This document shows positions 1-64,000 of a stretch of DNA of 64,000 bases, piece by piece. A program made the position numbers and the translations under genes. The notes below the pieces were generated by a model. The model was not told the origin of the DNA. It was given only the letters and a program-made list of their open reading frames with translations, and did not search any database. The DNA lies in NCBI RefSeq assembly GCF_001267535.1, contig NZ_JRXE01000024.1:1-64000 (forward strand), given 5' to 3'. Position 1 is the first letter of the stretch, and every line of letters starts with the position of its first letter. The stretch comes from Winslowiella iniecta. Its GTDB lineage: Bacteria > Pseudomonadota > Gammaproteobacteria > Enterobacterales > Enterobacteriaceae.

Positions 1-126
1 TGGCAAGTAACCACCGTGATGTACCCGGACCCGGCGGTAATCAATGGCGTTTTTAAATACAGACTTAGCCATTTCTGACTCACCTTGGGTCAGACGTCTT
101 GAAGATCCCTCTTCGATAATCATCAT
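1..126 (-). CDS. 5' end of an Rhs/Vgr-associated (T6SS-type) protein, cut by the window edge
   Basis: Only the first 42 codons are present. The reading frame starts at ATG 126 (a second ATG follows immediately) behind a good ribosome binding site (GAGGGAG at about 134-140) and runs off the window. The N-terminus contains LTQGESEMAKSVF followed by IDYRRVRVHHGGYLP. This LTxGE...AKSVF...IDY.RV.VH.G pattern is, from memory, the opening of short proteins annotated as Rhs or Vgr-related in type VI secretion loci. It lies 15 bp after the lipoprotein gene on the same strand, so the two are probably co-transcribed. The family is inferred from this short stretch only, and the rest of the protein (catalytic or toxin part) cannot be seen. 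Confidence 0.5.
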   Translation of the reverse strand, partial: MMIIEEGSSRRLTQGESEMAKSVFKNAIDYRRVRVHHGGYLP

Positions 127-141
127 TTTTATTCTCCCTCG

Positions 142-537
142 CTAAGCTTTCAGATTTTGCAGCTCAAACCTTGCTCTCCAGAAACGTTTGGTTTCCACCT
201 GATTGGGTGGCACGATAGTGTAAATGGTGACGCTATATTTCTGATATGGCTGAAATTTATAGTCGACTGGAATGCATTGGCCGGGAACGACTATTTTGAT
301 TGGGAAATCGAGGTCGTCACTGCGCCATACTTCACTTAAAGTGTCATCTTCAGCTATTTTTCTTACGACTATAGCCATAATGCGAGACTGATTATTTCCG
401 GTGACTGACTCCTTTTTTACCTTAAAACAAGGCTGCCCATTTTGCCCCAATGAAACCAGTGCAGCTCTGTGTGGCAATGGATGGACAGGACAGCCAGCCA
501 GCAGAAAGCAACATGCAAGAAGAATAACTATTTTCAT
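142..537 (-). CDS. Small periplasmic lipoprotein, putative T6SS immunity lipoprotein
   Basis: 131 residues with a short hydrophobic signal sequence ending in a lipobox (LLAGC, Cys16), so an exported, lipid-anchored protein. Pro17 rather than Asp at +2 suggests outer-membrane sorting. The mature part is about 115 residues with alternating hydrophobic/charged stretches, likely a small beta-rich domain; no catalytic motif is evident. The layout (lipobox, then GQNGQPCF near residue 35, then a PGQCIP segment) resembles lipoproteins annotated as putative T6SS immunity lipoproteins. It is immediately upstream of the edge-truncated Rhs/Vgr-associated gene, which supports that reading. Function is inferred from family resemblance and context; a non-immunity lipoprotein remains possible. 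Confidence 0.6.
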   Translation of the reverse strand: MKIVILLACCFLLAGCPVHPLPHRAALVSLGQNGQPCFKVKKESVTGNNQSRIMAIVVRKIAEDDTLSEVWRSDDLDFPIKIVVPGQCIPVDYKFQPYQKYSVTIYTIVPPNQVETKRFWRARFELQNLKA

Positions 538-737
538 TTGAACAGGCTTCTTTTGTTGGTCGGGTCAATGATAAAACAGGCCAATGTGCTCTCATATTTA
601 TCTTCCTGAAGCGATGTAATACCAGAAAGATAGCACAGGTGAGATTTATTCCGGAGTGTCAAAGGACGGATTTGTGAGGGGTATTAGAAAACATTAAGGT
701 AATTATTTTAATGAATATAATATAACTTGATGTCATT

Positions 738-763
738 CTGCGGGAGGGTTATCCCTCCCGCAG
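738..763. terminator. Strong hairpin after mgtA, terminator-like
   Basis: Perfect 11-bp inverted repeat CTGCGGGAGGG / CCCTCCCGCAG with a 4-nt loop (TTAT), 17 bp beyond the mgtA stop codon. There is no clear U-tract on either side, so it may act as a 3' stabilising hairpin rather than a strict intrinsic terminator. The rest of 541-779 is AT-rich and holds no gene; it should contain the promoter of the lipoprotein gene. Confidence 0.5.
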
Positions 764-779
764 TAACACTAACAGCTAA

Positions 780-3473
780 TTAAAACCACTGGCCAAACTT
801 GCGCATATACAGCTGTTTCATACCCTGGCTCAGCAGACAATAACCCAGCAGCGTGGCCAGTAACCATGGGAAATAAGTCAGCGGCAATGATTGCAGGCCA
901 AACCATGAATTAAACGGTGAGAACGGCAGGCCGATACCGATAATCACCACCAGAATTGTGGTCAGCATAATAGGCCAGGTGGCACGGGCCTGAATAAACG
1001 GAATCTTCTGGGTGCGTAACATATGCACCACTAACGTCTGTGACAGTAATCCCTCAATAAACCAGCCGGACTGGAACAATGCCTGATGGTCGGCACTGTT
1101 GGCACCAAAAATATGCCACATCAGTGCAAAGGTGGTGATATCAAAAATTGATGAAGTTGGCCCCATCCACAGCATAAAACGACCAATGTTTTTGGCGTCC
1201 CATTTACGTGGTTTGCGCACAAACTCTTTATCCATTTTATCCCAGGGTAAGGCCAGCTGCGAAATATCGTAAATCAGGTTTTGCAGCAGCAGCTGGATAG
1301 CCAGCATCGGTAAAAAAGGTATAAAAGCACTGGCTACCAGAATCGAGAATACGTTACCAAAGTTTGAGCTGGCGGTAATATTGAGATATTTGATGATATT
1401 ACCAAAGGTCTGGCGACCGACCAGTACGCCTTGTTCCAGCACCATCAGGCTTTTTTCCAGCAGGATAATATCAGCGGACTCTTTGGCAATATCGGTGGCA
1501 CTGTCGACGGAAATACCGACATCCGCCGCCCGCAGAGCTGCCGCATCGTTTATGCCGTCACCAAGGAAACCGACGGTATGACCATTTGCCTGCAACAATG
1601 TCACCACTCGCTCTTTCTGAGACGGCGTCAGTTTGGCAAAAATCGTATGCAGTTCGATCCGTGGTTTCAACTGCTCATCGTTTAACTGCTCAATCTCATC
1701 GCCCAGCATCGGTACACCCGCATCCACGCCAAGGTCGCGGCAGATTTTGGCGGTAATCAGCGGATTATCGCCGGTCAGAATTTTAATCTGTACGCCATTG
1801 TGTTGCAGGGCGTGAATCGCTGCTGCGGCACTCTCTTTCGCGGGATCGAGGAAGGTCAGCATACCGCACAGCGTTAAATCACGCTCATCCTCGATCGTAA
1901 GACGTTGATACCAGTTGTTGCTCTCCATGGCACGGGTCGCGACCAGCAAAACACGATAACCTTGCTGGTTAAGCTCGGCTGCGCGCCGGGTAATATCCTC
2001 ACGCCAGGCTGGCGTCATCTTTTCAACCTGACCATCAAGGTTAAGGTGAGTGGTGATGGCCAGCATCTCTTCCAGCGCACCTTTGCAGACCAGCTGATGC
2101 TGACCCAGCTCATTACTGACGCTGACCGACAGGCGGCGACGGGTGAAATCAAACGCCAGCTCATCGACTTTACGATAGTTGCGTGGCAGATCCTGTGTGT
2201 CGCGGGCGAATTCCAGCACCGCACGATCCATCAGGTTTTTCAGCCCGCTCTGGTGGAAACTGTTTAACCAGGCCAGATCAAGCACCTGGCGGCAGGGGCG
2301 TCCAAGCACATCAAGGTGCTGCTCCAGTGCAATATGATCCTGCGTCAGGGTGCCGGTTTTGTCGGTGCACAGCACATCCATTGCGCCGAAGTTCTGGATC
2401 GCATTCAGGCGTTTAACCACCACTTTGCGGCGCGCCATGGCCATCGCACCTTTCGCGAGATTAGTGCTGACAATCATCGGCAGCATTTCCGGGGTTAAAC
2501 CGACCGCCACCGCCACGGCAAACAGTGCCGCATCCAGCCAGTCGCCCTTGGTCATGCCGTTAATCACAAAGACAATCGGCACCATAATGAACATAAAGCG
2601 GATCAGCAGCCAGCTGACGCTGTTTACTCCACGATCAAAGGCAGTGGGCGCGCGTTTGCCAACAATGTTTTTTGCCAGTGAACCAAACCAGCTCTGGTTG
2701 CCGGTCGCCACCACCACGGCGGTTGCATGACCACTGACGACATTGGTGCCCATCAGGCAGACATTTGGCAAGCCGGGCAGGGCACCTTCACCAATTTCAT
2801 GCGCAGTTTGTGGTAGATCGTTCAGACAAAATTTCTCCACAGGCAAGGCTTCGCCGGTCAGCGCTGCCTGGCTGACCAGCAGATCCTGCGATTCAATCAG
2901 TTTGATATCGGCCGGGATAATATCGCCTGCTGATATCGAGATAATATCGCCCGGCACCAGCTGTTGCTGATTGACATACATCCACTGCGGAGTGGAATGA
3001 TCAACGTGACGGCGGCGAGTGGTCACTTGCGTGCGAACCAGTGATTTCAGCGCATCCGCCGCTTTATTAGTGCGAAACTCCTGCCAGAAACGCAGCAGGC
3101 CGCTCAGCCCAATCATCACTGACATAATGATCACGCCAGTCAGATCGGTTTCTTCACCCTGCTGAGCAGGCAACCAGTAGTCGGTGAAGAAACTGATACT
3201 GGCGAGTCCCATCAATACAAAGATAAATGGATTTTTAAACGCCATCAGTAGCTGAATCAGCGCATGCGGCGCTTTTTCCTGCGCCACCTGATTGAGGCCA
3301 AACTGCTCGAGTCGTGATTCAGCCTGTTGGCTGGTTAACCCTTTTGGGCTGCTGTTTAGAGTGGAAAAGGTGCTGTCAATGCTGACCTGCGCCTCGTTGG
3401 CAATCGGCCAGTTTTTGGCTTTAGAGTGGTGCTGGCGGCGCGCTGGTTGCGCCATATCGATCATCTGAGTCAT
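780..3473 (-). CDS. mgtA: Magnesium-translocating P-type ATPase MgtA
   Basis: 897 residues (E. coli MgtA is 898). Inner-membrane P3-type ATPase that imports Mg2+ down its gradient at the cost of ATP. Seen in order: N-terminal cytoplasmic tail, first membrane pair (about 80-130), actuator domain with LTGEALPVEK (205-214), M3/M4 with GLTPEMLP, the phosphorylation motif DKTGTLT with Asp371, the hinge motif GDGINDAAAL, and six C-terminal membrane helices. The start ATG at 3473 is preceded by GGAA about 10 nt upstream. The gene stands alone and is preceded by a leader with a small ORF and an overlapping intrinsic terminator (3530-3619), the layout of Mg2+-responsive mgtA leaders in relatives. No damage is seen. 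Confidence 0.97.
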   Translation of the reverse strand: MTQMIDMAQPARRQHHSKAKNWPIANEAQVSIDSTFSTLNSSPKGLTSQQAESRLEQFGLNQVAQEKAPHALIQLLMAFKNPFIFVLMGLASISFFTDYWLPAQQGEETDLTGVIIMSVMIGLSGLLRFWQEFRTNKAADALKSLVRTQVTTRRRHVDHSTPQWMYVNQQQLVPGDIISISAGDIIPADIKLIESQDLLVSQAALTGEALPVEKFCLNDLPQTAHEIGEGALPGLPNVCLMGTNVVSGHATAVVVATGNQSWFGSLAKNIVGKRAPTAFDRGVNSVSWLLIRFMFIMVPIVFVINGMTKGDWLDAALFAVAVAVGLTPEMLPMIVSTNLAKGAMAMARRKVVVKRLNAIQNFGAMDVLCTDKTGTLTQDHIALEQHLDVLGRPCRQVLDLAWLNSFHQSGLKNLMDRAVLEFARDTQDLPRNYRKVDELAFDFTRRRLSVSVSNELGQHQLVCKGALEEMLAITTHLNLDGQVEKMTPAWREDITRRAAELNQQGYRVLLVATRAMESNNWYQRLTIEDERDLTLCGMLTFLDPAKESAAAAIHALQHNGVQIKILTGDNPLITAKICRDLGVDAGVPMLGDEIEQLNDEQLKPRIELHTIFAKLTPSQKERVVTLLQANGHTVGFLGDGINDAAALRAADVGISVDSATDIAKESADIILLEKSLMVLEQGVLVGRQTFGNIIKYLNITASSNFGNVFSILVASAFIPFLPMLAIQLLLQNLIYDISQLALPWDKMDKEFVRKPRKWDAKNIGRFMLWMGPTSSIFDITTFALMWHIFGANSADHQALFQSGWFIEGLLSQTLVVHMLRTQKIPFIQARATWPIMLTTILVVIIGIGLPFSPFNSWFGLQSLPLTYFPWLLATLLGYCLLSQGMKQLYMRKFGQWF

Positions 3474-3529
3474 GTCTGCTTATTCCAAATTATACGCACG
3501 GCAATCTCTCTCAAAGTGAGATAGACGTG

Positions 3530-3587
3530 AAAAAAATATGGCGTTGCAGGTGGGGAAAAGAACTAGCTCAGTGCTCCCACGCAACGC
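3530..3587 (-). terminator. Intrinsic terminator/attenuator in the mgtA leader
   Basis: Read on the minus strand, a 12-bp stem (GCGTTGC+GTGGG pairing with CCCAC+GCAACGC, with a 2-nt bulge) is followed by CATATTTTTTTC, a 7-U tract. Arms are at 3576-3587 and 3541-3554, the U-tract at 3530-3536. The stop codon of the leader ORF sits in the loop, and the ORF covers the whole 5' arm. Ribosome position on the leader should therefore decide whether the terminator forms. It lies 57 bp upstream of the mgtA start, so this is an attenuator and not the end of another gene. Confidence 0.75.
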
Positions 3588-3619
3588 GGATTACGCTGCG
3601 TACTGGGGTGCTCGTCCAT
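3563..3619 (-). CDS. 18-residue mgtA leader peptide (MgtL-like)
   Basis: Short ORF with a perfect ribosome binding site (AAGGAG, 6 nt before ATG 3619) and stop TAG at 3563-3565. It encodes MDEHPSTQRNPRCVGALS. It lies about 90 bp before mgtA on the same strand. In E. coli and Salmonella the mgtA leader encodes MgtL, also 17-18 residues with acidic and proline residues near the N-terminus, which couples ribosome behaviour at low Mg2+ or low proline to transcription into mgtA. Here the acidic pair D2-E3 and prolines P5 and P11 are compatible with that idea, but the sequence is not the E. coli one. The last codons lie in the 5' arm of the terminator described separately. Its function as a regulatory leader is inference. 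Confidence 0.65.
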   Translation of the reverse strand: MDEHPSTQRNPRCVGALS

Positions 3620-3631
3620 GGTAACTCCTTA

Positions 3632-3650
3632 ATTATCACCGGGTGATAAT
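3632..3650. promoter_or_regulatory. Perfect 9-bp palindrome, operator-like
   Basis: ATTATCACC-G-GGTGATAAT, a perfect inverted repeat with a single central base, lies just upstream of the leader ORF's ribosome binding site and overlaps the candidate -10 of the mgtA promoter. It could be a repressor operator or a small hairpin at the 5' end of the leader RNA. I cannot assign it to a known regulator. Confidence 0.5.
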
Positions 3651-3673
3651 GAGCTTAAAAACCTGAATAACAG
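3646..3673 (-). promoter_or_regulatory. mgtA: Candidate mgtA promoter
   Basis: On the minus strand CTGTTA (3673-3668) is followed after 16 nt by CATTAT (3651-3646). A second CTGTTA lies 12 nt upstream (3685-3680). The paired hexamers recall the PhoP box (two GTTTA-type hexamers with 11-nt period), but the period here is 12, so PhoP control is only a suggestion. Confidence 0.35.
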
Positions 3674-3689
3674 GATCGGTAACAGACTG

Positions 3690-4352
3690 CTGTGCAGCGA
3701 TGGCGCAGCAGAAATACGGCTGAGCTTCAGCCTGGAGGAAAAAGGGTATGGGAAAAGATCAGCATCATAAGTACTCGTCTGTTTATAGTTTTCAAAGCAG
3801 ACGAGCCGGAGGGATCGCTGCTTGCCAGGGCGGCAAGCAACAGGCTTGCCTTAATTAGATCGGTGACTGTCCAAAAAAGGTTTCTCCACAATAATTCGCG
3901 GGACGAACTATACTGCCGCTCCCGCAGGCTGTAAACCGTACTTCCTCAACCAAAGCTCAACGTTCGGGTTTTAGCCAGTTAGCCTGTTGTCGGCAACTAT
4001 TTTGCGCTCAATGAGATTTTTCCCTCCGTTTTAAATAACCACCGGTTATAGATGTGCTCTTAAAGAAGCATAACCGCTGAGGAAATCAGGGTGGTGCATG
4101 CTAAGTGACTGGCTATACGACTCATTCTGGCCTGCTTCTGGTCACGGAAATGCGCATTTATTCGGTGGTTGACGAATCGCGCCAGATAATGTTGCTTTTT
4201 TGTAAACAGATTAACAAGCAAGCGAAATCCTGATATGCTGCCCCACGCGAAACCGGGCACCTTTACACCTTACCCTACACAAGGAGGGTTAATCACCCGA
4301 CGTGAAAAAAGGTGGTCGGAAAGACAAATACAATGAGAGCGAGGAGAACGTC
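3690..4352. other. Long intergenic region between mgtA leader and acnB
   Basis: About 660 bp with no convincing gene. It contains two clear hairpins: CTCGTCTG/CAGACGAG (3774-3805) and TGCTTGCC/GGCAAGCA with a 5-nt loop (3819-3839), the latter followed by a third GGCTTGCC copy. There is also a short palindrome ATAACC-ACC-GGTTAT near 4035-4049. The right part should hold the acnB promoter(s); TGATATGCTG near 4232 is a possible extended -10. The left part could hold a small RNA, but no U-tract terminator supports a defined transcript. Confidence 0.4.
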
Positions 4353-6950
4353 GTGCTAGAAGAATACCGTAAGCACGTTGCCGAGCGTGCCGCCGAAGGG
4401 ATTGTTCCTAAACCGTTAGATGCTTCCCAAATGGCCGCGCTGGTTGAACTGCTGAAAACCCCTCCTGCGGGTGAAGAAGAATTTCTGTCTGATCTGTTAA
4501 TTAATCGAGTTCCGCCAGGTGTTGATGAAGCGGCCTATGTAAAAGCCGGATTCCTGGCTGCTATCGCGAAAGGCGAAGCGACTTCTCCTCTGGTTTCTCC
4601 TGAAAAAGCCGTTGAACTGCTGGGCACTATGCAGGGCGGTTACAATATTCATCCGCTGATTGATGCGCTGGATGATGACAAACTGGCACCGATTGCCGCG
4701 AAAGCCCTGTCTCATACGCTGCTGATGTTCGACAGCTTCCATGACGTTGACGAGAAAGCCAAAGCCGGCAACCCGCACGCGCAGCAGGTACTGCAATCCT
4801 GGGCCGATGCCGATTGGTATTTGTCACGCCCTGAGCTGGCGGAAAAGATCACCGTAACCGTGTTTAAAGTGACCGGTGAAACCAATACCGATGACCTTTC
4901 TCCGGCACCGGATGCCTGGTCACGTCCGGACATCCCACTGCACGCGCTGGCGATGCTGAAAAACTCACGTGAAGGCATCGAACCCGACGAAGCGGGTAAC
5001 GTGGGTCCAATCAAGCAGATCGAAGCGCTGAAACAGAAAGGCTTTCCGCTGGCTTATGTCGGCGATGTCGTCGGTACTGGTTCTTCGCGTAAATCCGCCA
5101 CCAACTCGGTGCTGTGGTTTATGGGTGATGACATCCCTAACGTGCCGAACAAAAAAGGCGGTGGCGTGGTGCTGGGCGGTAAAATCGCACCCATCTTCTT
5201 CAATACCATGGAAGATGCCGGCGCACTGCCGATCGAAGTCGATGTCGATAACCTGAATACCGGCGATGTCATTGATATCTATCCGTACAAGGGCGAAGTG
5301 CGCAATCATGACACCGGTGAGGTGCTGGCGAATTTCGAACTGAAAACCGACGTACTGCTTGATGAAGTGCGTGCCGGTGGTCGTATTCCACTGATTATCG
5401 GTCGTGGGCTGACCAGCCGTGCGCGTGAAGCGCTGGGTCTGCCGCACAGCGATGTGTTCCGCGTGGCGAAAGATGTGGCAGAGAGCAGCCGCGGCTTCTC
5501 ACTGGCACAGAAAATGGTGGGTCGTGCTTGCGGTACCGAAGGCGTGCGTCCGGGGCAATATTGCGAACCTAAAATGACCTCGGTCGGTTCGCAGGATACC
5601 ACTGGCCCAATGACCCGTGATGAGCTGAAAGATCTGGCGTGCCTCGGCTTCTCGGCTGACCTGGTGATGCAGTCATTCTGCCATACCGCAGCCTATCCGA
5701 AGCCGGTTGACGTCAGCACTCACCACACGCTGCCAGACTTTATTATGAACCGTGGCGGTGTTTCACTGCGTCCGGGCGACGGCATTATCCACAGCTGGCT
5801 GAACCGTATGCTGCTGCCGGATACCGTCGGTACCGGTGGTGACTCTCATACCCGTTTCCCGATTGGTATCTCTTTCCCGGCGGGTTCGGGTCTGGTGGCG
5901 TTTGCTGCTGCCACCGGCGTAATGCCGCTGGATATGCCGGAATCGGTACTGGTACGCTTTAAAGGCAAAATGCAGCCGGGTATCACCCTGCGCGATCTGG
6001 TTCACGCCATTCCGCTGTATGCCATCAAAGCGGGTCTGCTGACTGTCGAGAAGAAAGGTAAGAAAAATATCTTCTCTGGCCGCATCCTGGAAATTGAAGG
6101 CTTACCGGATCTGAAAGTGGAGCAGGCATTTGAGCTGTCGGATGCGTCCGCCGAGCGTTCTGCTGCCGGCTGTACCATTAAGCTGGGCAAAGATCCGATC
6201 ATTGAATACCTTAATTCCAATATCGTGCTGCTGAAGTGGATGATTGCTGAAGGCTATGGCGACCGCCGTACGCTGGAGCGTCGTATCCAGGGCATGCAGA
6301 AATGGCTGGACGATCCGCAACTGCTGGAAGGTGATGCGGATGCGGAATACGCCGCGGTGATCGATATCGATCTGGCTGACATCAAAGAGCCAATCCTGTG
6401 CGCGCCGAACGATCCTGACGATGCGCGTCTGCTGTCTGACGTGCAGGGCGAGAAGATCGACGAAGTGTTTATCGGTTCCTGCATGACCAACATTGGTCAC
6501 TTCCGTGCTGCCGGTAAACTGCTGGATGCGCATAAAGGCCAGTTACCCACCCGCCTGTGGGTGGCTCCGCCAACCAAGATGGATGCGGCACAGCTGACCG
6601 AAGAGGGCTACTACAGTGTGTTTGGTAAGAGCGGAGCGCGTATTGAGATCCCAGGTTGCTCACTCTGTATGGGTAACCAGGCGCGTGTCGCTGATGGTTC
6701 GACGGTGGTTTCCACCTCAACCCGTAACTTCCCGAACCGCTTAGGTACCGGTGCTAACGTGTTCCTTGCGTCAGCAGAACTGGCGGCAGTATCTTCACTG
6801 CTGGGCAAGCTGCCAACGCCAGACGAGTATCAGCAGTTTATGGAGCAGGTGGATAAGACGGCGGTAGATACCTACCGTTATCTGAACTTTGACCAGCTGG
6901 GCCAGTATACGGATAAAGCTGACGGTGTGATTTTCCAGACCGCAGTATAA
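4353..6950 (+). CDS. acnB: Aconitate hydratase B
   Basis: 865 residues from the GTG at 4353, exactly the E. coli length. This start is chosen because translation gives [15 protein letters not shown] directly behind GAGGAGA, while the in-frame upstream extension has no homology. It interconverts citrate, cis-aconitate and isocitrate in the TCA cycle; as the apo-form it is known in E. coli to bind mRNA. Seen: N-terminal HEAT-like domain (1-160), the swivel domain, and the [4Fe-4S] ligands in the C-terminal half (a Cys in [10 protein letters not shown], and two in [10 protein letters not shown]). It stands alone with its own terminator. GTG initiation and the spacing look like the E. coli gene. 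Confidence 0.98.
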
Positions 6951-6971
6951 TTTCAGTTCAGTCACTGCATC

Positions 6972-7003
6972 AAAAGGAGCCGGTTAAGGCTCCTTTTTTT
7001 ATT
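6972..7003 (+). terminator. Rho-independent terminator of acnB
   Basis: AAAGGAGCC-GGTTAA-GGCTCCTTT followed by a T-run, 22 bp after the acnB stop codon. Confidence 0.9.
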
Positions 7004-7151
7004 GCCGTGGCAAACCCTTTAGCCTTAAACGCTGCTTTTCCTGACTGAGACTGCGATAATGCGAGTTAAACCCCATTAATTACCCGCTAAGCGCGGAGAA
7101 TGCACGACAGCAGTGTATGAAAAGGCCGTCTGGCTGACAGAGGAAAGCAGT

Positions 7152-7514
7152 ATGGAATACGAATTTTTGCATGACGTCACCGGTGTGGTGAAGGTACGCA
7201 TGTCGATGGGGCATGAGGTGGTGGGTCACTGGTTCAATGAAGAAGTAAAAGAAAACCTGGCGTTACTGGATGAAGTCGAAGCCGCGGTGCAGGCGATTAA
7301 AGGCAGCGAACGCCAGTGGCAGCGCGTCGGACATGAATACACGCTATGGATGGACGACGAAGAGATCATTATCCGTGCCAATCAGCTTAACTTTGAAGAT
7401 GAAGGGATGGAAGAAGGCATGAACTACTACGACGAAGAGAGCCTGTCGTTTTGCGGCGTGGAGGATTTTCTGGCGGTGATTGCTGCCTATCGCCTGTTTC
7501 TGCAAGGCAAGTAG
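7152..7514 (+). CDS. yacL: YacL family protein (UPF0231)
   Basis: 120 residues from ATG 7152, equal to E. coli YacL. The start is chosen because [19 protein letters not shown] matches the family's N-terminus and GAGGAAAG precedes it; an upstream in-frame ATG at 7113 would add 13 non-conserved residues. It is a small acidic soluble protein with conserved [20 protein letters not shown] and [13 protein letters not shown] segments. Function is unknown. It sits directly after acnB, as in E. coli, but has its own upstream space and is followed by a long imperfect palindrome. Confidence 0.93.
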
Positions 7515-7611
7515 TCGGGTTGGCGAGCGCTGCTGGCCGATAGCGTGCTCGTCGTGCAGGTCTTTCAGCTGACACTGACGACGTAGCCGGAAGATCCGGC
7601 AGCGCCCGACT
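7513..7611. repeat. Long imperfect palindrome between yacL and the PAS-LuxR gene
   Basis: A 99-bp self-complementary stretch overlapping the yacL stop: AGTCGGG (7513-7519) pairs with CCCGACT (7605-7611), CGCTGCTGG (7528-7536) with CCGGCAGCG (7596-7604), and a shorter CGTCGT/ACGACG pair lies inside. It separates convergent genes. It could be a bidirectional terminator structure, a structured RNA or a miniature inverted-repeat remnant; no U-tract is present. Confidence 0.5.
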
Positions 7612-7635
7612 TTCCATAGTTTTACGTGTGGTTAA

Positions 7636-8328
7636 TCATTCACTGATCAGCGGTAAAGACTGGCAACGTTCAAAGAAACTCTGCGGTATATAATTGCTGA
7701 TCTTGTTATCGTGACAGTATTCAATAATGCCGCGTTTGCAGCTGACGCCCGCTTTCTTATAGATACTTTGCGTGATATTACACACCGTACGCTGCGATAA
7801 ATGCAGCTTATGCGATATCTCGAGGCTGGAAAAGGCGTGCAGAATGTAAAACAACACCTCCCACTCACGTTTACTGAACAGTGAAGAGGGGGGAGTAAAG
7901 ACCAGTGATTCAGGTAACTTAATCTTATTCAGGCTGGTCAGGATCAGATTATCTACTGGCCGGCCATGAAAAATCGTCCCCCGGCAAATACCGCGCTCAT
8001 CAATCAGCGGATACTTATCAAAAAACCACGGCTGCAGCCACGCGTGATTTTCAAATGGATGGATTTCTATCGAGGTGACACGGTCGAGCAGACGTTCGAC
8101 CATGCGATCGTGATTCTGGAAGGCATCCTGAAAATCGGCGGTTGAGGCGGGCAGTTCGCCATCCAGCCTGCCCTCAACGGAAAAATGTGCCGGTAGCGCG
8201 AGTAAGCTGTGATATTTTTTATTGGCGTAAATAAATCGTGATTGGTTATCTTTCGCTCCCCAGGGCTCGGCACTGTTTTCCCAGAAGCGAATTAACATCT
8301 GCAACGAATCCTTTAAGTTTGCGCTCAT
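7636..8328 (-). CDS. PAS domain plus LuxR-type helix-turn-helix regulator
   Basis: 230 residues. The N-terminal half (about 10-125) looks like a PAS-type sensor: a helix, then AKDNQSRFIYANKKYHSLL, later RGTIFHGRPVDN. The C-terminal part has a GerE/LuxR DNA-binding domain (about 148-210) with LFSKREWEVLFYILHAFSS, ISHKLHLSQRTV and IYKKAGV. No autoinducer-binding residues or phosphoacceptor domain are visible, so the signal is unknown. It lies 41 bp downstream of the SfsB-like gene on the same strand, probably one operon, in a patch absent between yacL and speD in E. coli. Similar PAS-HTH regulators are common in Enterobacterales accessory regions; target genes cannot be deduced, but the divergent cupin gene is the nearest candidate. 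Confidence 0.75.
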   Translation of the reverse strand: MSANLKDSLQMLIRFWENSAEPWGAKDNQSRFIYANKKYHSLLALPAHFSVEGRLDGELPASTADFQDAFQNHDRMVERLLDRVTSIEIHPFENHAWLQPWFFDKYPLIDERGICRGTIFHGRPVDNLILTSLNKIKLPESLVFTPPSSLFSKREWEVLFYILHAFSSLEISHKLHLSQRTVCNITQSIYKKAGVSCKRGIIEYCHDNKISNYIPQSFFERCQSLPLISE

Positions 8329-8369
8329 TGCGATCCCTGCTCCATTTCTGTCTCTGGCCGGACACGGAA

Positions 8370-8675
8370 TTACTCGGTTAACAGCACAGGCGAATTCATC
8401 TGCTGTTCCGGCTGCTCTTTTTCTCTGACGCGTCGACGGATTAGCCTGCCTTTTTGATCAAAAAAACGACTCGGCCAGATTTCTTGCGGTGGAATACCAA
8501 TCGCATTGGCAATGATGATTTCACCTCGTGGCCAGGGGCGTATCAGTGTATTTCCCAGTGTGCTGGCTGACAGGCCATTCTCGCGCGAGAGTTTTGCCAG
8601 TGAACCTTTAGCTTTGCGCACGGCAGCCAGAATATCCTGCCGGTGCCAGTCATGTTTATCCGTTCTGATTTCCAT
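8370..8675 (-). CDS. SfsB/Nlp (Ner-like) winged-helix transcriptional regulator
   Basis: 101 residues. It matches the small SfsB/Ner family: DWHRQDILAAVRKAKGSLAKLSR, then LSASTLGNTLIRPWPRGE and the IGIPPQEIWPSRF block. E. coli SfsB (92 residues) has the same DWHPADI...RPWPKGE...WPSR pattern. These proteins descend from Mu-like Ner repressors and bind DNA through the helix-turn-helix around residues 20-50. It starts at ATG 8675 behind AGGAAT and is followed closely by the PAS-LuxR gene. Genuine orthology to sfsB is not certain because the neighbourhood differs and the C-terminal 20 residues are unique. A member of the sfsA maltose-regulatory story (sfsA is at 24806) is encoded far away, so no link is implied. 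Confidence 0.85.
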   Translation of the reverse strand: MEIRTDKHDWHRQDILAAVRKAKGSLAKLSRENGLSASTLGNTLIRPWPRGEIIIANAIGIPPQEIWPSRFFDQKGRLIRRRVREKEQPEQQMNSPVLLTE

Positions 8676-8858
8676 ATTTTATTCCTCTTCCTGAAAAGAT
8701 TTTTTCGGAGGGTGATCATTCCTCGATCGGTTTACGGTTGCTGTCACTCATGATAGCGTCTGTTTAGAGATCATTTGTTAAAGTTAATGTGATTTAATAT
8801 CGATTTATTGCTGACGTCTAGTTCAATTATTACTCTATCTAAGGGAAGAGAGGGCTGA

Positions 8859-9245
8859 ATGATCATTTTTTCTGATTTTACTGATGGAAAAGGAAGTGAA
8901 GATGAGTTAGTTGGAATTTCAATTGCGCCAATGATTACTCAGCCCGGGCTGAATGCTTATGGCACGACGCTGAAAATGGGTAAACGGGTGGGGTGTCATA
9001 GTCATGCAGAAGGAGAAGAATGGTATATCATTCTGTCAGGAGAAGGCGAGATATGGACGGCAGATGTGGTTGATAATAGCTTAAAAGACAGAAGGATAGA
9101 TCAGGTCAGTAAGGGCTCAGTATTCTGTATTTATCCGTATACGGCGCATCAGTTACTGGCGAAAACCGATATTGAATTAATCTTTTTGTGTCCTGAATCA
9201 CATATAACCACCGATCGCACTTTATTTGCGGATTTGATTAATTAA
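8859..9245 (+). CDS. Single-domain cupin protein
   Basis: 128 residues. Cupin motif 1 is complete (GCHSHAEGEEWYIILSGEG: two His and one Glu metal ligands) and motif 2 supplies the last ligand (GSVFCIYPYTAHQ). This predicts a small metal-binding beta-barrel. The reaction is unknown; such proteins range from isomerases and dioxygenases to small-molecule sensors. The gene is more AT-rich than its neighbours, is divergent from the SfsB-like/PAS-LuxR pair with a 183-bp shared promoter region, and converges on speD. GAGGGCTGA precedes the ATG. The context suggests it is a target of the adjacent regulators, but that is inference. Confidence 0.82.
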   Translation: MIIFSDFTDGKGSEDELVGISIAPMITQPGLNAYGTTLKMGKRVGCHSHAEGEEWYIILSGEGEIWTADVVDNSLKDRRIDQVSKGSVFCIYPYTAHQLLAKTDIELIFLCPESHITTDRTLFADLIN

Positions 9246-9280
9246 TATTTTATAAAATAATTATTTTGCTATTAATTAAC

Positions 9281-9302
9281 CCTCTCCCGAAAACGGGAGA
9301 GG
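9281..9302. terminator. Hairpin between convergent cupin gene and speD
   Basis: Perfect 9-bp stem CCTCTCCCG-AAAA-CGGGAGAGG, with AT-rich sequence on the left side, placed between two convergent stop codons. Likely a shared terminator. Confidence 0.65.
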
Positions 9303-9311
9303 TGAAGGAAA

Positions 9312-10121
9312 TTAAAGGGTTTTTAATCCTGTTGCCGCAATATTACGGGCATAGTAAATTTCACGCATCTCTTTCCACAGCAAATCGGTGATTCGCTTGT
9401 GCTCTTGCGGGCTCAAATCTTCCGGTTTGGTGTTAAACAGGTAATGTTTTAAATCGAATTCTTTCAGTAACATCTTGGTGTGGAACATGTTTTCCTGATA
9501 GACATTCACATCCATCATGTCATACATCGACTTCATATCTTCCGACATAAAGTTCTGAATCGAGTTAATCTCATGATCGATAAAGTGTTTCACCCCGTTC
9601 ACGTCACGGGTAAAGCCGCGCACGCGATAATCGATGGTGACGATATCAGATTCCAGCTGGTGGATCAGATAGTTCAGCGCTTTCAGCGGCGAAATAACGC
9701 CGCAGGTTGATACTTCAATATCGGCACGGAAAGTACACAGCCCTCCCTCGGGATGGCTTTCCGGATAGGTATGGACGCAAATATGGCTCTTATCCAGATG
9801 CGCAACCACCGAGTCAGGCAGTGGGCCAGGATGCTCTGAGTTATCGATATCCCGTGGGTCGATCGGCTCTTCGCTCACCAGAATAGTCACGCTGGCACCC
9901 TGAGGTTCGTAATCCTGACGCGCGATATTCAGCACGTTAGCGCCAATTATCGAGCAGGTTTCGCTCAGAATTTCAGTCAGACGATTGGCGTTGTATTGCT
10001 CATCAATATAGGCAATGTATCCGTCGCGCTCTGCAGCGGTATTCGCATAGCAAATATCATAGATACAAAAACTCAGGCTTTTTGTCAGGTTGTTGAAGCC
10101 ATGTAGTTTCAGCTTTTGCAA
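9312..10121 (-). CDS. speD: S-adenosylmethionine decarboxylase proenzyme
   Basis: 269 residues (E. coli 264). Makes decarboxylated SAM, the aminopropyl donor for spermidine. The proenzyme cleaves itself between Lys111 and Ser112, in [19 protein letters not shown]; Ser112 becomes the pyruvoyl group. The conserved [21 protein letters not shown] and [17 protein letters not shown] segments are present. Only the C-terminal tail differs in length and sequence from E. coli. It lies 28 bp downstream of speE and is transcribed with it, as in E. coli. Confidence 0.98.
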
Positions 10122-10149
10122 TTTAGTTCACCCCCTTATAAATGCCCAA

Positions 10150-11013
10150 TCAGCTCGCGTCTGACAGTGCATTCAGCAGATATTGTGGCAGGGCAAAGCT
10201 GCCAGTATGGATTGCCGAATTGTAGTAACGGCAGGTTAAACCCGCTGCATCAAGACGTGCTTGCAGCGTTGCGCTATCGAGCTGGCGCAAAGCGGGATTG
10301 TCGCTAGCCCAGGCAAACGTCATGATGCCGCCGTAGTAGGTCGGAATCGCTGCCTGATAGAAGCTGACGTCGCTAAAATAATGACCCAATTTACGATGGC
10401 TGTTAATGGCTTCATCCTGTTGCAGGAAGCAAACGCCATTCTGTGCCACAAAGATGCCATTTTCATTAAGGCAACGGTGGCAACCCGCATAAAATTCAGA
10501 GGTAAATAAACTTTCGCCAGGACCGATAGGATCGGTACAGTCGGAGATAATCACATCAAATTTATCACTGCTTTGATTAACAAAGTTAACACCGTCATCA
10601 ATCACCAGTTTGAAGCGCGGATCCTCATAGGCACCGGCACTGTGGTTCGGCAAATATTGCTTACAGAAGTTGACCACACCCGCGTCGATTTCGACCATGG
10701 TTATCTGTTCGATATTTTTATGACGGCTGACTTCGCGCAGCATTGCGCCATCACCACCACCAATAATCAATACCTTCTTCGCCGCACCGTGCGCCAGCAG
10801 AGGCACATGGGTCATCATTTCATGGTAGATAAACTCATCGCGCTCGGTAGTTTGTACCACGCCGTCAAGCGCCATAACGCGACCCAGCGCCGCATTTTCG
10901 AAGATAATCAGGTCCTGATGTTCGGTCTTTTCACGATACAGTTCTTTATCGACAGAGAAGTACTGTCCGAAACCGGCATGAAGCGTCTCATACCACATTT
11001 CATCTTGAGCCAT
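10150..11013 (-). CDS. speE: Spermidine synthase
   Basis: 287 residues from ATG 11013, close to the 288 of E. coli. The start is supported by GGAG 8 nt upstream and by alignment of [12 protein letters not shown] with E. coli; a longer reading frame to 11055 would add 14 unrelated residues. Transfers the aminopropyl group of decarboxylated SAM to putrescine. The Rossmann motif [13 protein letters not shown], the MVEIDAGVV acidic residue and the catalytic block [16 protein letters not shown] are all intact. First gene of the speED operon. Confidence 0.98.
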
Positions 11014-11118
11014 GGTGGGATCTCCAGAGTAATAGCCATGAAAAATGGGCGGCACATGATAGCTAACTCTGACCGTGGTTGCACGGTCAAATATTCAACA
11101 GAAGGGTAATGGGGCGGG

Positions 11119-11466
11119 TTACTTCACGTAGGCAAGCAGGCTGAGAGAATCACGCGCCAGGGATTTACACTTCTTGTCATTAGTAATGGCGATACCGCTG
11201 AGATCGCGGTAGCTGTCTTCGCCAAGCGCCTTCATGTTGTAACTGGCGTAATTGGTTAAATCCCAACGGTTTTGCTGGGCAAAAAACATCAATGCCTTGC
11301 GAATCTGTGCATCAGGTAAATCCTGATAGCCGCAGTCATTTTTCAGATAGACAAAAACCGCTGTTAAATCAGCGAGATCTTCTGCTTCCGATTCGCTCAG
11401 GGCAAAGCTGGTGGAGGAGAAGCCAAGAAGCCCGGTGAGTACCAGAGCCTTGATGCCTTTCTTCAT
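11119..11466 (-). CDS. yacC: Exported PulS/OutS-like protein YacC
   Basis: 115 residues from ATG 11466, equal to E. coli YacC. A signal peptide (about 22 residues, ending SSTSFA) precedes LSESEAEDLADLTAVFVYLKNDCGY, the family's signature. The family includes the pilotins PulS and OutS, which help secretins reach the outer membrane, but YacC's own role is unknown. Two Cys (in KNDCGY and KKCKSL) could form a disulfide. The start is chosen by homology; the ribosome site (AGAAG) is weak. Located upstream of speE, divergent from cueO, as in E. coli. Confidence 0.9.
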   Translation of the reverse strand: MKKGIKALVLTGLLGFSSTSFALSESEAEDLADLTAVFVYLKNDCGYQDLPDAQIRKALMFFAQQNRWDLTNYASYNMKALGEDSYRDLSGIAITNDKKCKSLARDSLSLLAYVK

Positions 11467-11597
11467 AATTCTTCTCATAAAGTTGCAATTAACTGACGTT
11501 AGCACAGTTAGACTCAGCGTTCAGGCAATTTTGCCCACGAAACTTCTTCAACTGCCATTTTCATCAGTTTCTGACAGTATAGTGAATCTGATTGAAC

Positions 11598-11628
11598 TTG
11601 ACCTTACCGCCGGGTGAAGGTTTAAGCT
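11598..11628 (+). promoter_or_regulatory. cueO: CueR-dependent cueO promoter
   Basis: -35 TTGACC (11598-11603) and -10 TAAGCT (11623-11628) are separated by 19 bp, the over-long spacing of MerR-family promoters. The spacer carries the dyad ACCTT-N11-AAGGT (11601-11621), matching the CueR site of E. coli copA and cueO. Copper(I)-CueR would twist this DNA to activate transcription. Confidence 0.85.
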
Positions 11629-11662
11629 GCGCGATAATTTTTTGACTGTAAAGGATGCGATA

Positions 11663-13252
11663 ATGTTACGCCGTGATTTTCTCAAGCTGAGTGCCGCACT
11701 CAGTGCTGCCGGTGCGCTGCCGCTCTGGAGTCGTTCGCTAATGGCTGCAACGCGTCCGACGCTGCCGGTTCCTGAGCTGCTGAGTGCTGACCCGCGTGGG
11801 GAGGTCACCTTAACCGCCCGCAGTGGTTTTTCGCTGTGGAACGGTAAAAAAGTGCCGAGCTGGGGCTATAACGGTAATCTGCTGGGCCCGGCGCTGCAAC
11901 TGGAGCGTGGCAAACCAATTAGCGTCAATATCGATAACCAACTGCCGCAGGCTACCACCGTGCACTGGCACGGGCTGGAAGTGCCGGGTGCGGTTGACGG
12001 CGGCCCGCATGCGCGCATCGAACCGGGCCAGCAGCGCACGGTCAGCTTTACCCCCGATCAGCCGGCAGCGACCTGCTGGTTCCATCCGCATCAGCACGGT
12101 CAGACCGGTTATCAGGTGGCGCAGGGGCTCGCAGGTCTGGTGATTCTGAAAGATAAAGACAGTGAAAGACTGTTGCTGCCTAAACAGTGGGGTATCGATG
12201 ATATTCCGTTGATTTTTCAGGACAAACAGCTTAGCGCCGATGGCAGTCAAATCGACTATCAACTGGATATTATGCGCGCGGCGGTAGGCTGGTTCGGCAA
12301 TCTGATGCTGACTAACGGCGTGCAGTATCCGCAGCATCCGGTGCCGCGCGGCTGGTTACGCCTGCGCTTACTGAATGGCTGTAATGCCCGTTCGTTAACT
12401 CTCGCCACCAGTGACCATCGTCCGCTGTATGTGATTGCCAGCGACGGTGGCTTATTAGGCGAACCGGTAAAAATCAGCGAGCTGTCGATGCTGCCAGGCG
12501 AGCGCTTTGAAGTGCTGGTTGATACCAAAGACGGTAAACCGTTTGATCTGGTGACGTTACCGGTACGGCAGATGGGCATGTCATTAATGCCATTCGATCA
12601 GCCATTACCGCTGTTAAATGTGTTGCCTCTGAACATTCAGGCCAGCGGGGAATTGCCGGACAAGCTGGTGGACATGCCGGCCTTGCCTGCGGTGGAAGGT
12701 ATCACCAGCCGTTGGTTACAGCTGATGATGGACCCGCAACTCGACCAGCTGGGTATGCAGGCGTTGATGCGTAAATACGGCACGAAAGCGATGGCCGGGA
12801 TGGGAATGGACGCGCATCACGGCATGGATAACGCGGGGACTGCCGCCAGCCATGATCATAGCACGATGGCCGCCATGGATAGCGGTAATAAAGCCCCGGC
12901 TTACGATTTCCACAATGGTAATAAAATCAATGGACTGCCATTTGATATGCATAAACCGATGTTTGATGCCAAATTAGGTGAATATGAAAAGTGGACCATT
13001 TCAGGTGAAGGCGATGCCATGCTGCATCCGTTCCATATTCACGGCACCCAGTTCCGTATTCTGTCTGAAAACGGTAAACCGCCAAAGGCGCATCGCAGTG
13101 GCTGGAAAGACACGGTGCGGGTAGAAGGCTGGCGTAGCGAAGTGCTGGTGCGTTTTAACTATGTCGCCAATGCGGAAAATGCCTATATGGCTCACTGCCA
13201 TCTGCTGGAACATGAAGATACCGGTATGATGCTTGGCTTTACCGTCAGTTAA
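11663..13252 (+). CDS. cueO: Multicopper oxidase CueO
   Basis: 529 residues from ATG 11663 (behind AAGGA); E. coli is 516. Periplasmic cuprous oxidase for copper tolerance. The Tat signal is [11 protein letters not shown]. Copper ligands are in HWHG, FHPHQHG, HPFHIHG and [14 protein letters not shown], covering the type 1 and the trinuclear sites. A methionine-rich insertion (about 375-410: [12 protein letters not shown]...) is the substrate Cu(I)-binding region. It is transcribed alone from the CueR promoter and closed by a strong terminator. In E. coli gcd follows; here an unrelated gene follows. Confidence 0.97.
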
Positions 13253-13268
13253 CTAATTTATTATTTCA

Positions 13269-13322
13269 CCCTTTATTAAGACGATATTCTCAAAATATCC
13301 TCAGGTTTAATAAAGGGTTTTT
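13269..13322 (+). terminator. Rho-independent terminator of cueO
   Basis: An 11-bp stem CCCTTTATTAA / TTAATAAAGGG (13269-13279 with 13307-13317) followed by five T. A nested hairpin GATATT/AATATC lies in the loop. The following 280 bp up to 13600 are AT-rich and contain TATAAT at 13402-13407, a possible promoter of the next gene without a clear -35. Confidence 0.85.
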
Positions 13323-13600
13323 CCTTTCTTATTTTTTATTTTTACAGGGCTATTGGTTTATTTAACCTTCGTTTATGGTAAGTCTTATTAATGTGTTTTA
13401 TTATAATCGTGTCTGTAAGAATGTTTAACACGCTAACTAATAAGCTCATGCTGGCTAATAATATGGGTGTGGTATTCTGACCGCGTCATTTACGATTTAC
13501 TCTATATGGAAATTATCGATGCCATACAAGGTATGAAACTTTTTACCTTGTTGAAGGGTGGCGATAATTGTCAATTAAGGCAGAGAAGGAAAGGAACCCA

Positions 13601-14224
13601 ATGATGAAACATATTATTCCATCGTTGTTACTGACGATCGGTATTACTGGTACTTCAGCCAGTGCTTCCACAACGGAAATGTGGCGTGAGCCGCAGTCGG
13701 TTGTCAAAGAAGGAAAGCAATACAGTCTGATTATCGACCGCGGGGAGCTGCAAAAGGCGGTCCGAACGTCAACCAATGAATACTGCTTTTCCGAAAAAGG
13801 AGCCGGGGTGAAGCCGCTGGTTCTGATCGGAACGCCAGTAGAAATCACCGAGTTTCTGATAAAAAATGAAACACGGGGAATTGAAAATAATATTACTGAA
13901 CTGCCTGATATTTATATGGGTATCACTAAATATGTGCCGAGGAAACGATTTATCGGTTTATTTCCATTGAATGACTTATTAATAACGGCGGTGGAACAAG
14001 TCCAGAAATTTCAACCGGGAAGCATCATTACGGATGCCGCGGGTATTCCGGGAGATCTCAAAGGGTTGTATGAGGCTATGGAAAAACTACAGGAGAACCA
14101 AAAAGAGGGCGGTCAGATACTTTATGTAAAGTTCAGCTATCTGCCGGAGGATGGTATGACGAAAATTGGCAGCAAAACCATTAGCTTCAGTAAAATACTG
14201 AAAATAATGCAACAACCCTCATGA
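13601..14224 (+). CDS. Exported protein of unknown function
   Basis: 207 residues from the double ATG at 13601, behind AAGGAA. A classical signal peptide (MMKHIIPSLLLTIGITGTSASA) is followed by a soluble domain of about 185 residues rich in Lys and Glu, with one Cys (EYCFSEKGAG). No membrane segment or known catalytic motif is visible. I do not recognise the family. It is single, lies between cueO and the PLP enzyme, where E. coli has gcd, and is AT-richer than its neighbours, which suggests acquisition. A 14-bp hairpin follows the stop. Confidence 0.8.
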   Translation: MMKHIIPSLLLTIGITGTSASASTTEMWREPQSVVKEGKQYSLIIDRGELQKAVRTSTNEYCFSEKGAGVKPLVLIGTPVEITEFLIKNETRGIENNITELPDIYMGITKYVPRKRFIGLFPLNDLLITAVEQVQKFQPGSIITDAAGIPGDLKGLYEAMEKLQENQKEGGQILYVKFSYLPEDGMTKIGSKTISFSKILKIMQQPS

Positions 14225-14245
14225 TAATCAAATCTGCCTGACGGT

Positions 14246-14278
14246 TATCAGCTCGCTGCGCTGAGCAGCGAGCTGATA
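14246..14278. terminator. Perfect 14-bp hairpin between convergent genes
   Basis: TATCAGCTCGCTGC - GCTGA - GCAGCGAGCTGATA, a fully paired stem between the exported-protein gene and the convergent PLP enzyme. No U-tract, but the position and stability suggest a bidirectional terminator. Confidence 0.65.
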
Positions 14279-14289
14279 GTGATTGCTAA

Positions 14290-15573
14290 TCAGGCCAGTT
14301 CCAGCGCCAGACGCAAATCCTCAATCAAATCATCTTTATTCTCAATGCCGATCGACAGACGAATCGTTGATGCACTGATTCCAATACGATCGCGCACGTC
14401 AACCGGCACCCCTGAGTGGGTGGTGCTGGCCGGGTGGCTGGCGAGAGATTCTGTGCCGCCCAGACTCACTGCCAGCTTAAACAGCTGTAGCGCATTCAGA
14501 AAACGGAACGAAGCTGCCTGACCGCCGCGTAAATCGAAAGAGAAGGTTGAACCGGCACCACTGCACTGGCGGCTGAAAGTTTGACCGGCTGCGGACTGCG
14601 GGTCGAGGAATGACAGATAGTGAATATTTTCGACTTTGGCATGGTCACGCAGGAACGTTGCCACCGCTTCGGCGTTGCTGTTAGCACGCTCCATGCGCAG
14701 TGACAGCGTTTCGAGAGATCGACCAATCATCCAGCACGAGTGCGGGTCAAGCTGAGTTCCAATCGCACCACGCAGCGATTTTATCTGACCGACCAGCTTC
14801 TTGCTGCCCAGTACCGCACCAGCAATCAGATCCGAGTGACCGCCGACATACTTGGTCAGTGAATAGACCGAGAGATCGGCACCATGCTCAAGCGGACGTT
14901 GAAACACCGGCCCCAGCAGGGTGTTGTCGCAGGCGATAATTGGGCGATGACCCTGCTGCTGCGCGATGTTGTCAGCAATACGGCTGATCATCGCCACATC
15001 CACCAGACTGTTGGTCGGGTTAGCTGGCGACTCAATCAGAATCACCGCAACCCGCCCCTTTTTAACCGCTTCATCCGCTGCCGCCTGCACTGACGCCTGA
15101 TTAACGCCATCGGAAAAGCCGACGCTGGCAACATTGAGATTGCTGAAGGTTTTACTCAGCAGGGTTTCGGTGCCGCCATATAACGGCTGCGAGTGCAAAA
15201 TCACATCGCCAGGTTTCACCAGGGCCAGCAGGGTGGTGGAAATCGCAGACATCCCCGAAGAGAACAGCGCGCCGCTTTCGGTACGTTCGTAAACCGCCAG
15301 CCGGTCTTCAACGATCTCGCTGTTAGGATGGTTAAAGCGCGAGTAGACCAGCCCTGATGAACTGCCAGCCGGAGGTTCGCGGCGGCCGGAGACATAATCA
15401 AAGAAATCACGTCCGTCCTCGGCGGTGTTAAAGACAAAGGTTGAGGTCAGGAACACCGGCGGTTTAACCGCGCCTTCAGACAGTGCCGGATCATAGCCAT
15501 AATTCAGCATCTGCGTTTCAGGCTGCAGTTCACGGTTACCCAGGTGGGTTTTCTTGGAGTGTGGGGAAGTCAT
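14290..15573 (-). CDS. Cys/Met-metabolism PLP-dependent enzyme (cystathionine gamma-synthase/lyase family)
   Basis: 427 residues from ATG 15573, chosen because AGGAG precedes it by 5 nt; the frame is open further upstream without homology. Fold-type I PLP enzyme: the [16 protein letters not shown] tetramer-interface motif, SSGMSAIS phosphate-binding loop, ACDNT with the PLP-pyridine Asp, and [11 protein letters not shown] with the Schiff-base Lys (about 241). Members act on cystathionine, O-acyl homoserine, methionine or cysteine; the exact reaction cannot be read from sequence. The long N-terminal extension and the EPPAGSSSG insertion resemble the subgroup annotated as cystathionine gamma-synthase family protein rather than MetB. 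Not present at this place in E. coli. Confidence 0.88.
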
Positions 15574-15840
15574 ACGATCTCCTGCCTTGGCGGCATGTGT
15601 TAACTCGATATTTTGAGCATAAGCTACCATGCAGGAGAATGAGCGGATAAATGAATTAACGTTCTAAGTTTAAAACCTTTTTCACAATTAAATGTTACTT
15701 TTGAAGATTTTAGCAGTCTATCCGTCTGGATGGCGCGCATTGTCCACTGAGAGATTGCCGTTGCGCAACAGCATGCTTCAGCGCTGAAATGTGATAGACT
15801 GCGTCGCTTTCCTGATGGCAACCAAGCTGAACTGAATGCT

Positions 15841-16377
15841 ATGAAACATACTGTAGAAGTGATGATCTCCGAAGCTGAGATCAAATCCCGCATTGCCGAA
15901 CTGGGCAAACAGATCTCTGAACATTACCGTGACAGCGGTAGCGATATGGTGCTGGTTGGCCTGCTACGCGGCTCATTTATGTTTATGGCCGATCTGTGTC
16001 GCACCATTGACGTCCCTCATGAAGTCGATTTTATGACGGCTTCCAGTTACGGCAGCGGCATGTCGACGACCCGCGATGTGAAAATCCTGAAAGATCTCGA
16101 CGAAGATATTCGTGGCAAAGACGTACTGATTGTTGAGGATATTATCGATTCCGGTAATACGCTGAGCAAAGTCCGCGAAATCCTCAGCCTGCGTGGGCCA
16201 AAGTCACTGGCTATCTGTACGCTGCTGGATAAACCCGAGCGCCGTGAAGTGACGGTGGACGTCGAATACGTCGGCTTCTCAATTCCTGATGAATTTGTCG
16301 TGGGTTACGGTATCGATTATGCCCAGCGTTATCGCCATCTGCCGTATGTCGGTAAAGTGGTGATTCTGGAGCAGTAA
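15841..16377 (+). CDS. hpt: Hypoxanthine phosphoribosyltransferase
   Basis: 178 residues, same as E. coli. Salvages hypoxanthine (and guanine weakly) to IMP using PRPP. PRPP-binding motif [14 protein letters not shown] and the flexible loop [11 protein letters not shown] are intact. The ATG at 15841 has no evident Shine-Dalgarno sequence; TGATAGACT near 15792-15800 is an extended -10 that would leave a short leader. Divergent from the PLP enzyme and convergent with can, as hpt/can are in E. coli. Confidence 0.97.
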
Positions 16378-16416
16378 TTCACTCCGCTGGCGCATGACGC
16401 ACCGCATTATCTGGCA

Positions 16417-16435
16417 AGGCCGGACCCGCCGGCCT
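16417..16435. terminator. Hairpin between hpt and can
   Basis: AGGCCGG-ACCCG-CCGGCCT, a 7-bp GC stem between convergent stop codons; no strong U-tract. Confidence 0.5.
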
Positions 16436-16482
16436 GTTATACCCTTCCTCGCGGAAGTTGCAGCTGTGCATTTGCCGCCGTG

Positions 16483-17145
16483 TTAGCGGTGGCTGTCAGG
16501 CTTGTTCAGCAGATTGGCAATGCCGTGGCGATAGCGCTGCTCAAGGATTTCGCGATTGGTGGCGGTGACCCCGAGGTCTCGCAGACAACCATCGTGGATG
16601 CCATACACCCAGCCGTGAATAGTGACTTTCTGGCCGCGCTTCCATGCAGATTGCATAATAGTGGAGTGGCCCAGGTTGTAGACCTGTTCGATAACGTTGA
16701 TTTCACACAATTTATCAAAACGCTTTTCTGGCGGCAGTTCACCCAGCAATGAGCTATGTTTGTACCACAGGTCGCGGATATGCAGCAGCCAGTTGTCGAT
16801 CAACCCCAGTTCAGGGTTTTCGAGCGCGGCCTGCACGCCGCCACAGCCATAGTGGCCGCAGATGATGATGTGTTCGACTTCCAGCACTTCAACGGCGTAC
16901 TGCACTACAGAAAGGCAGTTTAAATCGGTGTGGACCACCAGGTTGGCAACGTTGCGATGCACAAACAGTTCGCCAGGCTCAAGCCCGGTCAGACGTTCGG
17001 CAGGTACGCGGCTGTCAGAGCAACCAATCCAGAGAAAACGGGGTTTTTGCGTGTCAGCAAGGCGCTCGAAGAAGCCGGGATCCTCCTCTATCAGCAATTT
17101 AGACCATTCGCGGTTGTTGCTGATAAGGGTATCGATATCTTTCAT
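16483..17145 (-). CDS. can: Beta-class carbonic anhydrase
   Basis: 220 residues from ATG 17145, as in E. coli. Zinc enzyme that hydrates CO2 to bicarbonate, needed for growth in air. The zinc ligands Cys42 and Asp44 ([10 protein letters not shown]) and His98/Cys101 (CGHYGCGG) are visible. A longer frame to 17172 adds nine residues without homology. It is divergent from yadG with about 110 bp between. Confidence 0.98.
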
Positions 17146-17256
17146 GAATTTATACGACCTGTAACAAGTCAAAGTGCGTTGCCGTACTATAGGTCAACGC
17201 CACAAGATTTAAAACGGCAAACAAGAAAACCATACAAACAGGGTACGCTTTTACCT

Positions 17257-18183
17257 ATGACTTATGCACTGGAACTTGAAAAACTGGCCAAGACCTATCC
17301 CGGCGGCGTTCAGGCGCTGAAGGGCATCGACTTAAACGTTGAGGCCGGTGATTTCTATGCACTGCTCGGCCCGAACGGGGCGGGTAAATCCACCACCATT
17401 GGCATTATCAGCTCACTGGTGAATAAAACTGCCGGCAAAGTGCGGGTATTTGGTTATGACCTGCAACACGATATGGTCAATGCTAAACGCCAGCTTGGCC
17501 TGGTGCCGCAGGAGTTTAACTTCAACCCGTTTGAGACGGTGATGCAAATCGTCGTCAATCAGGCGGGTTACTATGGCGTTGAAAAGCCAGAAGCGATTAA
17601 ACGCGCAGAAAAATACCTGAAACAGCTCGATCTGTGGGAAAAACGCAGCGAACGTGCACGCATGTTGTCCGGCGGCATGAAGCGTCGCCTGATGATTGCC
17701 CGCGCCCTGATGCATGAGCCAAAGCTGTTGATCCTTGATGAGCCGACCGCCGGGGTGGATATTGAGCTGCGCCGTTCAATGTGGGTGTTTCTGAAAGATC
17801 TTAATGCCAAAGGCACCACGATTATTCTGACCACGCACTATCTGGAAGAGGCTGAAATGCTGTGTCGCAATATCGGCATTATCCAGAGCGGTGAGCTGGT
17901 GGAAAATACCTCGATGAAAGGTCTGCTGTCCAAACTAAAATCCGAGACCTTTATTCTCGATCTGGCGCCAAAAAGTCCGCTGCCGCAGCTGGATGGTTTC
18001 CAGTATCGTCTGGTCGATACCTCGACGCTGGAAGTAGAAGTGATGCGTGAGCAGGGTCTGAATAGCGTATTTAGTCAGCTCAGCGCGCAGGGCATTCAGG
18101 TGCTGAGTATGCGTAATAAAGCAAACCGCCTGGAAGAGCTGTTTGTTGGCCTGACGCAGGGCAAGAAAGGAGAGAAGGCATGA
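17257..18183 (+). CDS. yadG: ABC transporter ATP-binding protein YadG
   Basis: 308 residues from ATG 17257, as in E. coli. ATPase of an ABC-2-type exporter: Walker A GPNGAGKST, signature LSGGMKRR, Walker B LLILDEPTAG, switch TTHYLEE, then a C-terminal domain of about 90 residues. The frame stays open far upstream antisense to can, but homology starts here. The Shine-Dalgarno sequence is weak. Overlaps yadH by 4 bp (ATGA), so translation is coupled. Substrate unknown. Confidence 0.96.
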   Translation: MTYALELEKLAKTYPGGVQALKGIDLNVEAGDFYALLGPNGAGKSTTIGIISSLVNKTAGKVRVFGYDLQHDMVNAKRQLGLVPQEFNFNPFETVMQIVVNQAGYYGVEKPEAIKRAEKYLKQLDLWEKRSERARMLSGGMKRRLMIARALMHEPKLLILDEPTAGVDIELRRSMWVFLKDLNAKGTTIILTTHYLEEAEMLCRNIGIIQSGELVENTSMKGLLSKLKSETFILDLAPKSPLPQLDGFQYRLVDTSTLEVEVMREQGLNSVFSQLSAQGIQVLSMRNKANRLEELFVGLTQGKKGEKA

Positions 18184-18950
18184 CACATTTGTACTGGGTA
18201 GCGCTGAAGAGCATCTGGGGTAAAGAGATCAACCGCTTTGCGCGTATCTGGATTCAGACACTGGTGCCGCCGGTGATCACCATGACTCTCTACTTTATTA
18301 TTTTCGGTAATCTGATCGGCTCGCGTATTGGTGAGATGCACGGTTTCACCTACATGCAGTTTATTGTGCCGGGTCTGATTATGATGGCGGTGATCACGAA
18401 TGCTTACGCTAACGTCGCCTCGTCGTTTTTCAGCTCGAAGTTTCAGCGCAATATTGAAGAGCTGCTGGTCGCGCCGGTGCCGACGCATATTATTATCGCC
18501 GGTTATGTGGGGGGAGGTGTAGCGCGCGGAATCTGCGTTGGGGTACTAGTGACGGCAATTTCGCTATTTTTCGTGCCGTTCCATGTTCATTCATGGTGGA
18601 TGGTCGCCATAACGCTGTTACTGACCGCGATTCTGTTCTCGCTGGCTGGTCTGCTGAATGCGGTGTTTGCGCGTACTTTTGACGATATCAGTCTGATCCC
18701 GACCTTTGTACTGACGCCGTTAACCTATCTCGGTGGCGTATTTTATTCGCTGACGCTGCTGCCGCCGTTCTGGCAGGCGGTGTCGAAGCTGAACCCTATC
18801 GTGTATATGATCAGTGGTTTCCGCTACGGCTTCCTCGGGGTTAACGATGTACCGCTGGTATTTACCCTGTCGGTGCTGATCGCCTTTATCGTAGTGTTTT
18901 ATGCGGTGGTATGGGCGCTGATTCAGCGTGGTCGCGGGCTGCGTACTTAA
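18180..18950 (+). CDS. yadH: ABC-2 type exporter permease YadH
   Basis: 256 residues, as in E. coli, with six predicted membrane helices and the ABC-2 permease pattern (PPVITMTLYFIIFGNLIG near the start, PTFVLTPLTYLGGVFYSLTLLP near the end). Partner of YadG; together they form an inner-membrane exporter of unknown cargo. The start overlaps the yadG stop. Confidence 0.96.
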   Translation: MTHLYWVALKSIWGKEINRFARIWIQTLVPPVITMTLYFIIFGNLIGSRIGEMHGFTYMQFIVPGLIMMAVITNAYANVASSFFSSKFQRNIEELLVAPVPTHIIIAGYVGGGVARGICVGVLVTAISLFFVPFHVHSWWMVAITLLLTAILFSLAGLLNAVFARTFDDISLIPTFVLTPLTYLGGVFYSLTLLPPFWQAVSKLNPIVYMISGFRYGFLGVNDVPLVFTLSVLIAFIVVFYAVVWALIQRGRGLRT

Positions 18951-18968
18951 TGACCATTCCGTTTTATG

Positions 18969-18988
18969 GGGCGGCATTTTCGCCGCCC
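18969..18988. terminator. GGGCGGC hairpin between yadH and panD
   Basis: GGGCGGC-ATTTTC-GCCGCCC between convergent genes. The sequence is close to the hairpins at 31273 and 54005, so it belongs to a recurring GGCGGC/GCCGCC type in this window. Confidence 0.65.
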
Positions 18989-18998
18989 ACAAAGAAAA

Positions 18999-19379
18999 TC
19001 ACGCCACCTGAACCGGCACCGCTTTAGCCAGGCGTTTCATCTCATTATCACCTTCGAAATAGGCGACTTTAGGTTGCCACTCGCGGGCTTGCTCATCTGA
19101 CATTTGCACGTAAGAGCAGATAATCAGCAAATCACCGGCGCAGGCACAGCGCGCAGCCGCGCCGTTAACCGAGATGATTTTCGAACCCCGTTCGGCAGCG
19201 ATAGCGTAAGTTGAGAAACGCTGGCCGTTGTTAACGTTGTAGATATCGATCGCTTCATATTGAAGAATGCCTGAAGCATCGAGGAAATCCTGATCGATGG
19301 CGCAGGAGCCTTCATAGTGCAAATCGGCCTGGGTGACTTTTACCCGGTGCAGCTTGCCTTGCAACATGGTGCGTACCAT
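18999..19379 (-). CDS. panD: Aspartate 1-decarboxylase proenzyme
   Basis: 126 residues from ATG 19379, as in E. coli. Makes beta-alanine for pantothenate. The proenzyme cleaves itself at Gly24-Ser25 (YEGSCAID), producing the pyruvoyl cofactor on Ser25. Start is set by the [17 protein letters not shown]-terminus; a longer frame has no homology. It follows panC, but a terminator at 19407-19434 lies between, so expression is probably only partly coupled. Confidence 0.98.
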
Positions 19380-19406
19380 AACTCTGTTACCTTTGAGCAT
19401 CTCATC

Positions 19407-19434
19407 AAAAAACGAACGACAGTATCTGTCGTTC
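19407..19434 (-). terminator. Intrinsic terminator between panC and panD
   Basis: On the minus strand GAACGACAG-ATA-CTGTCGTTC is followed by GTTTTTTG. It lies in the 67-bp gap after panC and 28 bp before panD. Confidence 0.85.
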
Positions 19435-19446
19435 ATTGCGCCTTGT

Positions 19447-20301
19447 CTACTGCGTCAGATCAACCTGCTGGTTATCAATCAGACGGGCATTACCCAGCCA
19501 TGCCGCCATCAGAATTACCGCCCGTTTACTCTCGGTATCCAGCGGTAACAGCGTCTCTGCATCGCAAATCGCCAGGCCGTCGGGGCGGAAGCCTTTTTCA
19601 TTCAGTTCGGCTTCACCAGCAGCAATCAACTCTTCCACATGGCGTTCACCATCAGACAGTTTCTGCGCGATGCTGTTCATCACCTTGCTCAGCTCGGGTG
19701 CCTGTTTGCGCTGATCGGCGGTCAGATAGCCGTTGCGTGAACTGAGTGCCAGTCCATCTTTCGCCCGTACCGTCGGCACACCAATAATATCGATATCGTA
19801 GCCCATATCGGCCACCATCTTGCGAATCAGGGCCAGCTGCTGGTAATCCTTCTCACCGAAGCAGGCGAGGTCTGGCTGCACCAGATTAAACAACTTACTG
19901 ACCACCGTCGAGACGCCACGGAAATGGCCCGGGCGGCTGGCACCTTCCAGCAGTGAAGAGAGACCCGGTACGTCAACGAAGGTCTGCGTATCCAGCCCGG
20001 CAGGATAGATATCGGCAGGGGAAGGGGAAAACACCAGGTCAACGCCACGGCGATTAAGCTTTTCGCAATCTTCCTGCAAGGTACGGGGATACCGCGCCAG
20101 ATCGTCAGCGCGCTCAAACTGCATCGGGTTGACGAAAATGCTGGCCACCACGATATCCGCACGTGCGCGTGCTTCATCAACCAGTGTCATATGACCGTCA
20201 TGTAAGTTGCCCATGGTCGGCACCAGCGCGATGCGTTTACCATCCTGACGCCAGCGACGAATTTCACGACGCAACATCGGCAGCGTTTCAATAATCAGCA
20301 C
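19447..20301 (-). CDS. panC: Pantothenate synthetase
   Basis: 284 residues (E. coli 283). Condenses pantoate and beta-alanine with [14 protein letters not shown] (HIGH-like), [16 protein letters not shown] and [10 protein letters not shown] (KMSKS-like) are intact. It lies 15 bp after panB, in one operon. Confidence 0.98.
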
Positions 20302-20316
20302 AGACTCTCTCCTGGG

Positions 20317-21111
20317 TTATTGGAAACTGTGTTCTTCAGCGGGATAGCTCCCGGCCTCAACTTCGGTAATGTACTGACGGACAGCGCTACGAATATCGCC
20401 GCTGTCGGACAGGAAGTTTTTCGCGAATTTAGGGATATGTCCACCAGTAATCGCAAAAGCATCATGCATCACCAGAATCTGCCCATCAGTAACATTGCCC
20501 GCGCCGATACCAATCACCGGAATGCTTAGTGCCTCGGTCACGCGTTTAGCCAGCGCCACCGGCACACACTCCAGCACCAGCAGTTGTGCGCCTGCGGCTT
20601 CTAATGCCAGCGCATCGTCCAGCAGACGATCGGCATCCGCCGCTTCGCGCCCCTGAATTTTGTAGCCGCCAAAAATATTGACCGACTGCGGCGTTAACCC
20701 CAGATGTCCACATACCGGTACCGCGCGTTCGGTCAGCTGTTTTACCGTCTCAGCCAGCCATTTACCGCCTTCCAGTTTGACCATATTCGCACCGGCGCGC
20801 ATCAGCTGTGCGGCGTTGTCAAAAGTCTGCTGCGGCGTGGCATAGCTCATAAACGGCAGGTCGGACAGCAGCAGCACATTGGGCGCGCCACGACGTACCG
20901 CCTGAGTGTGATAAACGATATCGGCGACAGTCACCGGCAGCGTGGAATCATGGCCCTGTACGGTCATTCCCAGCGAATCACCCACCAGCAGCACCTGAAT
21001 GCCTTCGTCGGCAAACAGTTTGGCAAAGCTGTAGTCATAAGCGGTAATTGAAGCGAATTTGCGGCCTGCCTGTTTCCACTGGCGCAATTGAGAAATACTG
21101 GTCGGTTTCAT
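20317..21111 (-). CDS. panB: 3-methyl-2-oxobutanoate hydroxymethyltransferase
   Basis: 264 residues, as in E. coli. Adds a one-carbon unit from methylene-tetrahydrofolate to ketoisovalerate, the first committed step of pantothenate synthesis. The metal/substrate motifs [26 protein letters not shown] and [12 protein letters not shown] are present. First gene of panBC, with GAGAGG before the ATG. In E. coli a fimbrial cluster lies between panB and folK; here they are 120 bp apart. Confidence 0.98.
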
Positions 21112-21230
21112 AACGGCCTCTCAGGAGGAAATTTCTGATGGCCGAAGTGTAATAGATCGCGAATCGCAGAGGAACGTTTATCAGGCTAACGGAGCGGCGA
21201 GGCGGAGGATTTTTATACTGACCCTAAGGG

Positions 21231-21710
21231 CTACCAGCGTTGAATATCGCGACTGTCGAGCTGTGACAGCCTTTCTGCGACAGATTCGCCGTCAGGAAAG
21301 TGCAGTCCGGCAGCGATTTCCGCCAGCGGTAGCAGCATAAAGGCGCGGTTTTTCATATCATAATGCGGCACGATTAAGCGCTCGCTGTTAATCGTCAACT
21401 CGCCAAACAGCAGAATATCGAGATCCAGCGTTCGTGGCCCCCAGCGCTCTGCTTTGCGTACCCGACCCTGTTCCCGTTCGATACGCTGGGTATGATCCAG
21501 CAGCGTTTCGGGTGGCAGGGTGGTCTCAAGGGCAATCACCGCATTGAGATAGTCGGGCTGATCGGCAGGGCCGTAAGGTGGGGTGCGATACAGCGAAGAG
21601 ATGGCAATCAGCTGACTGTCAGGGATTGCGGCCAGTGCATCAAGTGCATTTTGCACCTGATGCAACGGGTCGGCCAGATTGCTGCCTAACGCAATATAGA
21701 CGCGGGTCAT
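21231..21710 (-). CDS. folK: Hydroxymethyldihydropterin pyrophosphokinase
   Basis: 159 residues, as in E. coli. Transfers pyrophosphate from ATP to 6-hydroxymethyl-dihydropterin for folate. Signatures: ALGSNLADP at the start and [15 protein letters not shown], whose two Asp bind Mg2+. The ATG overlaps the pcnB stop by 4 bp (ATGA), so it is translationally coupled to pcnB. Confidence 0.97.
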
Positions 21711-23128
21711 GCGTTGCTGTTGCCGTCACGACGTGGTGCAGCACCCGGCGTGCGTTTGCGCGGGCGACGGGTACGACGGCGTGGCACCGGATCGTCACCC
21801 AGCGTATTCAGCATGGTTTTTTGCTGCGGTGGTGCGGCAACCTGGAACTCGCTCCACCAGGTGGTGAGACGTTGCAGTTCGTGGTTATTTTCCACTTCAG
21901 CACGCAGCGCCAGCAGGTCATACGCGGCGCGGAATTTCGGATGTTCCATCAGCTTCCACGCGCGTTTGCCGTGGCGGCGTGACAGACGCAGCTGCAATTG
22001 CCAGATATCACGAATCAGGGTGGTGATGCGTTTTGGAATCGCCAGCGCACGGCAGGCTTCGTCGAGCACATCATTCATTGCCAGCGCAAAGGCGTCGTAG
22101 TAGGCCAGACCGCTTTCCTGCGCGATTTTTTGCGCCGCTTCCAGCTGTGGATACCAGAACATCGCAGCAAACAGGAACGCCGGATTGACGCGCATCTGGT
22201 TGTGAATGCGGTTATCGGTATTTTTCAGTACCTGAATCACCATCCGCTCCATGGCGCTGTCACCTTGTTCGGTGAAGTAGCGGGTGATCAGCGGGAACAG
22301 TGGCTGGAACAGCTGATATTCACGCAGTTGCAGATAAGTACTGTAGCCGTAACCGGCCTGCAACAGCTTCAATGTCTCTTCAAACAGGCGTGCTGGCGGA
22401 ATGTCCTGCAACAGCGTCGCAAGGCGTGGAATGGGCTCGGCGGTCTCGGCGGCCACGCTCATATCCAGCTTGGCGGAGAAACGCACCACGCGCAGCATAC
22501 GCACCGGATCTTCGCGATAACGCGTTTCCGGGTCGCCAATCAGGCGAATAATTCCCTGTTGCAGATCGTTCAGACCGCCAACATAGTCACGGACGGTGAA
22601 ATCCGCCACGCTGTAGTACAGGCTGTTGATGGTCAGATCGCGGCGCTGGGCGTCATCTTCAATCGAACCAAAAATATTGTCGCGCAGCAGCATGCCGTTC
22701 TGGCCGCGCTGGGAGTTGTTGCGATCATCCTGCTGCTCTTCCGCCAGATGGTGGCCACGGAAAGTCGCGACTTCAATCACTTCCGGGCCAAACATCACGT
22801 GAGCCAGACGGAAGCGGCGACCCACCAGACGGCAGTTGCGGAACAGTTTACGCATCTGCTCCGGGGTGGCGTTGGTGGTCACATCGAAATCTTTCGGCTT
22901 TTTACCCAGCAGCAAATCGCGCACGCCGCCACCTACCAGGTAGGCTTCATAACCGGCTTTATTCAGGCGATAGAGTACTTTGAGGGCATTTTCGCTAATG
23001 TCTTTTCGCGAGATATTATGGCGGTCGCGAGGGATAATCGTCATATGACGGACTTCCTCGACCACAGTTGGCGCCTCATCTTCGCGATTCAGGACTTTTC
23101 TGCAAAAATTAGCAACTCGGGTAAAAAT
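21707..23128 (-). CDS. pcnB: Poly(A) polymerase I, initiated at AUU
   Basis: 473 residues if started at ATT 23128. Translation from there gives (M)[15 protein letters not shown], matching the E. coli N-terminus, and GAGGTG lies 4 nt upstream. E. coli pcnB is known to use an inefficient AUU start, which limits this growth-inhibitory enzyme; no ATG or GTG in frame gives the conserved N-terminus. It adds poly(A) tails to RNA and promotes decay. Seen: nucleotidyltransferase motif [43 protein letters not shown], and a basic C-terminal tail ([10 protein letters not shown]). In-frame internal starts (GTG 23065, ATG 23044) would remove 21-28 conserved residues. Confidence 0.95.
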
Positions 23129-23186
23129 GGGACACCTCGATAGTGACTAAGAAACTTGGGTGGTAAAAACAGCGGCTAATCATAGC

Positions 23187-24095
23187 TTAGTGAGAACCAT
23201 TTGAGAATGCTGAAGTCATTCCAATGCTTCCCGCTGCGTCCTGGCGTGGGATTTTTGTGAGATCCCACTGCTGAATTGCCTGTTTTAACAGCGCATCCAG
23301 TGAATCATCCTGCCAGCCAGTCGGCTCTGGCTGACCAAGAAACCGTAAAGCACGCACCAGCACCGGTCGCGGATCGCCTTCCGGTAACGCGGGGGCATGA
23401 TTCTGTTTTGATAATTTATTGCCATCGGTATTGAGTACCAGCGGCAAATGCAGGTAGCCCGGCACCGACCAGCCAAACTGCTGATACAGTGCAATCTGGC
23501 GCACCGTCGGTTCAATTAAATCGGCACCGCGCACAATTTCGCTGATGCCCTGAAAATGGTCGTCGACCACTACTGCCAGGTTATAGGCGAACAGGCCATC
23601 ACGGCGATGAATGATAAAATCTTCCGTCGCCAGCGCGCGATCGGCAATGATATTGCCACGCAAGCCATCATAAAACTCGGTTACCGGTGCATGCTGACGT
23701 AAACGCAGGGCGGCATTTTCTGCACTCAGTTGCCGGTCGCGACAATGGCCGTCGTAATGCCCACCGCTTTGCTGAATGCGGCGACGAGTGCAGCGACACC
23801 AGTAACTTTGCTGATGCTGACGTAACCAGCTGAGCGCGGCGCGATAGGCATCGTGGCGCTGTGACTGCCATAGTACCTCGCCGTCCCAGTGCAGGCCGTA
23901 ATGTTCCAACTGACGTAAAATGTGTTGTGCCGCGCCGGGAATTTCACGTGGCGGATCGATATCTTCGATGCGCACTCGCCATTGACCTTGCTGCGCACGC
24001 GCCTGCAAATAACTGCCAAGGGCAGCAATCAGTGAGCCGAAGTGTAATTCACCGGAAGGAGAGGGGGCAAAGCGCCCGATATAGGATGATGGCAT
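23187..24095 (-). CDS. gluQ: Glutamyl-Q tRNA(Asp) synthetase
   Basis: 302 residues from ATG 24095 (E. coli 308). A truncated GluRS paralogue without an anticodon-binding domain; it attaches glutamate to queuosine in tRNA(Asp). [16 protein letters not shown] holds the HIGH-like motif, and KLSKQNHAP the KMSKS-like one. The zinc site is CRC...HYDGHC. The frame is open to 24131, but the conserved part begins at [15 protein letters not shown]. It follows dksA, as in E. coli. Confidence 0.95.
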
Positions 24096-24168
24096 GATAG
24101 TCAAATACGGTGAGCAGTGAAGCGGGAGCATTAATTTGTCCCTGCTTCACTGCAACATCCGCGCGCCG

Positions 24169-24624
24169 TTAACCGGCCATTTGTTTCTCGCGAATTTCCG
24201 CCAGCGTTTTGCAGTCAATGCAAAGATCGGCAGTCGGACGCGCTTCAAGGCGACGGATACCAATTTCAACGCCACATGAATCACAGTAGCCGAAATCGTC
24301 GTCTTCAACCTTTTTCAGCGTCTTCTCGATCTTTTTGATCAGCTTACGCTCACGGTCGCGGTTACGCAGTTCAAGACTGAACTCTTCTTCCTGAGCGGCA
24401 CGATCAACCGGATCCGGGAAGTTAGCAGCTTCGTCCTGCATATGAGTTACCGTACGGTCTACTTCATCCCTGAGTTGATTGCGCCACGCTTCAAGAATCT
24501 TCTTGAAGTGCTCCAGCTGGGCTTCGTTCATATACTCTTCGCCCGGCTTCTCCTGATATGGCTCCACCCCAGCGATGGCGAGAATACTCAGGGACGATGT
24601 TTTACGGTTTTGCCCTTCTTGCAT
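24169..24624 (-). CDS. dksA: RNA polymerase-binding transcription factor DksA
   Basis: 151 residues from ATG 24624, almost identical to E. coli. Enters the secondary channel of RNA polymerase and works with ppGpp at stringent promoters. The coiled-coil tip [10 protein letters not shown] (Asp71, Asp74) and the zinc finger CDSCGVEIG...CIDC are intact. AGGAG lies 9 nt upstream. It is followed by gluQ. Confidence 0.98.
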
Positions 24625-24805
24625 GTTGTTTCTCCTGGATAACACGCACTATCGATCCCCAACGGGGAAAAAAACAGGCCGCTATAAATAACAGAAGCGA
24701 TTAAGGTTGGCAATTATTCCTGAACAAGTCTTGACAAGCCTGTGAGTAAAAGCGTATTTAGCACACCGCTAGCAACTATCCTATCACAGCAAATTGCACG
24801 AAATA

Positions 24806-25510
24806 TTACAACTTCACTTCGAGCGACTTTTGCAGACTTAATCCGTCAGGTGAGAACTGCGCCTTATAACAGAGGATCTCTGTTCCGCTCTGTTGTGCCT
24901 GTGCCAGTAGTTCCGCATACTGCGCATCAATATGACGCGCCGGGGAAACGTCCTCAATCCCCGAGTGCAGAACGGCAAAAAACAGAACCGCACGCTCGCC
25001 ATTTTCGGCGATTTTAGCCAGCTCGCGCAGGTGCTTCTGACCACGAACGGTTACCGCATCCGGAAAATACCCTTTACCTCTTTCTAAGAGTGTCACGGAT
25101 TTCACTTCAATATAGCAGTTTCGGCGATTATCTGCCTGTAATAGAAAATCTATTCGGCTCCGTTCTGCGCCATATTTTACCTCTGCCTGTAACGATGTGT
25201 AGCCAGTCAGCGAGGTGATGATATCTGCCTGTATCGCTTCGCGCACCAACTGGTTAGCCCGCAGGGTGTTGACGCAAATCCAGTGGCCCTGCTGAGTCTG
25301 CGTTAGCTCCCAGCTGTGCGGGTATTTGCGCGTCAGGCTGTCCGAGGTGGAATACCACACGGTATCGCCCGGTGTGGCACAGCCGGTCATCGCGCCGGTA
25401 TTCGCACAGTGAATGGTCAGGGTTTCGCCTTGCGGCGTGATGACATCGGCTAAAAAACGTTTATAGCGTTTAATCAGACGTGCGGGTTGCAGCGCCGGGA
25501 AATATTCCAT
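24806..25510 (-). CDS. sfsA: Sugar fermentation stimulation protein SfsA
   Basis: 234 residues, same as E. coli. The N-terminal OB-fold-like part ([20 protein letters not shown]) precedes a nuclease-like domain ([40 protein letters not shown]). It was described as a factor stimulating maltose gene expression; its biochemical role is unclear. It is 12 bp downstream of thpR, probably the same operon. Confidence 0.96.
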
Positions 25511-25522
25511 GGGTAATCCTGT

Positions 25523-26050
25523 TCAGGCGGTCAGCGGCCAGCTTTCCACGATGTTGTAGCGGGTACGGCCCTGGCTAAAGGTCGACTGCCATAAAGCAAA
25601 CTCTGTGACGTCAAACTGCCAGTGAAAATTGCGCGGCGGCATCGCCACCGGGCGGGTGGCATTACGCAACAGGCTGATATGGGGATGAAACGGCTGCGGA
25701 CTCTGGTAACAACCGCTGCGTGCCGCCTGTGAGCGCAGCAGTTCTGCCAGTTGCACCAGACCGCGTGGCGACTGACGCGGGCCGAGCCACACCACGCCGG
25801 GACGCGGCCAGTGTCCGGCATCATCGATTTGCAGGGTAAACGGCGGCTGACGAATACGCCCGGCCAGGCGGCTGATGGCCGTGGCCTTTTCCGCGCTGAT
25901 TTCGCCAAGAAATGCCAGCGTCAGGTGCAGGTTAGCAGCGGCCAGCGGACGGCCAGCCTCAGCGTTAAACGCCGTGGCGCGCCAGGCAATAATTTCCTGT
26001 TGTATCGTCGGCGGCAAACCGATGCCGAAGAATAAACGGCGCGTGGACAT
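25523..26050 (-). CDS. thpR: RNA 2',3'-cyclic phosphodiesterase (LigT)
   Basis: 175 residues (E. coli 176). 2H-phosphoesterase with the two HxTx-type motifs HLTLAFLG and HPHISLLR. It hydrolyses 2',3'-cyclic phosphate ends and joins 2'-5' RNA in vitro. Divergent from hrpB with about 115 bp between, upstream of sfsA. Confidence 0.95.
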   Translation of the reverse strand: MSTRRLFFGIGLPPTIQQEIIAWRATAFNAEAGRPLAAANLHLTLAFLGEISAEKATAISRLAGRIRQPPFTLQIDDAGHWPRPGVVWLGPRQSPRGLVQLAELLRSQAARSGCYQSPQPFHPHISLLRNATRPVAMPPRNFHWQFDVTEFALWQSTFSQGRTRYNIVESWPLTA

Positions 26051-26164
26051 GGCACCTCCGGTAATGAATGCGGTTGAATGCTACAATGCCTGCCATTATA
26101 TACCCGTCATCCCTCAGGCTGCATTTGTGTTGGCTATAAGTCCACGTTGTTACGGAGTTTTTTT

Positions 26165-28609
26165 GTGAGTTTATTACCGGTCAGTGCGGTGCTGCCGCAG
26201 CTGTTAGCCGCCCTGGAGCAGGCACCTCAGGTATTACTGGTCGCCCCTACCGGCGCGGGTAAGTCCACCTGGCTACCGCTGCAAATTTTGCAGCAGGCGG
26301 ATTTCACCGGTCGTATTCTGTTACTCGAACCGCGACGACTGGCGGCACGCAACGTGGCACAGCGGCTGGCTGAACAGCTGAATCAACAGCCGGGTGAAAC
26401 CGTCGGTTACCGTATGCGTGCGGAAACGCGGGTCGGGCCGGAGACGCGGCTGGAAGTGGTGACCGAAGGGATCCTCAGCCGCATGCTGCAACAGGATCCG
26501 ATGCTGGAAGGCGTCTCGCTGGTGATCCTGGATGAGTTTCACGAGCGCAGTTTGCAGGCCGATCTGGCACTGGCGCTGCTGCTCGATGTACAGCAAGGTT
26601 TACGCGACGATCTGAAAGTGTTGCTGATGTCGGCTACCCTCGATAATCAGCGGCTTAGTGCGCTGTTACCCGATGCCCCGGTAATTGTCTCTGAAGGACG
26701 CAGTTTTCCGGTTGAACGGCGCTATAGTGCGCTGGCAAGCCACCTGCGTTTTGACGAGGCGGTGGCACGTGAGGTCGCGCAGTTGCTGCGTGATGAGAGC
26801 GGATCGCTGTTGCTGTTTTTACCGGGCGTCGGTGAGATCCAGCGCATCAAAACGCTGCTGGAAGAGCGGGTAAGCCATGATATCGATCTCTGCCCGCTGT
26901 ACGGCGCTTTGCCGCTGAGTGAGCAGCAGCGCGCCATTTTGCCTGCCGCTCAGGGGCGGCGTAAAGTGGTGCTGGCGACCAATATTGCCGAAACCAGTTT
27001 AACCATTGAAGGTATCCGGCTGGTGGTGGACAGCGGGCTGGAGCGGATGGCCAGCTTTGATCTGCGCAGCGGGCTGACCCGATTACAGACGCAGCGCATC
27101 AGCCAGGCATCAATGACCCAGCGTGCCGGACGCGCAGGCCGTCTGGAGTCAGGCCTGTGTCTGCATTTGCTGGGTAAAGAGCAAGCCGAACGCGCGGTAG
27201 CGCACAGCGACGCCGAGATACTGCAAAGCGATCTGTCGGCGTTATGGCTCGATGTGCTGCAGTGGGGCTGCAATGATATCCGTCAGCTTAGCTGGCTGGA
27301 TCAGCCGCCTGAACCCGCTTTGCACGCAGCGGCGCGGTTACTGCATCAACTCGGTGCTACCGATGCGCAGGGCAGGCTGAATGAGAAAGGGCGCAAAATG
27401 GCGCAGCTCGGCAGCGATCCGCGGCTGGCGGCACTGTTAATCGATGCCGGAACGTCCGCTGAGCGGATCGCCACGGCGGCGCTGCTGGTCGCCATTCTGG
27501 AAGAGCCGCCGCGTCATGGCAGCGGCGATCTGCGCGATGGTTTCCAGCGGGTGCAGCCGCACTGGCAGCGGCGTGCCCGTCAGCTACAACACCGGCTCGG
27601 CGCACGCGACGCGGTAGCGGACGTCGAATGCCTTGCGCCATTACTGATGGCGGCCTTTCCCGATCGTCTGGCACGACGTCGCGGCCAGCAGGGGCGCTAT
27701 CAGCTGGCGAACGGCACCGGCGCACAGCTGGATGACGATCACGCGCTGACCCGCTACGAATGGCTGATTGCTCCGCTGCTGTTACAGGGCAACATGCAGG
27801 CGGATGCCCGTATCCTGCACGCATTACCGGTGGAGATTGAATCGCTGATTCGCCAGTGTCCTGAACAGGTCAAGTCAGTCACTGCCGTCGAGTGGGATGA
27901 AGAGAAAGGCACGCTGCGCGCCTGGCGTCGCGAGCAGATTGGCGCTCTGGTGCTTAAAGCACAACCACAGGCCCGGCCCGAACCGGAAGAGCTGCATCCG
28001 GCAATGCTTAACTGGATTCGCGAGAAAGGTCTCAGCGTACTGAACTGGACGCCGGATGCGCAGCAGCTGCGGATGCGTTTAGCCTGTGCCGCTCAGTGGT
28101 TGCCGCAAGAGAGCTGGCCTGCCAGTGATGACCAGAGCCTGCTCGATTCACTGGAGCGCTGGCTGCTGCCGCTGATGACCGGCGTGCGTGACCTGAAAGG
28201 GTTGCGCAACATCAATCTCGTCAACGCATTATTACAATTACTGACATGGTCTGAGCGTCAGCGGCTGGATAGTGTGCTGCCAACTCATTACACTGTGCCG
28301 ACCGGAAGTCGGCTACCGTTACGCTATGATGCGGTTTTACCGCCGGTGCTGGCGGTGCGACTACAGGAGATGTTTGGTGAAGCGCAAAATCCCTGTGTTG
28401 CCGAAGGGCGAGTGCCGCTGGTGCTGGAGCTGTTATCCCCCGCTCAGCGTCCACTGCAAATCACCCGTGATTTAGCGGCATTCTGGCGCGGCGCGTATCC
28501 GCAGGTGCAAAAAGAGATGAAAGGGCGCTACCCGAAACATCTGTGGCCGGACGATCCAGCCAATACGTTACCCACGCGGCGCGTCAAAAAGTTTTCCCCG
28601 CCGTCCTGA
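26165..28609 (+). CDS. hrpB: ATP-dependent helicase HrpB
   Basis: 814 residues from GTG 26165 (E. coli 809). The start is set by the SLLPVSAVLPQLL N-terminus and ACGGAG 7 nt upstream. DExH/DEAH-type helicase: Walker A APTGAGKST, DEFHERS, SAT motif, and QRAGRAGR (motif VI), followed by the HA2/OB region and an HrpB-specific C-terminal domain ending in MKGRYPKHLWPDDP. Cellular role unclear. Divergent from thpR. Confidence 0.97.
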   Translation: MSLLPVSAVLPQLLAALEQAPQVLLVAPTGAGKSTWLPLQILQQADFTGRILLLEPRRLAARNVAQRLAEQLNQQPGETVGYRMRAETRVGPETRLEVVTEGILSRMLQQDPMLEGVSLVILDEFHERSLQADLALALLLDVQQGLRDDLKVLLMSATLDNQRLSALLPDAPVIVSEGRSFPVERRYSALASHLRFDEAVAREVAQLLRDESGSLLLFLPGVGEIQRIKTLLEERVSHDIDLCPLYGALPLSEQQRAILPAAQGRRKVVLATNIAETSLTIEGIRLVVDSGLERMASFDLRSGLTRLQTQRISQASMTQRAGRAGRLESGLCLHLLGKEQAERAVAHSDAEILQSDLSALWLDVLQWGCNDIRQLSWLDQPPEPALHAAARLLHQLGATDAQGRLNEKGRKMAQLGSDPRLAALLIDAGTSAERIATAALLVAILEEPPRHGSGDLRDGFQRVQPHWQRRARQLQHRLGARDAVADVECLAPLLMAAFPDRLARRRGQQGRYQLANGTGAQLDDDHALTRYEWLIAPLLLQGNMQADARILHALPVEIESLIRQCPEQVKSVTAVEWDEEKGTLRAWRREQIGALVLKAQPQARPEPEELHPAMLNWIREKGLSVLNWTPDAQQLRMRLACAAQWLPQESWPASDDQSLLDSLERWLLPLMTGVRDLKGLRNINLVNALLQLLTWSERQRLDSVLPTHYTVPTGSRLPLRYDAVLPPVLAVRLQEMFGEAQNPCVAEGRVPLVLELLSPAQRPLQITRDLAAFWRGAYPQVQKEMKGRYPKHLWPDDPANTLPTRRVKKFSPPS

Positions 28610-28717
28610 GCGGTTGTTTTTAGAGTATGCATTTCGGAAGGTTCCACTTTCCCGGAATACAGAGTAAGAACAGAGTAGTCGGCCTTGCCGACGGCAATCC
28701 CTGGAGAAATGAAACGA

Positions 28718-31225
28718 ATGTCTGGCAACGATCGCGAACCTATCGGGCGCAAAGGCAAACAGCCTAAACCGCCGCGTAAGCCGGCTAAAGGTCGCCGCAG
28801 GGAAGAAGATTATAATGAAGATTACGATGATTATCAGGATGATACTGATGATGACCACGAGGAGACAGAACCGGTGCCACGTAAAGCAAAAGGGCGTTCG
28901 CCACGCAAAAAAAGAGGCTGGCTGGGGCTAATCATTAAGCTGTTGCTGGTCGTCATTGTGCTGATGGCGATCTACGGCGTCTGGCTCGACTCGCAAATTC
29001 GCAGCCGTATTGACGGCAAAGTCTGGCAGCTGCCGGCAACGGTGTATGGCCGCATGGTCAGCCTTGAGCCGGGCATGTCCTATAACAAGCAGGAGATGGT
29101 GGCACTGCTTGAAGGCACGCAATATCGCCAGGTGACGCGCATGACGCGTCCGGGTGAGTTTACCGTGCAGGGCAACAGCATTGAGATGATCCGTCGTCCG
29201 TTTGATTTCCCGGACAGCAAAGAGGGTCAGATTCGTGCGCGTCTGTCATTCAGTAATGGCACGCTGAGCGAAATTAAGAACCTCGACAGCGGACGTGACT
29301 TTGGTTTCTTCCGCCTTGATCCGCGCCTGATCACCATGTTGCAGTCGCCAAACGGTGAACAGCGCCTGTTTGTGCCGCGTGCGGGCTTCCCGGATCTGCT
29401 GGTCGATACGCTGGTGGCGACCGAAGACCGTCATTTCTATCAGCATGACGGCATCAGTTTCTACTCGATTGGCCGTGCGTTCCTCGCCAATATTACCGCC
29501 GGTCGTGCAGTGCAGGGCGGCAGTACTCTGACGCAGCAGCTGGTAAAAAACCTGTTCCTGACCAACGAGCGTTCACTGTGGCGTAAGGCTAATGAAGCCT
29601 ATATGGCGCTGATTATGGACGCGCGTTACAGCAAGGATCGTATCCTTGAGCTGTATCTTAACGAAGTGTACCTCGGCCAGAGCGGCAGCGATCAGATTCG
29701 CGGCTTCCCGCTGGCGAGTCTCTACTACTTCGGCCGTCCGGTGGATGAGCTGAGCCTCGATCAGCAAGCGCTGCTGGTGGGGATGGTAAAAGGGGCGTCG
29801 CTGTATAACCCATGGCGTAATCCGAAGCTGGCGCTGGAGCGTCGTAACCTGGTACTGCGTCTGTTGCAGCAGCAGAAGGTGATCGATCAGGAGCTGTATG
29901 ACATGCTCAGCGCCCGTCCGCTCGGCGTGCAGCCGAAAGGCGGCGTGATCACTCCGCAGCCCGCGTTTATGCAGATGGTGCGTAATGAGCTACAGCAGAA
30001 GCTGGGCGACAAGGTGAAAGATCTCTCCGGGGTGAAAATCTTCACCACGCTGGATTCGGTCTCGCAGGATGCGGCAGAAAAAGCGGTGGAAGAGGGTATC
30101 CCGGCGCTGCGTAAACAGCGCGGCGTGAAAGATCTCGAAACGGCGATGGTCATCGTTGACCGCTTTAGCGGTGAAGTGCGCGCGATGGTCGGCGGTGCCG
30201 ATCCGCAGTTTGCCGGTTACAACCGTGCGTTGCAGGCGCGCCGTTCCATCGGCTCGCTGGCAAAACCGGCGACCTATCTGACGGCGTTAAGCCAGCCGGA
30301 TAAATATCGCCTGAATACCTGGATTGCCGATCAGCCACTGGCGCTGAAACAGCCGAATGGTCAGGTGTGGAAGCCGCAGAACGACGATCGTCAGTTCAGT
30401 GGTCAGGTTATGTTGGTGGATGCATTAACCCGTTCGATGAACGTGCCAACCGTCAACCTTGGCATGTCGCTGGGCTTACCGGCGGTGACGGATACCTGGA
30501 CTAAACTGGGCGTGCCGAAAGATCAGCTGCATCCGGTTCCGGCCATGCTGCTCGGTGCGCTGAACCTGACGCCGGTTGAAGTGGCGCAGGCATTCCAGAC
30601 TATCGCCAGCGGCGGTAATCGTGCTCAGCTTTCGGCGCTGCGCTCGGTGATTGCGGAAGATGGTTCGGTGCTGTATCAGAGCTTCCCGCAGGCGGAACGC
30701 GCTGAACCGGCGCAGGCGGCATACCTGACGCTGTACAGCATGCAGCAGGTTGCGGCACGCGGTACCGCCCGAGCGCTGGGCGCGAAGTATCCGAGTGCGA
30801 ATCTGGCCGCGAAAACCGGTACCACCAATAATCAGGTGGACAGCTGGTTTGCCGGTATCGACGGTAAAGAAGTGGCGATTACCTGGATTGGGCGTGATAA
30901 CAACCAGACCACTAAATTGTACGGTTCTTCCGGCGCGATGCAGATCTACCGTCATTACCTGGAAAATCAGGCTCCGATGCCGCTCAGTCTGACGCCGCCG
31001 GAGGATATCGCGTCAATGAACGTCGACTCTGCCGGTAACTTTGTCTGTGACTCGGGCAGCAGCAACTGGCGCTCTCTGCCGGTATGGACCACTGATGCGA
31101 ATGCACTCTGCCAGCAGCAACAGCAGCAGGTTGAACAGCAGCAGCAACAGGAACAGCAGCAGCAGCAAGAGCAGAAAGACAGCGACGGCGTGGCGGGCTG
31201 GATTAAGGATATGTTCGGTAAATAG
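28718..31225 (+). CDS. mrcB: Bifunctional penicillin-binding protein 1B
   Basis: 835 residues from ATG 28718 ([14 protein letters not shown], as in E. coli). Peptidoglycan synthase with a cytoplasmic acidic/basic tail, one membrane helix (about 68-88), UB2H domain, GT51 glycosyltransferase ([24 protein letters not shown]) and transpeptidase: nucleophile Ser in GSLAKP, SMN, and KTGTT. ATG 28709 is an alternative. An in-frame GTG at 28874 behind GAGGAG sits where E. coli initiates the shorter gamma form. The C-terminus carries a Gln-rich run (see separate entry) and the conserved [14 protein letters not shown] end. Confidence 0.97.
31112..31173 (+). repeat. mrcB: CAG/CAA glutamine-codon repeat in mrcB
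   Basis: Near-uninterrupted Gln codons with a few Val and Glu, encoding the flexible PBP1B C-terminal tail. E. coli has a Gln/Pro-rich tail here but not this pure run. Such repeats are prone to length change. Confidence 0.85.
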
Positions 31226-31272
31226 CATTACCCCCGGCGGCGGCGATGTCGCCTGTACCACGATCCTCATCG

Positions 31273-31297
31273 AGGCGGCGTTTACGCCGCCTTTTTT
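31273..31297 (+). terminator. Rho-independent terminator of mrcB
   Basis: AGGCGGCG-TTTA-CGCCGCCT followed by TTTTTA, 48 bp after mrcB. Confidence 0.9.
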
Positions 31298-31338
31298 ATT
31301 GGCGCTGGCCTGACAACCGCGCCCCAGCTGGATTTTTG

Positions 31339-31395
31339 TTGCAGAGCTTCCCGCGTTTCGCATATTATCCGAGCTGTATAATAATAATTATCGTT
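31339..31395 (+). promoter_or_regulatory. fhuC: Fur-controlled fhuCDB promoter
   Basis: -35 TTGCAG (31339-31344), 18-bp spacer, -10 TATTAT (31363-31368). Immediately downstream TATAATAATAATTATCGTT (31377-31395) matches the 19-bp Fur consensus at 13 positions. Fur-Fe2+ would cover the transcription start. The promoter serves fhuC directly because fhuA is absent. Confidence 0.75.
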
Positions 31396-31459
31396 TACAT
31401 TCCGCTTTTAATGTTTAACTGGATGCGGTTCGCTGCTCCCGCCAACCCTGAAGATAATC

Positions 31460-32254
31460 ATGCAATCTCAGCAACAACAGGATACAACCTTCCGGCTTGA
31501 TAACGTCAGCTTCACCGTTCCCGGTCGTACGCTGTTACACCCTTTGTCACTGACCTTTCCCGCCGGAAAAGTCACCGGGCTGATTGGACACAACGGTTCC
31601 GGTAAATCGACGCTGCTAAAAATGCTCGGTCGCCATCATGCGGCCAGTGAAGGGCGGGTATTACTGAACGATACCGCGGTGGCAGAGTGGAACAGCAAGG
31701 CTTTTGCACGTGAAGTTGCCTATCTGCCGCAGCAGCTTCCGGCTGCCGAAGGTATGACGGTGCGGGAGCTGGTGGCGATTGGTCGCTATCCATGGCATGG
31801 GGCGCTGGGTCGCTATGGCGTGGAGGACCGTGAACGTGTTGAAGAGGCCATTGCGCTGGTCGGTCTGAAGCCTTTCGCACAGCGGCTGGTAGACAGCCTC
31901 TCCGGCGGCGAGCGTCAACGCGCATGGATTGCCATGCTGGTGGCACAGAACAGCCGCTGTCTGCTGCTGGATGAGCCGACGTCGGCGCTGGATATCGCCC
32001 ATCAGGTTGATGTACTGGCGCTGATTCAACGGCTGAGCCATCAGCGTGGTCTGACGGTGATTGCGGTGTTGCATGATATCAATATGGCGGCGCGTTATTG
32101 CGATCATCTGGTGGCGCTGCGTGGCGGTGAAGCCATTGCACAGGGCGAGCCTCAGGCCATTATGCATGGTGACGTGCTGGAGAAGATCTACGGCATCCCT
32201 ATGGGCATTCTGCCGCATCCGCAAGGCGGTGCGCCCGTGAGCTTTGTTTACTGA
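31460..32254 (+). CDS. fhuC: Ferric hydroxamate ABC transporter ATPase FhuC
   Basis: 264 residues (E. coli 265). ATP-binding subunit for ferrichrome-type hydroxamate import. Walker A GHNGSGKST, LSGGERQR, LLLDEPTSALD and the switch His in VLHDINMAARY are intact. First gene of fhuCDB; 15 bp to fhuD. Confidence 0.97.
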   Translation: MQSQQQQDTTFRLDNVSFTVPGRTLLHPLSLTFPAGKVTGLIGHNGSGKSTLLKMLGRHHAASEGRVLLNDTAVAEWNSKAFAREVAYLPQQLPAAEGMTVRELVAIGRYPWHGALGRYGVEDRERVEEAIALVGLKPFAQRLVDSLSGGERQRAWIAMLVAQNSRCLLLDEPTSALDIAHQVDVLALIQRLSHQRGLTVIAVLHDINMAARYCDHLVALRGGEAIAQGEPQAIMHGDVLEKIYGIPMGILPHPQGGAPVSFVY

Positions 32255-32269
32255 TTACAGGATGTTCTG

Positions 32270-33148
32270 ATGCCGGATAGACTTCGCCGCCGTTTGTTAA
32301 CCGCAATGGCGCTCTCCCCCGTATTACTGAATTTACCGGCGCGCGCCGGGCTTCCCGATATCCAGCGCGTGGTGGCGCTGGAGTGGTTGCCGGTCGAGCT
32401 GATGATGGCGCTCGGCGTGGCGCCGATGGGCGTGGCGGAAATCCATAATTACCAGCTGTGGGTCGGTAAGCCGGATTTACCGGCGAATACCCTCGATCTC
32501 GGACTGCGTACCGAACCTAATCTCGAACTGCTGACGCAACTCAAACCTTCATTAATCCTCTATTCGCAGGGCTATGGCCCGTCGCCGGATAAACTTGAGC
32601 GCATCGCGCCGGGTATGGGCTTCAGCTTTAACGAAGGCGATGGCAAACCGCTGACTTCCGCTCGTCATTCACTGGTCAGGCTGGCACAACGTCTTGGCCT
32701 TGAGTCGCGCGCCGACCAACATCTTGCTGAATTTGACCGCTTTATGCTGCAAATGCGTGCCAGACTGGCACATCGCGCGCCTAAGCCGCTGCTGCTGATG
32801 TCAATTCTCGACAGCCGCCACGCGATTGTGTTTGGCAAAGGCAGCCTGTTCCTGGAAGTGCTGGATGGACTGGGTATTGAAAATGCCTGGCAGGGCGAAA
32901 CCAACTTCTGGGGCAGCGCGGTGATGGGTATTGAACGCCTGGCGACGATCAAAGATGCGGATGCTATCTGTTTCGATCACGGTAACGACCTGATGATGGA
33001 GCAGGTCATGTCGACGGCGCTGTGGCGCTCTTTCCCGTTTGTTCGCCAACAGCGGTTTAAGCGCGTGCCAGCGGTATGGTTCTATGGTGCCACGCTGACC
33101 GCTCAGCATTTCTGCCACATCCTCGACAGCGCGCTGGAGACGACATGA
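32270..33148 (+). CDS. fhuD: Ferric hydroxamate periplasmic binding protein FhuD
   Basis: 292 residues (E. coli 296). A signal peptide with an RRRLLTAMALSP core, similar to the Tat-type leader of E. coli FhuD, is followed by the binding domain: VALEWLPVELMMALG, LRTEPNLELL, NAWQGETNFWGS and VPAVWFYGATLTA. Captures iron-hydroxamates and delivers them to FhuB. The stop overlaps the fhuB start (ATGA). Confidence 0.96.
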   Translation: MPDRLRRRLLTAMALSPVLLNLPARAGLPDIQRVVALEWLPVELMMALGVAPMGVAEIHNYQLWVGKPDLPANTLDLGLRTEPNLELLTQLKPSLILYSQGYGPSPDKLERIAPGMGFSFNEGDGKPLTSARHSLVRLAQRLGLESRADQHLAEFDRFMLQMRARLAHRAPKPLLLMSILDSRHAIVFGKGSLFLEVLDGLGIENAWQGETNFWGSAVMGIERLATIKDADAICFDHGNDLMMEQVMSTALWRSFPFVRQQRFKRVPAVWFYGATLTAQHFCHILDSALETT

Positions 33149-35124
33149 CACGGAAATTATTCCCGCTGACGCTGCTCACGGGCTTGTTTGTGTTGACGCT
33201 GGCGTTAACGCTGTACAACCTGGCTCAGCATTTGCCGGTGGCACAATGGCTGGCGGCATTGCGGCAGCCGGATATCGATAATCTGGATCAGATGTTGTTT
33301 CATTACAGCCTGTTACCACGGCTGGCGATATCCTTACTGGTGGGGGCGGGGCTGGGACTGGCGGGTCTGTTGTTCCAACAGGTGCTGCGCAATCCGCTGG
33401 CTGAACCCACTACGCTGGGGGTGGCCTCCGGGGCGCAGCTGGGGATCACCGTTGTAACCCTGTGGAGCTTGCCGGGCGGATTATTAACCCAGCAAATGGC
33501 CGCGATGGGTGGCGCGATTCTGGTCGGGCTGGTGGTATTTGGTATTGCGTGGGGCAAGCGTTTATCGCCGGTCACGCTGATTCTCGCCGGACTGGTGATG
33601 AGCCTGTACTGCGGTGCGGTCAACCAGATTATTGCCATCTTTAATCATGACCAGCTGCAAAATATGTTTTTGTGGGGCACCGGAGCGCTGAATCAGCAGG
33701 ACTGGAGCAACGTCATGACGCTGTGGCCAAGGTTGCTGATCGCCTTTGCGCTGGCACTGCTGTTGCTGCGTCCGATGACGCTGATGGGGCTGGATGATGG
33801 CGTAGCAAAAAACCTCGGTCTGGCCTTGTCACTGGCGCGTTTAGCCGCGCTGGTGCTGGCGATTTTGCTCAGTGCGCAACTGGTCAATGCGGTAGGGATA
33901 GTCGGCTTTATCGGCCTGTTTGCGCCACTGCTGGCACGGATGCTGGGCGCGCGCCGTCTGATTAGCCGTCTGCTGCTGGCACCGTTAATTGGCGCGTTGC
34001 TGCTGTGGTTGGCAGACCAGAGTGTCAGCTGGCTGACCGATGTCTGGCGTGAGGTTTCGACCGGTACCGCGACGGCGGTGATTGGTGCGCCATTATTGCT
34101 GTGGCTGTTGCCACGCCTGCGCACCGGTTCGGTGCCACCGGCAATGAATCAGGGGGACAATATTCCGGCCGAACGCCAGCAGGTGATGGGGTGGGCGCTG
34201 TTTGGCGTCGGCATGCTGTTGCTGATGATTGCCGTGGCATTGTCATTTGGGCGTGATGCGTATGGCTGGAGTTGGGCCAGTGGCGACCTCTGGCAGCAAT
34301 TACAGCCGTGGCGTGCGCCACGCGTGGGTGCGGCACTGGCTGCCGGTATGATGCTCGGTGTGGCCGGTAGCGTGATTCAGCGCCTGACCGGCAACCCGAT
34401 GGCCAGCCCGGAAGTACTGGGTATCAGCTCCGGTGCGGCTTTTGGCGTGGTGATGATGCTGTTTATCGTGCCGGGAGATGCCTTTGGCTGGTTGCTGCCG
34501 GCTGGCAGCATTGGCGCTGCGGTAACCCTGATGATTATTATGCTGGCGGCAGGGCGCGGTGGTTTCTCGCCGGAACGCATGCTGTTAGCGGGGATGGCGC
34601 TGAGTACCGCCTTTACCATGCTGCTGATGCTGTTGCTGGCCAGTGGCGATCCACGTATGGCGAGTTTGCTGACGTGGATTTCCGGCTCAACTTACCCTGT
34701 GGATGGCCCACAGGCGCTGCGGACAGCGGTGATTGCCGTGATTCTGATGGCGCTGGCGCCGTTAGCCACGCGCTGGCTGACGATTCTGCCGCTGGGTGGG
34801 GCTACCGCTCGTGCGGTCGGTATGGCGTTAACGCCTTCGCGTCTGGCGTTATTACTGCTGGCCGCGGCGCTGACGGCGGCGGCAACGCTGACCATCGGTC
34901 CGCTCAGCTTTGTTGGCCTGATGGCACCGCATATGGCCCGCATGCTCGGTTTTCGTCGCGCGCTGCCGCAGCTGGTGATCACTGCGCTGCTGGGAGGGAT
35001 ATTGATGGTGTTTGCTGACTGGTGTGGGCGGATGATGTCATTCCCGGATCAAATTCCGGCGGGGCTGCTGGCAACCTTCTTTGGCGCGCCATACTTTGTT
35101 TATCTGCTGCGTAAGAGCCGCTAG
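33145..35124 (+). CDS. fhuB: Ferric hydroxamate permease FhuB
   Basis: 659 residues from ATG 33145 (E. coli 660). Two fused BtuC-type permease halves (about 1-330 and 340-659), each with about ten membrane helices. Repeated motifs: NPLAEPTTLGVASGAQLG in the first half and NPMASPEVLGISSGAAFG in the second, and the cytoplasmic Gly-rich loops that contact FhuC. A longer frame upstream overlaps fhuD and has no homology. Last gene of the operon. Confidence 0.97.
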   Translation: MTRKLFPLTLLTGLFVLTLALTLYNLAQHLPVAQWLAALRQPDIDNLDQMLFHYSLLPRLAISLLVGAGLGLAGLLFQQVLRNPLAEPTTLGVASGAQLGITVVTLWSLPGGLLTQQMAAMGGAILVGLVVFGIAWGKRLSPVTLILAGLVMSLYCGAVNQIIAIFNHDQLQNMFLWGTGALNQQDWSNVMTLWPRLLIAFALALLLLRPMTLMGLDDGVAKNLGLALSLARLAALVLAILLSAQLVNAVGIVGFIGLFAPLLARMLGARRLISRLLLAPLIGALLLWLADQSVSWLTDVWREVSTGTATAVIGAPLLLWLLPRLRTGSVPPAMNQGDNIPAERQQVMGWALFGVGMLLLMIAVALSFGRDAYGWSWASGDLWQQLQPWRAPRVGAALAAGMMLGVAGSVIQRLTGNPMASPEVLGISSGAAFGVVMMLFIVPGDAFGWLLPAGSIGAAVTLMIIMLAAGRGGFSPERMLLAGMALSTAFTMLLMLLLASGDPRMASLLTWISGSTYPVDGPQALRTAVIAVILMALAPLATRWLTILPLGGATARAVGMALTPSRLALLLLAAALTAAATLTIGPLSFVGLMAPHMARMLGFRRALPQLVITALLGGILMVFADWCGRMMSFPDQIPAGLLATFFGAPYFVYLLRKSR

Positions 35125-35139
35125 AGCCCGGGTGAGGTG

Positions 35140-35165
35140 CAGGGGAGCCGGAAACGGCTCCCCTG
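35140..35165. terminator. Hairpin after fhuB
   Basis: CAGGGGAGCCG-GAAA-CGGCTCCCCTG, an 11-bp GC-rich stem with a GAAA tetraloop, 15 bp after fhuB. No U-tract. The remaining 185 bp to 35351 are AT-rich with no gene. Confidence 0.65.
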
Positions 35166-35351
35166 GAGCATTTAAGAAATCCCGGCGATTTTTTCTGTTT
35201 GGCTTACCCGCGCGAGATGGGCTGGCAGAAATTGCTTTTGATAGCGTATTGCTGCTGCTGAGATGGCGAAATAAAGTGTCTTTTTTAATTAAATCACTCA
35301 CTCCTGGAGTGAGTTAGTTAATCTTAAAAGCAGGAATTGGTTTTTAAATTA

Positions 35352-36107
35352 TCAGTTCTTTTGCACTAAACTGTTGTCAGATAGTGCAGGAGGGTGAAGC
35401 TTCAGTTCAATTCCTAAAATAATGGCGTGCTTTGCGTTTATTGCGCCCAGTTTTTTAACGATATTTCCCATAAGAAATTTTATTGTGGTAACTTTAATAT
35501 TTAGTGAACAGGCTATTTCAGCGTAGGTTTTACCTTGACTGGCAAGATAAATAACCTCACTCTCACGGAGAGTGAGTGGTCCCAATTTTCTCTTGTCTGG
35601 CAGAGCGGCGTCAGATTCATCCTGGTAAAGTGATAATGTTTTTTTATGCGTAGAGATAAGTAGTGATTGTAATCTGTCTCGTTCATTAATTATCGCGGTT
35701 TTAGTCGCTTCGTCACAGTGCTCCCCCATCACTATAGATAATAGTGCCAGATTGTTTTTGTAATCATGAAGAGTAAAGGTACAGCCATTTTTAATGTCGT
35801 AATTTTCCCCCATTCTGTAAAGCATGGGAAGTTTGAACTGTGCTCTTAACATAATGTCCTCATCCCATAAAAAACCATCCACACTGGAGAGGCACTTAAT
35901 AATCACCGGATCAACAAGTTGATAACTGTTTTTTAAATATAGGTCGGCCCATTCTGAGTAGTTGGTGATTACCATCATATTGACAGGGTTTTCTTTATTT
36001 ATTATCGCGTAGGCATATTTAATTCTTCCATAGGGTTTTATTTTATCCTCTAAATGTTCTTTTATAATGTGATTAATATTTTCGTTATTAAAAAAACCGT
36101 CAGGCAT
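35352..36107 (-). CDS. LuxR-family AHL-type quorum-sensing regulator (solo), EsaR/ExpR-like
   Basis: 251 residues from ATG 36107, chosen for GAGG upstream and the alignment with EsaR (249); an ATG 18 bp upstream is also possible. All six acyl-homoserine-lactone pocket residues are present: Trp53, Tyr57, Asp66, Pro67, Trp81 and Gly108, at TraR-like spacing. The C-terminal GerE domain (about 183-245) has LTLRESEVIYLASQGKTYAEIA. Its recognition helix (TTIKFLMGNIVKKLG) departs from the usual TVKFHIKN pattern, so DNA specificity may differ. EsaR-type members act without ligand and are released by AHL. No luxI lies in the window. It is AT-rich, downstream of hemL, and 183 bp from a lux-box-like site. 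Confidence 0.92.
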   Translation of the reverse strand: MPDGFFNNENINHIIKEHLEDKIKPYGRIKYAYAIINKENPVNMMVITNYSEWADLYLKNSYQLVDPVIIKCLSSVDGFLWDEDIMLRAQFKLPMLYRMGENYDIKNGCTFTLHDYKNNLALLSIVMGEHCDEATKTAIINERDRLQSLLISTHKKTLSLYQDESDAALPDKRKLGPLTLRESEVIYLASQGKTYAEIACSLNIKVTTIKFLMGNIVKKLGAINAKHAIILGIELKLHPPALSDNSLVQKN

Positions 36108-36290
36108 TTCTCCATCCTCATGCACAGGTTTGTCATCAAATTATAGAGCAAACAGTCAGTAAGATTATCGTTAAGCATTTTTTGCAGTATATCGTTGTTG
36201 TACTGTGATAACCCTTTGATACTTAAGATTTCCGCCTGCCACGATTCGGATTGTAGATGTATTGCCAGTCGTATTCCTTTTCACATCCTG

Positions 36291-36310
36291 CCGTGCAAGT
36301 AGTTGCAGGT
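36291..36310 (-). promoter_or_regulatory. lux-box-like 20-bp site upstream of the LuxR gene
   Basis: CCGTGCAAGTAGTTGCAGGT: two 7-bp half-sites around 6 bp. The right half (TGCAGGT) is identical to the esa/lux box half-site, and the left half pairs with it at five of seven positions. It lies between hemL and the luxR-type gene and may serve autoregulation. Confidence 0.5.
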
Positions 36311-36380
36311 AGCATACAAATCCACTTCCGCCAGATTTATCGCTTTCCTGCAACTTAAGCTATCAGTCTACATTCAGCGA

Positions 36381-37661
36381 TTACAATTTCGCAAAGCTGC
36401 GCTGCGCTGCATCGATAGTACGCTGAATATCTTCTTCACTGTGGGCCAGTGACATAAAGCCCGCTTCAAAGGCTGACGGCGCAAGGTAAACGCCTTCTTC
36501 CAGCATCAGATGGAAGAATTTCTTAAAGCGCTCAACGTCGCACTGCGTTACATCCTGATAGCAGGTCACCGTCTCAGCATCGGTAAAGAACAGACCAAAC
36601 ATGCCGCCCACATGGTTAACGACTAACGGAATGTTTTCGGCTTTCGCTGCTGCCAGCAGGCCGTCGGCCAGTTGAGTGGTCAGCGCGGTCAGTTGCTGAT
36701 GTGTGCCAGCTTTGGCAATTTCACTCAGACAAGCAAAGCCCGCCGCCATGGCGATCGGGTTACCGGAAAGGGTGCCCGCCTGGTAAACCGGTCCGGTGGG
36801 TGCCAGGGCATCCATTACTTCACGACGGCCGCCAAATGCGCCGACCGGCATCCCGCCGCCGATAATCTTACCAAGACAAGTCAGGTCCGGTTTAACGCCG
36901 TAGTGTGCTTGTGCACCCGCCAGCGCCACGCGGAAACCGGTCATCACTTCATCGATAATCAGCAGCGCACCAAACTCATCACACAGCGCGCGCAGGCCTG
37001 GCAGGAAATCGGCGTGCGGCGGAATACAGTTCATATTGCCCGCGACCGGTTCGACGATAATACAGGCGATATCCTGCGGATATTGTTCGAATGCCGCGCG
37101 TACTGAGTCCAGATCGTTATAGGTGCAGGTCAGAGTATGCTTCGCGAAGTCTGCCGGTACACCCGGTGAGTTCGGCTGGCCGAGGGTCAGCGCGCCGGAG
37201 CCAGCTTTGACCAGCAGGCAGTCGGCATGACCGTGATAGCAGCCTTCAAATTTAATAATTTTGTCGCGGTGCGTGAAGCCGCGCGCCAGACGAATAGCAC
37301 TCATGGTCGCTTCAGTACCGGAGTTCACCATCCGCACCATATCCATGGTTGGCACCAGCTGACACACCAGCTCGGCCATTTTCACTTCCATCTCGGTCGG
37401 CGCGCCGAAGCTCAGGCCGCGTTCAGCCGCTGCGATAACCGCGTCACGGATTGCCGGGTGATTATGACCCAGCACCATGGGTCCCCAGGACCCGACGTAG
37501 TCGATATAGGCTTTACCATCAGCATCATAGAGGTAAGCGCCGTTCGCGCGCTCGATGAAAAGCGGTACGCCGCCGACACCGGTGAATGCGCGCACCGGAG
37601 AGTTAACCCCACCGGGAATTAACTTTTGTGCCTGGGCATACAGGTTTTCAGACTTACTCAT
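36381..37661 (-). CDS. hemL: Glutamate-1-semialdehyde 2,1-aminomutase
   Basis: 426 residues from ATG 37661 behind AGGAG, as in E. coli. PLP enzyme making 5-aminolevulinate from glutamate-1-semialdehyde for haem. The PLP Lys is in [32 protein letters not shown] and [10 protein letters not shown] are present. A longer frame to 37817 has no homology. In E. coli clcA follows hemL's neighbourhood; here erpA is directly divergent. Confidence 0.98.
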
Positions 37662-37892
37662 GGATCGGCTCCTGGAACGTACGTTAGAAAAAATCATCAC
37701 TATTCTAAGGGAACATGCCGGGCTGTTGAAAGGCGAGTAGCACGATTGACGTATTTTGTTGCCGAAGCACAGAGTGCCAATACTTGATTGCGATACCAGG
37801 CTATTAGATAATAACAAAAGCTATGGTCAGCGAAATCTTTAGGTAGACTGGCCTGACAGGCATCAGCCTGAACGCATTACTGGAGTGTTTAA

Positions 37893-38240
37893 ATGAGCGA
37901 CGATGTAGCAGCACTGCCTCTGCAATTTACTGATGCAGCAGCCAGCAAGGTGAAAAACCTGATTTCCGATGAAGATAACCCGGACCTGAAACTGCGTGTG
38001 TATATTACCGGCGGTGGATGCAGCGGTTTCCAGTATGGTTTTACCTTCGACGATAAAATTAATGACGGCGATATGACCATTGAGAAGTCGGGCGTGGCGC
38101 TGGTGGTTGACCCGATGAGCCTGCAATATCTGGTAGGCGGCTCGGTTGACTACACCGAAGGGCTGGAAGGTTCACGTTTTATTGTGACCAATCCAAATGC
38201 TAAAACCACCTGCGGCTGTGGTTCCTCTTTCAGCATCTAA
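37893..38240 (+). CDS. erpA: Iron-sulfur cluster insertion protein ErpA
   Basis: 115 residues (E. coli 114). A-type carrier delivering [Fe-S] clusters to apo-targets such as IspG. Three cluster ligands: Cys43 ([11 protein letters not shown]), Cys107 and Cys109 ([11 protein letters not shown]). GGAG is 8-10 nt upstream of the ATG. Single gene with a strong bidirectional terminator behind it. Confidence 0.98.
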
Positions 38241-38243
38241 GCT

Positions 38244-38276
38244 GAAAAAAAAGGGCGAAATTGCTTCGCCCTTTCT
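38244..38276. terminator. Bidirectional terminator between erpA and the small exported protein gene
   Basis: AAGGGCGAA-ATTGC-TTCGCCCTT flanked by an A-run on the left and TTTC on the right; it serves erpA on the plus strand and the 38279-38533 gene on the minus strand. Confidence 0.85.
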
Positions 38277-38278
38277 GT

Positions 38279-38533
38279 TTACCATTCGACGGTGATCAGC
38301 CGTTGTTCCTGCTGAGTCTTCGCATCCTTGCTTAACCTGCTTTCGGTCACCCTGGGCTGGGCCGATTCACGTGGTCCGCAATCAATTTGCGGCCGTCTTT
38401 GATTGTCACCGACATGGCCATTTACATGGCAAGGTGTATAGAGGGTCAATCGCACTTTGATACTGCCACTAACGGTGGCGGCGCTGAGTGTATTAACCAT
38501 CAACAGACCTGCGGCCAGAATAATGGCTTTCAT
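38279..38533 (-). CDS. Small exported protein of unknown function
   Basis: 84 residues from ATG 38533 behind AGGAAG; an upstream in-frame ATG adds 11 residues. A signal peptide (MKAIILAAGLLMVNTLSA) precedes a 66-residue mature part beginning ATVSGSIKVRLTLYTPC, with two Cys (about 34 and 52) that could form a disulfide. The GSIKVRLTLY stretch looks like an opening beta-hairpin, as in small fimbrial-type subunits, but no family is recognised. It occupies the position of yadS in E. coli, yet is unrelated to it. Confidence 0.65.
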   Translation of the reverse strand: MKAIILAAGLLMVNTLSAATVSGSIKVRLTLYTPCHVNGHVGDNQRRPQIDCGPRESAQPRVTESRLSKDAKTQQEQRLITVEW

Positions 38534-38680
38534 GGTGCTGAGCTTCCTGGTGTATTCGGTGCGCAACCACGCACCTTAACGTGTTAACAGATAACGCCAT
38601 CGGTTAACGGTACTGATTAAATAACGGCAGTTGGTGCTGTTTCTTTAGCCGATTTTTTTCGGTCTTGATGAAACCATTTT

Positions 38681-39475
38681 TTAGTGTTGTAACGCTGCGC
38701 AGAGTTGCTCAGCGGCGAGAATAATACGCGGACCTGCACGGCTGAACCAGTCATCATTGATGGCAACGACCGGAACCGCCAGCTGTGGCTGCCAGAACTG
38801 TTTTACCGCTGTAATCTTTCCGGCGTCGCCAGCAATCACTATCGCTTGCGGATGGCGCATCAATACCTGCTCACGACTGACCTGTGGCCAGGGAACCTGA
38901 CTGTCGGCAAAAATATTGTCACCGCCACACAGCTGCACTATCTGGTTTTGTAAGGTTGCCTGTGAAGTGGTAAACAACGGTTGCAGCCCAAACTGTAAGA
39001 ACACCGTTTTACGTTGTGACTGCGCATAGCGCTGACGCAGGGCAGTAAAGCGCGCTTGCAAACGATCGGCATGTTGTTGTGCCAGCTGTGGATTGTTGCT
39101 CCACGGTTCAAGTTGCCGAATGGCAGCGATCACGGCATCAATGGTTTGCGGGTCGATCCAGACAATGTTCAGCCCTAACGCCTGCAACTGGGTAATCTGC
39201 CGCTGGAGATTGCCACCGCGCCATGCCAGCACCACATCCGGTTTTAGCGCCAGAATGCGCTCAATATTGATCCCTTGCCAGTTGGCAACCTGTTCGATCT
39301 GACGTGCGTCAGCGGGATAATCGGAGTACGCACTGACGGCAACCGGCGTAATACCTGCGGCAAAAGCCAGCTCGGTAAGATGAGGAGCCAGCGTAATCAC
39401 CCGCGGCGCGGTTGCTGCCAAGGCCGCAACAGGCAGCATCAGCAGCAACAGCAGGGTGTTAATCCACTTAGCCAC
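38681..39475 (-). CDS. btuF: Vitamin B12 periplasmic binding protein BtuF
   Basis: 264 residues from GTG 39475 (E. coli 266). A signal peptide ([20 protein letters not shown]) is followed by the class III binding fold: [30 protein letters not shown], and [18 protein letters not shown]. Hands cobalamin to BtuCD. It overlaps the end of mtnN by 8 bp, so it is probably translated by coupling. Confidence 0.95.
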
Positions 39476-40163
39476 GCAGATTATTCAGCAGGGTTTCTAC
39501 CATCAGTGAAGATTGCTGAGCTGCCACCACCAGGAACTCATCAAAGCTCAGGTGAGATTCCTGATCGGCCACGTCTGAAATTGCGCGGATCACCACAAAT
39601 GGCGTGTTGAACTGATGGCAAACATGGCCGATAGCGGTCGCTTCCATTTCCACCGCAATCGCCTGTGGGAAAGCGCTGCGAATGCGTGCCAGCGGTTCAG
39701 CGCCGTTGATAAAGGCATCGCCGCTGACCACCAGGCCACGTACCGCGTTGAGATTAAGCTGGGCAATGCAGCTTTCTGCTGCGGCAATCAGTTTTTCGTC
39801 GGCAGTAAAGGCCGCCGGGCAACCGGCCATCTGGCCGAATTCATAACCGAATGCGGTGACGTCTGCATCGTGATAGCGCACTTCGTCTGAGACCACGATG
39901 TCGCCGACTTTTAGCGTCGGGGCCAGGCCGCCAGCGGAGCCGGTATTGATAACAAAGTCAGGTTTGCACAGCTCCAGCAGCAGTGCGGTACCCATCGCGG
40001 CAGATACTTTACCGATGCCTGATTTCAGCAGCGCAACCTCAACGCCGTTCAGTGTACCGGTATAGATTTCACAACCGGCCAGCGTCAGCGTTTGACGGTT
40101 TTCAATCTTGTCACGCAGCAGGGTAACTTCCTGCTCCATTGCCCCAATAATGCCTGCTTTCAT
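39468..40163 (-). CDS. mtnN: 5'-methylthioadenosine/S-adenosylhomocysteine nucleosidase
   Basis: 231 residues (E. coli 232). Cleaves adenine from MTA, SAH and 5'-deoxyadenosine; clears the by-product of spermidine synthesis (speE) and of any AHL synthesis. Motifs: [24 protein letters not shown], and [13 protein letters not shown] with catalytic Glu; ISDVADQES carries the catalytic Asp. Divergent from dgt, upstream of btuF. Confidence 0.97.
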
Positions 40164-40260
40164 AGTGATACTCGCTAATAGGGTGGAATTAATCGCTTAA
40201 AGTGATGCATAGTTTACCATGGTTGGATTGGATATATTCACGCATCAGGTGAGGGGATTT

Positions 40261-41754
40261 ATGGCAGAGATTAATTTCAGGAAGAAAATCAGTTTTCAGC
40301 GGCCATACAATAACCGCGACGAACCGGTCGGTGAATATAATATTACCCGCCACTTTGAAAGTGATCGTGGACGGATTATTAACTCTGCCGCCATTCGGCG
40401 CTTACAGCAGAAAACGCAGGTGTTTCCGCTGGAGCGTAATGCTGCCGTGCGTTCGCGCCTGACGCATTCGCTGGAGGTTCAGCAGACCGGCCGCTTTATC
40501 GCCAAAGAGATTATCGAGACGCTGAAATCGAGCGGAGGGCTGGAAAAATATGGCTTAGCCGATTTTGCCGGGGCGTTTGAAAGTCTGGTCGAGATGTCCT
40601 GCCTGTTGCATGACGTCGGTAATCCGCCGTTCGGCCACTTTGGCGAATCGGCGATAAACGACTGGTTTAATGACAATTTGCCCGCTGAACTGGTCGACGC
40701 GCAGGTCGCTGGTGTGTTCAATGATGAGCAGATGAAAGCCTTTCGTCAGCTGAATGATATGATCCGCCAGGATCTCTGTCATTTCGAAGGGAATGCGCAG
40801 GCTATCCGGCTGGTGCATACGCTGTTGCAACTGAATCTCACCTATTCTCAGGTCGCCTGTATTTTAAAATATACCGCCCCTGCCTGGTGGCAAGGCGATA
40901 AACCGGCGGAATTTACCACGCTGATGAAAAAGCCCGGTTTTTATCTGTCGGAGCAGGATTATATTGCTGAACTGCGAGCCGCCACCCAAATTGATGAGCA
41001 TCATCGTTATCCGCTGACATATATAATGGAAGCCGCCGACGATATCTCTTATTGCATTGCCGACCTGGATGATGCGGTGGAAAAAGATATCTTTACTGTC
41101 AAAGCGCTGTATGAATATCTGGAGCAGGCATGGGGTAAAGCAAAAAACGGGGATGCGTTTAGCCGCACCGTGGGTTATGCGTGGAAGTCGGCGAATGGCA
41201 ACGGGCGTTTTCGCAGTCAGAGCGATCAGTTTTTTATGTCGTTACGCGTTAGCGTACAGAATGTTTTAGTCAGTTACGCGGTGAAACGCTTTATTGAAAA
41301 TCTTGCCGCTATCTTTGCCGGAAACTTTAATCATGCATTGTTAGAGGATGACGGTGAGGAAGGGCGATTACTGGCGATTTTCAAAGCGGTGGCGCGTAAG
41401 CATGTGTTTAATCATGCGGAAGTGGAACAGCTGGAACTGCAGGGGTATCGGGTGATGAAGGGGCTGCTGGATATCTATAAACCCCTGCTGGAGCTAAATT
41501 ACGAAGATTTTACCACGCTGATGAATGACGACTTCCTTAAAGGCCGGCCAATTGAAACCCGGCTATTTCATAAACTTTCTGGTAAGCACCGGAAAGCCTA
41601 TCAGCAAAAAATGCGTGGCATTATTGTGGAACATAAGTATCAGCGTCTGTTATGGGAACGTTATTATCGCGCCCGCCTGATGCAGGATTATATCAGTGGC
41701 ATGACCGATCTGTATGCCTGGGATGAATATCGTCGGCTGATGGCGGTTGAATAA
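40261..41754 (+). CDS. dgt: Deoxyguanosine triphosphate triphosphohydrolase
   Basis: 497 residues from ATG 40261 (E. coli 505). HD-domain enzyme cleaving dGTP to deoxyguanosine and triphosphate. [11 protein letters not shown], the HD motif [18 protein letters not shown], and [20 protein letters not shown] hold the metal site. It ends [17 protein letters not shown] as in E. coli. The region around residues 135-160 is about 15 residues shorter than in E. coli. GAGGGG precedes the ATG. Confidence 0.96.
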
Positions 41755-41819
41755 GGTCGAGTTAATCCGATTTGTAAAGGCGAAGAATAATTTTTTACCA
41801 TTTCCAAACACTTAAACAT

Positions 41820-41847
41820 GAACTTCGCGCTAAAAACTTAATCTTAT
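41820..41847 (+). promoter_or_regulatory. degP: Sigma-E promoter of degP
   Basis: GAACTTC (41820-41826), 15 bp, then TCTTAT (41842-41847). It aligns base for base in spacing with the E. coli degP sigma-E promoter. A GTAAA at 41774-41778 might be one half of a CpxR box, but the second half is poor. Confidence 0.7.
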
Positions 41848-41900
41848 CATCGTGACCACAGCAATGGTCTGCATCATTGTCAGAGACGAGAAAACGATAA

Positions 41901-43346
41901 ATGAAAAAAACAACTTTAGTATTGAGCGCGCTGGCTCTGAGCCTGGGTATGGCGATGAATCCGGTAACCGCGTCGGCCGCTGAAACGGCCTCTTCTTCCA
42001 CCCAGCAATTGCCAAGCCTGGCACCGATGCTGGAAAAAGTCATGCCGTCGGTCGTCAGCATTAACGTTGAGGGCAGTACCACCGTGCGCACTCCGCGCTT
42101 ACCACAGCAATTCCAGCAGTTCTTTGGCGGGAATTCACCTTTCTGTCAGGACGGTTCACCTTTCCAGAACTCCCCGATGTGTCAGGGCGGCGGACAGAAT
42201 GGTCAGGACGGCCAGGATGGCAGCAATACACAGCAAGAGAAATTCCGTGCGCTTGGCTCCGGTGTGGTGATTGACGCGGCGAAAGGCTATGTGGTGACCA
42301 ATAACCACGTGGTGGATAACGCCACGAAAATCCAGGTACAGATTAGCGACGGGCGTAAATATGAAGCCAAAGTGATCGGTAAGGATCCGCGCTCCGATAT
42401 CGCCCTGATTCAGTTGCAGGACTTTAAAAATCTCACCGCCATCAAACTGGCAGACTCTGATGACCTGCGGGTTGGCGACTATACCGTTGCGATTGGTAAC
42501 CCGTACGGTCTGGGTGAAACAGTCACTTCGGGTATCGTGTCGGCACTGGGGCGTAGTGGCCTGAATGTCGAGAATTATGAAAACTTTATCCAGACCGATG
42601 CGGCAATTAACCGCGGTAACTCTGGCGGCGCATTGGTTAACCTGAACGGCGAGCTGATTGGTATCAACACCGCGATCCTTGCGCCGGACGGTGGCAATAT
42701 CGGTATCGGCTTTGCTATCCCGAGCAATATGGTGAAAAACCTGACCTCACAGATGGTGGAATATGGTCAGGTGAAACGAGGTGAGCTGGGAATCCTCGGT
42801 ACCGAGTTGAACTCCGAACTGGCGAAAGCGATGAAAGTCGACGCTCAGCGTGGTGCCTTTGTCAGTCAGGTAATGCCAAACTCATCCGCAGCTAAAGCCG
42901 GTATCAAAGCGGGCGATGTGATTGTCTCGCTCAACAAAAAACCAATTTCCAGCTTCTCAGCGCTGCGTGCGCAGGTGGGTACGCTGCCGGTAGGTTCGAA
43001 GATGGAACTTGGCCTGCTTCGTGATGGCAAGCCGGTGACGGTCAATGTTGAGCTGCAACAGAGTACGCAGACCAAAGTGGATTCCGGTACGATTTATACC
43101 GGTATCGAAGGTGCGGACCTGAGCAATATTGAGGTTAACGGACACAAAGGCGTCAAAGTCGACAGCGTGAAGCCGGGTACCGCAGCGGCACGAATCGGCC
43201 TGAAAAAGGATGATGTGATCCTTGGCGTTAATCAGCAGGCTGTCGCGAATCTGGGTGAATTACGTAAGATCCTCGATAGCAAGCCTTCAGTGCTGGCGCT
43301 GAATATTCAGCGTGGTGATACTTCCCTCTATCTGCTTATGCAGTAA
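41901..43346 (+). CDS. degP: Periplasmic serine endoprotease DegP (HtrA)
   Basis: 481 residues (E. coli 474). Periplasmic protease and chaperone for misfolded envelope proteins. A signal peptide ends ASA (about 26). The catalytic triad is His136 (VVTNNHVVDN), Asp166 (RSDIALI) and Ser241 (NRGNSGGALV). The long LA loop with two Cys and Gly/Gln/Asp repeats (about 80-112) distinguishes it from DegQ. Two PDZ domains follow (about 290-370 and 395-475). Expressed from a sigma-E promoter. Confidence 0.97.
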   Translation: MKKTTLVLSALALSLGMAMNPVTASAAETASSSTQQLPSLAPMLEKVMPSVVSINVEGSTTVRTPRLPQQFQQFFGGNSPFCQDGSPFQNSPMCQGGGQNGQDGQDGSNTQQEKFRALGSGVVIDAAKGYVVTNNHVVDNATKIQVQISDGRKYEAKVIGKDPRSDIALIQLQDFKNLTAIKLADSDDLRVGDYTVAIGNPYGLGETVTSGIVSALGRSGLNVENYENFIQTDAAINRGNSGGALVNLNGELIGINTAILAPDGGNIGIGFAIPSNMVKNLTSQMVEYGQVKRGELGILGTELNSELAKAMKVDAQRGAFVSQVMPNSSAAKAGIKAGDVIVSLNKKPISSFSALRAQVGTLPVGSKMELGLLRDGKPVTVNVELQQSTQTKVDSGTIYTGIEGADLSNIEVNGHKGVKVDSVKPGTAAARIGLKKDDVILGVNQQAVANLGELRKILDSKPSVLALNIQRGDTSLYLLMQ

Positions 43347-43532
43347 CTCCTGAACGTGTCGGTGCCTTGTGCACCGGCACGAATTCCTGCCCGGTTTCTC
43401 CCGCTTTTTCTGCCCCATTTGTGATAGCCACCGCAATTTTCGTCACTGCTGCACTGCTCTGTGCATCTGCACAATGTTTCGCGCCACTCTCCCGGCTATG
43501 CTGATTATCCCTATGCTTTGCAGGAGTGTTTG

Positions 43533-44690
43533 ATGGCCACCTATCATCTGGATGCACGTCTGGCCCAGGAGATCGTCGCACGTACCATGAAAATTATTGA
43601 CAGCAATGTCAACGTGATGGATGCGCGCGGCCGTATCGTCGGCAGCGGCGATCGTGAACGCATTGGGGAAATGCACGAGGGAGCCTTGCTGGCGCTTTCT
43701 CAGGCGCGGGTGGTGGATATCGATGATGCTGTGGCGAAACATCTGCATGGCGTGCGGCCGGGGATTAACCTGCCGCTGCGTATCGATGGCGATATTGTTG
43801 GCGTGATTGGCCTGACCGGCGATCCGCAGGCGCTGCGTCACTATGGTGAGCTGGTGTGCATGACCGCAGAGATGATGCTGGAGCAAGCTCGCTTACTGCA
43901 TATGCTGGCTCAGGACAGTCGTCTGCGTGAAGAGTTGGTCCTTAATCTGATTCGCAGTGAAACCTTGTCGCCCGCGCTAATGGACTGGGCGCAGCGGTTG
44001 GGAATTGACCTCCAGCAGCCGCGTGTGGTGGCGGTAGTGGAAGTGGACAGCGGCCAGCTCGGCGTGGATAGCGCGATGTCAGAGTTGCAGCAGTTACAAA
44101 CCCTGCTGACTACCCCGGAGCGCGATAATCTGATTGCGATTGTTTCCCTGACGGAAATGGTGGTGCTGAAACCGGCGTTGAATACCCATGGTCGCTACGA
44201 CCAGGAGGATCACCGGCGGCGGGTTGAGCAGCTGCTGTCGCGTATGAAAGAGAGCGGTCATTTGCGCATTCGCATCGCGTTGGGTAACTTTTTTACCGGT
44301 GAGGGCAACATTGCGCGATCCTACCGTACGGCGCACACTACCATGCTGGTGGGTAAGCAACGGATGCCTGAACAGCGTAGCTATTTCTATCAGGATCTGG
44401 TGCTGCCGGTGTTGCTGGATAGTTTGCGCGGGGGCTGGCAGGCTAATGAGCTGTCGCGTCCATTGGCTAAGTTAAAAACGCTGGATAATAACGGCCTGCT
44501 GCGTCGTACCCTGATTTCCTGGTTCAGCAATAATGTGCAGCCATCGGCGACGGCAAAAGCGCTGTTTATTCATCGAAATACGCTGGAGTATCGTCTGAAT
44601 CGTATTTCAGAACTGACCGGACTGAATCTGAGTAACTTTGATGATCGGCTGCTGCTGTATGTGGCATTGCAGCTGGATGAACAGCCGTAA
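43533..44690 (+). CDS. cdaR: Sugar diacid utilisation regulator CdaR
   Basis: 385 residues from ATG 43533 behind AGGAG, as in E. coli. Activates glucarate, galactarate and glycerate genes. N-terminal diacid-recognition domain (MARTM..IIDSNVNVMDARGRIVGSGDRERIGE-like opening, up to about 135), a middle GGDEF-like domain, and a C-terminal PucR-type helix-turn-helix (ALFIHRNTLEYRLNRISELTG). Its targets are not in this window. Confidence 0.96.
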   Translation: MATYHLDARLAQEIVARTMKIIDSNVNVMDARGRIVGSGDRERIGEMHEGALLALSQARVVDIDDAVAKHLHGVRPGINLPLRIDGDIVGVIGLTGDPQALRHYGELVCMTAEMMLEQARLLHMLAQDSRLREELVLNLIRSETLSPALMDWAQRLGIDLQQPRVVAVVEVDSGQLGVDSAMSELQQLQTLLTTPERDNLIAIVSLTEMVVLKPALNTHGRYDQEDHRRRVEQLLSRMKESGHLRIRIALGNFFTGEGNIARSYRTAHTTMLVGKQRMPEQRSYFYQDLVLPVLLDSLRGGWQANELSRPLAKLKTLDNNGLLRRTLISWFSNNVQPSATAKALFIHRNTLEYRLNRISELTGLNLSNFDDRLLLYVALQLDEQP

Positions 44691-44745
44691 CAGAGGTTTT
44701 AAATCGGCATTAAACGGGCGGAAAGGGTTCCGCCCGTGAGGGAAA

Positions 44746-45138
44746 TCAACGACCGTTGCGGGTCAATTTTTCCAGGTCAGATTCGATTTCGCTGATCTTG
44801 TTAGCGACCACACTTTCCAGATGACGCAGATCGTCGAGGATTTTACGTTTCAGATCGACTTCAACCTGATCGCGCTGACAAATCTGATCGAGCTCGTCGA
44901 TCACGTAACGCAGATTAGGGCTGATTTCCTGCACTTCTTTGTAACCCTGACCCATGCTGTCGCTGACGACTGTTTTACGCTGACGCGGATATTTAAACTT
45001 CACGCTCTTGGCGAAAAACTCACCTTTGTCTTTGCGGAAATAAATTTTCAGGATGTCGTTGTTGGCTTCCTGACGCAGGCTGTAGCGGTCAATGTCGCCA
45101 GGGTTAGCGATGCCCAGACTCTTCAAATTATCATACAT
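44746..45138 (-). CDS. yaeH: DUF3461 family protein YaeH
   Basis: 130 residues from ATG 45138 behind AAGGAAA (E. coli 128). Soluble, charged, helical: [43 protein letters not shown], then a C-terminal coiled region. Function unknown. The gene has a 340-bp upstream region with a near-consensus CRP site, so it may be under catabolite control. Confidence 0.94.
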
Positions 45139-45438
45139 AACAATAGTTTCCTTTGTAAGTTGGTGTCGATCCGGCTGCGCGTCGTGAATACTGCGTTGTG
45201 CAGTGCTCGCAATCCTCATGGACTTTAGTCCACTGCGGTTGCTGCGCGCTTACGCCTTGTCTTCACTTAGCTCACTCGTCTCGTACTAATGCGAACAATG
45301 TGGTCGTATTAGTGAAAACGGGAGAAACAGTCACAGAGATGTTGGTGATTAACTGGCGCGGATTATCGCCTGAAATGTGAGCAAGATCACCTGTTAACCG
45401 CTGAGGCGCAACAGGTAATGAGACGGGGAAGTGTAAAG
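45139..45438. other. yaeH upstream region with CRP site and hairpin
   Basis: No gene seen. Contains TGGACT-TT-AGTCCA near 45216-45229, the inverted repeat ACTAATGCGA / TCGTATTAGT (45285-45294 with 45304-45313), and a CRP site. The stretch 45200-45265 resembles part of the tsf-pyrH gap (GCGCTTACGCCTTG versus TCGCTTGCGCCTTG). Confidence 0.5.
45373..45394 (-). promoter_or_regulatory. yaeH: Near-consensus CRP binding site
   Basis: AAATGTGA-GCAAGA-TCACCTGT: both half-sites TGTGA and TCACC fit the TGTGA-N6-TCACA consensus with one mismatch. It lies about 240 bp upstream of yaeH and 70 bp past the dapD terminator. Confidence 0.7.
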
Positions 45439-45467
45439 AAAAAATTACGGGCCACGGCAGTGGCCCG
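45439..45467 (-). terminator. Rho-independent terminator of dapD
   Basis: On the minus strand CGGGCCAC-TGCC-GTGGCCCG is followed by TAATTTTTTC, 12 bp past the dapD stop. Confidence 0.85.
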
Positions 45468-45479
45468 CAAGGGAGAATC

Positions 45480-46304
45480 TTAGTCGATGGTGCGCAGCAG
45501 TTCGTTGATGCCGGTTTTGCCGAGGGTTTTCGCGTCAACTTTCTTGACGATTACCGCGCAGTAAAGGCTGTAGCTGCCGTCTTTTGATGGCAGGTTACCG
45601 GAGACAACCACTGAACCCGCTGGTACGCGGCCGTAATGCACTTCGCCGGTTTCGCGGTCGTAGATTTTGGTGCTCTGACCGATATACACGCCCATTGAGA
45701 TCACTGAGCCTTCTTCAACAATCACGCCTTCCACGATTTCAGAGCGTGCGCCGATAAAGCAGTTATCTTCGATGATGGTTGGGTTCGCCTGTAATGGCTC
45801 CAGAACACCACCGATACCCACGCCACCAGACAGGTGAACGTTTTTACCAATCTGCGCGCAAGAACCAACGGTTGCCCAGGTATCAACCATCGAGCCTTCA
45901 TCAACGTAAGCGCCGATGTTGACGTAAGAAGGCATCAGCACGGTATTGCGGGCGATAAATGCGCCCTGACGAACCGCGGCAGGTGGCACAACGCGGAAAC
46001 CTTCTTTCTTAAAGCGCGCATCGTCGTAGTCGGCAAATTTCATCGGCACTTTGTCGTAATAACGACTTTCAGCGCCATCAATCACCTGATTGTCATTGAT
46101 GCGGAACGACAGCAGTACCGCCTTCTTCAGCCACTGATGTGTCACCCACTCACCGTCAATCTTTTCAGCAACGCGCAGCGCGCCGCTGTCCAGCAGGCTG
46201 ATCACCTGATTTACGGCTTCACGGGTTACGGTATCAGCGTTAGCTGGTGTAATGTCGGCACGGCGCTCGAAGGCCGCTTCAATAACACTCTGTAATTGTT
46301 GCAT
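45480..46304 (-). CDS. dapD: Tetrahydrodipicolinate N-succinyltransferase
   Basis: 274 residues, same as E. coli. Succinylates tetrahydrodipicolinate with succinyl-CoA in the lysine/diaminopimelate pathway. The left-handed beta-helix hexapeptide region ([35 protein letters not shown]) follows an alpha-helical N-terminal domain. Transcribed with or after glnD, with a structured gap between. Confidence 0.98.
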
Positions 46305-46332
46305 TAAGTTACTTTTCCTGTATCAATTAAAT

Positions 46333-46398
46333 CGCAGGGGAGCCGCTGCGGCTCCCGGTGCCTTTTTACGGCACGGACGATAAAACGCCGCCCCTGCG
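46333..46398. repeat. Branched palindromic element between glnD and dapD
   Basis: Outer arms CGCAGGGG (46333-46340) and CCCCTGCG (46391-46398) enclose GGGAGCCG-CTG-CGGCTCCC (46338-46356) and GTGCC/GGCAC (46358-46374). The right end (reverse complement CGCAGGGGCGGCGTT) is identical over 15 nt to 54039-54053 before dxr, so this is a REP-like repeat. Confidence 0.6.
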
Positions 46399-46420
46399 CA
46401 TGGTAAAAAACAAATCTTCG

Positions 46421-49075
46421 TCACACTTTATCGTTTGGATTAAGTGCCTCTGTCAACCGTTGTTGCAACACATCGCGTAATTCGGCATCAAGTGCGCGAC
46501 GATCGCTGTTTGCCAGAATAAATAAATCCTCAACCCGCTCGCCGATGGTGCTAATTCTGGCTCCGTGCAGCGACACGCCCAGGTCAGAGAACACTTCGCC
46601 AACGCGGGCCAGCAGGCCCGGCTGATCAAGCGCCACCAGTTCAAGATAAGTGCGGCGATCGGTATGGGTCGGTAAGAAATTGACTGCGGTCTCGACATTA
46701 AAGTGTTTCAGCCTCGCCGCCTGTCGGCGGGTGCGCGGCGGTACCCAACGGGTCTGGGTAATCGCCTGCTCCAGCGCCTGGCTAATCATCAGGTGGCGAT
46801 CCGGTGACAGCGGGCTGCCATCCGGCTCCAGCACGATAAAGGTGTCCATCGCCATACCGTCACGGCTGGTAAAAATCTGTGCATCGTGCACGCTGAGGTT
46901 GCGACGATCCAGCTCACCGGCAACCGCCGCAAACAGGTAAGGGCGGTCCGGGCTCCAGATAAAGATTTCGGTGCCGCCGCGTGTGGCTTGCGGACTGACC
47001 AGTACCAGCGGCTGTTTCAGATCGTGATTCATCAGATGGCGCGCATGCCAGGCCAGCTGATTCGGCGTATGACGCAGGAAGTAGTCGGCACGACAGCGGC
47101 CCCAAATCTGATGCAGCGCTTCTTCATCAATATTATCCATGCGCAGCAGCGCCAGCGCCTGTAAGCGGTGATGACGCACACGTTCGCGTAGATCCGGACT
47201 GTTTTCCATACCGCGACGCAGCTGTTTTTCCGTGGCGAAAAACAGTTCGCGCAACAGACTCTGCTTCCAGCTGTTCCACAGATTTTCATTGGTCGCACAG
47301 ATATCGGCCACCGTCAGGCACACCAGATAGCGCAGACGGTTTTCATTCTGCATCACCTCGGCGAACTGCTGAATAACGCCAGGATCCTGAATATCACGGC
47401 GCTGCGCGGTGACGGACATCAGCAAGTGATGGCGTACCAGCCAGGCAACCAATTGGGTCTCGCGCGAGTTCAGACCGTGCATTTCGGCAAACTCCAGCGC
47501 ATCCTGCGCCCCTAAAATCGAGTGGTCGCCGCCACGCCCTTTGGCGATATCATGAAACAGCGCCGCCATCAGCAGCAGTTCAAGCTGCGGCAGGCGCGGC
47601 CAGAGTTCGACGCACAGCGGATGTCGCGGGCGGGTGCTCTCATCGGCAAAGCTTTCCAGCTTTTGCAGCACGCGAATGGTGTGTTCATCGACGGTATAAG
47701 CATGAAACAGGTCAAACTGCATCTGCCCGACGATATTGCCCCACTGCGGCATATAGGCCCAGAGTACACTGTGACGATGCATCGGCAACAGCGCCCGGCT
47801 GACCGCACCAGGATGGCGCAATATGGCGAGAAATAGCTGACGTGCTTCCGGAATGGTACACAGTGGCTCTTTAAGATTACGGCGGGCGTGGCGCAGCTGG
47901 CGTAAGGTGGTCGAATAGATGCCGCTGATATTTTGATTGCGCACCATGGTGTAAAACATGCGCATAATCGCTTCCGGCTGACGTTCAAACAGCGTCTCGT
48001 CGCGCAGATCGATCAATGTGCCGCGCAACTGGAAGTCATCATCAATCGCCCGCGGTTTTTCATCCGGGCCCAGTGCCAGAATCGCTTCGTCAAACAGCTG
48101 CAACAGCATCTGATTCAGTTCACTGATGCGACGGGTGACGCGATAAAAATCTTTCATCATGCGTTCTACCGGCTCGTTGCCTTCACCCTGATAATTCAGG
48201 CGTTGAGCGACATTCAGCTGGCGGTCGAACAGCAGGCGGTTGTCATAGCGCGGTAATGACAGGTGCAGCGCAAAGCGCATACGCCATAACAGGCTCTGAC
48301 ACTCGTTTAGTTCATTACGTTCGGCCTCGGTTAAAAAACCAAATCCGACCATTTCGTCCAGCGAGGTGGCACCAAAATGCCGCCGGGCGACCCACAACAA
48401 CGTGTGAATATCGCGCAGGCCGCCGGGGCTGCTTTTAATGTCTGGTTCGAGGTTATAACTGGTGCCGTGATAGCGTTTATGGCGCTCTTTTTGCTCTTCC
48501 AGTTTGGCAGCGAAAAAGCAGGAAGAGGGCCAGAAGCCGTCGCTGAAAACATTCTTCTGTAATTCGAGGAACAGCGCGACATCACCGATCAGCATGCGCG
48601 ATTCAATCAGGTTGGTCGCCACGGTCAGGTCAGAAAGCCCTTCCAGCAGGCACTCTTCCAGCGTGCGCACGCTGTGACCCACTTCCAGTTTCAGATCCCA
48701 CATGAGCGTCAGCAGCTCGCCGGTGCGCTGTGCCGCCTGTTCTGACAGCGGTTTGCGGCTAAGAATCAGCACATCTATATCAGAAAGCGGATGCAGCTCA
48801 CCGCGACCATAGCCGCCGACGGCAACCAGCGCGATATCGCTCATCGCTTCGAAGCCATAAAAACGCCATAGCCGACGCAACAGACGATCGATAAACAGGG
48901 TGCGGGCGTCAATCAACGCTTCTGCATTTTCACCGGCGTCAAAGGCATCAGCCAGCTGTTGCTGAAAGGCATCCAGATGCTGTCTCAGTGTCTCGCGGGT
49001 GAGTTGTTTATCATCCCACCAGGCGGGGGAGTCTGACAGTCCGATATTCACTTTTTCCGTCACGCTATTGCTCAT
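46421..49075 (-). CDS. glnD: Bifunctional uridylyltransferase/uridylyl-removing enzyme GlnD
   Basis: 884 residues from ATG 49075 (E. coli 890), behind AGGAG. An ATG at 49111 is rejected because it lies in the map terminator. Senses glutamine and uridylylates or de-uridylylates the PII proteins. Nucleotidyltransferase motif [19 protein letters not shown] (about 85-105), HD domain [15 protein letters not shown], and two C-terminal ACT domains (about 700-780 and 805-884) are present. Confidence 0.97.
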
Positions 49076-49111
49076 CTGCGCTCTCTCCTGGCGATTAGCT
49101 TTATCAGACAT

Positions 49112-49136
49112 AAAAAAAGCCGGCTACAGAGCCGGC
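49112..49136 (-). terminator. Rho-independent terminator of map
   Basis: On the minus strand GCCGGCT-CTGT-AGCCGGC is followed by seven T, 30 bp after map and directly before glnD. Confidence 0.9.
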
Positions 49137-49166
49137 CTTAATTAACGCAAGGAAATGAAGGGCCTG

Positions 49167-49961
49167 TTAGCCTTCATTTACTAACACTTGTTCGATGGTG
49201 TCATCTTTACGCAGCGTTAAAATTTCACAGCCGTTTTCTGTCACCACAATAGTATGCTCGTACTGTGCGGACAAGCTGCGATCTTTAGTTTTTACCGTCC
49301 AGCCATCTTTCATGCTGCGAATGCGGTAATCACCGGCATTGACCATCGGTTCGATGGTGAAAGTCATGCCTGCCTGCAGGACCACGCCGCCATCATCCGC
49401 GTCGTAGTGCAGCACCTGTGGCTCTTCATGGAAGCCTTTACCGATACCGTGACCGCAATATTCACGCACCACAGAGAAATCTTGCGCTTCAACAAACTTT
49501 TGGATTTCACGACCCAGCGTGCGCAGACGAATGCCTGGCTTCACCATACGCAGTGACAGATACAAGCTTTCCTGAGTCACGCGGCACAGACGCTCGCCCT
49601 GAATAGTCGGTTTGCCGACGATAAACATTTTTGAGGTATCGCCGTGATACTCATCTTTGATCACGGTAACGTCGATATTGACGATATCACCATCGCGCAG
49701 GATTTTGTCGTCGCTGGGAATGCCGTGACACACCACTTCGTTAACCGAGATACAGACTGATTTTGGAAAACCGTGGTAGCCGAGGCAGGCAGAAACCGCT
49801 TGCTGCTGATTGACGATATGGTCGTGGCAAATACGGTCCAGTTCAGCGGTGGTCACACCGGGTTTGACGTGCGGTTCGATCATCTCCAGCACTTCGGCTG
49901 CCAGACGGCCTGCAACGCGCATCTTCTCGATTTCTTCTGGGGTTTTTATTGAAATAGCCAT
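49167..49961 (-). CDS. map: Methionine aminopeptidase type I
   Basis: 264 residues, same as E. coli. Removes initiator Met from nascent proteins. Metal-binding residues are visible in the pita-bread fold: SACLGYHGFPKSVCIS (His79), GDIVNIDVTV (Asp97), YHGDTSKMF (Asp108), YCGHGIGKGFHEEP (His171), FTIEPMV (Glu204), and EHTIVV (Glu235). Divergent from rpsB. Confidence 0.98.
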   Translation of the reverse strand: MAISIKTPEEIEKMRVAGRLAAEVLEMIEPHVKPGVTTAELDRICHDHIVNQQQAVSACLGYHGFPKSVCISVNEVVCHGIPSDDKILRDGDIVNIDVTVIKDEYHGDTSKMFIVGKPTIQGERLCRVTQESLYLSLRMVKPGIRLRTLGREIQKFVEAQDFSVVREYCGHGIGKGFHEEPQVLHYDADDGGVVLQAGMTFTIEPMVNAGDYRIRSMKDGWTVKTKDRSLSAQYEHTIVVTENGCEILTLRKDDTIEQVLVNEG

Positions 49962-50124
49962 TAAATTTTTTCCGCGAATGTCGTCTTTTTCGACAATAAT
50001 ATAGGCTGCGCCGCGCCATTCCGGCGTGCGCCAGCGTGCTGCATAAGCTTAGTCATACAATGTTAACAGCCTGCCCTGGCGCTGCCAAATGCAGTTTGTG
50101 GCACGTCAACGCTGACAACAATTA

Positions 50125-50154
50125 TTGGCGTCAGAGGCGGTATTATGGTATAAA
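50125..50154 (+). promoter_or_regulatory. rpsB: rpsB promoter
   Basis: -35 TTGGCG (50125-50130), 18-bp spacer, -10 TATAAA (50149-50154), followed by a GC-rich discriminator (GCGCGCCG), the pattern of stringently controlled ribosomal promoters. Confidence 0.65.
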
Positions 50155-50206
50155 GCGCGCCGACGATTCTATGTACGATGTTGTCTGTTGTACGAGAAAC
50201 GCATAA

Positions 50207-51067
<861 letters not shown>

Positions 51068-51145
51068 TAAGGCTAGCTCTTAACCGAGCCCTTAATACCA
51101 AAAAGCATCCGTCAGGATGTCTGGTATAGTCAGATAGTGATCTGT

Positions 51146-51176
51146 AAGGGGCCCTCAAGGCCCCTTTATTGTTTTT
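51146..51176 (+). terminator. Terminator/attenuator between rpsB and tsf
   Basis: AAGGGGCC-CTCAA-GGCCCCTT followed by TATTGTTTTT, 79 bp after rpsB. E. coli has a similar leaky terminator here that lowers tsf expression. Confidence 0.85.
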
Positions 51177-51289
51177 AAGTCTGCTTTGCCGGGCTTCAGG
51201 CCGGGCGGGGTAGAGTAAATCTCCTGCGAATTAAACACTGTTGCTACCATGTGTACGCAGCAGGTTCACAGTTAACCGAGGAATTTAGA

Positions 51290-52138
51290 ATGGCTGATAT
51301 TACCGCTGCTCTGGTAAAAGAACTGCGCGAGCGTACTGGCGCTGGCATGATGGATTGTAAAAAAGCGCTGACTGAAGCGAACGGCGACATTGAGCTGGCT
51401 ATCGAAAACATGCGTAAGTCTGGCGCAATCAAAGCCGCGAAAAAAGCGGGTAACGTTGCTGCTGACGGCGTGATCAAAACCAAAATCGCTGGCGACTACG
51501 CTGTGATTCTGGAAGTTAACTGCCAGACTGACTTTGTTGCTAAAGATGGTGGCTTCCTGGCATTTGTTGAGGAAGTTCTGGATGCAGCAGTAGCGGGTAA
51601 AGTTACTGATGTTGAAGTGCTGAAAGCGCAATTTGAAGAGCAGCGCGTAGCGCTGGTTGCCAAAATCGGCGAGAACATCAACATCCGTCGCGTTCAGATT
51701 CTGGAAGGCGAGCAGCTGGGCAGCTACCAGCACGGCGCACGTATCGGCGTACTGGTTTCTGCAAAAGGCGCTGACGAAGAGCTGATTAAGCAAGTTGCAA
51801 TGCACGTTGCAGCAAGCAAGCCAGAATTCGTTAATCCAGAAGACGTGTCAGCAGATGTGGTTGAGAAAGAGTACCAGGTTCAGCTGGACATCGCTATGCA
51901 GTCTGGCAAGCCTAAAGAAATCGCAGAGAAAATGGTTGAAGGCCGTATGAAGAAATTCACCGGCGAAGTTTCTCTGACCGGTCAGCCTTTCGTTATCGAT
52001 CCAGGCAAAACCGTTGGTCAGGCACTGAAAGAGAAAGGTGCTTCCGTGATCAACTTCATCCGCTTTGAAGTGGGCGAAGGCATCGAGAAAGTTGAAAGCG
52101 ACTTCGCAGCAGAAGTTGCGGCCATGTCTAAGCAGTAA
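51290..52138 (+). CDS. tsf: Elongation factor Ts
   Basis: 282 residues from ATG 51290 behind GAGGAA (E. coli 283). Guanine nucleotide exchange factor for EF-Tu. N-terminal UBA-like domain ([20 protein letters not shown]), core domain with [12 protein letters not shown], which inserts into EF-Tu. A longer frame to 51251 has no homology. Strong terminator behind. Confidence 0.98.
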
Positions 52139-52151
52139 TCATGGTCCTGAG

Positions 52152-52179
52152 GAACCGCCATTTATGGCGGTTCTTTTTT
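52152..52179 (+). terminator. Rho-independent terminator of tsf
   Basis: GAACCGCCA-TTTA-TGGCGGTTC followed by TTTTTT, 13 bp after tsf. The rest of the 280-bp gap to pyrH holds no gene. Confidence 0.92.
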
Positions 52180-52421
52180 ACCCGTCGTCCTTGATACCAC
52201 AGCTGTGCTGCTGCTCTTGCTCACCGAATTACTGACTGATGTCAGCTCATCGGGATTCGTTCGCTTGCGCCTTGCTGTAGCGCCAATGACTTAGGGTAAA
52301 GTTAGTACGACAAGTAACACCCATTTTCAGTCTCATCCCAATAGCATTTCTATCTGGCTAAGCGGATGATACATCAGATTTAACTCTTCCAATTTGATGA
52401 TAGCTTCCAGGAAAAAAGACC

Positions 52422-53147
52422 ATGGCTACCAATGCAAAACCTGTATATCAACGTATCCTGCTAAAACTGAGCGGTGAAGCACTGCAAGGTGCCGAAGGTT
52501 TTGGTATCGACGCAAGCGTGCTCGATCGTATGGCGCAAGAAGTTAAAGAGCTGGTCGAGCTCGGCATTCAGGTGGGCGTGGTGATCGGCGGTGGTAACCT
52601 GTTCCGCGGTGCCGGTCTGGCACAGGCTGGCATGAACCGTGTTGTTGGCGACCATATGGGGATGCTGGCAACCGTGATGAACGGCCTTGCGATGCGTGAT
52701 GCGCTGCACCGTGCCTATGTCAATGCGCGCCTGATGTCAGCGATTCCGCTGAATGGCGTGTGTGACAACTACAGCTGGGCTGAAGCTATCAGTTTACTGC
52801 GTAACAATCGCGTCGTGATCTTCTCTGCCGGTACCGGTAACCCATTCTTTACCACTGACTCGGCAGCTTGCCTGCGCGGCATCGAAATCGAAGCCGACGT
52901 GGTACTGAAAGCCACCAAAGTTGACGGCGTTTACTCTGCCGACCCGGTGAAGAACCCGGATGCCGTACTGCACGATCAACTGACTTATCAGGACGTGCTG
53001 GAACGTGAACTGAAGGTGATGGATCTGGCGGCATTCACCCTGGCACGCGACCACTCGCTGCCTATTCGTGTGTTCAATATGAACAAGCCAGGTGCACTGC
53101 GTCGCGTGGTAATGGGTGAAAAAGAAGGTACTCTGATTACGCATTAA
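52422..53147 (+). CDS. pyrH: UMP kinase
   Basis: 241 residues, as in E. coli. Phosphorylates UMP to UDP; the hexamer is activated by GTP and inhibited by UTP. Amino-acid-kinase fold: [25 protein letters not shown], and [21 protein letters not shown] precedes the ATG. Confidence 0.98.
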
Positions 53148-53214
53148 TACCCGTCACGGCGTAAAATAGGGTATATTCTGTTGGTGCGAAGCGCTCCATT
53201 CAGGATGATAGCCA

Positions 53215-53249
53215 AACCCGTTCGGGTTGCGGGCACGCCTTTGCAACCC
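53215..53249 (+). promoter_or_regulatory. Mutually exclusive hairpins between pyrH and frr
   Basis: AACCCG-TT-CGGGTT (53215-53228) competes with GGGTTGC / GCAACCC (53224-53230 with 53243-53249): both use GGGTT. A candidate RNA switch or processing site in the frr leader, or chance; no U-tract. Confidence 0.35.
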
Positions 53250-53335
53250 AAAGTGTAACGGCTTTATCGACGATTATTTAAACGGGTCTTAGCTGGCTAA
53301 GGCTTGCCTGGTAACCAGAATCCAAGGGTTCCAAC

Positions 53336-53893
53336 GTGATTAACGACATCAGAAAAGATGCAGAACAGCGCATGGATAAATGCGTAGATTCATTCAAAAA
53401 CCATATCAGCAAAATCCGCACTGGCCGTGCGTCACCAAGCATTCTCGACGGTATTATGGTTGAGTACTATGGTGCCGCCACCCCGTTGCGTCAGCTTGCC
53501 AACGTGACCGTTGAAGATTCACGTACGTTGAAAATTAACGTGTTTGACCGCTCTTTAAGTCAGGCCGTTGAAAAAGCCATCATGACTTCTGATTTGGGTC
53601 TGAACCCAAGTTCAGCAGGCACTGATATCCGTGTTCCACTGCCAGCACTGACTGAAGAGCGTCGTAAAGACCTGATTAAAGTGGTGCGCGGTGAAGCGGA
53701 GCAGGGTCGTGTTTCAGTGCGTAACGTGCGTCGTGATGCTAACGACAAAGTAAAAGCGCTGCTGAAAGACAAAGAGATCAGTGAAGACGAAGAACGTCGT
53801 TCACAGGATGATATTCAGAAAATGACCGACGTCTTTATCAAGAAAATTGATTCAACGCTGGCCGAAAAAGAAGCGGAACTGATGGAATTCTGA
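53336..53893 (+). CDS. frr: Ribosome recycling factor
   Basis: 185 residues from GTG 53336 (E. coli 185, also GTG). Splits the post-termination ribosome with EF-G. Three-helix bundle with [19 protein letters not shown] and the hinge/domain [15 protein letters not shown]. The C-terminal Arg-rich helix [18 protein letters not shown] is intact. Confidence 0.98.
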
Positions 53894-53912
53894 TTTCCCT
53901 CATGCACCGTTG

Positions 53913-53966
53913 AAACGCCGTACAGATTCCCGTTCAGACCGAATGGCGGGTCTGGCGGCGTTTTTC
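53913..53966 (+). terminator. Rho-independent terminator of frr
   Basis: Outer AAACGCC/GGCGTTT with inner CAGACC/GGTCTG, followed by TTTTTC. Confidence 0.8.
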
Positions 53967-54003
53967 GTTTGGATGGGTGATAGTCCATACAAATCATCGT
54001 TAC

Positions 54004-54061
54004 GGGCGGCGAGAATGCCGCCTTTACACCGTTCTGAACGCAGGGGCGGCGTTCTCGCCGC
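54004..54061. repeat. Pair of REP-like palindromes before dxr
   Basis: GGCGGC-GAGAAT-GCCGCC (54005-54022) and GCGGCG-TTCT-CGCCGC (54046-54061), in opposite orientation about 24 bp apart, a BIME-like pair. Related hairpins occur at 18969, 31273 and 46381 in this window. Confidence 0.6.
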
Positions 54062-54097
54062 TCGCTTGCATGGAACGATATTAGGTACGTAGACCTT

Positions 54098-55300
54098 ATG
54101 AAGCAATTGACCATCCTCGGCTCGACCGGTTCAATCGGCACCAGCACCCTGGCAGTGGTGCGTGAAAATCCCCATTTGTTCGCCGTGAAGGCGCTGGTTG
54201 CCGGACGCAATGTCGAGCTGATGGCCGAGCAGTGTCAGATCTTCCGTCCCGCCTATGCGGCGATGTCTGATGAGGCTTCGGCGCAGGCGTTGCGTCAACG
54301 CTTACAGCAGCTGAATGTTGCCACTGAAGTCTTCGCCGGAGAGCAGGCTGCCTGCGAACTGGCTGCGCTGGATGATGTCGATCAGGTGATGGCGGCGATC
54401 GTCGGTGCTGCCGGTCTGTTGCCCACTCTGGCGGCGATTCGCGCCGGTAAAACTATTCTGCTGGCGAATAAAGAGGCACTGGTCACCTGCGGTCGGCTGT
54501 TTATGGATGAGGTTCGCCACGCCAACGCGCAGTTGCTGCCGATTGATAGCGAACACAATGCGATTTTTCAGAGTTTGCCTGCTTCCATCCAGCAGCAGTT
54601 AGGTTACGCTAACCTCGGGGAAAATGGCATCGACAGCATTATCCTCACGGGATCGGGTGGTCCGTTTCGGGAAACGCCGCTGGCCGCGCTTAACAGCATG
54701 ACGCCGGATCAGGCTTGTGCGCATCCGAACTGGTCGATGGGACGTAAAATCTCCGTCGATTCGGCCACCATGATGAATAAAGGTTTGGAATACATTGAAG
54801 CCCGCTGGTTATTTAATGCCACTGATGCCCAGATGGAAGTGATACTGCACCCACAGTCGGTGATTCACTCCATGGTGCGTTACCGTGATGGCAGCGTGAT
54901 AGCACAACTGGGTTCGCCAGATATGCGCACGCCCATTGCCCATGCGATGGCCTGGCCGCAACGCGTTAGCGCCGGTGCAACGCCGCTCGATTTTACCCGC
55001 ATGGGAGCACTTACTTTTGCCGAGCCAGATTTTGCTCGCTACCCCTGTCTGAAACTGGCGATGGATGCCTGTGAAGCGGGTCAGTCTGCGACCACGGCGT
55101 TAAACGCGGCGAATGAAGTGGCTGTCTCGGCGTTCCTGAATACAGAGATTCGTTTCACCGATATTGCCGCACTGAACAGCGCGGTACTGGCGTCGCTTTC
55201 CTGTCAGGAACCGCAGAGTGTTGAAGCTGTGATCGAGATCGATAAACTGGCGCGTGTTGCGGCAACTGCGTTGCTACCACGCTTTGCTGCCCGGCGTTAA
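54098..55300 (+). CDS. dxr: 1-deoxy-D-xylulose-5-phosphate reductoisomerase
   Basis: 400 residues (E. coli 398). Makes MEP from DXP with NADPH, the committed step of isoprenoid synthesis and the fosmidomycin target. [11 protein letters not shown] binds NADPH; metal-site residues are in [11 protein letters not shown] and [17 protein letters not shown]. Its product feeds ispU's substrate pathway. Confidence 0.98.
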
Positions 55301-55399
55301 TTCAACGATTTGCGGCGTCGCCATTTGTTAGGCGAAGCCGGAAATGGTATAGTCAGCAGCTTCCGTTTAGCAGTCACGACCTGTTACAACGGTAGTGAG

Positions 55400-55423
55400 A
55401 GCCGTGTGAAACACGGCTTTTTT
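55400..55423 (+). terminator. Rho-independent terminator of dxr
   Basis: AGCCGTGT-GAA-ACACGGCT followed by TTTTTG, between dxr and ispU. Confidence 0.88.
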
Positions 55424-55486
55424 GCGCCAGCGTGCAAGGTATTCAGAAACCGTTGTATTTCTGATTAAAGGAAATAATTACGCGTT

Positions 55487-56239
55487 ATGTCGTCCGAAAA
55501 TCAATTACAAGCCGATGACCAGCTCGGGGCTGGCCCCCACCATGTGGCCATCATTATGGATGGCAACGGTCGCTGGGCAAAGAATCAAGGCAAATTGCGC
55601 ATCTCTGGTCATAAAGCGGGAGTGAAATCGGTTCGTCGCGCTGTAAGCTTTGCCGTGAGCAATAAGCTTGATGCGCTCACGCTTTATGCCTTCAGTAGCG
55701 AAAACTGGAACCGTCCGCCGCAGGAAGTGATGGCGTTGATGGAGCTTTTCGTCTGGGCACTCGACAGCGAAGTCAAAAGTCTGCATAAGCATAATGTTCG
55801 TTTGCGAATTATTGGTGACATCAGTCGCTTTAATTTACGCTTACAAGAGCGCATTCGCCGCGCTGAGGAACTTACTCAACAAAATAATGGACTAACGCTC
55901 AACATTGCCGCGAATTATGGCGGCCGTTGGGATATTATCCATGGCGTAAGACAAATTGCCGAACAGGTGCAGGAAGGATTACTGCGTCCCGATCAAATCG
56001 AGGAAGAGACCCTGGAGAAGCATCTTTGTCTTAACACGCTGGCGCCAGTGGATCTGGTAATAAGGACCGGGGGAGAACATCGCATCAGTAACTTCCTGCT
56101 GTGGCAAGTGGCCTACGCAGAGTTTTACTTTACTGATGTTCTTTGGCCTGATTTTGATGAACAAGTTTTTGAAGGTGCAATGAATGCTTTCTCACACCGA
56201 GAGCGCCGGTTTGGCGGCGCAGCACCTGGTGGCGCCTGA
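55487..56239 (+). CDS. ispU: Undecaprenyl diphosphate synthase
   Basis: 250 residues (E. coli 253; also called uppS). Cis-prenyltransferase extending FPP with eight IPP to C55, the carrier of peptidoglycan and O-antigen. HVAIIMDGNGRWAK carries the catalytic Asp25; FSSENWNRP and VIRTGGEHRISNFLLWQ hold the IPP site. It is 18 bp upstream of cdsA, in one operon. Confidence 0.98.
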   Translation: MSSENQLQADDQLGAGPHHVAIIMDGNGRWAKNQGKLRISGHKAGVKSVRRAVSFAVSNKLDALTLYAFSSENWNRPPQEVMALMELFVWALDSEVKSLHKHNVRLRIIGDISRFNLRLQERIRRAEELTQQNNGLTLNIAANYGGRWDIIHGVRQIAEQVQEGLLRPDQIEEETLEKHLCLNTLAPVDLVIRTGGEHRISNFLLWQVAYAEFYFTDVLWPDFDEQVFEGAMNAFSHRERRFGGAAPGGA

Positions 56240-56257
56240 GCGCACTGGGGGTAACCT

Positions 56258-57115
56258 TTGCTGAAGTCTCGCTTGATTACAGCGTTCATATTGATACCGG
56301 TGGTGATTGCCGCGTTGTTCTTGCTGCCGCCGCTGGGCTTCATGATTACCACTCTGGTGGTGTGCATGCTGGCCGCATGGGAGTGGGGCCAGTTCGCGGG
56401 CTTTGCATCCCGTACTCAACGTATCTGGCTGGCCGTGCTTTGCGGCCTGCTGCTCGCCTTAATGATGCTGACGCTGCCGGCGTATCAGCACTCCGTGCAG
56501 TTACCTCAAATCAGTTTCTGGCTGTGGGCCTCACTCGGCTGGTGGATTGCGGCGCTGGTATTAGTGCTGTTCTATCCGGCCTCTGCGGCGCTGTGGCGGC
56601 AGTCGCGCATTCTGCGATTAGTGTTTGGTATCCTGACGATTGTACCTTTTTTCTGGGGCATGCTGGCGCTGCGCCAGTATCACTATGATGTCGATCACTA
56701 CGCCGGTGCCTGGTGGTTACTGTATGTGATGTTCCTGGTCTGGGGGGCAGATTCAGGTGCCTATATGTTTGGCCGTTTGTTTGGCAAACATAAGCTGGCG
56801 CCCAAAGTGTCGCCAGGTAAAACCTGGGAAGGTTTCTTTGGTGGTTTACTGACTTCAGCGCTGATCTCATGGCTGTTTGGTATGTGGGCGCCGCTGGCAG
56901 TGCAACCGGGTACCTTGTTAATCTGTTCGATCACTGCGGCGTTAGCGTCGGTGCTGGGCGATCTGACAGAAAGTATGTTTAAACGCGAAGCAGGGATTAA
57001 AGACAGCGGGAATCTGATTCCGGGCCACGGTGGTATTCTTGACCGTATCGACAGTTTGACTGCCGCAGTGCCAGTATTCGCCTGTCTGCTGTTGCTGGTT
57101 TTCAGGAACCTTTAA
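56258..57115 (+). CDS. cdsA: Phosphatidate cytidylyltransferase
   Basis: 285 residues from TTG 56258 (GGGGG upstream), same as E. coli. Inner-membrane enzyme making CDP-diacylglycerol from phosphatidate and CTP. Eight or so membrane helices and the C-terminal family signature ([27 protein letters not shown]) are present. Followed by rseP 14 bp later. Confidence 0.97.
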
Positions 57116-57129
57116 AGGACGCAATTGCT

Positions 57130-58479
57130 ATGTTGAGCATACTCTGGAGCCTTGCTGCCTTTATCGTTGCGCTGGGCGTGTTGATTACCGTCCACGAGTT
57201 CGGCCATTTCTGGGTCGCCCGTCGTTGTGGCGTGAAAGTTGAGCGCTTCTCAGTTGGCTTCGGTAAGGCGCTGTGGCGTCGCCGCGATAAGCAGGGCACC
57301 GAGTATGTGATTGCGCTAATTCCGTTAGGTGGCTACGTCAAAATGCTCGACGAGCGTGTCGAGAGCGTGCCGCCTGAACTGCGTCATCAATCTTTCAATA
57401 ATAAAACCGTGCTGCAACGTGCATCAATTATTGCCGCCGGTCCGCTGGCTAACTTCATTTTCGCTATCTTTGCTTACTGGCTGGTATTTATCCATGGCGT
57501 CCCTGGCGTTCGCCCGGTTATTGGTGAAATAGTAAGCGGTTCGGTGGCGGCAGAGGCGCAAATTGCGCCAGGCATGGAACTAAAAGCAGTAGACGGTATC
57601 GAAACGCCTGATTGGGATGCAGTTCGTATGGCGCTGGTGGCGAAAATCGGCGACGAGGAAACCACTGTCAGTGTTGCGCCGTTTGGCTCATCGCAATCAA
57701 CGGAAAGAAAGCTCAATTTGCGTAACTGGCAATTCGAGCCTGATAAGCAAGATCCGGTGGTGTCACTGGGGATTCGGCCACGTGGACCAGAGATTGAATC
57801 GGTGCTGGCAGAAGTGCAGTCTGGCTCACCTGCAAGTGAGGCAGGTTTGCAAGCTGGCGACAGGATCGTTAAAGTCGATGGTCAGCCGTTAGAGCAATGG
57901 CAAAATTTTGTTACTCAGGTGCGTGATAATCCGGGTAAAGACATTGCTTTAGACGTGGAGCGGCAGGGTGAAGTGGTTCGATTGACGCTGACCCCTGAAG
58001 CTAAGCCGGATAATAGTGCTGAAGGTTTCGCGGGGGTGATACCGCGCATCGTTCCACTGCCGGACGAATATAAAACGGTGCGTCAGTATGGTCCGTTTGC
58101 AGCAATTGGTCAGGCCACGGATAAAACCTGGCAACTGATGAAGCTGACGGTCGGCATGCTTGGCAAGCTGATTACTGGTGATGTAAAGCTGAACAATCTG
58201 AGCGGGCCGATTTCGATCGCGCAGGGTGCCGGGATGTCAGCTGAATACGGTGTGATCTATTATCTGATGTTCCTCGCGTTAATCAGCGTGAACCTCGGGA
58301 TTATCAACCTGTTCCCACTGCCGGTTTTAGATGGTGGGCATCTGCTCTTCCTGGCGATCGAAAAGATCAAAGGAGGACCGGTGTCCGAGCGAGTTCAGGA
58401 CTTCAGTTATCGTATCGGCTCGATTTTGCTGGTGCTGTTAATGGGGCTTGCACTATTCAATGATTTCTCTCGCTTGTAG
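57130..58479 (+). CDS. rseP: Site-2 protease RseP
   Basis: 449 residues (E. coli 450). Inner-membrane zinc protease that makes the second cut in RseA and frees sigma-E; also clears signal-peptide remnants. HEFGH (His22, Glu23, His26) and [13 protein letters not shown] supply the zinc ligands; two PDZ domains lie in the periplasm (about 120-310). Located with bamA and skp, which its regulon controls. Confidence 0.97.
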
Positions 58480-58533
58480 CCGCCGCAAGGCGCATGCAGG
58501 CACGGGATGTGTTAGGAAGAACGCATAACAACG

Positions 58534-60939
58534 ATGGCGATGAAAAAGTTGCTCATAGCGTCGCTGCTGTTTAGCAGCGCCACCGTATACGGTGCAGACG
58601 GGTTCGTAGTGAAGGACATTCATTTCGAAGGGCTGCAGCGAGTCGCCGTCGGTGCGGCCTTGCTTAGCATGCCTGTGCGCGTAGGGGATACGGTGTCTGA
58701 CGATGACATCAGTAATACCATTCGCTCCCTGTTTGCGACCGGAAACTTCGAAGACGTTCAGGTTCTGCGCGACGGCACTACGCTGATCGTTCAGGTTAAA
58801 GAGCGTCCGACCATTGCCAGCATCACTTTCTCCGGTAACAAAGCGGTGAAAGAAGACATGCTTAAGCAGAACCTGGAAGCCTCTGGCGTGCGCGTCGGCG
58901 AAGCGCTGGACCGCACCACTATCTCGACTATCGAGAAAGGTCTGGAGGATTTCTACTACAGCGTGGGTAAATATAGCGCCAGCGTAAAAGCTGTCGTGAC
59001 GCCACTGCCGCGTAACCGTGTCGATCTGAAACTTGTATTCACCGAAGGTGTTTCTGCCAGGATTCAGCAGATCAACGTGGTTGGCAATAAGGCGTTCAGC
59101 TCGGAAGAGTTGATTTCCCGCTTCCAGCTGCGCGACGAGGTGCCGTGGTGGAACGTGGTTGGCGATCGCAAATACCAGAAACAGAAACTGGCCGGTGACC
59201 TTGAGACCCTGCGCAGCTTCTATCTGGATCGCGGTTATGCACGCTTTAATATCGATTCGACTCAGGTCAGCCTGACGCCGGATAAAAAGGGTATTTATAT
59301 CACCATCAACATCACCGAAGGCGATCAGTACAAGCTTTCTGGCGTGGTGGTAAATGGCAACCTGGCCGGTCACTCAGCTGAAATTGAGAGCCTGACCAAA
59401 GTCAATCCGGGTGAGCTGTATAACGGCGCGAAAGTGACGCGTATGGAAGACGACATCAAGAAAATGTTGGGTCGTTACGGCTATGCCTATCCACGTGTGG
59501 TCACTCAGCCAGAAATTAATGACGCTGATAAAACCGTTAAACTGCACGTTAATGTCGATGCGGGTAATCGCTACTACGTGCGTAAAGTGCGTTTCGAAGG
59601 TAACGATACCTCGAAAGATTCCGTTCTGCGCCGTGAAATGCGTCAGATGGAAGGCGCATGGCTGGGCAGTGACCTGGTTGAGCAGGGTAAAGAGCGTCTG
59701 AACCGTACCGGCTATTTTGAAACCGTTGAAACCGATACCCAGCGTGTATCAGGTTCGCCGGATCAGGTCGATGTGGTGTACAAAGTTAAAGAGCGTAATA
59801 CCGGTACCTTTAACTTTGGTATTGGTTACGGCACTGAAAGTGGCGTCAGCTTCCAGGTGGGTGTTCAGCAAGAAAACTGGCTGGGTACCGGTAATACCGT
59901 GGGTATCAGTGGTACCAAGAACGATTACCAGACCTATGCTGAGTTCTCTCTGACCGATCCGTACTTTACCGTTGATGGTGTCAGCCTCGGTGGCCGCATC
60001 TTCTACAACGACTTTAAAGCGGATAATGCTGACCTGTCTGACTATACCAACACCAGTTATGGTCTCGACGGTACGCTGGGCTTCCCGGTTAACGAGAACA
60101 ACACTCTGCGTGTTGGCTTAGGTTACGTGCATAACGACCTGTCTGATATGCAGCCGCAGATTGCGATGTGGCGTTATCTGGACTCGGTGGGTGAAAACCC
60201 TAACAGAACTCAGCGCAGTGAATACTCAGCGGATGATTTCACCTTCAACTATGGCTGGACGTATAACAACCTGGACCGTGGATTCTTCCCGACTTCAGGG
60301 AACCGTACCAACCTGAATGGTAAAATCACTATCCCAGGCTCGGATAACAGCTTCTATAAAGTGACGCTGGACAGCCAACAGTACATGCCGATTAACGATG
60401 ATCGTACCTGGGTGCTGCTAGGCCGTGGTCGTCTGGGTTACGGCGATGGTTTAAGCGGTAAAGAACTGCCGTTCTACGAAAACTTCTATGCCGGTGGTTC
60501 CAGCACCGTGCGTGGTTTCCGTTCGAACAATATCGGTCCGAAAGCGGCCTACTACAATAACAACTCGTCAACCTGTTCCGGCGCTCAGCCGATCTGTAAC
60601 TCTGACGATGCGGTAGGTGGTAACGCGATGGCGGTCGCCAGCATGGAGCTGATTACCCCAACGCCATTCCTCAGTGAGAAGTATTCTAACTCGGTGCGTA
60701 CATCGCTGTTTGTCGATGCCGGTACCGTCTGGGATACCAACTGGGAGAATACTAACGAGACTCGCGCGGCAGGCGTGCCGGATTATAGCGATCCGAGCAA
60801 CGTGCGTGTGTCTGCCGGTCTGGCGCTTCAGTGGATGTCTCCACTTGGCCCACTGGTGTTCTCGTACGCGCAGCCGGTTAAAAAGTATGAGGGAGATAAA
60901 GCAGAGCAGTTCCAGTTTAACATTGGTAAAACCTGGTAA
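58534..60939 (+). CDS. bamA: Outer-membrane protein assembly factor BamA
   Basis: 801 residues (E. coli 810). Signal peptide ([20 protein letters not shown]), five POTRA domains (about 21-420), then the 16-strand barrel with the VRGF motif and the C-terminal beta-signal FQFNIGKTW. Central subunit of the machine inserting beta-barrel proteins. The extracellular loop around residues 670-690 ([20 protein letters not shown]) differs and is shorter than in E. coli, as expected for a surface-exposed part. Confidence 0.98.
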
Positions 60940-61058
60940 CTCCCTGCGCACGGAAGCGACTCAAGTGAGTATCGCGTTGTCACACGGCAGCCTCGTTGCT
61001 GCCGATGTCACGCAAAACATGTGTCTGTGACACGAACGGTGATGGTAAGGAGTTTATA

Positions 61059-61556
61059 GTGAAAAAGTTGTTGTGTGCCGCAGGTCTGGGTCTTGCTTTA
61101 GCTGTATCAGCTGGCGCTCAGGCTGCTGACAAAATTGCAGTGGTAAACGTTTCCAGCATTTTCCAACAGTTACCGCAGCGTGCGACAGTTGCGAAACAGC
61201 TTGAAAATGAATTTAAAGGTCGCGCAAGCGAACTGCAGAACCAGGAGCGTGACCTGCAAACTAAAATGCAGCGTCTGCAGCGCGACGGTTCTACCATGAA
61301 GGCCAGCGATCGTAGCCGCATGGAAAAAGACATTATGGCGCAGCGCGAAGCGTTCTCCACGAAAGCTCAGGCTTTCGAGCAGGATAATCGTCGCCGTCAG
61401 AGTGAAGAGCGTAATAAAATCCTGAGCCGTATTCAGGATGCAGTGAAGGTCGTGGCTGACAAAGAAGGTTACGATGTTGTTGTCGATGCAAACGCGGTTG
61501 CTTATGCATCTAATTCCAAAGACATCACTGCTGATGTACTGAAACAGGTTAAATAA
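61059..61556 (+). CDS. skp: Periplasmic chaperone Skp
   Basis: 165 residues from GTG 61059 behind AAGGAG (E. coli 161). Trimeric jellyfish-like chaperone carrying unfolded outer-membrane proteins to BamA. Signal peptide ends AQAA; long coiled-coil arms (about 45-125) and the core end [11 protein letters not shown] are intact. A 7-bp hairpin CGGCAGC/GCTGCCG (60985-61004) lies between bamA and skp. Confidence 0.97.
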
Positions 61557-61559
61557 GAC

Positions 61560-62582
61560 ATGTCTTCAATTCGACTGGCTGATTTAGCCCAGCAGTTGGA
61601 TGCAGAATTGCACGGAGATGGCGATATCGCCATCTCCGGCATTGCTTCTATGCAATCCGCCCAAAACGGTCAGATCACCTTTTTAGCAAACAGCCGCTAC
61701 CGCGAGCAGCTCGCAACCTGCCAGGCTTCAGCCGTGGTGCTGACGGAAGCGGATCTGGAGTGGTGCCACAGTGCCGCGCTGATCGTTAAGAACCCGTATC
61801 TGACCTACGCACGTATGGCGCAACTGTTGGATACCACGCCGCAGCCGGCCAGTAATATTGCGCCGAGTGCAGTGATTGATGACGCAGCGAAGCTCGGCAA
61901 CAACGTTTCGGTGGGCGCGAATGCGGTTATCGAGTCCGGTGTTGAACTGGGTGACAATGTGGTGATCGGTGCCGGCTGTTTTGTCGGTAAAAATACTCAC
62001 ATTGGTGCTGGCTCACGTCTTTGGGCCAATGTTTCTGTCTACCACGAAGTACGTATCGGTGAGCAATGTCTGATCCAGTCAGGCACGGTGATTGGTGCAG
62101 ATGGCTTCGGTTACGCTAACGATCGCGGTAATTGGGTTAAAATTCCCCAGCTTGGCACCGTGATCATCGGCGATCGGGTAGAAATTGGTGCCTGTACCAC
62201 TATCGACCGTGGTGCGTTGGATAACACTCAAATCGGCAATGGTGTTATCATTGATAACCAGTGCCAGATTGCACATAACGTTGTGATTGGCGACAATACC
62301 GCGGTTGCGGGTGGCGTTATCATGGCGGGCAGCCTGACGATTGGCCGTTACTGTATGATTGGTGGCGCGAGCGTAATTAATGGTCACATGGAAATTTGTG
62401 ACAAAGTTACGGTTACTGGAATGGGAATGGTGATGCGACCAATCACTGAACCTGGGGTATACTCTTCGGGAATTCCGCTGCAACCCAACAAAACCTGGCG
62501 CAAAACTGCAGCGTTGGTGATGAACATCGATGAAATAAGCAAACGCTTAAAAGCCATCGAGCGCAAAGTCGACAAAGACTAA
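61560..62582 (+). CDS. lpxD: UDP-3-O-(3-hydroxymyristoyl)glucosamine N-acyltransferase
   Basis: 340 residues (E. coli 341). Third step of lipid A: adds the N-linked hydroxyacyl chain from ACP. N-terminal uridine-binding domain, then hexapeptide-repeat left-handed beta-helix, with the catalytic His in [10 protein letters not shown]. Begins 3 bp after skp, so coupled to it. Confidence 0.98.
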
Positions 62583-62738
62583 GCAAGCATCCCGCGTCTG
62601 ACCGGCTTTCATAAATACAACATGCTAAGCAGGGAAAGCCACGCGCACGGAAACTGAATTTGCGGCCTGCGGACGATCCTGATCGTTGCAGGCCGTGTTA
62701 TTGATGCCATCAGATTTTTTTAGGACAGGAAGAGTATT

Positions 62739-63194
62739 TTGACTACTGAAACTCATACTCTGAAGATTGAAGAGATTTTAGAGCTGCTGCCTCACCGTTA
62801 CCCTTTTTTGCTGGTAGATCGCGTACTGGATTTTGAAGAGCACAAATATCTGCGTGCGGTGAAAAACGTATCTGTCAATGAACCGTTTTTCCAGGGGCAC
62901 TTCCCTGGTAAGCCGATTTTTCCGGGCGTATTGATTCTGGAAGCGATGGCGCAGGCGACGGGTATCCTGGCGTTTAAAAGCGTCGGCAAACTGGAACCCG
63001 GTGAACTGTACTATTTTGCAGGCATCGACGAAGCACGCTTCAAGCGCCCTGTGGTACCTGGCGATCAGATGATCATGGAAGTCACGTTCGAAAAAACCCG
63101 CCGTGGTCTGACGCGCTTCAAAGGCGTGGCAACCGTTGACGGTAAAATTGTCTGCGAAGCAACAATGATGTGTGCCCGCAGCCGGGAGGCATAA
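62739..63194 (+). CDS. fabZ: 3-hydroxyacyl-ACP dehydratase FabZ
   Basis: 151 residues from TTG 62739 (AGGAAGAG upstream), as in E. coli, which also uses TTG. Dehydrates hydroxyacyl-ACP; competes with LpxA for hydroxymyristoyl-ACP, balancing phospholipid and lipid A. Hot-dog fold with His54 ([11 protein letters not shown]) and Glu68 (ILEAMAQA). Confidence 0.98.
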
Positions 63195-63197
63195 TCC

Positions 63198-63986
63198 GTG
63201 ATAGACCAAACCGCCGTAATCCATCCGAGTTCAATTGTTGAAGAGGGCGCCGTTATTGGCGCTCGCGTCCATATTGGCCCATTTTGCTTTATTGGCGCTA
63301 ACGTTGAAATTGGTGAAGGCACCGTACTGAAATCGCATGTGGTGGTCAATGGCCACACGCGCATTGGCAAAGATAATGAGATCTATCAGTTCACTTCAAT
63401 TGGTGAAGTGAATCAGGATCTTAAATATGCCGGTGAACCGACTCGTGTGGAAATTGGCGATCGCAACCGCATCCGCGAGAGCGTCACCATCCACCGTGGC
63501 ACCACTCAGGGCGGTGACGTAACGAAAATTGGCAGCGACAACCTGCTGATGATCAATGCACATATCGCCCATGACTGTGTGGTGGGTAACCGCTGTATTT
63601 TTGCCAACAACGCGACACTCGGTGGCCATGTCACGGTCGATGATTTTGCGATTATCGGTGGCATGACGGCGGTTCATCAGTTCTGCATCATCGGTGCTCA
63701 CGTGATGGTCGGCGGTTGTTCCGGTGTGGCGCAAGATGTGCCGCCATTTGTGATTGCACAGGGTAACCATGCAACCCCTTATGGTATCAACATCGAAGGG
63801 CTGAAACGCCGCGGCTTCAGCAAAGAGGCGCTGCATGCGATTCGCAATGCCTACAAACTGTTGTACCGCAGTGGTCGCACGCTGGAAGAAGTGAAGCCTG
63901 AAATTGCTGAGATTGCCCAGGCGCACCCTGAAGTGCAGCCGTTCTATGATTTCTTTGCGCGTTCAACGCGAGGTCTGATTCGTTAA
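63198..63986 (+). CDS. lpxA: UDP-N-acetylglucosamine O-acyltransferase LpxA
   Basis: 262 residues from GTG 63198, as in E. coli. First step of lipid A. Hexapeptide beta-helix with catalytic His125 ([11 protein letters not shown]), then a C-terminal helical domain with EVKPEI and [11 protein letters not shown]. 3 bp after fabZ. Confidence 0.98.
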
Positions 63987-63989
63987 CTC

Positions 63990-64000
63990 ATGCTAAAGCG
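63990..64000 (+). CDS. lpxB: Probable start of lpxB, cut by the window edge
   Basis: ATG at 63990, 3 bp after lpxA, begins an open frame (M-L-K...). lpxB (lipid A disaccharide synthase) follows lpxA at this point in E. coli. Only 11 bases are visible, so this rests on position. Confidence 0.5.

Follow-up and report, generated by a model that had tools for sequence, protein, structure and literature searches.

A probable mgtQ–mgtB translational switch in a composite leader lacking mgtC in Winslowiella iniecta

Results

The pump gene and the upstream part of its leader

The window, the first 64,000 nucleotides of Winslowiella iniecta contig NZ_JRXE01000024.1, carries on its minus strand (positions 780–3473) a gene for an 897-residue Mg2+-transporting P-type ATPase. 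The original prediction had called this gene mgtA and had framed the short ORF in front of it as an mgtA leader whose peptide is unlike MgtL. The NCBIfam scores point to the other subfamily. The window pump scores 1525 bits with NF011702/PRK15122 and 1339 bits with TIGR01524; the MgtB of a Serratia plasmid ranks the two models in the same order (1757 and 1455 bits), whereas E. coli MgtA ranks them in reverse (1230 and 1607 bits). In a tree of 44 rows, computed from N-terminal parts of at most 470 residues and carrying a long-branch warning that includes the E. coli MgtA branch, the window pump falls into a 41-row set with Serratia MgtB and apart from E. coli MgtA. Subfamily scores and tree position thus identify the pump as MgtB-type and not MgtA-type. 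The closest named relative is Winslowiella arboricola, with 86% identity in the best segment. Within the GTDB genus the pump is present in 30 of 37 genomes, four with the window type (84–100%) and 26 with another type (65–69%).

A sigma70-like promoter, TTTACA-17-TATAGT, is placed at 3907–3935 of the same strand on a consensus match only (10 of 12 positions; three such sites were found in the region versus 0.8 expected). Adjacent to it, at 3946–3962, is a direct repeat CGTTGA-N5-GGTTGA, which we take to be PhoP-box-like. Between promoter and pump gene, a UUG-start ORF, MDSHRSN (3851–3874), shares its start, TTGGACAGTCAC, with the 12-residue ORF that precedes mgtC in genus g70 (probably Salmonella, see below). 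It is followed by a proline-motif ORF, MMLIFSHTLFPPG (3727–3768), whose HxLFPP motif recurs in the mgtC leaders of the Serratia plasmid and of g70. Both motifs are those of g70 and of the Serratia plasmid locus L097, and we refer to the two ORFs as mgtM-like and mgtP-like. Together with the ORF described in the next section, the leader holds mgtM-like (from 3874), mgtP-like (from 3768) and mgtQ-like ORFs in that order. A UUG-start mgtM followed by an LFPP-type mgtP is also the arrangement of the mgtCBR leader, as presented in PMC3641672. Unlike that leader, the one in the window runs to mgtQ–mgtB and not to mgtC, and its mgtP-like ORF is shorter, with two prolines; in Salmonella, mgtM and mgtP encode 12 and 16 residues (PMC8092293).

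Further elements were recorded on the minus strand of this region. A second triad, GGCAAGC / GCTTGCC / GGCAAGC, lies behind mgtM (3820–3850), and its letters co-change in Tatumella and Pantoea 1.19 when compared by eye. The hairpin scan lists GGCUGA-AGC-UCAGCC at the mgtP stop (3718–3732). An inverted repeat, ATTATCACC-C-GGTGATAAT, immediately precedes the mgtQ ribosome site at 3632–3650. By eye, hairpins made of other letters (ATCGCC/GGCGGT and CACCA/TGGTG) occupy this position in several relatives. An Rfam riboswitch was considered and rejected. No family reaches its cut-off in the leader region, and at gathering scores the only match in the whole window is a t44 RNA at 50209–50315 on the plus strand (79.6 bits).

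The leader ORF is most likely mgtQ

Directly before mgtB, at 3563–3619 of the minus strand, lies an 18-codon ORF, MDEHPSTQRNPRCVGALS plus stop codon, preceded by a Shine-Dalgarno sequence AAGGAG at 3625–3630. These are the ORF and the perfect ribosome site on which the original prediction was built, and both are there as described. The peptide opens MDEHP, an acidic/proline start with acidic codons at positions 2 and 3. Its place, ribosome site and acidic start agree with the mgtQ–mgtB unit of g70 and with Salmonella mgtQ as described in PMC8092293: an 8-residue ORF between mgtC and mgtB with Asp2, Glu5 and an AGGAGG site, 51 nt from mgtC and 219 nt from mgtB. What the two share is a short ORF with a strong ribosome site just 5' of an MgtB-type gene and acidic codons at its start. 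The window ORF is longer (18 codons against 8), has its acidic residues at 2 and 3 instead of 2 and 5 and a proline at residue 5, and directly follows mgtP within the 5' leader instead of lying between mgtC and mgtB. The latter position is the usual one and does not define mgtQ. The same source ties mgtQ to mgtB, reports that a Brucella mgtB located ahead of mgtC is itself preceded by an mgtQ-like ORF, and already lists an mgtQ ortholog for Erwinia tasmaniensis. Most likely the leader ORF is mgtQ, known from Salmonella as a translational switch; it does not match MgtL.

An acidic/proline-rich leader peptide in front of a Mg2+ pump is also a property of the mgtL–mgtA locus of E. coli and Salmonella (PMC11552253). 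Early ribosome drop-off at the acidic-proline N-terminus might then decide Rho-dependent termination ahead of the pump gene, for which that source offers mgtA and corA as precedents. The transporter subfamily, the ORF and the neighbours, however, are those of mgtQ–mgtB (E. coli mgtA sits by treR and ridA), and the leader region has no Rfam family at cut-off. An MgtL/mgtA leader was rejected on transporter subfamily and neighbours, and we regard MgtL-like Rho control as most improbable.

Conservation in relatives, the check that had been proposed for the leader, extends to the ORF, the ribosome site and the pairing segments. A DNA search found the leader in four of 60 genomes, the genome of the window included. 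A covariance model built from 13 leaders gave 62 matches (E ≤ 0.01) in 59 of the 392 genomes of the GTDB family, and the best 30 of the 62 all have an mgtQ-type ORF with an AGGA-type site, which the aligned leaders also carry. The mgtQ-like ORF was recovered in 14/14 leaders in one search and in 29/29 in a wider set, composed of the window and 28 others collected with the pump start after near-identical loci had been dropped. All 29 have an acidic residue, Asp or Glu, at position 2, a constancy that is partly by construction because the patterns used to locate the ORF demand it; Pro stands at position 4 or 5 in 28 of them. Beyond its start the peptide drifts and even shifts frame (L008, L078–L081) while the RNA segments remain, which argues that the pairing segments are maintained as RNA.

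Mutually exclusive hairpins 1:2 and 2:3

Three segments of the minus strand can form two exclusive stem-loops. Region 1 (ACGCAGCGU, 3593–3601) and region 2 (GCGUUGCGUGGG, 3576–3587, codons 11–15) both lie within mgtQ, and region 3 (CCCACCUGCAACGC, 3541–3554) lies 3' of its stop. Stem 2:3 comprises 12 bp (7 + 5, with a 2-nt bulge) between arms 3587–3576 and 3554–3541, enclosing a 21-nt loop that contains the stop codon. This is the stem originally described, with the last codons of the ORF in its 5' arm. The stretch 3589–3536 folds at −19.8 kcal/mol, as good as which none of 200 shuffles folds. An alternative hairpin, anticipated as one way the leader might work, does exist: regions 1 and 2 form 9–10 bp inside the ORF. 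Folds computed with no ribosome are mixed, since a 113-nt stretch favours 1:2 and a longer stretch contains 2:3.

Both helices are conserved. All seven core pairs of 1:2 and of 2:3 form in each of 13 alignment rows (91/91 cells per helix). Covariation on this alignment is not significant (69/500 and 500/500 shuffles) because the paired columns barely vary, so that the result speaks of conservation. More divergent leaders retain the potential for 2:3 with other letters; L093, for example, can form it as GUUGCCUAU/AUAGGCAAC, and L094 can form both helices. In Salmonella, according to PMC8092293, stem-loops 1:2 and 3:4 likewise stand against 2:3, and 3:4 holds the mgtB ribosome site. The window leader follows this plan, including a link between region 3 and the mgtB ribosome site; unlike in Salmonella, both arms of its 1:2 helix are inside the ORF.

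The U-run behind hairpin 2:3

Seven U (3530–3536) follow stem 2:3, a U7 run that sets the window apart from Salmonella mgtQ. It was originally described as following the stem, which is only loosely true, since four nucleotides (CATA) intervene. From this configuration a classical attenuator had been proposed, in which 2:3 is an intrinsic terminator and translation to the end of the ORF occludes the 5' arm, allowing read-through. The 12-bp stem, its −19.8 kcal/mol and the nearby U7, kept in 4/4 leaders of the window's clade, speak in favour of such a terminator. By a TransTermHP-type formula, however, the tail of 2:3 scores −2.51, which would rank 12th among the 27 gene-end hairpins of the window, whereas the best seven score −3.18 to −5.64 with T-runs starting at the stem. 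The 21-nt loop also speaks against a terminator, and a hairpin scan restricted to loops of 3–8 nt does not list 2:3.

The distribution of U-runs among relatives also argues against a terminator. Tails were scored in 28 of the 29 leaders, the window included and L095 left out. A T4 run begins 4 nt behind 2:3 in 4/28, the window's clade (the window, L066, L039 and L038, the only leaders with this distance), and 7 to 9 nt behind it in 8/28; within 25 nt of the stem, 16/28 have none. An intrinsic terminator as the conserved function of 2:3 was rejected on tail scores and U-run distribution. Salmonella region mutants had no effect on transcription (PMC8092293), and PMC3641672 notes no stem-loop resembling an intrinsic terminator in the mgtCBR leader either. 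Moreover, attenuator logic would turn mgtB off when mgtQ is translated slowly. Of the original claim, the translated-leader switch with exclusive hairpins is supported and the intrinsic terminator is not. A transcription-attenuator reading of the leader is unlikely, and the classical form set out above we hold to be very unlikely.

A dual arrangement confined to the window's clade may also be envisaged, in which 2:3 frees the mgtB ribosome site while the U7 partly terminates or pauses transcription, so that mgtQ would set both. The U7 of the four clade leaders would fit, as would the T7 that two Tatumella leaders (L015 and L032) carry 7 nt behind 2:3. The tail is weak, however, and the effects on transcription and on translation would pull in opposite directions. 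The U-run may also have a different role in L039 and L038, where most of it is base-paired in the 3:4 fold (P unpaired 0.36 and 0.34), unlike in the window and L066 (0.70 and 0.82). We consider the dual arrangement improbable.

A TATAAT lies at 3494–3489, downstream of the U-run and ahead of mgtB; since G018, G020 and L038 do not share it, it is probably no promoter.

Ribosome position on mgtQ and opening of the mgtB start

The mgtB ribosome site (UUUGGAAU) and start codon constitute region 4 (3471–3490, minus strand), which is partly paired with the flank of region 3. How much energy its opening is predicted to require varies with the position of the ribosome on mgtQ. With a ribosome on codon 5, covering region 1, the mgtB start costs 2.8 kcal/mol to open; with a ribosome further on, covering region 2, it costs 8.7 kcal/mol, a difference of +5.9. 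Shuffles of the sequence from the mgtQ stop to the mgtB ribosome site gave a mean difference of −0.1 (sd 1.8), and 0/100 of them reached +5.9. In silico, then, region 3 helps to hold the mgtB ribosome site and pairing with region 2 frees it. The direct hold in the window is moderate (P unpaired 0.56 for the Shine-Dalgarno sequence and 0.77 for the AUG; 0.86 for the AUG of L066). In the sister genomes L039 and L038 the AUG is held strongly, at 0.02 and 0.00.

Across the 29 leaders the difference is positive in 22, and in 16 of the 29 at most five of 100 shuffles reach it; L006, L072, L073, L074, L084, L091 and L095 show no gain. The closest relative, L066, gains +3.4, a value reached by 10/100 shuffles, and for L039 the figure is 8/100. 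For the four g70 units, whose mechanism has been published, the gain is +4.0 to +6.5; since between 3 and 15 of 30 shuffles attain the observed value, the measure is non-specific there. The difference is +0.4 in the unit L108 of another genus. It is positive in 13/26 leaders of the MKEPP type from the same GTDB genus, rows that are rough because the masks were set to the window geometry and L041, L056 and L064 were probably scored at an upstream ATG. Support for the modelled wiring of the switch is thus good in the window but uneven in the other leaders.

The original prediction had expected full translation to give read-through and early drop-off to give termination. The folds instead indicate that 2:3 is favoured by a ribosome near codon 5 and not by one that continues along the ORF, which occludes region 2. 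According to PMC8092293, the Salmonella equivalent of 2:3 is the ON state, frees the mgtB ribosome site and affects translation only. A reading of 2:3 as the OFF state was rejected; the terminator-looking hairpin is probably, by this analogy, the ON structure of a translational switch.

mgtC and the order of the leader elements in Enterobacterales

A locus scan with the MgtC of the genome itself found no mgtC between mgtP and mgtQ in the window and its clade. The only MgtC match of the genome is on another contig, where a lone mgtC (L107, G000:C1 around 165422) has its own leader of mgtM-like and mgtP-like (HSLFPPGRCC) ORFs and no mgtB directly behind. Hence the mgtM–mgtP leader is present twice in this genome, and mgtC and mgtB are split.

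The same scan covered 1–2 kb upstream of mgtQ in 73 loci, a redundant set, and found mgtC there in 15: Serratia L097, L087–L094, L044, L045, L058, L061, L062 and, only partly, L057. In L097 the order is mgtM–mgtP–mgtC–mgtQ–mgtB. This locus is on AP028600.1, a Serratia marcescens plasmid typed as mobilizable that has the whole chain aboard. A pattern search for the published mgtQ start matched five of 392 genomes, four of them in genus g70. The g70 units have an 8-residue MDIPExxK ORF with AGGAGG, an ORF of MgtC length ending 47–50 nt upstream and a gap of 216–219 nt to mgtB; their leaders contain a 12-residue ORF starting TTGGACAGTCAC and 16-residue ORFs such as MFMFKHALFPPPSTRR. The spacings are near the 51 and 219 nt given in PMC8092293, from which g70 is probably Salmonella.

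In other loci the chain is incomplete. Among the 26 MKEPP-type loci of the genus of the window, 19 lack both mgtC and an FPPG motif in the interval from the mgtM-like start to mgtQ (L040, L042, L043, L046–L056, L059, L060 and L063–L065). Such leaders, with an mgtM-like start and an MKEPP-type mgtQ before mgtB but no mgtC, would represent stepwise loss of the chain. In L108 (G062:C6 around 98950), mgtM-, mgtP- (NSLFPPPR) and mgtQ-like (MDIPERFIFIFY) ORFs are clustered before mgtB. No long ORF separates mgtP from mgtQ there, so that L108 is apparently another mgtC-less leader.

Discussion

We favour the view that the window carries a Salmonella-type mgtQ–mgtB translational switch, whose leader additionally contains mgtM- and mgtP-like switches and lacks mgtC. 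Sequence and computation show the three ORFs, two exclusive and conserved pairings, and an opening cost that changes with ribosome position; the reading as a whole, which draws on Salmonella, we consider likely. It is because mgtC is absent from the locus that the mgtM- and mgtP-like switches share a leader with mgtQ.

On the Salmonella model, transcription from the promoter with the PhoP-box-like repeat would yield a leader of about 430 nt. A ribosome that slows or falls apart at MDEHP, near codon 5, would cover region 1 and leave region 2 free. Region 2 would then pair with region 3, region 3 would stop helping to hold region 4, and MgtB would be made. When mgtQ is read fast or is not read, 2:3 would not be favoured, region 4 held and little MgtB produced. 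The mgtM- and mgtP-like ORFs would presumably add control of transcription by ATP and proline tRNA, to which the Salmonella mgtCBR leader responds (PMC3641672).

From Salmonella we infer the destabilisation of the ribosome, the dependence on L31 and Mg2+, the control by PhoP and the effect on translation; among the papers searched, PMC8092293 alone names mgtQ, and its experiments were done in Salmonella. The genome of the window encodes the PhoQ sensor and two L31 genes, so that the parts needed by the Salmonella model exist. Also counting against it are the acidic residues at positions 2 and 3 instead of 2 and 5, and the geometry at codon 2, where a ribosome would reach no further than the margin of region 1.

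The type of switch is known, and what is unusual is its composite three-uORF leader lacking mgtC; a literature search found no report of an mgtC-less composite leader. One may speculate that loss of mgtC fused three switches, responding to ATP (mgtM), proline tRNA (mgtP) and ribosome destabilisation/Mg2+ (mgtQ), in a one-gene leader of about 430 nt, and that gain of the U7 in the window's clade then made the mgtQ hairpin dual in transcription and translation. We give this scenario little credence; if true, a purely translational mgtQ switch would have turned dual in the clade.

The reading as an mgtQ–mgtB translational switch corrects the tempting interpretation of a terminator-like hairpin as an attenuator. 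Across Enterobacterales, the chain mgtM, mgtP, mgtC, mgtQ, mgtB occurs whole, without mgtC, or without both mgtP and mgtC, and these natural variants make the weight of each uORF testable with natural leaders.
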